Made by a program: the position numbers and the translations under genes. Positions 1 through 26,771 of a DNA stretch of 26,771 bases are shown piece by piece. The notes beneath the pieces were generated by a model, which ran no database searches, was not told where the DNA came from, and saw nothing but the letters and a program-made list of their open reading frames with translations. The number at the start of each line of letters is the position of its first letter. The first letter of the stretch is position 1. The DNA is from a virus. The stretch covers positions 1 to 26,771 of IMG/VR virus record IMGVR_UViG_3300010368_000088; one strand, written 5' to 3'.

Positions 1-13
1 GTCGCGAATCACC
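1..13. repeat. Left copy of 13-bp terminal direct repeat (putative cos end)
   Basis: The first 13 bases, GTCGCGAATCACC, recur exactly at 26758-26770. A 13-base direct repeat at the two ends of a linear phage sequence, next to the small terminase gene, is what a filled-in 12-13 base 5' cohesive end would look like. Lambda, whose terminase is of the same GpA family, has 12-base 5' overhangs. A perfect small inverted repeat, GTAC-AAA-GTAC, sits at 28-38 in the same non-coding end. The repeat itself is seen; the cos assignment is inferred. Confidence 0.55.
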
Positions 14-92
14 CGCAAGGAATTGTCGTACAAAGTACCTTTTGCCGGGGGGTATCTGCCTCGATCTTCGTCGAACGTGCAATTTTTATTTT

Positions 93-743
93 TCATTTCA
101 GGTTCGCCATTTCTGCTTCGAACGCTTTGTCGAACTCGCGTTGAAATTCGCGAGCAAAAACAGCTTGCGCGACTCGGTAATACCCGAACCTGGGTGTATA
201 GGTAGCCCTGGGTTCATAAGCCACTAGCATGGTCAGTTTGCCCCTCTTGGACCTTCGATATATCCCAGGCGCCACCCCGTCCCTGCGTCCCAGTTGAACG
301 TGGTCCTGCTTGGATAGCAAGTTCTGAACATAGCGCCTGCTTAAGTTTCCATATTTATTTTTTCTCGCCTTTAGGGTTGGTACCACGAGCGCTGTTTTTT
401 CTGGCGTCCGCACCCCCCCATCCACCTGGAAAAAAAGTGTTTTGTTAACCCGGCGCCCGCCCTCGTTGAACTTCCCGCGTGGTGCGCCAGGAATAAGTTC
501 GACCTGCAGCGTCGTGTACTTACTGAACACACCCTGAAATCCCAGCTTGGTGTTTGGGTTATATATCGCGTTCAGCAGGTAGGGGGTGGGGGAGTCAAAA
601 ACTTTCCCGGCTTCCGACCGCTGCGCGCTGGCCACTTTTTTCGCGGTCGCGTTTAGTGCTTCCGATTCGGCGAACAATGTTTTCTTGTGCACCTTCTGCA
701 GCCTTTTTTGAACTTCGTCCAGGTTCGATGTTACGTTAATCAT
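93..743 (-). CDS. Minor tail/connector-like protein, gpZ-like
   Basis: This 216-residue basic protein is probably a virion morphogenesis factor. The N-terminal helical part contains FDSPTPYLLNAIY, followed by a glycine-rich basic middle and a C-terminal helix. That pattern resembles phage proteins annotated as minor tail protein Z-like, which act at the head-tail joint; the match is from memory of the family. I prefer the ATG at 743, preceded by GGGTGGGA and overlapping the preceding stop as TAATG. The upstream GTG at 755 adds four residues and has no ribosome site. It lies far from the other tail genes on the linear map, but across the joined ends it sits directly upstream of the small terminase. 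No signal peptide or membrane segment is seen. Confidence 0.55.
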   Translation of the reverse strand: MINVTSNLDEVQKRLQKVHKKTLFAESEALNATAKKVASAQRSEAGKVFDSPTPYLLNAIYNPNTKLGFQGVFSKYTTLQVELIPGAPRGKFNEGGRRVNKTLFFQVDGGVRTPEKTALVVPTLKARKNKYGNLSRRYVQNLLSKQDHVQLGRRDGVAPGIYRRSKRGKLTMLVAYEPRATYTPRFGYYRVAQAVFAREFQREFDKAFEAEMANLK

Positions 744-820
744 TAGAATTCCCACCCATTAATTTTTGAGACGACAGAACCCAGCATAAGACAAAATAAC
801 AAAAACAAAACGCCCGCCAT
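743..820 (-). CDS. Possible 25-residue membrane peptide
   Basis: This tiny ORF begins with ATG and consists almost entirely of one hydrophobic segment (VLFLLFCLMLGSVV) ending KINGWEF. Its TAA overlaps the ATG of the downstream gene (TAATG), as expected of a translationally coupled phage gene. The ribosome site is poor: GGAG lies only four bases before the ATG. It fills most of the otherwise empty gap between the DUF3310 gene and the gpZ-like gene. It could be a membrane peptide or chance; nothing shows a function. Confidence 0.25.
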   Translation of the reverse strand: MAGVLFLLFCLMLGSVVSKINGWEF

Positions 821-873
821 AAACTCCGCAGCTTGAGGGGTGGGGGGGGTATAAATTACCCGGATACCAGGGA

Positions 874-1140
874 CTACCCGTACCCCCCATTTTTTTGATC
901 GCCCCAGGTTCGCAGCCTGAACTGCGTCAGCCGGTGCAAATACCAATTCGCTTTGTCCAGGTCTTGCTGGGCGCCGGCGAAATCGTTTCCGTGTTTCTTG
1001 TCGAACCGCCACAAATACTTGACCACATTCCCGCGCAGATACCCGGCGAATTCCTCGGGTGTCATCTGGGCTTCGATTGCTGCGATACATTCGATTTGCT
1101 CGGTCTTGTAATGCCCTGGGTTGTTGACCAAATCATTCAT
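874..1140 (-). CDS. DUF3310 family protein
   Basis: The 88-residue protein carries the family signature: NPGHYKTEQIECIAAIEAQM near the N terminus, then a YLRGNVVKYLWRF block and a final ANWYLHRL helix. DUF3310 proteins are common in phage early regions and are sometimes labelled nucleotide kinase-like. Their reaction is not established, so I assign none. The ATG at 1140 has AAGGGG at good spacing and overlaps the end of the upstream gene by eight bases, so it is probably co-translated with the other small early genes. Length is normal for the family. Confidence 0.8.
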   Translation of the reverse strand: MNDLVNNPGHYKTEQIECIAAIEAQMTPEEFAGYLRGNVVKYLWRFDKKHGNDFAGAQQDLDKANWYLHRLTQFRLRTWGDQKNGGYG

Positions 1141-1330
1141 AGCGAAACCCCTTCCTGGCCGGCTCCTGGTATCGGATTATTTCCAGGGGTGGTTCGTCGC
1201 AATCGCGCAGCAGGCGAACGGATAGGTCCGCCAGGATAACCACGTCTTGCTGGAACCGGGTGGCCATCGATTGAGCCGCAGCCATTGCCACCGCGCAGTC
1301 GTCGCTGTCGTATTCGTGATAACTAATCAT
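1133..1330 (-). CDS. Small conserved phage protein, unknown function
   Basis: This 65-residue acidic protein has a helical central part (CAVAMAAAQSMATRFQQDVV) and a C-terminal PPLEIIRYQEP block. I do not recognise a domain. The ATG at 1330 overlaps the preceding stop by eight bases and AGGA lies just upstream. The gene's reality rests on this tight chain of overlaps on both sides and on ordinary codon use. It is probably an accessory early protein. Confidence 0.65.
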   Translation of the reverse strand: MISYHEYDSDDCAVAMAAAQSMATRFQQDVVILADLSVRLLRDCDEPPLEIIRYQEPARKGFRYE

Positions 1331-1487
1331 CGCGTCCTAATTCCTCATCGCGCATTCGTTCGTATTCATAGTCTGCCTGGTCGTCGATGTCCAGTTCGCC
1401 CGCCAGGGGCAAATCCTCGCTGGGGCATAGCGGATGGTGGCCATCGGATCGCATACAGTCCGGGCATTGTTTCCAGGTGTGGTTCAT
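1323..1487 (-). CDS. Small zinc-ribbon-like protein (54 aa)
   Basis: Translation from the ATG at 1487 gives a 54-residue protein beginning MNHTWKQCPDC. Cysteines 8, 11 and 21 and histidines 17-18 form a CxxC...HHxxC pattern that could bind one zinc ion. The remainder is strongly acidic. A strong GGAGG lies eight bases before the ATG, and the start overlaps the previous stop as ATGA. Its own TAG lies inside the start of the next gene. The function is unknown; small zinc-knuckle proteins are common in phage early operons. Confidence 0.65.
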   Translation of the reverse strand: MNHTWKQCPDCMRSDGHHPLCPSEDLPLAGELDIDDQADYEYERMRDEELGRDD

Positions 1488-1612
1488 TCGCAAACCTCCG
1501 CCGCTGATTTGTCATCTTCGGAATTGGTAAACTGTTGGTTTACATTTTCGCCGACTGTTAAATCGTCAGCCATCGCCAAATAGTGATCAATGTCAATTTT
1601 GACCTTTTTCAT
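1484..1612 (-). CDS. Small early protein (42 aa), unknown function
   Basis: The gene starts at the ATG at 1612, where GGAGG sits at ideal spacing, rather than at the upstream in-frame start at 1696, which lies inside the previous gene. The 42-residue product begins MKKVKIDIDHYLAMADDL and ends AAEVCE. Start and stop overlap the neighbours as ATGA on both sides. No domain is recognised. Its last codons are nearly identical to those of the previous gene (AAEVCK), and in both cases they form the ribosome site of the next gene. Confidence 0.6.
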   Translation of the reverse strand: MKKVKIDIDHYLAMADDLTVGENVNQQFTNSEDDKSAAEVCE

Positions 1613-1803
1613 TTGCAAACCTCCGCCGCGTTCCCGCGATAATCCGGCCAGCCATTCTCGCCATCGGTGCGCTGATACAGCGCCACCATTTCGCAATAGT
1701 TCTTCGCCTGTTCCTCGTATGCCTCCTGGTCGCCCTCACCGGCGATTCCCAGGGCGATAAGCAAAAACCCGAGTCCAAGTATTGCCACTTTGCGTTCGTC
1801 CAT
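1609..1803 (-). CDS. Small phage membrane protein with WPDYRG motif
   Basis: This 64-residue protein has one N-terminal hydrophobic segment (VAILGLGFLLIALGIA, about residues 6-21). A soluble tail carries YCEMVALYQ and GWPDYRG. This layout matches a widespread family of small phage early proteins of unknown function; the resemblance is from memory. The hydrophobic segment may be a membrane anchor or signal sequence. The ATG at 1803 has GGGAGG seven bases upstream, and the TGA overlaps the next ATG. A longer ORF in another frame over the same bases is a shadow. Confidence 0.7.
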   Translation of the reverse strand: MDERKVAILGLGFLLIALGIAGEGDQEAYEEQAKNYCEMVALYQRTDGENGWPDYRGNAAEVCK

Positions 1804-1824
1804 TGCAGAGCCTCCCAGGGCCGC

Positions 1825-2019
1825 TTACGCGGCATCCTCGTTTGCATATCGGATTCTTTGGGCATCGCGACACGCTGCGTTCATATTGTTTTCGCTTGCT
1901 AAAAAACAAACGCCAGCCTGGTCAGTAACGACCCACTGGTTTCGCTGGCCGTCTTGTTGGATGTAGCCAAACTGGATTCCACCGACCGCGCCTTTTTTTA
2001 CGAACTTTTGATTTTCCAT
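1825..2019 (-). CDS. Small early protein (64 aa), unknown function
   Basis: This is the first gene of the small-gene cluster after a good candidate promoter (2067-2096). The 64-residue product begins MENQKFVKKG and contains an aromatic, beta-rich middle (FGYIQQDGQRNQWVV). I recognise no domain. GGAG lies upstream of the ATG at 2019. Promoter-proximal position suggests early, repressor-controlled expression. Confidence 0.6.
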   Translation of the reverse strand: MENQKFVKKGAVGGIQFGYIQQDGQRNQWVVTDQAGVCFLASENNMNAACRDAQRIRYANEDAA

Positions 2020-2066
2020 TTTGATTCACTCCGTTGTCTGTAGTTGTGTCCCCAGCCGATGAAGTA

Positions 2067-2096
2067 ATACTATCAAACAATTATTCAGGGTGTAAA
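2067..2096 (-). promoter_or_regulatory. Candidate sigma70-like promoter for small early genes
   Basis: On the minus strand, TTTACA (2096-2091, five of six consensus bases) is followed after 18 bases by TAGTAT (2072-2067, four of six). This would start transcription about 40 bases before the gene at 2019. The -35 box lies inside the 19-bp inverted repeat at 2090-2108, so a protein bound there would block the promoter. Confidence 0.5.
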
Positions 2097-2108
2097 GTTT
2101 TTTTACAC
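2090..2108. promoter_or_regulatory. Candidate operator 2 (19-bp inverted sequence)
   Basis: The sequence GTGTAAAGTTTTTTTACAC has perfect 7-base arms (GTGTAAA/TTTACAC). It shares length and the GTGT...ACAC ends with the sites at 6102-6120 and 2551-2569, and matches the first at 15 of 19 positions by my count. It covers the -35 box of the adjacent minus-strand promoter. The phage's own Cro-like protein (5881-6051) is the likely ligand, by inference. Confidence 0.5.
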
Positions 2109-2351
2109 ATTTATTTTGATTTTTTTTTCGATGCGAACCCACGACTGTATCCGCCGGCGTTCGCCCAGGCGGTTTTCGTGTTCGACGCAATCCGGGAACT
2201 GCCGCAGAACTTGAGCCAGGGTGTTCCCGAGTTCCCGCCGGTCGCCACCCCGCCAGATATATTCGTCCCGCAAAAACGGGTAGCTGATCGACTGCCCCAC
2301 GTATTCATTCAGCGTTCGAATAACCGCCAGGGTGTTTGTGTCCAGTGCCAT
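2103..2351 (-). CDS. Small early protein (82 aa), unknown function
   Basis: The 82-residue product begins MALDTNTLAVIRTLNEY and ends in a basic tail (RIEKKIKINV). Nothing in it matches a domain I know. The ATG at 2351 has GGAGG nine bases upstream. A TTAGACAC half-site (2370-2377), like those near the repressor gene, lies just ahead of the ribosome site. It is the first gene after the structured non-coding region, so a role at the origin is possible but unproven. Confidence 0.65.
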   Translation of the reverse strand: MALDTNTLAVIRTLNEYVGQSISYPFLRDEYIWRGGDRRELGNTLAQVLRQFPDCVEHENRLGERRRIQSWVRIEKKIKINV

Positions 2352-2586
2352 GTCGCGTTCCTCCGGTCCTTAGACACTCCAGCGCGGTTAGGGAACCTAC
2401 CCACCCCGCAGCCCACCAGGGCGGAGCGGGTGGGTGGGTTAAAACCCCCCAGTTCTTACTGGGGGTTTATCCCTACCCGCTAGGGTGTCTTAGGGTTTTT
2501 TTAACTACTACACCACCACCCCCTATATATAGGGGTGGGGGGGTGGGTGGGTGTGTGGTTTTTTTACACTTTTTCGTCAATTTTCT
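2352..2586. other. Structured G-rich non-coding region; candidate origin or RNA control region
   Basis: These 235 bases hold no credible gene but much structure. Hairpin 1 (2394-2409 with 2426-2440) has a stem of about 15 pairs with one wobble and one bulge. Hairpin 2 (2446-2453 with 2458-2465) has an 8-bp stem, CCCCCAGT/ACTGGGGG. Hairpin 3 centres on CTATATATAG (2523-2532) with G/C arms. A textbook G-quadruplex motif lies at 2532-2551: runs of 4, 7, 3 and 3 G separated by single T. A 19-bp operator-like site lies at 2551-2569. It follows the helicase gene, a common place for a phage origin. Confidence 0.5.
2551..2569. promoter_or_regulatory. Candidate operator 3 (19-bp inverted sequence)
   Basis: GTGTGTGGTTTTTTTACAC matches the site at 2090-2108 at 16 of 19 positions, including the identical 12-base right half GTTTTTTTACAC. 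The left half has decayed, so it may be a weaker site. It lies between the helicase stop and the G-quadruplex motif. No clear promoter overlaps it, although TTGACG is present on the minus strand at 2580-2575. Confidence 0.4.
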
Positions 2587-3681
2587 TTACGCTTTTGAGT
2601 TCAAAACCACGAACCCGGTCACGATTCCGTTTTTGTTGTGAACTTCTTCTATCTCCCGCGAACTTCGCAGATATTCGCGAATCTCCGCCCTTCTGCCGTC
2701 CAGGTGTTTTGGGAAGTGAATCGGCACCCGACCCGCCGGCGGACCCGGTCTTTTTCCGGTTTCGTGGACGTATTTTTCGCCCTGCCACCCGTCGACGATG
2801 GCGTCGACCTCCTGGCGAATCAGTTCGTTTTGCATTTCGTCCGCCAGCTTCGTGGCCATTTCCTGCGCGTCGTGGTTGAACGGCGCCCAGTCCAAAATCG
2901 ACATTTCGGCGGAGCCGTTTTCGAACTCCACCGGAACCCGGCGCATCGTTCCGGCCCAGGCCGGCGGTTGTTCGACCAGGCGCCAGCGATCCTTTTCCCA
3001 GGTGGCGATCGTCAACCCCAGCTTTTTGTCGTATTCCACCCGGATCGAATAATCGATGTTCCCCACCAGCGCAGACGCTCCCCTGGCGGATTTCCCCTCG
3101 GAAACCTTGCTAGTGTGGTGAACGATAATGATCGTCCCATATTCGCCCAGCAGGGGCAGTATGCGTTCCTCCAGGGCCGCGATTAGCTTTGACGCTTCCC
3201 GGTTGTCGTTTTCATCGAACGAAAACGCCGTCGCCAGGGTGTCGAATATCAAATACCTGGGCGGGTGTTCCATCGTGCCGATCCAGGCTTCGATCAAATC
3301 CAGGTCGCGAATGTCCAGGGATAGGTTTGGCAGAGAATAAAAACCGAACTTAAGTTCGGTGGGTATGCTTGTAACGTAGGCTTTAATGCGCGCCTGGATA
3401 TGCCCCAGGGATTCGCTGAACATCAAAACGTCGCCGGGAATAACCTTGATCCCCTGCCATTCCGTGTGGCCGTGTATAAGGTTTGCGATCAAATCGCAGA
3501 TAATATGAGACTTTCCGCTGTTGCTCGGTCCGTACACCATCCCGATGGATCGCGCCGGGATTAGCTTGTCCAGCATCCATTCCGGCTGTCGGATTTTGAA
3601 ATCCCAGGGTTTGTTCGGGTCGTACTTGGCGATTTTTGAGTTCTGAAACCGCCGCCAGAAAAATTCTTCGTCGTCATTCAT
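2587..3681 (-). CDS. RepA-like hexameric replicative helicase (AAA_25 type)
   Basis: This 364-residue protein is a RecA-fold ATPase of the plasmid/phage RepA helicase type, expected to form a ring and unwind DNA at the phage fork. Walker A is GPSNSGKS at residues 51-58. Walker B is YLIFD ending at Asp147. HHTSK (188-192) and a GASALVGNIDYSIRV segment are typical of the family. The C-terminal third is less conserved and contains a basic stretch. The ATG at 3681 overlaps the zinc-protein stop by eight bases, so the two are probably translated together. The structured region downstream may be its origin. Confidence 0.85.
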   Translation of the reverse strand: MNDDEEFFWRRFQNSKIAKYDPNKPWDFKIRQPEWMLDKLIPARSIGMVYGPSNSGKSHIICDLIANLIHGHTEWQGIKVIPGDVLMFSESLGHIQARIKAYVTSIPTELKFGFYSLPNLSLDIRDLDLIEAWIGTMEHPPRYLIFDTLATAFSFDENDNREASKLIAALEERILPLLGEYGTIIIVHHTSKVSEGKSARGASALVGNIDYSIRVEYDKKLGLTIATWEKDRWRLVEQPPAWAGTMRRVPVEFENGSAEMSILDWAPFNHDAQEMATKLADEMQNELIRQEVDAIVDGWQGEKYVHETGKRPGPPAGRVPIHFPKHLDGRRAEIREYLRSSREIEEVHNKNGIVTGFVVLNSKA

Positions 3682-4093
3682 GGTTTTTGTTACTCCGTAG
3701 CCTATCGCGTTTTTTTCTTAGTTGTTCCGCCCTTTGCGGGTCGACTTTTGTCATTAGCCTGGCGATTGCTTCGAAATCGCCCTGGCTTATTCCTTCCCCC
3801 CGTTTTATGGCGCCTTCCATAACCAGAAGGAAATAGTCGCAGTATTCCAGATCGGTGGTCCGATACCTGGGCGCCTGGTAATCGTCGCGGTCGACAAGTC
3901 CGCGCGACTCAAGTTCGCGGGCGATGTCTGGATAGGTGCATCCGTAGCGACAATGAACCAGGAAATTGGCGGATCGACCCGGTTTAACGTGGAATCGGTC
4001 CGTTCCGCCGCATATCGGGCATGGTCCCTTCCATTCGGAACCAGCCCGTCGTAACCCCAGAGAATCGGCGACCGCTTGCGGGTCGCCCCGCAT
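3674..4093 (-). CDS. Primase-type zinc-finger protein, no polymerase domain
   Basis: The 139-residue protein has an N-terminal zinc module like the DNA-binding end of P4/DnaG-type primases: GPCPICGGTDRF with Cys25 and Cys28, then HCRYGC with Cys48 and Cys52. The rest is helical and charged. No TOPRIM or archaeo-eukaryotic primase core follows. It may recognise initiation sites or load the helicase while host primase makes the primers; this is inference. The start overlaps the SSB-like gene's stop as TGATG, and the stop overlaps the helicase start, so all three appear to be one translational unit. Confidence 0.75.
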   Translation of the reverse strand: MRGDPQAVADSLGLRRAGSEWKGPCPICGGTDRFHVKPGRSANFLVHCRYGCTYPDIARELESRGLVDRDDYQAPRYRTTDLEYCDYFLLVMEGAIKRGEGISQGDFEAIARLMTKVDPQRAEQLRKKRDRLRSNKNHE

Positions 4094-4524
4094 CAGAACG
4101 GAATATCTTCGTCGTGGAACGCCGCCGGCTCCGGTGCCGGGGCCGGTGCTGGCGCAGCCTGGGCTTTTTCATAAACCCGGAATGTTTTCGGTCGCAGGAA
4201 CGAACCGTCATATTCCAGCAGGGCTTCGCAGTATTTGCCGACCAGTTCGACCGGGTTCATCGGATCGCGGACCGAATTACAGCCGCAGGCGATCATCATG
4301 GTGGCCAGTTCCCGGCGCGCGATTTCGTCCGCCTTTGGGTTCGGGTGGCCGATGTTCAGGTTCGACCAGCATTTCCCACCCTTCGCCGCCAGGGTAACCG
4401 AAACGTACTGGTTCCCCTTCGCGCTGGTTTTGGTGATGATTTCGTCTATTCGAACCGGGTTCCAGCCTTCTTTCAGTTCTGCTCCGCCGGTCTGTTCTAG
4501 GTATTCTGTCGCGTTAAACGTCAT
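4093..4524 (-). CDS. DUF669 phage single-strand DNA-binding protein with SSB-like tail
   Basis: The 143-residue protein begins MTFNATEYLEQ and has a beta-rich core typical of DUF669 proteins, which sit in phage recombination operons and are thought to bind single-stranded DNA. A proline-alanine linker (about 123-134) leads to the final residues DEDIPF. This closely copies the acidic DDDIPF tip of bacterial SSB, the dock for host replication and repair proteins. AAGGA lies nine bases before the ATG. Neighbours are the Sak4-like ATPase upstream and the primase-like protein downstream, which fits a replication role. Confidence 0.8.
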   Translation of the reverse strand: MTFNATEYLEQTGGAELKEGWNPVRIDEIITKTSAKGNQYVSVTLAAKGGKCWSNLNIGHPNPKADEIARRELATMMIACGCNSVRDPMNPVELVGKYCEALLEYDGSFLRPKTFRVYEKAQAAPAPAPAPEPAAFHDEDIPF

Positions 4525-4558
4525 TTTTTAGTTTCCTTTTGTGGTTGAAATGGCGCGG

Positions 4559-5290
4559 TTACCCGCGCAGTGCTGCCATAAATGCCGCCCAATCCAGGGG
4601 CATTTCGGGCGGTAGCCCGAATCGGTTTTTGGCGATCCATGCCGGGCGTTCCTCGGTATACATGACCCGTTCGCCCGACCCGGTGCCGCGAGTTCTGATT
4701 CGTCCGCGATCCTCGGTTTTGATTGTCTGGTAAACCTGGTTCGCGAAAAATATCGCGTCGGAATGCTCCGATACCAGGTCCGCCGCTTTGTTCTGCAGCT
4801 TTATCACGTAGCGGTCGAACGCTTCGGCGTCCGGTGCTTCGAATCGCTTGACGGCGGAATGCCCAATCAAAACGGTGGCCATTCGCTTTTCCGATCGCAG
4901 ATAATTAATCCGGTCCAGGAATTCGCGCCAATACTTCAGCGCCTCGACATAACCGCGCCCGTATCCCGGCTGCTCGATCGACGTCCACTTGTTCGCCTCG
5001 CAGGTGTGCGCCCAGATCAACGGTTCCAGCCAGTCCAGGGAATCGACCACCAGGGTTCGGTAGTCGTGTTCGCCAGAAATCAGCGAATCCAGGGCCGCGC
5101 GTACTTCCTGGTACGTTTTCGGCGTCGGAAACGCGTCCGCCTCAATAGTTCCCAGGCCGTCTTCAATCGGCAAAAAAATCGGTTTCGGTGCCGCAGCGCC
5201 GAACGTCGTTTTCCCAACCCCGGCGGGTCCGTAGATCAACACCCTGGGCGGTTGCTTTGTGCCGCCTTTGGTTATCGCTTTTAGGTCCAT
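4559..5290 (-). CDS. RecA-like phage ATPase, AAA_24/Sak4 type
   Basis: This 243-residue ATPase has Walker A GPAGVGKTT at residues 21-29 and Walker B TLVVDSLDWLE with Asp at about 83. The family (AAA_24; Sak4 in some phages) acts as a single-strand annealing or strand-exchange protein in phage recombination, usually beside an SSB-like partner, as here. The family role is established; activity here is inferred. The ATG at 5290 directly follows the upstream TAA, with GGGAG ten bases before it. Length is typical. The plus-strand exonuclease (6139-7071) could supply its single-stranded substrate. Confidence 0.85.
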   Translation of the reverse strand: MDLKAITKGGTKQPPRVLIYGPAGVGKTTFGAAAPKPIFLPIEDGLGTIEADAFPTPKTYQEVRAALDSLISGEHDYRTLVVDSLDWLEPLIWAHTCEANKWTSIEQPGYGRGYVEALKYWREFLDRINYLRSEKRMATVLIGHSAVKRFEAPDAEAFDRYVIKLQNKAADLVSEHSDAIFFANQVYQTIKTEDRGRIRTRGTGSGERVMYTEERPAWIAKNRFGLPPEMPLDWAAFMAALRG

Positions 5291-5674
5291 TTATAGGTTC
5301 TCCCTTATCAGTCCACAAAATAGCTCCAACGAAATTTCGCCGGTGCATCTAAAATCTTCTAGTTCGAACAAGTCGCCTGGGTATGCCACCAGAACCCGCC
5401 AGGGCGCCCTATCAGCGCGGAAACAAACCGCTGGCATCTTGTCCACCCTGCGCGCCTGTTTCACCGCTTGCGCCCAAAACGTGGCTTTGTCGGCGTTCGT
5501 GATCGTGGCGTAACGCTTGCATTCGATCGCCCAGTAATCCAGGCCGATCAAGTCGTGACCACCGCCGAACGATTGCGCCAGGTTGCGTTCCAGGCGAATC
5601 CCGGTCTCCGCTTCGATTTCCCGAATCAGTTCGCGTTCGCCGCCGGCGCCTTTATTTCTGCTACTCGCTCCCAT
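5291..5674 (-). CDS. PDDEXK nuclease, Holliday-junction resolvase-like
   Basis: From the ATG at 5674 the product is 127 residues. It has the PDDEXK core: Glu13 in GGERELI, Asp41 in GGGHDLIG, and Glu51-x-Lys53 in AIECKRY, a typical metal-dependent nuclease centre. Small phage proteins with this core include junction resolvases and VRR-NUC-type nucleases; I cannot tell which this is. A start at 5776 would add 34 very basic residues that run inside the previous gene, so I reject it. AAGG lies about ten bases before the chosen ATG. It probably resolves or trims recombination intermediates. Confidence 0.75.
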   Translation of the reverse strand: MGASSRNKGAGGERELIREIEAETGIRLERNLAQSFGGGHDLIGLDYWAIECKRYATITNADKATFWAQAVKQARRVDKMPAVCFRADRAPWRVLVAYPGDLFELEDFRCTGEISLELFCGLIRENL

Positions 5675-5906
5675 TGCGCGCCGCCTTCGCCGCTTTAAGC
5701 CGCCGCCATTCCTTCTGTTGCTGCGCCTTGCGATAGGCTTCGGGAATGTTCGCAGCCACTCCCAGCAAAAACGCACCCCACAACGGCGCCATGACCCACC
5801 ACCAGGACCATTCTATAAATCCCGCCAGCTTTAGGCCGACAAACATCAGCAAAAAGTTATCGATCAATCGCCCCATGCGTTCACTCGCCTGCTTGCTTTC
5901 GCTCAC
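5661..5906 (-). CDS. Small integral membrane protein, unknown function
   Basis: The 81-residue protein has two neighbouring hydrophobic segments (about residues 17-31 and 33-51; LIDNFLLMFVGLKLAGF and WVMAPLWGAFLLGVAA) and a basic C-terminal tail. The start is a GTG at 5906, supported by GGAGG nine bases upstream; an internal ATG at 5876 has only a weak site. It overlaps the repressor gene by 26 bases and the nuclease gene by 14. An early phage membrane protein could serve in superinfection exclusion or lysis timing, but nothing in the sequence proves either. Confidence 0.6.
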   Translation of the reverse strand: MSESKQASERMGRLIDNFLLMFVGLKLAGFIEWSWWWVMAPLWGAFLLGVAANIPEAYRKAQQQKEWRRLKAAKAARNGSE

Positions 5907-6051
5907 GAATTAAAACCTCCGACTGCATGATTCTAAGCGCGGGCATTTCGCCCTTTCGCCGCCAGTAGTAGATCGTCTGCCTGGTAACCCCCAGCGCGCG
6001 CGCAGTGTGTGCGACGCCGCCGAATTCCCGGATGATTTCCTCAAGTGTCAT
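5881..6051 (-). CDS. Cro-like helix-turn-helix repressor
   Basis: The 56-residue protein is nearly all helix-turn-helix: ARALGVTRQTIYYWRRKG (about residues 15-32) is a clear recognition unit of the Cro/YdaS kind. It begins MTLEEIIREFGG at 6051 with GGGAA upstream. A GTG at 6075 in the same frame falls inside the inverted repeat TTTGACAC and is less likely. It is transcribed away from the only plus-strand gene, and the shared intergenic region holds inverted repeats. I infer it binds these and controls both directions. No larger CI-type repressor with a peptidase domain is present. Confidence 0.75.
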   Translation of the reverse strand: MTLEEIIREFGGVAHTARALGVTRQTIYYWRRKGEMPALRIMQSEVLIRERKQAGE

Positions 6052-6067
6052 TTTCTGTTCCCGTTGA

Positions 6068-6109
6068 TTTGACACCCGAACCGTAAACGCTTATTTTGCC
6101 AGTGTCAAA
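6068..6109. promoter_or_regulatory. Overlapping face-to-face promoters between repressor and exonuclease
   Basis: TTTGACAC (6068-6075) and its exact reverse complement GTGTCAAA (6102-6109) each contain a perfect -35 box. Plus strand: TTGACA 6069-6074, 17 bases, TATTTT 6092-6097, starting the exonuclease transcript near 6104. Minus strand: TTGACA 6108-6103, 17 bases, TACGGT 6085-6080 (weak), leading to the repressor at 6051. The two promoters occupy the same 40 bases and should exclude each other. Confidence 0.6.
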
Positions 6110-6120
6110 TTTTTAGACAC
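6102..6120. promoter_or_regulatory. Candidate operator 1 (19-bp inverted sequence)
   Basis: GTGTCAAATTTTTAGACAC has symmetric GTGTC/GACAC ends. It covers the expected start point of the exonuclease transcript and the -35 box of the opposite promoter. It is the same length as, and closely similar to, the sites at 2090-2108 and 2551-2569. The adjacent Cro-like protein is the likely ligand, by inference. Confidence 0.55.
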
Positions 6121-6138
6121 CACAAAAAGGAAAACATC

Positions 6139-7071
6139 ATGGTTGGCAAATTATCAGACGATCGCAAAATGTCCGGCTCGCGAATTCCGGTCCTTTACTC
6201 TTGGAAACATGGCGTTCCCCATCCCTGGTCGACGCCGAACGACGAACTTCGAAAATCGATCCAGGCAACACTGGGCGAATATGAGTCGTTCGACATCGGC
6301 GAACCTGGCATCGTGGGGAACCTCCTGGAACCCGCCCTGGTCACCAGTGTATGCCAGGAACTCGGCTTGCCAGAACCCGAACTCACGCCACCTGTATACA
6401 AACGCGACACGTTTGAGGCCAGCTGCGACGGTTTGGTCCAGGTCGACCAGCCAGTGACAGTTCGCAGCGCGGGTATTGTCGACGTCCAGGGTGGCGAACT
6501 CACGCTGTCCGGGCCGGTGCCGATCGAATGCAAAGTAACCACCGCGCCACCGACCGACGAAATCCCGCTTTACCGGGGGCCGATTCAGCTTCAGGCGCAA
6601 ATGCTCGCGACCGGCGCCAATGCCGGGATCATTATTACCCTTCACCGGGGCATCGAACGCCGAATTCACGTCATCCCGGCGAACCCGGTTATTCAGTCAG
6701 AAATTAACCAGATATGCGCGGAATTCCAGGAACGGGTAATCACCCGCCGGTGGTATGCCCCGGTTAACGTCGACGACGCCGTGATTCCGCCAGCATCGAA
6801 CGAAAAGGATTCAGTCGACGTGCCGGACCTGGTCGACGATGTCGGCGCCCTGGAACGCTTACGGGGCGAACGCCGCGACCTGGACGACCAGATCGCCGCC
6901 CTGGAACTGAAAATCATGGACGCCCTGGGCGATGCCCAGGTGGGTACGGCAGGGCCGTACCAAATCGAATGGCCGGTGCGCCACTATAAGGCGCAGCCGG
7001 AAAAGGTAACACCCGCCAAACCCGAGCGAACAATCCGTTTGAAAACATTGAAAATTCGCGCTATGGTTTGA
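6139..7071 (+). CDS. YqaJ-like recombination exonuclease
   Basis: The only plus-strand gene encodes a 310-residue protein of the YqaJ/lambda-exonuclease fold, which degrades one strand of duplex DNA to feed annealing. Visible core residues are Glu64 (NLLEPAL), Asp97 (SCDGL), Glu130-x-Lys132 (PIECKV) and the downstream glutamines in PIQLQAQML (Q150, Q152, Q154). The last third is a coiled, charged region (ERLRGERRDLDDQIAALELK) that may be for partner binding. AAGGA precedes the ATG. It has its own promoter and terminator, so it is controlled apart from its partners, the Sak4-like ATPase and the SSB-like protein. Confidence 0.8.
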   Translation: MVGKLSDDRKMSGSRIPVLYSWKHGVPHPWSTPNDELRKSIQATLGEYESFDIGEPGIVGNLLEPALVTSVCQELGLPEPELTPPVYKRDTFEASCDGLVQVDQPVTVRSAGIVDVQGGELTLSGPVPIECKVTTAPPTDEIPLYRGPIQLQAQMLATGANAGIIITLHRGIERRIHVIPANPVIQSEINQICAEFQERVITRRWYAPVNVDDAVIPPASNEKDSVDVPDLVDDVGALERLRGERRDLDDQIAALELKIMDALGDAQVGTAGPYQIEWPVRHYKAQPEKVTPAKPERTIRLKTLKIRAMV

Positions 7072-7114
7072 CGTGGCCCGTCATGGGGCCGCACTCCTAA
7101 AGGTCTACCCTTCC

Positions 7115-7140
7115 GCCCCGTCTAGCGCCGGGGCTTTTTT
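7115..7140 (+). terminator. Rho-independent terminator after the exonuclease gene
   Basis: A 6-bp stem, GCCCCG (7115-7120) with CGGGGC (7129-7134), has an 8-base loop and is followed by six T (7135-7140). It ends the plus-strand transcript. The T-tract overlaps the TAA of the converging minus-strand gene. On the minus strand the hairpin lacks a U-tract. A smaller GGCC...GGCC hairpin lies at 7074-7090. Confidence 0.8.
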
Positions 7141-7348
7141 ATTCTTCTTCGTCCGAGACTTCCCAGCTTTCCGCCGCCACTATCATTTCCAGGATTTCCA
7201 GGGGTGATTTGTTGATAGAAATCCCCTCCGGGAATAGTCCGCAGTAGATCATCGAACACCCATCGCGACCCCTTTCTGGGGTAATAGCCAAAATTTCACT
7301 GGTTCGAATGAACAATGATCCCATGTCGGTTTCCAATCTAATCATCAT
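7139..7348 (-). CDS. FlbD-like small protein, last gene of late block
   Basis: The 69-residue acidic protein begins MMIRLETDMGSLFIRTSEI and has the hydrophobic pattern of FlbD-like small beta/alpha proteins (an MIRL start, later SPLEILEMI). The resemblance is weak, so no function is assigned. The ATG at 7348 overlaps the HNH gene's stop by 11 bases, with GGTGG upstream. Its stop touches the U-tract of the converging terminator. It is the distal end of the long minus-strand late block. Confidence 0.55.
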   Translation of the reverse strand: MMIRLETDMGSLFIRTSEILAITPERGRDGCSMIYCGLFPEGISINKSPLEILEMIVAAESWEVSDEEE

Positions 7349-7886
7349 CCGACCACCGATTGCCTTTTCTGGAATTTTCCCTGGCTGTCATTATCTGCAG
7401 ATTCCAAGGAACGTGCAGCCCGCAGACCCGCGGGTGCTTCAACGGAACGATGTGGTCGACGGAATACGTTTGGCCGGTTTCGGCGGTTAGTGTGCGCGCC
7501 TGGACATAGATATGGTCGATCATTGCCTGGGCTTCCGCATTGTCCCGACATATTTCAGCCCGCGCAATCCTGCGCCCGCGATCCCGACCAAATTTTTTCT
7601 GTGCTGCGCGATGCCTGGGGCGGATAGCCCGCGCCTTGTTCAGCAAATAGGCGTTTTTTCGGTAATGCTCGCGCCAGTATTCGCACCGGGTGCCGCGCCT
7701 TTCGTCGTATTCCCGCCAGAGTCGGCGCAGATATTCCGGGTCGATTTCTAGGCGGTCTATTTGCGAGCAAGTACAGCATTGACGGTTTGCGACGAACCTG
7801 GGCGCGAAATGGCCAAATTTGCAGGGCTTCCCGGTGTGGTAATAACGCGCGCCGATCGACCTTGCTTCGGAAACGCTGGCGATCAT
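7338..7886 (-). CDS. HNH endonuclease
   Basis: The 182-residue basic protein ends with an HNH core: Asp144-His145 (VDHIVPL), Asn162 (WNLQ), Asn171 and Lys174 (ENSRKGN). An N-terminal cysteine/histidine cluster (PCKFGH, CCTC) may bind zinc. I start at the ATG at 7886, two bases after the endolysin stop; the ORF extends upstream only into the endolysin. There is no ribosome site, so translation probably restarts after the endolysin. HNH enzymes in phages are either free-standing homing nucleases or packaging helpers. The distance from the terminase favours homing, but the sequence does not decide. Confidence 0.75.
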   Translation of the reverse strand: MIASVSEARSIGARYYHTGKPCKFGHFAPRFVANRQCCTCSQIDRLEIDPEYLRRLWREYDERRGTRCEYWREHYRKNAYLLNKARAIRPRHRAAQKKFGRDRGRRIARAEICRDNAEAQAMIDHIYVQARTLTAETGQTYSVDHIVPLKHPRVCGLHVPWNLQIMTARENSRKGNRWSDDD

Positions 7887-7888
7887 AG

Positions 7889-8317
7889 CTAGGTTGGCAG
7901 TTCGTCGGTTTTGATAACCTGGGAAATCCGCAGCGCGCGGTCGCCTACCTGGTCCGCCCATTTGGACCGCAGCATTTCGTCGCCGGCTTTTTCGAATTCG
8001 CCGGCTTCAAGTAGTGCCAGGGTTTTTTTGAACTTTGACAGTCCGAACGTGCCCAAGTTGAACGCCATGTTCACGATCGCCGCCTGGCGGTTTGGGGATA
8101 GTTCGCGCCAGAACGGTAGCATCTGGTCCAGTTCTTTGATAATTCGAACGATGTCGTTTTCGAGCATGAACTGGGCTTCGGCTTTGCCGATGCCATTATC
8201 TTCCAGGTTTCGCCCGATGCCGATCGTTAGCTTCCCGCCGGTGCAGTAATAGGGCCGCAGCCTGCAGCCTTCGTCCTGTTCTAGCCAGCGTGAAATCGCT
8301 TTGAAATCCAGTCCCAT
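7889..8317 (-). CDS. Endolysin, T4-type lysozyme (GH24)
   Basis: This 142-residue muramidase cleaves cell-wall glycan at the end of infection. The catalytic region is EGCRLRPYY followed by CTGGKLTIGIGRN. Glu16 and Thr31 align with Glu11 and Thr26 of T4 lysozyme. The position of T4 Asp20 is Cys25 here, a change reported to be tolerated in T4 lysozyme. The C-terminal lobe is helical and of normal length. There is no N-terminal membrane segment, so export must rely on the holins encoded just upstream. GGGGGG lies seven bases before the ATG at 8317. Confidence 0.88.
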   Translation of the reverse strand: MGLDFKAISRWLEQDEGCRLRPYYCTGGKLTIGIGRNLEDNGIGKAEAQFMLENDIVRIIKELDQMLPFWRELSPNRQAAIVNMAFNLGTFGLSKFKKTLALLEAGEFEKAGDEMLRSKWADQVGDRALRISQVIKTDELPT

Positions 8318-8338
8318 GATCGAACCCCCCGGTCATGG

Positions 8339-8737
8339 TTAGTTTTGATTTTGTTTGATTTGGGTAACTATTTTTTCCCCGGACCTGGCGACGACATACC
8401 CGCCCAGGCCGATCTGTAACAGCGTCCAGGCTTCATCGCGTAGCGGGTTGGGTAGCCACCCCAGAGAATCCCCGACCGCCAGAGCCAGGAAGGTAAGCAT
8501 TGTTATGGGGCGCCAGGTGGCCGTCACCCAATGTTCGGATTTGGCTTCCGCCTGGACGATCCCGGCTTTCGCCTTCAGGGTTTCTTGTTCGTAATCAAAA
8601 ACCCGCTGCATCGCTGCAGCTTGAACATCGAGCAAGTGACCTTTAGCTTTTAGGCGTTCTTCGTCGGACGTGTGCAGTTCGTCGATCAATTCCGCCGCTG
8701 GTTTGAATATGCCAGCGATTAGTTCGACGACGCCCAT
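8339..8737 (-). CDS. Holin, 3TM family
   Basis: The 132-residue protein has an amphipathic helical N-terminal half rich in Ala, Glu and Lys. It is followed by SEHWVTATWRPITML, the signature of the Holin_3TMs family, and two hydrophobic segments (about residues 79-92 and 103-118). Holins of this type open the inner membrane for the endolysin. GAGGA precedes the ATG at 8737 and overlaps the end of the upstream gene, so the two are probably coupled. It stands directly before the endolysin, as expected. Confidence 0.75.
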   Translation of the reverse strand: MGVVELIAGIFKPAAELIDELHTSDEERLKAKGHLLDVQAAAMQRVFDYEQETLKAKAGIVQAEAKSEHWVTATWRPITMLTFLALAVGDSLGWLPNPLRDEAWTLLQIGLGGYVVARSGEKIVTQIKQNQN

Positions 8738-8740
8738 CGG

Positions 8741-8956
8741 TTAATCCTCGTATTGATCGCCGTGGATTAGCTGTTGAACCGTTTTGGTTTCGTAGATTCG
8801 AATGGCGGTCCAGATAATCGTGAACAATGCCGCCAGGGGTGGCAGTATGGCGCCAATCGTTCCCAGCATGGTCGCAACGCTCGCAAAATCAATGAAATGT
8901 TTTGTGGGTTCGTCCATGTCGATAAACTGCCCGGCGGGTTTCGTCGATTGTACCAT
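8741..8956 (-). CDS. Second small membrane protein of the lysis cassette, holin-like
   Basis: From the ATG at 8956 the product is 71 residues with one long hydrophobic segment (VATMLGTIGAILPPLAALFTIIWTA, given here in part) followed by RIYETKTVQ and an acidic end. AAGGTGG lies six bases before this ATG. The alternative TTG at 8980 lies inside the previous gene and has no site. Phages often carry two small membrane proteins before the endolysin, acting as holin and antiholin or holin and pinholin. Which is which here is unknown. Confidence 0.6.
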   Translation of the reverse strand: MVQSTKPAGQFIDMDEPTKHFIDFASVATMLGTIGAILPPLAALFTIIWTAIRIYETKTVQQLIHGDQYED

Positions 8957-8966
8957 TTGCGCCACC

Positions 8967-9287
8967 TTATGCCATGTCAAACCGTTTTACGTCCGCCTCG
9001 GCAATTAGCATTCGCGCCCTGGTCAAGTCCGCATAATAGGCGCCGCGACAATGATCGGGTGCCCACCACTTGAACGCCCAATCGATCGCGATTCGTAGTT
9101 GTTTCCAGCCTGGCCGGGCGCGTAGCCGCCAGGAACGCCCGCTGATCGATTCGTTCGGGTTGTTGCCCAGGAATATGGCAACATTCAATAACTGCGATAT
9201 GGCGTCACCGACGCGAATGCAATAATCGCGCAAACGATAAACAGCAAGGGTATACATAATCCGATAATTCCGCATAACACCACCCAT
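8967..9287 (-). CDS. Conserved phage protein with NPNESISGRSWR motif
   Basis: This 106-residue basic protein contains DYCIRVGDAISQLLNVAIFL, NPNESISGRSWRLR and a tryptophan-rich DWAFKWWAPDHC segment. The same motif series is common in phage proteins near lysis genes, whose function is not known. The C-terminal half is amphipathic and may lie on the membrane. The ATG at 9287 lacks a good ribosome site; an internal ATG at 9275 has GGTGG close by and may be the true start. It lies between the fibre genes and the holins. Confidence 0.55.
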   Translation of the reverse strand: MGGVMRNYRIMYTLAVYRLRDYCIRVGDAISQLLNVAIFLGNNPNESISGRSWRLRARPGWKQLRIAIDWAFKWWAPDHCRGAYYADLTRARMLIAEADVKRFDMA

Positions 9288-9306
9288 TCAATCGCGCGAG
9301 AAATCA

Positions 9307-9642
9307 TTATTCAGCCGGGGCTGGTTCTTCCGCTGCATCTCGCACCTGCGCCAAATACAAATAAAGACTATAAAGCCCAACATAAAGATTTTGATAGCTC
9401 ATAGTGGCGCCGGTATCTTCGCCGGTTTCCGGGTTTAGCAATGGGAACTCGGTCGCCGCGTTTTCTGCCTTGAATTCCTCGCTAACACTGCCAAGGTTTT
9501 TAATGATTGTTTCGTCCTCAAGATTGATAATTTTTTCTTCTTGAAACGAAATAATCTTCGATGCCATTCCATTGTTAATTTTGACATAGTTGCATCGAAC
9601 ATAGCTTTCGCCGCTTACGGTTGTTTCCTGATAATTAGCCAT
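9307..9642 (-). CDS. Protein after the tail fibre, possible fibre accessory
   Basis: This 111-residue acidic protein begins MANYQETTVSGESYVR and has a C-terminal helix with YVGLYSLYLYLAQVRDAAEE. GGAGG lies just before the ATG at 9642, and the gene overlaps the fibre stop by eight bases. Genes in this place often encode fibre assembly factors or small tail-tip proteins, but I recognise no domain, so the role is open. The bases are more AT-rich than most of the window, like the middle of the adjacent fibre gene, which suggests recent exchange of this segment. Confidence 0.6.
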   Translation of the reverse strand: MANYQETTVSGESYVRCNYVKINNGMASKIISFQEEKIINLEDETIIKNLGSVSEEFKAENAATEFPLLNPETGEDTGATMSYQNLYVGLYSLYLYLAQVRDAAEEPAPAE

Positions 9643-11473
9643 TGTTAGCCTCCAAATCCGCGACCCTTGCGCGTAGTGATTGAATTTCTTTCAGTAATAA
9701 AGACACCATGTGCCCATAGAGTAACGCATCCGGCTGTCCGTCTTCGTTGTATTCCACAAACTCGGTCAATCCCGCCGCGTGAACTTCCTCGGCGATCAAT
9801 CCGCCGAAAACCCGGTCGCCGTCGTTGATCCCTTTATACGTTACTGGTCGCAGTGCATCAATTTGATCGCCAGTCCATTCCGCATCCTCGATGTCGGTTT
9901 TGTAGCGTAGCGACGACGTGGATCGCTGCATCGCGCCGGTCGATGAATTAATAAAAACGTTAGCTGCGCTGGCGGTAGTGGCATCACGTACTGCACGAGA
10001 AAGAAGTCTAGCGTTAGCAGGCGTTCCCGACCCAGTGTCAAACTCCAAAAACACTTTGTCTACCGAAGACGTATCACCACCGGCAGTAGAACCTGTTGCT
10101 GGAGCCACAGAAAACGCAATTGTGTCTGTAGCGTTAGTTACCCAAAGTGCTGCTCGACCCGCATCCCTCCAACGCCATGCGCTGGCTGAAAAATAGGCAT
10201 TTAACCGCAGCCCCTCCGTGAAGTTTGCCGAGCCGTCAACATCCAGTTTGATCCCTTCGGCGTTGCTTGTGTACCCGATGCCGACGTCGCCGCTTACAAT
10301 CCCGTCGCCGGACACGTGCAGCTCCGCTACTGGGTCAGACGTGCCAATCCCAACGTTGCCTGACCGAACACTAATTGCTTCAGCCCCATTAGTCCCTTCA
10401 ATGGCAAACCTTACGTTTCCGCTGCCGTCTGATTTAACTTTAAGGCCAGCGTTCCAGTTTCCTCCAGTATCGCCTATGCGTATGCCACCGTCTTGGTTGG
10501 CAGAGAAAGCAACGGCTGATACGTCTAGCTTTTCTGCTGGACTAGCCGTGCCAATGCCAACGTTGCCAGTGTCGCCCTCTATGGTCATTCTGTTAGCAAA
10601 CGTCGGGCCGTCATAAAAGATCATATCTCTGCCGCTAGAGCCACCGCCGCCAATCCAAGACTGAACAGTCCCAGCGGCATTAGTGAACTCAACACGGCAG
10701 TTCTGAGTGTCCGCTGTAGGGCTGAATCTAAGCTGTGGAGTGCTACCTACTAGATGAAGCTCTGTGGCTGGGCTAGACGTGCCAATGCCAACGTTGCCTA
10801 AGCCATTAACAACAAACTTAGTTACGCTACCAGCTTGACAATCAAGAATATTTGTTCCCGAGCCACCTCCAAGCGTATTCAGCCGGAGTACATCAGACGC
10901 TACTGCGTTTTCGTTGTTGAAGTAAACTAGGTCGCCAGAAGTAACGTTAGCAGATACGTGTAAGGTATAAGACGGAGAAGTGCCAATCCCAACCCGATTC
11001 GCAGAAGCATCAACAAACAGCGTATCGGTGTCGACGATCAAATCGCCATCGATGGTTACGCTGCCGGTAAATGATCCGCCAGCCGCCGCGAGTGTACCTT
11101 CGGCGGTTTTGGTGCCGCCGATGTTGATCGTCCAGCTGGATTTTGTGCCGCTGCCCGCGTAACCGATAGAGTCGACCACCAGCGATGTCCCGCTGTAGCT
11201 GGTCACGATGCAATCCATGAAATTGGTCGACGGCGCCGCCGCGTCTGCGATCCTCAATGGCGTTCCCGGCTGGTATGGCTTGCCGGAATCCGCAATCGTG
11301 AACGACTTCGACCCGGTGCCGATCGCGACCGAACTGGTCGACGTTGAATTGTAAATATCGCCGGCTTGGGTCACGAAATCTTCGAACGCATCGGGCAAGC
11401 CGTCGACGTAATTCTGGCCGGCGAAATCCGCCAGGGTGTAAGTTCTGCCGTTTAGGGTAACCGGGAATGCCAT
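9635..11473 (-). CDS. Tail fibre/spike with self-cleaving S74 chaperone
   Basis: This 612-residue protein probably binds the host surface. The N terminus (1-150) is a beta-rich tail-attachment region. The middle carries at least five spaced VGIG elements (near residues 161, 228, 305, 374 and 397) in a repeated 'NVGIGT.SPA..L' pattern typical of fibre shafts. The C terminus (about 515-612) is an intramolecular chaperone of peptidase family S74. Ser520/Ser521 followed by LRYKTDI is the cleavage site, then LRPVTYK, FGGLIAEEV and a final coiled coil. The chaperone helps trimerise the fibre and then cuts itself off. GAGGAAA precedes the ATG. Codon use in about 9960-11020 differs from its flanks. 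Confidence 0.85.
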   Translation of the reverse strand: MAFPVTLNGRTYTLADFAGQNYVDGLPDAFEDFVTQAGDIYNSTSTSSVAIGTGSKSFTIADSGKPYQPGTPLRIADAAAPSTNFMDCIVTSYSGTSLVVDSIGYAGSGTKSSWTINIGGTKTAEGTLAAAGGSFTGSVTIDGDLIVDTDTLFVDASANRVGIGTSPSYTLHVSANVTSGDLVYFNNENAVASDVLRLNTLGGGSGTNILDCQAGSVTKFVVNGLGNVGIGTSSPATELHLVGSTPQLRFSPTADTQNCRVEFTNAAGTVQSWIGGGGSSGRDMIFYDGPTFANRMTIEGDTGNVGIGTASPAEKLDVSAVAFSANQDGGIRIGDTGGNWNAGLKVKSDGSGNVRFAIEGTNGAEAISVRSGNVGIGTSDPVAELHVSGDGIVSGDVGIGYTSNAEGIKLDVDGSANFTEGLRLNAYFSASAWRWRDAGRAALWVTNATDTIAFSVAPATGSTAGGDTSSVDKVFLEFDTGSGTPANARLLSRAVRDATTASAANVFINSSTGAMQRSTSSLRYKTDIEDAEWTGDQIDALRPVTYKGINDGDRVFGGLIAEEVHAAGLTEFVEYNEDGQPDALLYGHMVSLLLKEIQSLRARVADLEANNG

Positions 11474-12318
11474 TAGATGATTTCCTCCACTTCGATCCTG
11501 CGCGCGTAATGATCCAGAACGCGGTTTTCGACCGGGTTCAGTTCAGCCTGGCGCCCGTATATGTTCTGCGTTATGAACGTCGTTTCGTCGGTTTCCTGGG
11601 GTATAACCAGGACATCCTCGGAAATCCCCTTTCGCCGGTCCATGTGGTTAAAAACGTTATGGAAAATTTCGGCGCCAGGCAAACCGTTCAATTCGAACGA
11701 AATCACGCGATACCTGGGAAGTATATCAACAAACGTTTGCCCGCTGCGCGACCGGGTAATCCGCGACGGGTCGACCCAGGATATTTCCCAGCCGTAACCC
11801 ATTTCGTTTGTCGGTCGATAGCTTGGGCCGGCGAACACCCGCCCGACCTCGATTAGATCGTTTCCATTCGCCAGATCAATCCGCATATATCGGGCTTGGA
11901 CCGCCTGGTCCAGAACGTCGTAATAGCTGATCGGATAATCCAGCGCAGCTTCGGCGGTTAGAATGCCGCCCCAGTGAAATTCCCCGTATGCCAAGTAACC
12001 GAATTCCTCGACGGTTGGCCAGGCCGCGACCACGCCGGAATCGTATTCTGTGCTGGCGAACGTGTCATCGTTACCGATTCGAATTCTAACCGTCCCGGTC
12101 GTCTGGTTTAAGTTGTGCTTTAGGATTGCGACGACGTCGATCACCCGAGACTGCAGAAAATCGAACTCAACAAACGCCGCCGAGGAACTGTTGGCAATGT
12201 AACTTTTCCCCAGCTGGATACTCTGCAGGTTTTCCGCCGAAAAATAGGTCGAATCCTGTTCGGTTGTATGGTCTGGAATCGTTCCCGAATCCACAAAATT
12301 CGTTGTCGCGATCAACAT
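11473..12318 (-). CDS. Tail tip protein with beta-sandwich fold, unknown detail
   Basis: This 281-residue protein lies between the hub-like protein and the fibre. It begins MLIATTNFVDSGTIPDHTT at the ATG at 12318, which overlaps the preceding stop as TAATG, with GGAGG further upstream. A longer ORF to 12417 is only an upstream extension into the neighbour. The sequence is beta-rich with a jelly-roll-like pattern (SSAAFVEFDFLQSRVIDVVA, then ARYMRIDL), recalling carbohydrate-binding discoidin-type folds, but I do not claim that fold. Placement suggests a tail-tip or baseplate component that connects to the fibre. Confidence 0.6.
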   Translation of the reverse strand: MLIATTNFVDSGTIPDHTTEQDSTYFSAENLQSIQLGKSYIANSSSAAFVEFDFLQSRVIDVVAILKHNLNQTTGTVRIRIGNDDTFASTEYDSGVVAAWPTVEEFGYLAYGEFHWGGILTAEAALDYPISYYDVLDQAVQARYMRIDLANGNDLIEVGRVFAGPSYRPTNEMGYGWEISWVDPSRITRSRSGQTFVDILPRYRVISFELNGLPGAEIFHNVFNHMDRRKGISEDVLVIPQETDETTFITQNIYGRQAELNPVENRVLDHYARRIEVEEII

Positions 12319-13832
12319 TAGAACGTCGCCTCCACTGTGATTTCGTTGGCTTCCAGGTCGATTATCTTGGAAATAATCACCATCCGCCGTTCGGACCCGA
12401 TGCCAAACCGGGAACAAGTGACAGCGATTATATCCCCCAGGCCAAACGACAGGGGCGAACCTTTCATTTTGATTCGAAAAACCTTGTGGGTTTGTTCGTA
12501 GATTTCGTCAGCCAGGCGCGCCGCCTCGGTCGTGGCGTCGGTTACATTGGTAATCAGCGAATCGACCGTGAAAACGTCCCTGGAACCATAAATGGTCGCG
12601 CTTTTGTCGCCGCCATCGGTAACCGACAAATACGGTCGAACCGCGTAATCGGCATCGGATGGCGACGCGCCTAGTTCTTCCCGGCTTAGTGGCCGATAGT
12701 TTTTCTTGTAGTTAACCGCCACCGACCAGGCCGGTGGAACTGTTGGCAACATTTCGATTTCGATTATGTCGTTATCAGTGACATACTCGGCGATTGTTGG
12801 GGTTCCGCCGGTCGGTGGGTATTCAAAAACCAGGGGATATATGGCGTTGTTGTTTTCCACCTTCCCCACCATCGACGCGCCGATGGAAACCAGGAATTGG
12901 TTCATCGCCTCCAAAACCGTGATTCGTTCCTTGAAATAGCCGCCCACCTCGTAGGCAGTCGGCGGACCAAAAAATCCACCGCCATAAACTTCCGGGTTGG
13001 TCGTCGGTTCAAGCCCAGCATATTCGACCGCTAATTCGTACAGTATCGCGGACGCCGTATTAACGTTCGTCGGCGGTCCGTAAGTTATGTCGTTGGTGGC
13101 GTCGACCGTAATTACCCCGCTGGGCGCGCTGGTTAGCGCTATGGTGCCCTTTGCTAGGTTTGCTGTGTAGTCGACGCCTCCGCCGGTTAAAAGCTCCCCA
13201 GCCTCGTATACGGCGTCGATGGACGTTATCGCGCCGTCGTGTACCTGGTAGGTGTTCGTCGTTTCATTGGTCAAGACTGGCTCGACATTGAATACCTGGC
13301 CCAAAACAACAGGCTTCGGCGATCCGTTCGCATTTCCCGACGTGAAATCATTCGGTGGGAAAACTTTGTTTAGCTTTTCTTTTAGGTCCGATACCTCAAT
13401 GGTTACAGTCCGCTCATCAAAACCGACCGATAAAACAACGCCGCGGAATATCGAAAAAAAACCGTCGACTACCGTTTCACCTGGTTGCCCGATTAGTATT
13501 TCCACCGGCTTATTGTCGAAATAGTAATCCGCCATGTAATCCAGGGCGCCGTCGCCATTAGCCAGGACAATGCTCCCGGTCGATGGTGAAACCACCCCGC
13601 CCGCATTGCCCAGGCCATACATCGATTCAGTAATGTTCAAAACCGATTGAACGCGCGGCTCAAAATAGACGTAATTCCAGGTCGGGTCAGGAATATAACT
13701 TTTCTGCAGGAACGGGCGATCGGAAAATGGCAGCGTCGTTTCGGTTGTGCCGTCATCCTCGACGCAATCAACAAACACCAAAAACCGATAGTCCGCCGAA
13801 TAGCTTAGACGTACAGCCTCGCGCAGCGCCAT
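12318..13832 (-). CDS. Tail tip/baseplate hub-like protein
   Basis: The 504-residue protein is beta-rich throughout. Its end (FGLGDIIAVTCSRFGIG, then IISKIIDLEANEITVEA) resembles the last domain of tail-hub and baseplate proteins of lambda-like and transposable phages. Gene order (tape measure, this gene, tip protein, fibre) supports a place at the distal end of the tail tube, where it would hold the fibres and help penetration. The ATG at 13832 overlaps the tape-measure stop as TAATG. No peptidase motif is obvious. The precise lambda counterpart (gpM, L or J) cannot be assigned by eye. Confidence 0.6.
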   Translation of the reverse strand: MALREAVRLSYSADYRFLVFVDCVEDDGTTETTLPFSDRPFLQKSYIPDPTWNYVYFEPRVQSVLNITESMYGLGNAGGVVSPSTGSIVLANGDGALDYMADYYFDNKPVEILIGQPGETVVDGFFSIFRGVVLSVGFDERTVTIEVSDLKEKLNKVFPPNDFTSGNANGSPKPVVLGQVFNVEPVLTNETTNTYQVHDGAITSIDAVYEAGELLTGGGVDYTANLAKGTIALTSAPSGVITVDATNDITYGPPTNVNTASAILYELAVEYAGLEPTTNPEVYGGGFFGPPTAYEVGGYFKERITVLEAMNQFLVSIGASMVGKVENNNAIYPLVFEYPPTGGTPTIAEYVTDNDIIEIEMLPTVPPAWSVAVNYKKNYRPLSREELGASPSDADYAVRPYLSVTDGGDKSATIYGSRDVFTVDSLITNVTDATTEAARLADEIYEQTHKVFRIKMKGSPLSFGLGDIIAVTCSRFGIGSERRMVIISKIIDLEANEITVEATF

Positions 13833-16800
13833 TAACCGCGACCCCCAGCCAGTTGCGACCCGGACGAACGTCCTACCTGGCGCCGCAGTGCTGCGACTTC
13901 CTCGCGAACTTCCTGGACCGCCTTAATCAGCTGGCGACCGCCATCCCGCGAAATGGGCGATACGGTGCCACCCTGTCCTGGGATGAATAGTTCCGGTCCA
14001 GCTTCGCCGACTACTGCCGGCTGGCCGCGTTCCAGGGGTCCGCCGTATTGCCGGGCAACAATGCCAGCTGCCGCGTTATACATGGTGCCGAATTCGTCGT
14101 CTAGGTTGAAATTTGGCAAAACAAACTGAACTAGATTTTTGCCTATTAGGTTAAAAATTTCGTCAGCCAGGCCGGTTCCCGCCTCGCCCACTGCTTCAGC
14201 CACCGCCTTATGCTTTGCCATCGAATCACTTGGACCCAAAATTTGGGACCATATTTCGTCGGCGATAACATCGGCGCGCGTTATCGGCGTCGGGTCATCC
14301 GGTCCTTTGATGTCGTTTGTAAGTTCCTGATATGGCTTTCGACCAAATATTTCCTGAATACCGGTAAATGCCGCATCCACGCTTCCACGCGTCCAGTTGA
14401 TAAGATTTCCGCGCAGTTCGTTTTTGATTTCTCCATCCGACTTCCCGACGCCGGGAACGTAGTTTTTGAAAATTTGGGTAATGGTATAAAGCGCCGCCAA
14501 AACTTGACCTATTCCTGGCGTCGCCGCCAGTGCCGCTTCGCCGCCATAGGCCCAGGCATTAACAGCGCCGCCGACGTTAAAACCCGGTAACTTTCCAGCA
14601 TTCAGCGATTCGAAAAACCCGGCGCCGAACTTAGAAACAGAACTTGCTTGAATGACATACTCGCCGGGCGAAAGCATCGCAGGAACGCGATCCTCGCGCG
14701 GTCCGCCTGGACCGGTAACACGACCACCGACCGCGAATCCTTCGACCTGGCCGCCAGTAGCAAGTCCAGGAACTAGGTTTTTGACGAAATTTAAACCGAC
14801 CGAAACGATGGCTTCCGCTGCGATTTTCTTTAATCCGTCAATAATTGCATTAACAAAACCATCGAATTCCAGTTTTCCGCTAGTAAAGAAATCCGCGAAC
14901 GCGCCTTCCAGGTCAGTCAGCGCGCCATTCAACAAACCGATGGCGCCTTCGCCTGCAGCGCCCGCGCCGATTGCGTCGAAAAAGTTTCTAATTTTGTTCA
15001 GCATAGGAACGCCGAACAATTTTCCCGCCGCCGTTTCGGATTCCTTTAGCTTTTCTTCCAGTTGGCTTAATGCTTCGCCTGGTTCGACGCCTCTAGCAAT
15101 CGCGTCGTAATAGTCTTTTATCATCGCCTGGCCTTGCGGTCCTGCCAGGTCACCAGCCGCCTGCTTAGCCGCTTCTAGGCGCGCTTTTAGCGTCTGCAGG
15201 GTTGCGCTGGTTCCGACCGTATTTTCGCCCAGGGCTTCGATCTGGGCTTCCAGGGCTTCGATTTCGCGTTCAGCCTGGCGAACCGGGTCGATTATCCCGG
15301 TCATTTCTTCGTTAAAGTCCGCCAGGGTTTTGTTGTATTCCGTCTGGGTAATTTTTCCGTTCGCCAGTAGGTTGTCCAGGTTCTTTACCGCATCCTGGTA
15401 ATCGCCAACCCCTTTTGTCGTTCCCTTAATTTCGTCCAATAGGTCGATTTGAGCGTCGGTTAACCCTTCGGTCTGTAGGATTAATTTGGCTTGTTCATCC
15501 TTCAGCTTCTCCAGTTCGCGACGCATTGCCGCCAGCTGGGATTCGTTTTCTCCGCCGGTTTGGATCGCCGCATCGATCGCCGCTTCCAGGGCTTTCTGCT
15601 TGTCGATGTTGTCCTGCAGCTTATCCTCGACGCCGGTTAATTCCTTTGTTAGTTCAGCCAGCATTCGGTTGTATTCGTCCCCGGATATTTCCCCGGCTTT
15701 GAATTGTTCCGTCAAAATTTTGACGGTTTTCTGGAAATCATCAATTGCCTTTGTCGGCGCCTGTACTTTGTCGCGCAGTTTTTCCAGGGCTTTTCGGAAT
15801 TCGTCGGTTTCCGTTGCCGCAGCTTGGGATTCGTCGGCGATTTCGTCCACTGCGTCGGCGTGATCGTTTAGCGGTTTTTTTACTTCGCTGGTGGTCTGTC
15901 CCAGGGCTTTAAGTTCTTTTTCCAGTTCGTCGGTTGCTAGTGTTGCATCGCCCGAACCGCCGACCATGTCGTCCAGGGAATCCGTGGCCGCCATGATATC
16001 GTCGGAAAAGAAAACCGCGCCCGCGCTGATTGCCGCCATCGCCAGGCCAATCGGACCCAGCGCCGCCTGGGTTGCTATTGCCGCGATTCTGATCGACGCC
16101 AGGGCTTTCCCCAGGGCGATTAGCGCGGTCGCAAATTGAACCACGCGGGTGATCGCCATAACCGCGATAAACGCGCCAAATAATTTTGTGATAGTTCCCA
16201 GGTTATCCAGCAGGAATTCGAAACCGTCCAGCAGCTTCCCGGTTAGTGGAACCGCCATTTCCGCCAGTTTCTCGGAAACCTTTTCCATTTGTGGCGCCGC
16301 TTCGGATAGCCCTTTGACCAGTGCCGCCTGGACTATCCCCTGGAACTTTGTCACCGAATCATTGAACGACTCAATTTGTCCCAGGGCGTTGTCGTCAATC
16401 TCCAAACCTAGCGCCTTAAATTCGGCGCGCAGTTCGTCCAGGCCTTCGGACCCGTGATCCAGGAAATTGAGTAATTTAATTCCGCGGTTTGAGAACAAAT
16501 CCGACGCCGCCGCTGCGCGTTCAGCTGGGGTTTTAAGGTTTTTGAATTCGTCAGCAATGATTTTTAATTGCTTATCTAGGGGTAGGGTGGCCAGCTTTTC
16601 GGCGGATATTCCGAACTTTTCCAGAACCTCACGCGCCTGGCCGGTGCCGTCTGCAGCTTCGCCCACCCGCTTTTGAAAAATTTCCATTAGCTTGTTGAAC
16701 GTGCCGGTTTCGACGCCAGCATAATTCGCCGCCAGCTGCAGCGCGCCCAGGTCTTTCGCAGCAAGTCCCAGCCGGGTCGATGTCTTGGCCAGGTTGTCCG

Positions 16801-17002
16801 CTGTTTCCAGGGCTTTTTTGGCCATCAACCCAAAACCAGCCGCACCAGCCGCCAGCCCGATGGCGGAAGTCATTCCGCCCAGGCTGGATTTGATCTGGCC
16901 GATGGCTTTGTTGGCGTTGTTTAGATTGCCGCGCAGCGATGTTATGGCTTTGCCGGTGTTGTCCTTGCCGTCAAATACGACCTTTACGGTTTGATTTGCC
17001 AT
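13832..17002 (-). CDS. Tape measure protein
   Basis: This 1056-residue protein sets tail length and enters the cell envelope with the DNA. The N terminus (about 1-110) is helical with SLGGMTSAIGLAAGAAGFGL. Hydrophobic stretches lie at about 266-300 and 306-332. A long coiled-coil part (350-660) contains an internal duplication (421-503 with 533-615). The C-terminal part has two glycine-rich motifs typical of tape measures: RVPAMLSPGEYVI and AVVGEAGPELFIPG. At roughly 0.15 nm per residue the tail would be about 150 nm, a rule-of-thumb estimate. GAGG precedes the ATG, which overlaps the end of the frameshifted chaperone product. Confidence 0.9.
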   Translation of the reverse strand: MANQTVKVVFDGKDNTGKAITSLRGNLNNANKAIGQIKSSLGGMTSAIGLAAGAAGFGLMAKKALETADNLAKTSTRLGLAAKDLGALQLAANYAGVETGTFNKLMEIFQKRVGEAADGTGQAREVLEKFGISAEKLATLPLDKQLKIIADEFKNLKTPAERAAAASDLFSNRGIKLLNFLDHGSEGLDELRAEFKALGLEIDDNALGQIESFNDSVTKFQGIVQAALVKGLSEAAPQMEKVSEKLAEMAVPLTGKLLDGFEFLLDNLGTITKLFGAFIAVMAITRVVQFATALIALGKALASIRIAAIATQAALGPIGLAMAAISAGAVFFSDDIMAATDSLDDMVGGSGDATLATDELEKELKALGQTTSEVKKPLNDHADAVDEIADESQAAATETDEFRKALEKLRDKVQAPTKAIDDFQKTVKILTEQFKAGEISGDEYNRMLAELTKELTGVEDKLQDNIDKQKALEAAIDAAIQTGGENESQLAAMRRELEKLKDEQAKLILQTEGLTDAQIDLLDEIKGTTKGVGDYQDAVKNLDNLLANGKITQTEYNKTLADFNEEMTGIIDPVRQAEREIEALEAQIEALGENTVGTSATLQTLKARLEAAKQAAGDLAGPQGQAMIKDYYDAIARGVEPGEALSQLEEKLKESETAAGKLFGVPMLNKIRNFFDAIGAGAAGEGAIGLLNGALTDLEGAFADFFTSGKLEFDGFVNAIIDGLKKIAAEAIVSVGLNFVKNLVPGLATGGQVEGFAVGGRVTGPGGPREDRVPAMLSPGEYVIQASSVSKFGAGFFESLNAGKLPGFNVGGAVNAWAYGGEAALAATPGIGQVLAALYTITQIFKNYVPGVGKSDGEIKNELRGNLINWTRGSVDAAFTGIQEIFGRKPYQELTNDIKGPDDPTPITRADVIADEIWSQILGPSDSMAKHKAVAEAVGEAGTGLADEIFNLIGKNLVQFVLPNFNLDDEFGTMYNAAAGIVARQYGGPLERGQPAVVGEAGPELFIPGQGGTVSPISRDGGRQLIKAVQEVREEVAALRRQVGRSSGSQLAGGRG

Positions 17003-17518
17003 TCATCGCCTCTTTACGCTGCGTTTCGTATTCCTCGTTTTGTATCTTGAGGAACACCGACCATTCGACGAATTCCTCGACGGACATTTCGGCCTCTAAT
17101 TGCGACACCGTCATTCCGAGTCTTTCCGCCAGGACAAAACGAAAACGCCTGTCCGCCGAGTCCCTTAGTTTTTTTCGAGCAATGCCTCGTCGGTAGACAT
17201 GATCGAATTGGCAACGCGAGCCACCACATTGGCGTCGACGTCATTTCGTAAACTGTTTTTGTCCTCAATGGTGAACAGCTTCTCGCCGTCTTCGTCCATT
17301 AATTTCATAATTAACAGTTCCGCCAGGACATCAGCCTGGGATTGCTTTTCAGTAATGTACTGCAGCCGTCCCTGGTCCTTCAGCGTAAAGGGGGTCGAAT
17401 AGGCGATCAACGGGCCTTCTTCGTCCCCCCATTCCGGGATTTCGATACGCTTCAGGGGCTTGGATTTGTAATGCTCCGTTGCCCGCTGAATCGCTGTCGA
17501 TTTCCTTTTAGTGGCCAT
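16971..17518 (-). CDS. Frameshifted tail assembly chaperone (G-T fusion)
   Basis: A -1 shift at the slippery heptamer A AAA AAC (17174-17168), directly before the G stop, gives a 182-residue fusion: 117 residues of G plus 65 more. The extension begins LRDSADRRFRFVLAERLGM and includes VEEFVEWSVFLKIQNEEYE, a pattern very like the T part of other phage chaperones. It ends at a TGA (16973-16971) inside the start of the tape measure gene. In lambda, G and GT load onto the tape measure protein and recruit tail-tube subunits. The shifted frame has no start codon of its own suited to separate expression. Confidence 0.8.
17165..17518 (-). CDS. Tail assembly chaperone (G-like, unshifted product)
   Basis: The 117-residue product is the normal-frame form of the tail chaperone. 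It begins MATKRKSTAIQRATEHYKSK, has a central FTLKDQGRLQYI block and an acidic helical end, and stops at TAA straight after the slippery run. Place, length and the T-like coding potential in the -1 frame identify it. It lies between the major tail protein and the tape measure, as in lambda and HK97. Its ATG overlaps the major tail protein's TAA. Confidence 0.8.
   Translation of the reverse strand: MATKRKSTAIQRATEHYKSKPLKRIEIPEWGDEEGPLIAYSTPFTLKDQGRLQYITEKQSQADVLAELLIMKLMDEDGEKLFTIEDKNSLRNDVDANVVARVANSIMSTDEALLEKN
17168..17174 (-). other. Programmed -1 frameshift site A AAA AAC
   Basis: On the minus strand the codons read GAA AAA AAC TAA, so both tRNAs can re-pair after slipping back one base. 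A AAA AAC is a canonical -1 heptamer used by phages and insertion elements. The zero-frame stop lies next to it, which commonly increases shifting. I see no strong hairpin immediately downstream. Confidence 0.8.
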
Positions 17519-17910
17519 TATGCTGCAGTTCCTTCAGTCAGCGCGCCGGTTCCCTGCAGGGTCAGCGATGCTTCGACCATGCCATCGAACGAACCAGTAA
17601 TGGTTCGACCTGTAACCAGAGCGGTTCCACTTAGGCTGTGCGATCCAGTTGTGTCGCCTTCCATTAAGAACGAAACAGTAACTTCGCTTCCAACAGTTAA
17701 GGCGCCCTGGCCGTTTGTGTCGGTGTCATCGAAAAACACGTCGACCGAACCAGAAAACGACTTTAGGCTGGTTTTGTATGTGCGATAAGTATCGCCCATT
17801 GCTGTGTCTTCGATGGTGTCCATCGTTTCGTCGATGTTGTAAGAACGGATTTCCGCGATCGCGTTAGCGCCGACCTTTACGGTTCCGCTGTTCCCTTTGA
17901 ATGTTGCCAT
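17518..17910 (-). CDS. Major tail tube protein
   Basis: This 130-residue protein begins MATFKGNSGTVKVGANAIAEIRSYNI and is beta-rich with short Gly/Ser/Thr turns (SGSVDVFF, GTALVTGRTI), like TP901-1-type tube proteins that stack as rings to form the tail tube. The place between the terminator-like gene and the tail chaperone fits. GAGGG lies about a dozen bases before the ATG. The preceding small gene overlaps its start by 47 bases. Confidence 0.8.
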   Translation of the reverse strand: MATFKGNSGTVKVGANAIAEIRSYNIDETMDTIEDTAMGDTYRTYKTSLKSFSGSVDVFFDDTDTNGQGALTVGSEVTVSFLMEGDTTGSHSLSGTALVTGRTITGSFDGMVEASLTLQGTGALTEGTAA

Positions 17911-18079
17911 TGCTCAAACCCTCGTCGGTTTCGTTTGCTGTTTCGATCGCTGGATCGGTTTTTGATTTTGCTGGTTCCTCAATGGTCCAGCCGTTATTTA
18001 CCAGGTGGCCAGAGTCCGCCTCGTAAACTTCGATCGGTTCGCCGCCAGCCGGTGGCCAAACCTTAATTCGTTTAGACAT
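17864..18079 (-). CDS. Small tail-region protein (71 aa), unknown function
   Basis: The first half (VWPPAGGEPIEVYEADSGHLVNNG, here given in fragments: VWPPAGGEPIEVY and HLVNNGW) looks like a compact beta fold. The second half is polar and ends with a basic RKGRR. A very good AGGAGG lies seven bases before the ATG at 18079. It runs 47 bases into the tail tube gene, an unusually long overlap for this genome, so the last 15 residues may be there only because the stop lies downstream. It sits where other phages carry a small accessory tail protein. Confidence 0.55.
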   Translation of the reverse strand: MSKRIKVWPPAGGEPIEVYEADSGHLVNNGWTIEEPAKSKTDPAIETANETDEGLSNGNIQREQRNRKGRR

Positions 18080-18090
18080 TTCTGCCTCCT

Positions 18091-18534
18091 TTATGCCGCA
18101 GTTCCGACGTCGTTTTCGACGGTTACATAATCCACCGAAACCGATATTCGCCCGACCGCGACAGGCTGATCGCCTTCGCCGGAATAATCAGCGTCGAACC
18201 CGGTGATCCTGGTATCTTGCGCCAGGCCACCGCGAGTAATATCCGCCGCCAGTGCTTCCTCGACTTCTTGGCTGATTGTATCGAGTTCGTCGTCAAAATT
18301 CGATACCCCCTTGACAAACGCCTCGATTCTAACAACCAGGGTTCGCCTTTGGGTTCTTGGGGGGTTAATTGTTGCCGCTTCGATTTCTTCGCTGTCAGTA
18401 AAAACAGCCAGGCCGGGCAATTTGGCTTCCGCCAGGGGATAAACTCGGGTTCGGTAAACCTTGGACCCTGTGGTGGTCAGCCCGGTAATGGTGGTCACTA
18501 TGTTGTCGCGGATTTGCTTTCGAACGTGCGCCAT
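18091..18534 (-). CDS. Tail terminator-like minor tail protein (gpU-like)
   Basis: The 147-residue protein begins MAHVRKQIRDNIVTTITGL and has alternating helices and strands (RRTLVVRIEAFV, DDELDTISQEVEEAL, then GRISVSVDYV) as in phage tail terminators, which cap the finished tail tube and join it to the head. The gene follows the head-tail joining protein and precedes the tube protein, the usual order. The start follows that gene's stop with no gap. Assignment is by pattern and order, not by a catalytic motif. Confidence 0.7.
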   Translation of the reverse strand: MAHVRKQIRDNIVTTITGLTTTGSKVYRTRVYPLAEAKLPGLAVFTDSEEIEAATINPPRTQRRTLVVRIEAFVKGVSNFDDELDTISQEVEEALAADITRGGLAQDTRITGFDADYSGEGDQPVAVGRISVSVDYVTVENDVGTAA

Positions 18535-18846
18535 TTACTGTTTCTCCAGCTGCAGCATGGTTACGCCGGTCCCGTCGTCCATTACCACTCGGATAACATA
18601 GGTCACCCCGCCGACGACCAGGGAATCGCCTTCAGCAGCGCCGGAAACGTCCGCAGTGCTGCATTGAAACATCGGCGAACTGCCGGCAATGCCAATAGAA
18701 CCGCCGGCGTCGATTTGCTCGTAATCGTCTTCGTAAATCCCGTTTACGGAAACAGGGCTTCCGCCGCTTGGCGTATATGTCGCAGTCGATCCGAAACCAT
18801 CAATATCGAAAAATATCGCCCGTTCGATTTCAGTTTCTATTCCCAC
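18535..18846 (-). CDS. Head-tail joining protein (FII-like)
   Basis: From the GTG at 18846 the product is 103 residues. It has a short helical start, then a beta-barrel-like part with VNGIYEDDY, PMFQCSTADV and DSLVVGGVTYVIR, a pattern shared with lambda FII-type attachment proteins that join the filled head to the tail. GAGGGGAA sits five to seven bases before this GTG, while the upstream TTG at 18861 has no site, so I choose the GTG. It is followed without a gap by the terminator-like gene. A stretch of 74 bases without a gene lies upstream. Confidence 0.7.
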   Translation of the reverse strand: MGIETEIERAIFFDIDGFGSTATYTPSGGSPVSVNGIYEDDYEQIDAGGSIGIAGSSPMFQCSTADVSGAAEGDSLVVGGVTYVIRVVMDDGTGVTMLQLEKQ

Positions 18847-18920
18847 GACTTCCCCTCGCAAAAACTATTTGCAGCCCTGGCATTGTATCCCAGCCAGGGC
18901 GCCAGTGTAATCCCGCCGAA

Positions 18921-19148
18921 TTAATCGCTCGCCTTGCGCTTGTAGCTTCTGCGCTTCGTTAGTGTTTCGGGTTCCGACTTAGTCACGCCGACCGCGCGGT
19001 TTGTGTCGATCGCCGCGGGTTCTGAATACGCCACCGCGCGACCGCGCGAAATCAAATTGATCGCGTCTAGTTCGCTAACATCGAAAACGTCGCCGACTTC
19101 CCGGTGTTCGCCATTCCATAAAACCGCATTTAAAATTTTGATTTTCAT
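18921..19148 (-). CDS. Small head-region protein (75 aa), unknown function
   Basis: The N-terminal half (MKIKILNAVLWNGEHREVGD and LDAINLISRGRAVAY) looks like a compact alpha/beta unit often found in small proteins near phage capsid genes. The C-terminal half is polar and basic (KRRSYKRKASD) and may be disordered. The ATG overlaps the stop of the upstream gene as ATGA, so it is probably translated by coupling. The function is unknown. Confidence 0.6.
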   Translation of the reverse strand: MKIKILNAVLWNGEHREVGDVFDVSELDAINLISRGRAVAYSEPAAIDTNRAVGVTKSEPETLTKRRSYKRKASD

Positions 19149-19678
19149 TGGTGTATTTCCTTCAGTCTGCCGGACGTGAAAAAAACACGTTCCGGGTGTT
19201 GTAGTTTCTCATCGAGAAACGATTTCAACGGGTCCAGGGTGCTTTTGTAGGCTTTCGATGGACTGGTAGCAGTTCCCATCGGACCTTCCCACCAATACTG
19301 CCGACCGCCCTTCCTTTCCTGGTATTGATCCATACCACAAACATCGATCCTAGCAAACCCCATATAATCCGCGACCCAAATCGCCAGCAGCCCGGAATAA
19401 CCGACGGGTGGCGCAATGCCTGCCTGGATTAGCTTTTTCCCTGGCATTTTGTGCTTTTTGGTGATGAACACGACATCGTCTAGGTCGGATATGACATCCA
19501 GAAACATGGCGTCCATAAACACCAGGTAATCCAGGTCCAGAATCATCGAATGGTTGTTGATTCCGATTAGAACGTCGACCGGATCGATTTTCCGTAAATC
19601 GCTGGGCAATGTTACGCCGCCGCCTAGAATCGCCGCAGTTTCGCCCTGGTGGTAATTTTTAAAACTTTCTAGTTCCAT
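19145..19678 (-). CDS. MptE/DUF115-like protein inside the head operon
   Basis: The 177-residue protein begins MELESFKNYHQGETAAILGG. A glycine-rich ILGGG loop, a central INNHSMILDLDYLVFMD segment and a later GYSGLLAIWVADYMGFARID stretch followed by GMD resemble the Rossmann-like MptE/DUF115 family, whose members include a pterin pyrophosphokinase and glycosylation-linked enzymes. The reaction here cannot be assigned. I start at 19678, since upstream sequence runs through a terminator and the capsid gene. There is no ribosome site; the U-tract of the terminator touches the ATG. It looks like an added (moron-like) gene in a structural operon. Confidence 0.6.
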   Translation of the reverse strand: MELESFKNYHQGETAAILGGGVTLPSDLRKIDPVDVLIGINNHSMILDLDYLVFMDAMFLDVISDLDDVVFITKKHKMPGKKLIQAGIAPPVGYSGLLAIWVADYMGFARIDVCGMDQYQERKGGRQYWWEGPMGTATSPSKAYKSTLDPLKSFLDEKLQHPERVFFTSGRLKEIHQ

Positions 19679-19702
19679 AAAAAAAAGGCGCCCGTAGGCG
19701 CC
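19679..19702 (-). terminator. Rho-independent terminator after the capsid gene
   Basis: On the minus strand a perfect 6-bp stem, GGCGCC-TACG-GGCGCC (19702-19687), is followed by eight U (19686-19679). It lies 14 bases after the capsid stop and directly before the ATG at 19678. It should make the strongly expressed capsid message end here, with reduced read-through to the tail genes. Confidence 0.85.
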
Positions 19703-19716
19703 TTGTCTCGTTTGGC

Positions 19717-22287
19717 TTAGGCCGTGGTAACGTCTTGGATCGCTGCGAACGACTCTGCATGGCGAACCGCCACGTCGATGTCCTGATACATAGCGACGCG
19801 AACGGCGCCAGTAGTAGACAGCGAGTATGGATCTATCAACACGTCCAGGCCCCCGAACATGCCAATCATAAGATCGGCAAAATTTCCGAACACTACAGCA
19901 GAACAAACGCCAGAGCTTGTTCCCTTGTCCAGATCGGACGGAACCAGCGTGGTGCTTGCGACGTTGTAGCCCAACAGGGTGTTGGAATCGTTCAGAATGA
20001 AGTTACCCTCGACACCACTAGCCTGGCGTGGAGTTTGACGCATTGCAGCGACGACCTTGGGGTTCGTCAAATACGCCAGGTTTCCAGCCAGTGCATTGTC
20101 GATTGCCACTTCACGCTCAAGAGCCACCAGCGATGCAAAAGTGATTGCTCCGCCATTGGTGCCCTGGGCAACGCTGCCGATGCCATTGGTTCCCAGGATG
20201 CCAGTCGGTTCGTTTGAACCGCCGCCCTGGATAGCCACCTGGTCGATCTTCGCAGCAAATTGACGGGTCATATCGTCGCGGATGATTTGCTCGACGCTGG
20301 GGTCGCTCTGCATCATCAGCTTGCGACCGATGTCGACGTGCTGAACCAGGGTTTTGGGTGACATGGTTACCTGGCGGAATGAAGGCGCGCCCTCGCTGCC
20401 AGGTGCGTTGTTTTCAGCCACGAATCCAACAGCAGTTTTCGCGTTCAGTGCTGGAATGGCAACGTCGCCTTTCAAGCCCTGCATCATACGGGCGCCCAGG
20501 CCAGAAATGACCAGGTTCGCGCGCAGTGCATCGATAAACTCGCCGCCCAGGTGATCGGTTGGAACCAGGTTCGAACCGTTCGCGGGTGATGCGGTCGTGA
20601 TGTCACGCTTGAAAATGTTGTTGGGAACGTAGAAACCACGCGGTTCCCTGCCATAACGCTTGGCCAATTCCTCGGACACTTCACGCTCTAGGCCGTCAAA
20701 ACGACCAGCTGCCGCGCTTTGGATAGCCTTAGTCAGCGAGTAGGCGCGCTGTTCTTTGGCCGTCATGTCGACTTCGGCGATGTCCAGGGGCTTGTCGGCG
20801 ATCTTGTCCAACAATGCGCCACGGAACTGGGCAAGGTTCATTCCCTGGCGAATAGCTTCGTCAGCAAAACCGCGCTGATTGTGCTTTGATGCCAGGCCCA
20901 TGATTTCGTTAATTTCTTTGGATCGTTCGGCTGCAGCTTCAGCGCGTACCTGATCCAGATCGATTTGCTGTTCCATTTTTGGAACCTCCGTTTCGATTGA
21001 TTTAATGGTAGCGGTTTCTGGAACTTCGACCGAACGCCCGACACCGACGGACGTGTCGGCGGGTAGGCTTACGATTGAGACTTCCATAATTTCGGCGTCA
21101 GTCACCCGGAACAAATCGTTCTGATTTGTGTCGCGTTCCATCTTCCGAACTTTGTACCCGATTGAGACGTTCGAACGAATCCCATCGACTACATCCTGGT
21201 AGAACTCGGTGGCAAGCGCGCTTCGACTGAAGCGAACCGTCGCCCGGAGTCGCCGGGCCGATCCATCAAGACTAACAGATTCGACAACCCCGATTTGTCG
21301 TTCGGGGTCATGGTCCGCCAATAGTGGCGCATGGCCGGACCGTAAAAATTTTAAATCCAGAGTATCTTCGCTGTGAACAATAACCTCGCGACCGAACGAA
21401 CGCTCGACCGGGGTTTCGCTAGAAATCGACATTTCGACCCGGCGGTCGTCCATTTCCCGAATTTCGGATGATTCCATCCGGTGAACGACTTCGGCTTTGC
21501 TGAATCGTTCCTCGGTCGTTTCTTCGACTTCGGGTTCGTCGTCGTGTTCTTCGTCGTATTTTCCGAACGTAATGATGATTTCGTCATCCGTTTCGGTGAT
21601 GTCTTTAATGTGTCGCTTCACTTGGCGTTCCTCGCTTGCTGGTTCGAACTTTACAGGTTCGAACTCGTGTTCGTCTAGCCATTCTCGCGCCTGCTCTGCA
21701 GTATAACGCGCCGCGTCGAACCGTATACTTTGAATTTCCGGGTCGCGTTCATCGTCGATTATATAAATTCCATATATAAAATCGATTCCTGGTCCGCCGG
21801 CGTCAGCTTCCCTTCGGAATTCGTCATATTTTGCCGGGTCATTTATTCGCGCAGCATGTTCGTTTGGATACGGTCGCGCCTCTTGGCGTTCGTCGCGTTT
21901 GCTGATTAGCTGGCGAATGACCTGTTTCATTCTGGCTTCGCCCAGGTTGCCGATCACACCCCATTTAATTTGAGCAATGATCCCGCCAACATTCCCCAAG
22001 TTCGGTCCTAGTTCCTGATCCTGGAACTGCGCGCCGTCGTCAAAATGCCGCGCTGCCCAGGCTTCGCGTTCCTTGATCCAATCCAAAACCGCGCCGGCTT
22101 CGTCGCCATCCCTGGCGCGTTCCCATAGCTTGAACGCGTCGTTCCCGCGAATGTTTCCGCCAGCTGCCCATATATCGACGTGGTCGTTCGCCACCATTTC
22201 GGCGAATTCCCGGTCGAACTGTGGGTATTCTGAATTCCGCAGCGAAATTTTCAGGTCGTCGCCTTCCTTTGGGAAATTAGTCGCCAT
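19717..22287 (-). CDS. Prohead protease-major capsid polyprotein with extra N-terminal domains
   Basis: This 856-residue chain joins several parts. Residues 1-135 hold a helical module (AGGNIRGNDAFKLWERARDG, then NVGGIIAQIKWGVIG). Residues 165-215 resemble XkdF-like phage proteins (IQSIRFDAARYTAEQAREWL). An acidic, helical linker follows (225-285). Residues 290-425 are a U35-type prohead protease with likely catalytic His326 (LLADHDPE) and Ser375 (SNVSIGY) and an EVSIVSLPA motif. A helical, scaffold-like delta region (437-530) leads to the HK97-fold capsid (about 555-856). The protease presumably frees the shell protein. Start overlaps the portal stop by 11 bases. Confidence 0.85.
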   Translation of the reverse strand: MATNFPKEGDDLKISLRNSEYPQFDREFAEMVANDHVDIWAAGGNIRGNDAFKLWERARDGDEAGAVLDWIKEREAWAARHFDDGAQFQDQELGPNLGNVGGIIAQIKWGVIGNLGEARMKQVIRQLISKRDERQEARPYPNEHAARINDPAKYDEFRREADAGGPGIDFIYGIYIIDDERDPEIQSIRFDAARYTAEQAREWLDEHEFEPVKFEPASEERQVKRHIKDITETDDEIIITFGKYDEEHDDEPEVEETTEERFSKAEVVHRMESSEIREMDDRRVEMSISSETPVERSFGREVIVHSEDTLDLKFLRSGHAPLLADHDPERQIGVVESVSLDGSARRLRATVRFSRSALATEFYQDVVDGIRSNVSIGYKVRKMERDTNQNDLFRVTDAEIMEVSIVSLPADTSVGVGRSVEVPETATIKSIETEVPKMEQQIDLDQVRAEAAAERSKEINEIMGLASKHNQRGFADEAIRQGMNLAQFRGALLDKIADKPLDIAEVDMTAKEQRAYSLTKAIQSAAAGRFDGLEREVSEELAKRYGREPRGFYVPNNIFKRDITTASPANGSNLVPTDHLGGEFIDALRANLVISGLGARMMQGLKGDVAIPALNAKTAVGFVAENNAPGSEGAPSFRQVTMSPKTLVQHVDIGRKLMMQSDPSVEQIIRDDMTRQFAAKIDQVAIQGGGSNEPTGILGTNGIGSVAQGTNGGAITFASLVALEREVAIDNALAGNLAYLTNPKVVAAMRQTPRQASGVEGNFILNDSNTLLGYNVASTTLVPSDLDKGTSSGVCSAVVFGNFADLMIGMFGGLDVLIDPYSLSTTGAVRVAMYQDIDVAVRHAESFAAIQDVTTA

Positions 22288-23776
22288 CCGTCATTGCCTC
22301 GAATGCTTCGCCGGTTTGCAGGTTGATTTTGCCGGGTCCATAGGGCGACTGGCCACCGCCGAACGGTTCGAACGCCAGCTTCAGGCCGAACTGATCCGCC
22401 AGCTGTTTATCCCTGGCGACCTGGGCGAATACTTCCTCGACGTCGCGACCGTATACGTTCGCCACGTCCTGCAGGGAAATCAAACCGTTCTGCAGGGCGA
22501 CGACGTGCGCCTGGATTTCCCGCTGTGGGTCGACCCATTGGAAACCGCGCGGTCGGAACTGCGACGCGCTGGCGAACTTGTCGAACTTGTCGATCGGCAA
22601 ATTTACCGAACCCAACAAAAACGCATTTGCCAGCCAGCGTTCGTATATCGGCAAAACGAAATGGTTAATCATATATGCCTGGATCGTTCGGTAAAAATCC
22701 CGGTCTTCTATGCTGCCCTGGCGAATGCTGGAATAACTGGTCTGCGTCAAATCGTTAGCCAGGCTGTGGTAACTAACCCCCAGGCCGGACGCGATGCCGC
22801 GCAATATCGACTTTTCGAAATCGCCGAACGCGCTGGTCGGGTGGCTTGGGTCCCAGGGCTGGAATTCGACGTCCTTGGGTAGCTGGAAAAATGTGCCTGG
22901 TTCGGCGTCGGTTATGGGAACCACCGAATCCTCGACGTCGTCACCCATGAATCCTTCGCCAGATCGCGAGACAAAAAAGCCCATTTTGCTGGCCGCAGTT
23001 CGCGCCGCCACCAGTTCGGCTTCCCGGTAACCATGCAACATTTTTAACGACGTGATCGCCGTCGACATCCAGGGAACGCCGCGCGTTTGCTGCGCGCGAT
23101 CGGGCAAATATAGGTGGATTAGGTTTTCGGCTTCGATTCGCTGCGTTCGCCGGCTGTACTGCGTGAACTGATAATCGCCAGGGTGTTCGCTCAAAATATG
23201 GTACGCCACCGGGCGCCGATATTGGTCGAACTCGACGCCCATTCGGATTTCGTTCCCGTTCGCCGCGCGTTCGTTCTTTTCTTCGTCGATCACGTCGGGT
23301 TCCAGGAACTGCAGGGCGAATCGATCCTGGTTCCCTGGATAGTTCACGATCCGAATAAGCGCCTCGCCATCGCGAGCCATAGACTCGACCACCATCGCCT
23401 GGGCGTCGACGAATGACATTTTGCCGTCGACGGTGCAGTTCCCGACCTTGGTCCAGCGATTCCATTCGCGTTCGATTTGCTGGTTCCCGATGGTGTCCAG
23501 GGTGCCGTCGGTATTTAGCGCCTTGACCTGCAGGGTGGCGCCACGTTCGCCGACGACGTTGGTTTTTACCAGGTGAATATATCGCCGCGCGTATTCATTG
23601 TTTCGCGCCAGGTCGCGACATCGATCGCGCAGGGTTTTCAGGGAATAACGAATTTCCGAATCCGCCGATCGCTGCGACGCCATAAAATCAGCAAAAAGGC
23701 GCCCGCCCTGGGCGCCGTCAAATCGGCGTTTTTGCACCGGCTTCTGCTTCCGGCGGAATATGTCGAACATTCCCAT
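22277..23776 (-). CDS. Portal protein, lambda family
   Basis: The 499-residue protein forms the twelve-subunit ring through which DNA enters and leaves the head. It begins MGMFDIFRRKQK and shows the family's early LRDRCRDLARNNEYARRYI helix, then NVVGERGATLQVKA and a clip/stem part with SKMGFFVS and LGVSYHSLANDL. Length and motifs fit Phage_portal_2. The ATG overlaps the preceding TAA (TAATG). It stands between the terminase side and the capsid polyprotein, as expected. Confidence 0.9.
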   Translation of the reverse strand: MGMFDIFRRKQKPVQKRRFDGAQGGRLFADFMASQRSADSEIRYSLKTLRDRCRDLARNNEYARRYIHLVKTNVVGERGATLQVKALNTDGTLDTIGNQQIEREWNRWTKVGNCTVDGKMSFVDAQAMVVESMARDGEALIRIVNYPGNQDRFALQFLEPDVIDEEKNERAANGNEIRMGVEFDQYRRPVAYHILSEHPGDYQFTQYSRRTQRIEAENLIHLYLPDRAQQTRGVPWMSTAITSLKMLHGYREAELVAARTAASKMGFFVSRSGEGFMGDDVEDSVVPITDAEPGTFFQLPKDVEFQPWDPSHPTSAFGDFEKSILRGIASGLGVSYHSLANDLTQTSYSSIRQGSIEDRDFYRTIQAYMINHFVLPIYERWLANAFLLGSVNLPIDKFDKFASASQFRPRGFQWVDPQREIQAHVVALQNGLISLQDVANVYGRDVEEVFAQVARDKQLADQFGLKLAFEPFGGGQSPYGPGKINLQTGEAFEAMTDGD

Positions 23777-24363
23777 TACACAAACCTCACTTTGACGGTC
23801 GCCGCCGTTTTACGTCCCAGGCGGATTTCTTCCAGGCGTTTTTGCTTCGACACTTCCGCGTTGTAATAGTCCCGCCACTGCAGCAGTTCCTCAATGCCGA
23901 ACTTTGTCAGTGATCGACCCTGGATTGAGTAATTCGCCACGTCGGAATCCGCCTTGCCTTCCAGCAGGGATTCGATTTTCGAAAGCATAATTTCGGCGTG
24001 GGTGCGCGGATCGGCGCCGCCCTGATCCAGGTCAACGATGGCAGTAAACGCGCCACGATCGACCACGATTCGGTTATTGTCGGAATTTCTTAGAATTTCC
24101 AGCTGCCAGTGATAATACCCGGCGACGAAATCGGACGATGTTTCCGAATCTACTGTGAACAAATACGCGCCGTTGTAGTCTGTGCCTTCCAGCTGAATTT
24201 CTGTGTTGCCGCCGTTTGTAATCCTGGCGACATACGTCGCTGTATAGCTGTCAGTCGGATAATTAACCGCCAGGTCCGACCGCTTCCATTGAATAAAGTC
24301 CCCGACGACGACCTCCGACGGTTCGCCCTCTCGGGCCGATGCTGCGTCGAATAGGTTGGCCAT
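23776..24363 (-). CDS. Conserved protein between terminase and portal, connector-like
   Basis: This 195-residue protein begins MANLFDAASAREGEPSEVVV. The first part is a beta sandwich-like region (DFIQWKRSDL, GYYHWQLEIL). The C-terminal part is helical, with SIQGRSLTKFGIEELLQWRD and a final basic strand RKTAATVKVRF. In GpA-type phages this slot is held either by a small gpW-like connector or by proteins of this kind; the C-terminal helical part may do the gpW job. That is inference from position. The start follows the large terminase stop after three bases. Confidence 0.6.
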   Translation of the reverse strand: MANLFDAASAREGEPSEVVVGDFIQWKRSDLAVNYPTDSYTATYVARITNGGNTEIQLEGTDYNGAYLFTVDSETSSDFVAGYYHWQLEILRNSDNNRIVVDRGAFTAIVDLDQGGADPRTHAEIMLSKIESLLEGKADSDVANYSIQGRSLTKFGIEELLQWRDYYNAEVSKQKRLEEIRLGRKTAATVKVRFV

Positions 24364-24366
24364 TAA

Positions 24367-26202
24367 TTACCTCCAATTGTTCACGAACCCGCCCGGCTTT
24401 CTTTGTTTGGCGGGCCGCGCCTGGCGTTCAGGTTTGGATTTGTCACCATCTGGCCGCGATTCCGCCGCCTTGTCCGCAAGTATATTGACATTAACGCCAG
24501 AAATATATAGTGCCGCCATAGCATAACACCGAACGTCCAGGGCTTCATTCCTTCGCCGTTTCTTCACCCATTGCCGCTTCGCATGGCCGCGAACGTATTT
24601 GGTCACCAGTTGTTCCGATGTCAGCTGCAGGAAATACTCGGGGTCTCGGTCCGCCGGGAAATGACAATACCCTGGGCCGGGTTCGGTAATCTTCAGGCGC
24701 CCATAAACCAATTCTTTGGCCGTGTCCGAACCGATCGGAAACAGGCGAACTTTGCCGATGTTGTTTTTGCTGGGGCGCCCGACCAGGGGGCGACCCTCGC
24801 CACCGACGCCCTTGATACCAAATACCCGCCGCGACTCGCGTCCCTTAATGTAACGATAGGTTGCTTGGGTATGGTGTCCGCCGGTGTCGATACACGTCGC
24901 GCGAACGCCCAGTTCCCGCCCGTCGGCGGTCATGTAGGATGCAAAAAGGATTGCGTCCAGGTCAGCCCAAACCTGGGGCGAACTCGGGTCGCCGGGTAGC
25001 GTCATATAATCCAGCGACCAGGTTTCCTCGTCTCGCCCGACGCCCACCAGTTCCACTTCCAGGCGATCGTCCTGGACGTCGACGCCAGCGACGACGGTAA
25101 TTACCTGGTCGGGCCATTCCTCGCCCCAGTCCTCCGCCCGGTGCTGCAGCATATCCTGGTCGACACCCTCGCCGCTTTCTTCCCAGGTTTCCGCCAGGGA
25201 TACGTTAACGAATGTCTGCAGGTCGCCGCTGCGTTTCTTTTCCAGGAAACTTTGAGCAATGTCGCCCAGCTTACGAAAACACGAATACAGTTCGTTCAGG
25301 TGATAGCTGGCGTGTCCCTTAAATGGCCGGCTCGACTGCCAGCGACCGCGCCGGATCGCCGCGATTCTCTCGCCATCGGACCACAAACTACCGCACCCAG
25401 TGCAAGCATATTTGGCGGTTTCTGGTCGTCCCTCGGTCCAGATAACGTTCGACCAGGTCATTTGCTGGTATGTCTCGCAGCTTGGGCATGGAACATGGAA
25501 CCGCCGCTGGTCGCCTTGTTCGTAGGCATCCTCGATCCAGCTGGCGTTTTTAATTGTTGGGGTGCTGATTTCCAGCAGCTTCCGCCGATCGCCAAACGTC
25601 GCCGCGCGCTGCCACAATAGCGACACCGGGTGCCCTTCCTGGCTTTTGTCGTAGCCGTCGGTTTCGTCGCAGACCACGAACGGCGCCGAACGCCCGCGCA
25701 TGGTTTTGGGCGATCCCGACCAGGAAAACATGAGAAACCCGCCAGGGTAGGATTTCATCCGCTGGTTATTCACGCCGTCGCGTCCCCTGGGCTTCGCGAT
25801 CAATTCCTGCAGCGTGTCGTTCGTTTCCACCAAAGGGTTAAACTTCGTTTCCAGCCAGGTCGCCAGGTCGCCCTGGGATGGTTGCATCATTATTTGGCTT
25901 TGTGGGTCTTGCGCGATTTTGTATGCCTGGGCGCATAACGCCAGCATGGTTTTTCCCACCTGGGCCGACCACATTAACGTTATTCGGTTACATTCCGGGT
26001 TCGCCGTCATATCCAGGGGTTCGCGCTGATAGGGCGCATGGTCAAACCGGATCAAACCAGGGACCGCGTTTCCGATCGGAACCCGGACGTTCTGTTCCGA
26101 CCATTCGCTGGGCTTCAGGTTCGGTGGTGGCTTCAGGTGGCGCGCCGCTTTGCGGACCGTCTTTCGGATACCTTCCCAGTTGTCGAAATCAATCGTCGTC
26201 AT
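24367..26202 (-). CDS. terL: Terminase large subunit, GpA family
   Basis: The 611-residue packaging motor and nuclease has a GpA-type Walker A (MWSAQVGKT, residues 77-85) and Walker B (FVVCDE, 175-180). A four-cysteine zinc site (Cys239, 242, 267, 270) follows, then a nuclease part containing VVAGVDVQDDRLEV (about 345) and CIDTGGHHT. Lambda GpA of this family cuts staggered cos sites, leaving 12-base 5' ends, which fits the terminal repeats seen here. The ATG at 26202 overlaps the small-subunit stop by 14 bases. Length is normal. Confidence 0.93.
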   Translation of the reverse strand: MTTIDFDNWEGIRKTVRKAARHLKPPPNLKPSEWSEQNVRVPIGNAVPGLIRFDHAPYQREPLDMTANPECNRITLMWSAQVGKTMLALCAQAYKIAQDPQSQIMMQPSQGDLATWLETKFNPLVETNDTLQELIAKPRGRDGVNNQRMKSYPGGFLMFSWSGSPKTMRGRSAPFVVCDETDGYDKSQEGHPVSLLWQRAATFGDRRKLLEISTPTIKNASWIEDAYEQGDQRRFHVPCPSCETYQQMTWSNVIWTEGRPETAKYACTGCGSLWSDGERIAAIRRGRWQSSRPFKGHASYHLNELYSCFRKLGDIAQSFLEKKRSGDLQTFVNVSLAETWEESGEGVDQDMLQHRAEDWGEEWPDQVITVVAGVDVQDDRLEVELVGVGRDEETWSLDYMTLPGDPSSPQVWADLDAILFASYMTADGRELGVRATCIDTGGHHTQATYRYIKGRESRRVFGIKGVGGEGRPLVGRPSKNNIGKVRLFPIGSDTAKELVYGRLKITEPGPGYCHFPADRDPEYFLQLTSEQLVTKYVRGHAKRQWVKKRRRNEALDVRCYAMAALYISGVNVNILADKAAESRPDGDKSKPERQARPAKQRKPGGFVNNWR

Positions 26203-26695
26203 CGTCGGGTTCGTCCAGGTCTAGGTCGCCCAGGGTTTCCAGGGCTTGATCGATTTCTTTGAGTATTACCGCCTTGATCCGGGTTTCGGATTCCTCGCCG
26301 ATGATCGCCGTCGCCACCCGGCTGGGGACCGACCGCAGATTAGTTTTCACTTCCGCGAACGCATTCGCCAGGGCGCGTTCCAGTTGACGCAATGGCACTA
26401 CCTCGCCGCGCACCCTGGCCAGTTCCAGTTCGACTTTGGCGGTCTCCGCCGCCAGCTTGCGACGCTTCAGTTCGCGTTCGTCGGCTTGTTCTCCGCCGGG
26501 TGCTGATTCCTTGGCGCGCTGTTCTAGCCAGGCGGAAACTTCCGCCGTGTTAATCACCCAGGCTTTACCCTTGCTCCCGCGCTGAATGACAGGCAAACCG
26601 CGTTTCAGCCAGGCGTCGACCGTGGTGTGTGACACCCCAAACAGGTCAGCTATTTCCTGGCGTGTTACGTTTTTACCCCTAGTTGTTACCGGCAA
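26189..26695 (-). CDS. terS: Terminase small subunit, Nu1-like
   Basis: This 168-residue DNA-recognition subunit has an N-terminal winged helix-turn-helix (TRQEIADLFGVSHTTVDAWL), a helical oligomerisation part (KLAAETAKVELELARVRGEV) and a very acidic end (DEPDDDDD), as in lambda Nu1. The start is a TTG at 26695, supported by GGAGGT seven bases upstream; no ATG occurs near it. That ribosome site is folded into a small perfect hairpin (26698-26712), so translation may be restrained. It is the first late gene next to the putative cos site. Confidence 0.9.
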   Translation of the reverse strand: MPVTTRGKNVTRQEIADLFGVSHTTVDAWLKRGLPVIQRGSKGKAWVINTAEVSAWLEQRAKESAPGGEQADERELKRRKLAAETAKVELELARVRGEVVPLRQLERALANAFAEVKTNLRSVPSRVATAIIGEESETRIKAVILKEIDQALETLGDLDLDEPDDDDD

Positions 26696-26697
26696 GT

Positions 26698-26712
26698 GTT
26701 ACCTCCGGTAAC
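26698..26712 (-). promoter_or_regulatory. Hairpin over the small-terminase ribosome site
   Basis: In the message, GUUACC and GGUAAC form a perfect 6-bp stem with a GGA loop, placing the Shine-Dalgarno GGAGGU partly in the loop and partly in the stem. With the TTG start, this should keep small-terminase synthesis low unless the hairpin is opened. Confidence 0.5.
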
Positions 26713-26722
26713 CATTATTCCG

Positions 26723-26740
26723 GCGTCAAAATTTTGACGC
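26723..26740. repeat. Perfect 18-bp palindrome in the cos-terS region
   Basis: GCGTCAAAATTTTGACGC is its own reverse complement. It lies 28 bases before the terS start and 18 bases from the right terminal repeat. It may be a protein site (small terminase or host factor). The core 14 bases also occur in the tape measure gene at 15711-15724. Confidence 0.5.
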
Positions 26741-26757
26741 ACAACGTAAACACCGGG

Positions 26758-26770
26758 GTCGCGAATCACC
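26758..26770. repeat. Right copy of 13-bp terminal direct repeat (putative cos end)
   Basis: An exact copy of bases 1-13, followed by one extra A at 26771. The extra A fits a 3' A added to filled-in ends during library preparation, but could equally be the true next base. If the two copies are one overhang, the circular genome is about 26,757-26,758 bp. Joining the ends puts the gpZ-like gene directly before terS. Confidence 0.55.
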
Positions 26771-26771
26771 A

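Follow-up and report, generated by a model that had tools for sequence, protein, structure and literature searches.

The window analysed here, a stretch of 26,771 nucleotides of viral DNA, contains three similar 19-bp sites of the form GTGT-N11-ACAC, and the question they raise is whether a single phage-encoded repressor uses them as operators. The sites, none of which is assigned to a strand, lie at 2090–2108 (GTGTAAAGTTTTTTTACAC, operator A), 2551–2569 (GTGTGTGGTTTTTTTACAC, operator B, just beyond the helicase stop) and 6102–6120 (GTGTCAAATTTTTAGACAC, the main operator, between the exonuclease gene exo and the Cro-like gene cro). We found all three at the positions and with the sequences given in an earlier note on this DNA.

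In the 26.8-kb window the pattern GTGT-N11-ACAC matched four times, against 0.18 times expected from dinucleotide shuffles, and none of 100 such shuffles contained four matches; as a set, the three sites are real and beyond chance. The fourth match (514–532) lies within the minor tail gene and has 10–12 of 19 bases in common with the other three, and we set it aside as unrelated. The identity between pairs had been put at 15–16 of 19 bases, which is right for 2090/2551 (16) and 2090/6102 (15); for 2551/6102 we counted 13, so for this pair the figure was wrong.

The putative ligand is a helix-turn-helix protein of 56 residues encoded at 5881–6051 on the minus strand, with the recognition helix TRQTIYYW. 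It scored above the Pfam cut-off for P22_Cro (PF14549; E = 6e-9, 36.0 bits vs 30.2), and the best match of its family profile was N15 Cro (2hin/6on0, E = 1.5e-11). The AlphaFold model had a mean pLDDT of 95.6. Its best Foldseek match, with a probability of 1.00 and an E value of only 2.6e-3, was 6on0, i.e., N15 Cro with operator DNA, followed by XPH1, Xfaso 1 and P22 Cro. By sequence and by modelled fold, the protein is a P22/N15-type Cro, and N15 Cro is its closest solved relative on both counts. Four residues in the region of the recognition helix (R24, Q25, Y28 and W30) are invariant across the family, as would be expected if the TGTC arm of the operator is invariant too.

Behind cro, the same leftward run (2587–5906, minus strand) encodes g5661, a RusA-like/PDDEXK protein, Sak4, an SSB-like protein, a primase zinc finger and an AAA_25 helicase. 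The only large rightward gene (6139–7071, plus strand) encodes a RecE/YqaJ-like recombination exonuclease (PHROG 434, 2.5e-14), a relative of which in Methylophilales phage MEP301 is annotated as YqaJ. Many IMG/VR sequences are related to this exonuclease, which lies beside site 6102, and those at about 47–97% exonuclease identity share the order of the early block: leftward cro, g5661 (nearer relatives only), RusA-like, Sak4, SSB-like, primase zinc finger and helicase, with exo rightward. With an HMM we found the Cro-like protein in 39 relatives, giving 40 Cro+ loci together with the window.

These loci were searched with a symmetric matrix built from 11 exo-promoter sites. An exo/cro operator occurred 16–55 bp past the cro start in 40/40 of them. 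Across 22 non-redundant copies, 11 of the 19 columns were invariant (TGTCAA, the core T, a T and the ACA-side letters), and the mean information per column was 1.45 bits, vs 0.40 in the upstream promoter zone and 0.29 downstream. All 64 matches with a score of at least 18 in the Cro+ loci fell at three syntenic places, namely the exo/cro promoter (40), promoter A to the left of g2103 (17) and the helicase 3' end, where B lies (7). With the exo site excluded, 17 selected loci gave 18 distal matches within 10.7 kb (a 630-bp helicase-to-A stretch per locus) and none in the other 205 kb, the loci being mutually related and therefore not independent trials; column-permuted symmetric matrices run on the same 17 loci gave 0.01 distal matches on average. 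Operator A was present in 20 of the 22 loci having enough left flank.

Similar results were obtained by other routes. When the bare pattern GTGTMAARTTTTTTTACAC was scanned over all of IMG/VR, with no use of homology, it returned 13 stretches, 8 of them with a Cro-like gene and the same gene block. A looser pattern gave about 21 sites in 14 whole records, nearly all at the expected places, and its reversed-pattern control gave 0. Thus the matrix scan that the earlier note had proposed shows that the operator, the cro gene and the arrangement of the genes have been conserved as a unit in 40 loci; the motif was examined for being equally frequent within genes or unconserved in relatives, and the regulon reading was not refuted. 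Given the kinship among Cro+ loci, and since Cro+ and Cro– phages are also separated by descent, the association of operator and cro is not an independent one.

A symmetric matrix built solely from the relatives' exonuclease promoters, then run on the window, ranked 6102 first (27.8), 2090 second (24.5) and 2551 third (13.6). On shuffled windows the top match of this matrix averaged 11.8, with one extreme of 25.5, so 2551 is not significant by itself. Operator A has one mismatch relative to the exo operator of L010/L011. We consider it probable, from sequence comparison, that one N15-Cro-like repressor encoded by the phage uses the sites as operators to act on its own operon, on the exonuclease and on the leftward small-gene block. 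The proposal that there is one operator regulon, with the 56-residue protein as its likely ligand, is strongly supported by the comparison of the 40 loci.

Two of the three sites indeed cover promoter elements: 6102 sits at the exo start point, and the left arm of 2090 is the TTTACA –35 box of a leftward promoter. The exo promoter (6069–6097, plus strand, TTGACA-17-TATTTT) was the top sigma70-like match in the first 7.3 kb, and operator 6102 begins 33 nt after the start of its –35, just downstream of its –10. In the relatives the operator begins 31–34 nt after the exo –35 start, and 20 of the 22 non-redundant loci have an exo promoter with 9–11 of 12 matches and a spacer of 16–18. The leftward cro promoter (6080–6108, minus strand, TTGACA-17-TACGGT) diverges from the exo promoter and overlaps it, and its –35 box is the left arm of the operator (TGTCAA, 6103–6108). 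Read leftward, this arm is TTGACA in 22/22 non-redundant relatives, with a fair –10 at 16–18 nt and a total promoter score of 9–11/12. A palindromic operator over a promoter beside the repressor's own gene, as in P22/N15-type Cro systems, was thus found in 40/40 Cro+ loci, with the cro –35 inside it.

Promoter A (2067–2096, minus strand, TTTACA-18-TAGTAT) reads into g1825 and the small leftward genes. In 20/20 loci the operator arm there is TTTACA or TTGACA (TTTACG in two), 16–18 nt from a fair –10, and the promoter scored 8–10/12 at all 20 A sites; the background probability was 0.0006 for a score of at least 9 and 0.0047 for at least 8. In the 5' leader of the A transcript (2040–2065) a small element resembling a hairpin (CATCGGCTGnnnnCAGCC or CATGGCCGGGGTGGTCCTGGCC) is conserved within variable surrounding sequence; it was also seen in L007, L009, L055, L059, L071, L079 and L083.

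The two extra half-sites that had been listed as repressor sites are present, and both are otherwise explained. The first, TTTGACAC at 6068–6075, contains the exo –35 hexamer, and its place becomes a second, weak operator only in a few relatives (L008, L009, L013, L077). The second, TTAGACAC at 2370–2377, belongs to a predicted long-range stem, as the arm that pairs with an upstream AAGACACCCT-type sequence. In 2370–2500 and in relatives, the predicted stem pairs AAGACACCCT-type with AGGGTGTCTT-like sequence and encloses terminator-like hairpins between the stem-loop described below and g2103.

That TTGACA/TTTACA –35 hexamers already supply half of the motif leads to an alternative, which we regard as decidedly unlikely, that 6102 is the only true autoregulatory operator, with 2090 and 2551 being either –35 boxes or T-rich dyads that arose by chance. 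The near-chance score of 2551 in the window is in line with it, as is the retention of promoter A in L016/L022 after loss of the dyad's second arm, meaning that the dyad is dispensable for the promoter and can be lost. However, a –35 box leaves unexplained the second arm, which is nevertheless kept at A in nearly all of the loci with sufficient flank; permuted matrices also yielded next to none of the distal matches, and the B place is strong (20.6–22.6) in L079, L082, L083 and L009. In L014/L020, operator A falls within the 3' end of the gene before it, where coding constraint could help preserve it.

Very unlikely, in our estimate, is the alternative that a host regulator adopted by the phage, e.g., a TyrR-like one, binds the sites while the Cro-like protein binds elsewhere. 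The TyrR box is TGTAAA-N6-TTTACA, and the arms of A (TGTAAA...TTTACA) resemble it; moreover, five of the pattern-matched contigs (L056, L058, L060, L061, L062) have the site and lack a Cro-like gene. Yet the spacer is N5 rather than N6, the main operator has TGTCAA rather than TGTAAA, the site stands beside cro itself in every Cro+ locus, and in L060, L061 and L062, three of those contigs, it falls within a reading frame.

Binding of all the promoter sites by the Cro-like repressor remains our preferred reading. The three sites do not, however, have the equal standing that they had been given: 2551 is weak in this phage, is absent in several clades (L011, L013, L014, L020, L064 and L071, in the matrix scan of Cro+ loci) and has no promoter that we could find over it on either strand. 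It may be an accessory or decaying operator.

Adjoining B is a stem-loop (2516–2546, minus strand) with CCCCTATATATA in its loop. In the window its stem has just 8 bp and does not exceed the best one obtained from shuffled sequence; relatives (L009, L011, L013, L014, L016, L064, L071) have perfect stems of 12–16 bp that differ in sequence and share a similar loop (CCCYTAnnTAWATA-like), at or right after the helicase stop. The element had no Rfam match and is a candidate for an origin, a primase site or an RNA 3' element. The distances between A and B (412–479 bp) have no common helical phase, which bears on the question of looping.

It is unlikely, though conceivable, that B and the stem-loop form a repressor-controlled origin, with the repressor also gating DNA replication; if so, in this lineage of integrase-free 27-kb phages, one 56-residue protein would time recombination, the start of replication and the move to late expression. 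That the protein chiefly controls replication through B beside an origin, promoter control being secondary, is most improbable: B does adjoin a stem-loop that follows the helicase gene and has a conserved loop, and B has no promoter under it, but many relatives keep the stem-loop without B while the exo/cro and A operators persist, and the GC skew in the window is uniformly negative, with no origin signal.

Our repressor model is then as follows. We infer that a repressor dimer would bind dyads of the type TGTCAA-n5-TTnGACA. With the exo and cro promoters pointing apart and overlapping, the –35 of each promoter coincides with, or is close to, the start point of the other, and bound operator 6102 would cover the start point of exo as well as the –35 box of cro. 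As the protein accumulated, it would presumably shut off its own operon, with its recombination and replication genes, together with the exonuclease. Operator 2090 would cover the –35 of promoter A, at the head of the leftward small-gene block.

A 12–13 base repeat occurs at the ends of the window (1–13 and 26758–26770), and the terminase small subunit gene, which directly follows the minor tail gene in L007/L063, is at the opposite end from it in the window; the window is therefore probably a complete, circularly permuted genome. On such a circular map, the leftward block may continue beyond the small genes, and the A transcript may run through the packaging (terminase), head, tail and lysis genes, though terminators or additional promoters may lie along this path.

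Another possible site, C (8974–8992; score 9.9 in the window and 13–17 in relatives), was set aside as probably reflecting coding conservation: its DNA specifies a conserved peptide, ADVKRFDMA, and no –10 stands at a suitable distance. The site C dyad (ATGTCAAAACGCTTGACGT in relatives L005, L006, L007, L059 and L067) is at the g8967 3' end, ahead of the lysis genes. On the unrelated contig L056 (1359–1463), three similar sites are clustered upstream of a gene for 342 residues, with an XRE-type helix-turn-helix gene nearby and no Cro-like gene.

We recognised no prophage repressor or CI-like protein among the window proteins scanned. Searching 14 records, several of them possibly incomplete, for tyrosine integrases (PF00589) found none, and the phage is apparently integrase-free. 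An HTH_3 search of the 14 records found nothing in the window's own record. Six records gave weak matches that fit the Cro-like gene, and G004 has a second helix-turn-helix gene adjoining cro. Directly behind cro, L022 (7300–8010) and L016 (6130–6840), the lineage without the A dyad, encode a second helix-turn-helix protein of about 105 residues with cysteines near its C-terminus. Of the features of a lambda-type switch, an opposing prophage repressor (CI/CB/c2) sharing the operators was not seen among the window proteins scanned, nor did the PF00589 search point to an integrase or plasmid-prophage maintenance. A near-identity search among named phages found nothing, genome contigs searched for a clue to the host gave only distant exo relatives in two MAGs, and our literature search found no paper on this phage group or operator.

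Like the 56-residue protein, N15 Cro (gp39) and the Cro proteins of phiKO2 and PY54, the lytic repressors of telomere phages, are small all-helical helix-turn-helix proteins with palindromic operators in a divergent promoter region. The operators of the N15 group are 16 bp long (T-A-N10-T-A) and lie between cro and the prophage repressor gene, and a single operator is bound by phiKO2 Cro and likewise by PY54 Cro (PMC4997575, PMC4488713), which would make several targets per genome unusual for this subgroup. In contrast, the window has a 19-bp TGTC-based dyad at two or three places and no recognised prophage repressor, and on the far side of the divergent region from cro stands the exonuclease gene. 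In the temperate phage P22, Cro is opposed by the c2 repressor, whereas a c2-like partner was not found in the window. Lambda Cro is one small repressor that lowers the early leftward and rightward promoters through shared OL/OR operators, and by analogy the proposed mode of action here would be similar. Lambda Cro, however, belongs to a different Cro fold class and matches the window protein only weakly; the window also has no CI that we could find and no three-operator cluster per promoter.

The locus is thus a well-supported new example, in a little-known phage group, of an ordinary kind of phage switch. For phages in which no prophage repressor has been recognised, it supplies an operator code for a Cro-like protein that can be put to the test, along with about 40 naturally occurring versions of the protein and its site that are usable for studying the recognition helix. 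In these uncultured phages, seen only in metagenomes, recombination, replication and perhaps the late genes may be under the minimal control of a single protein.
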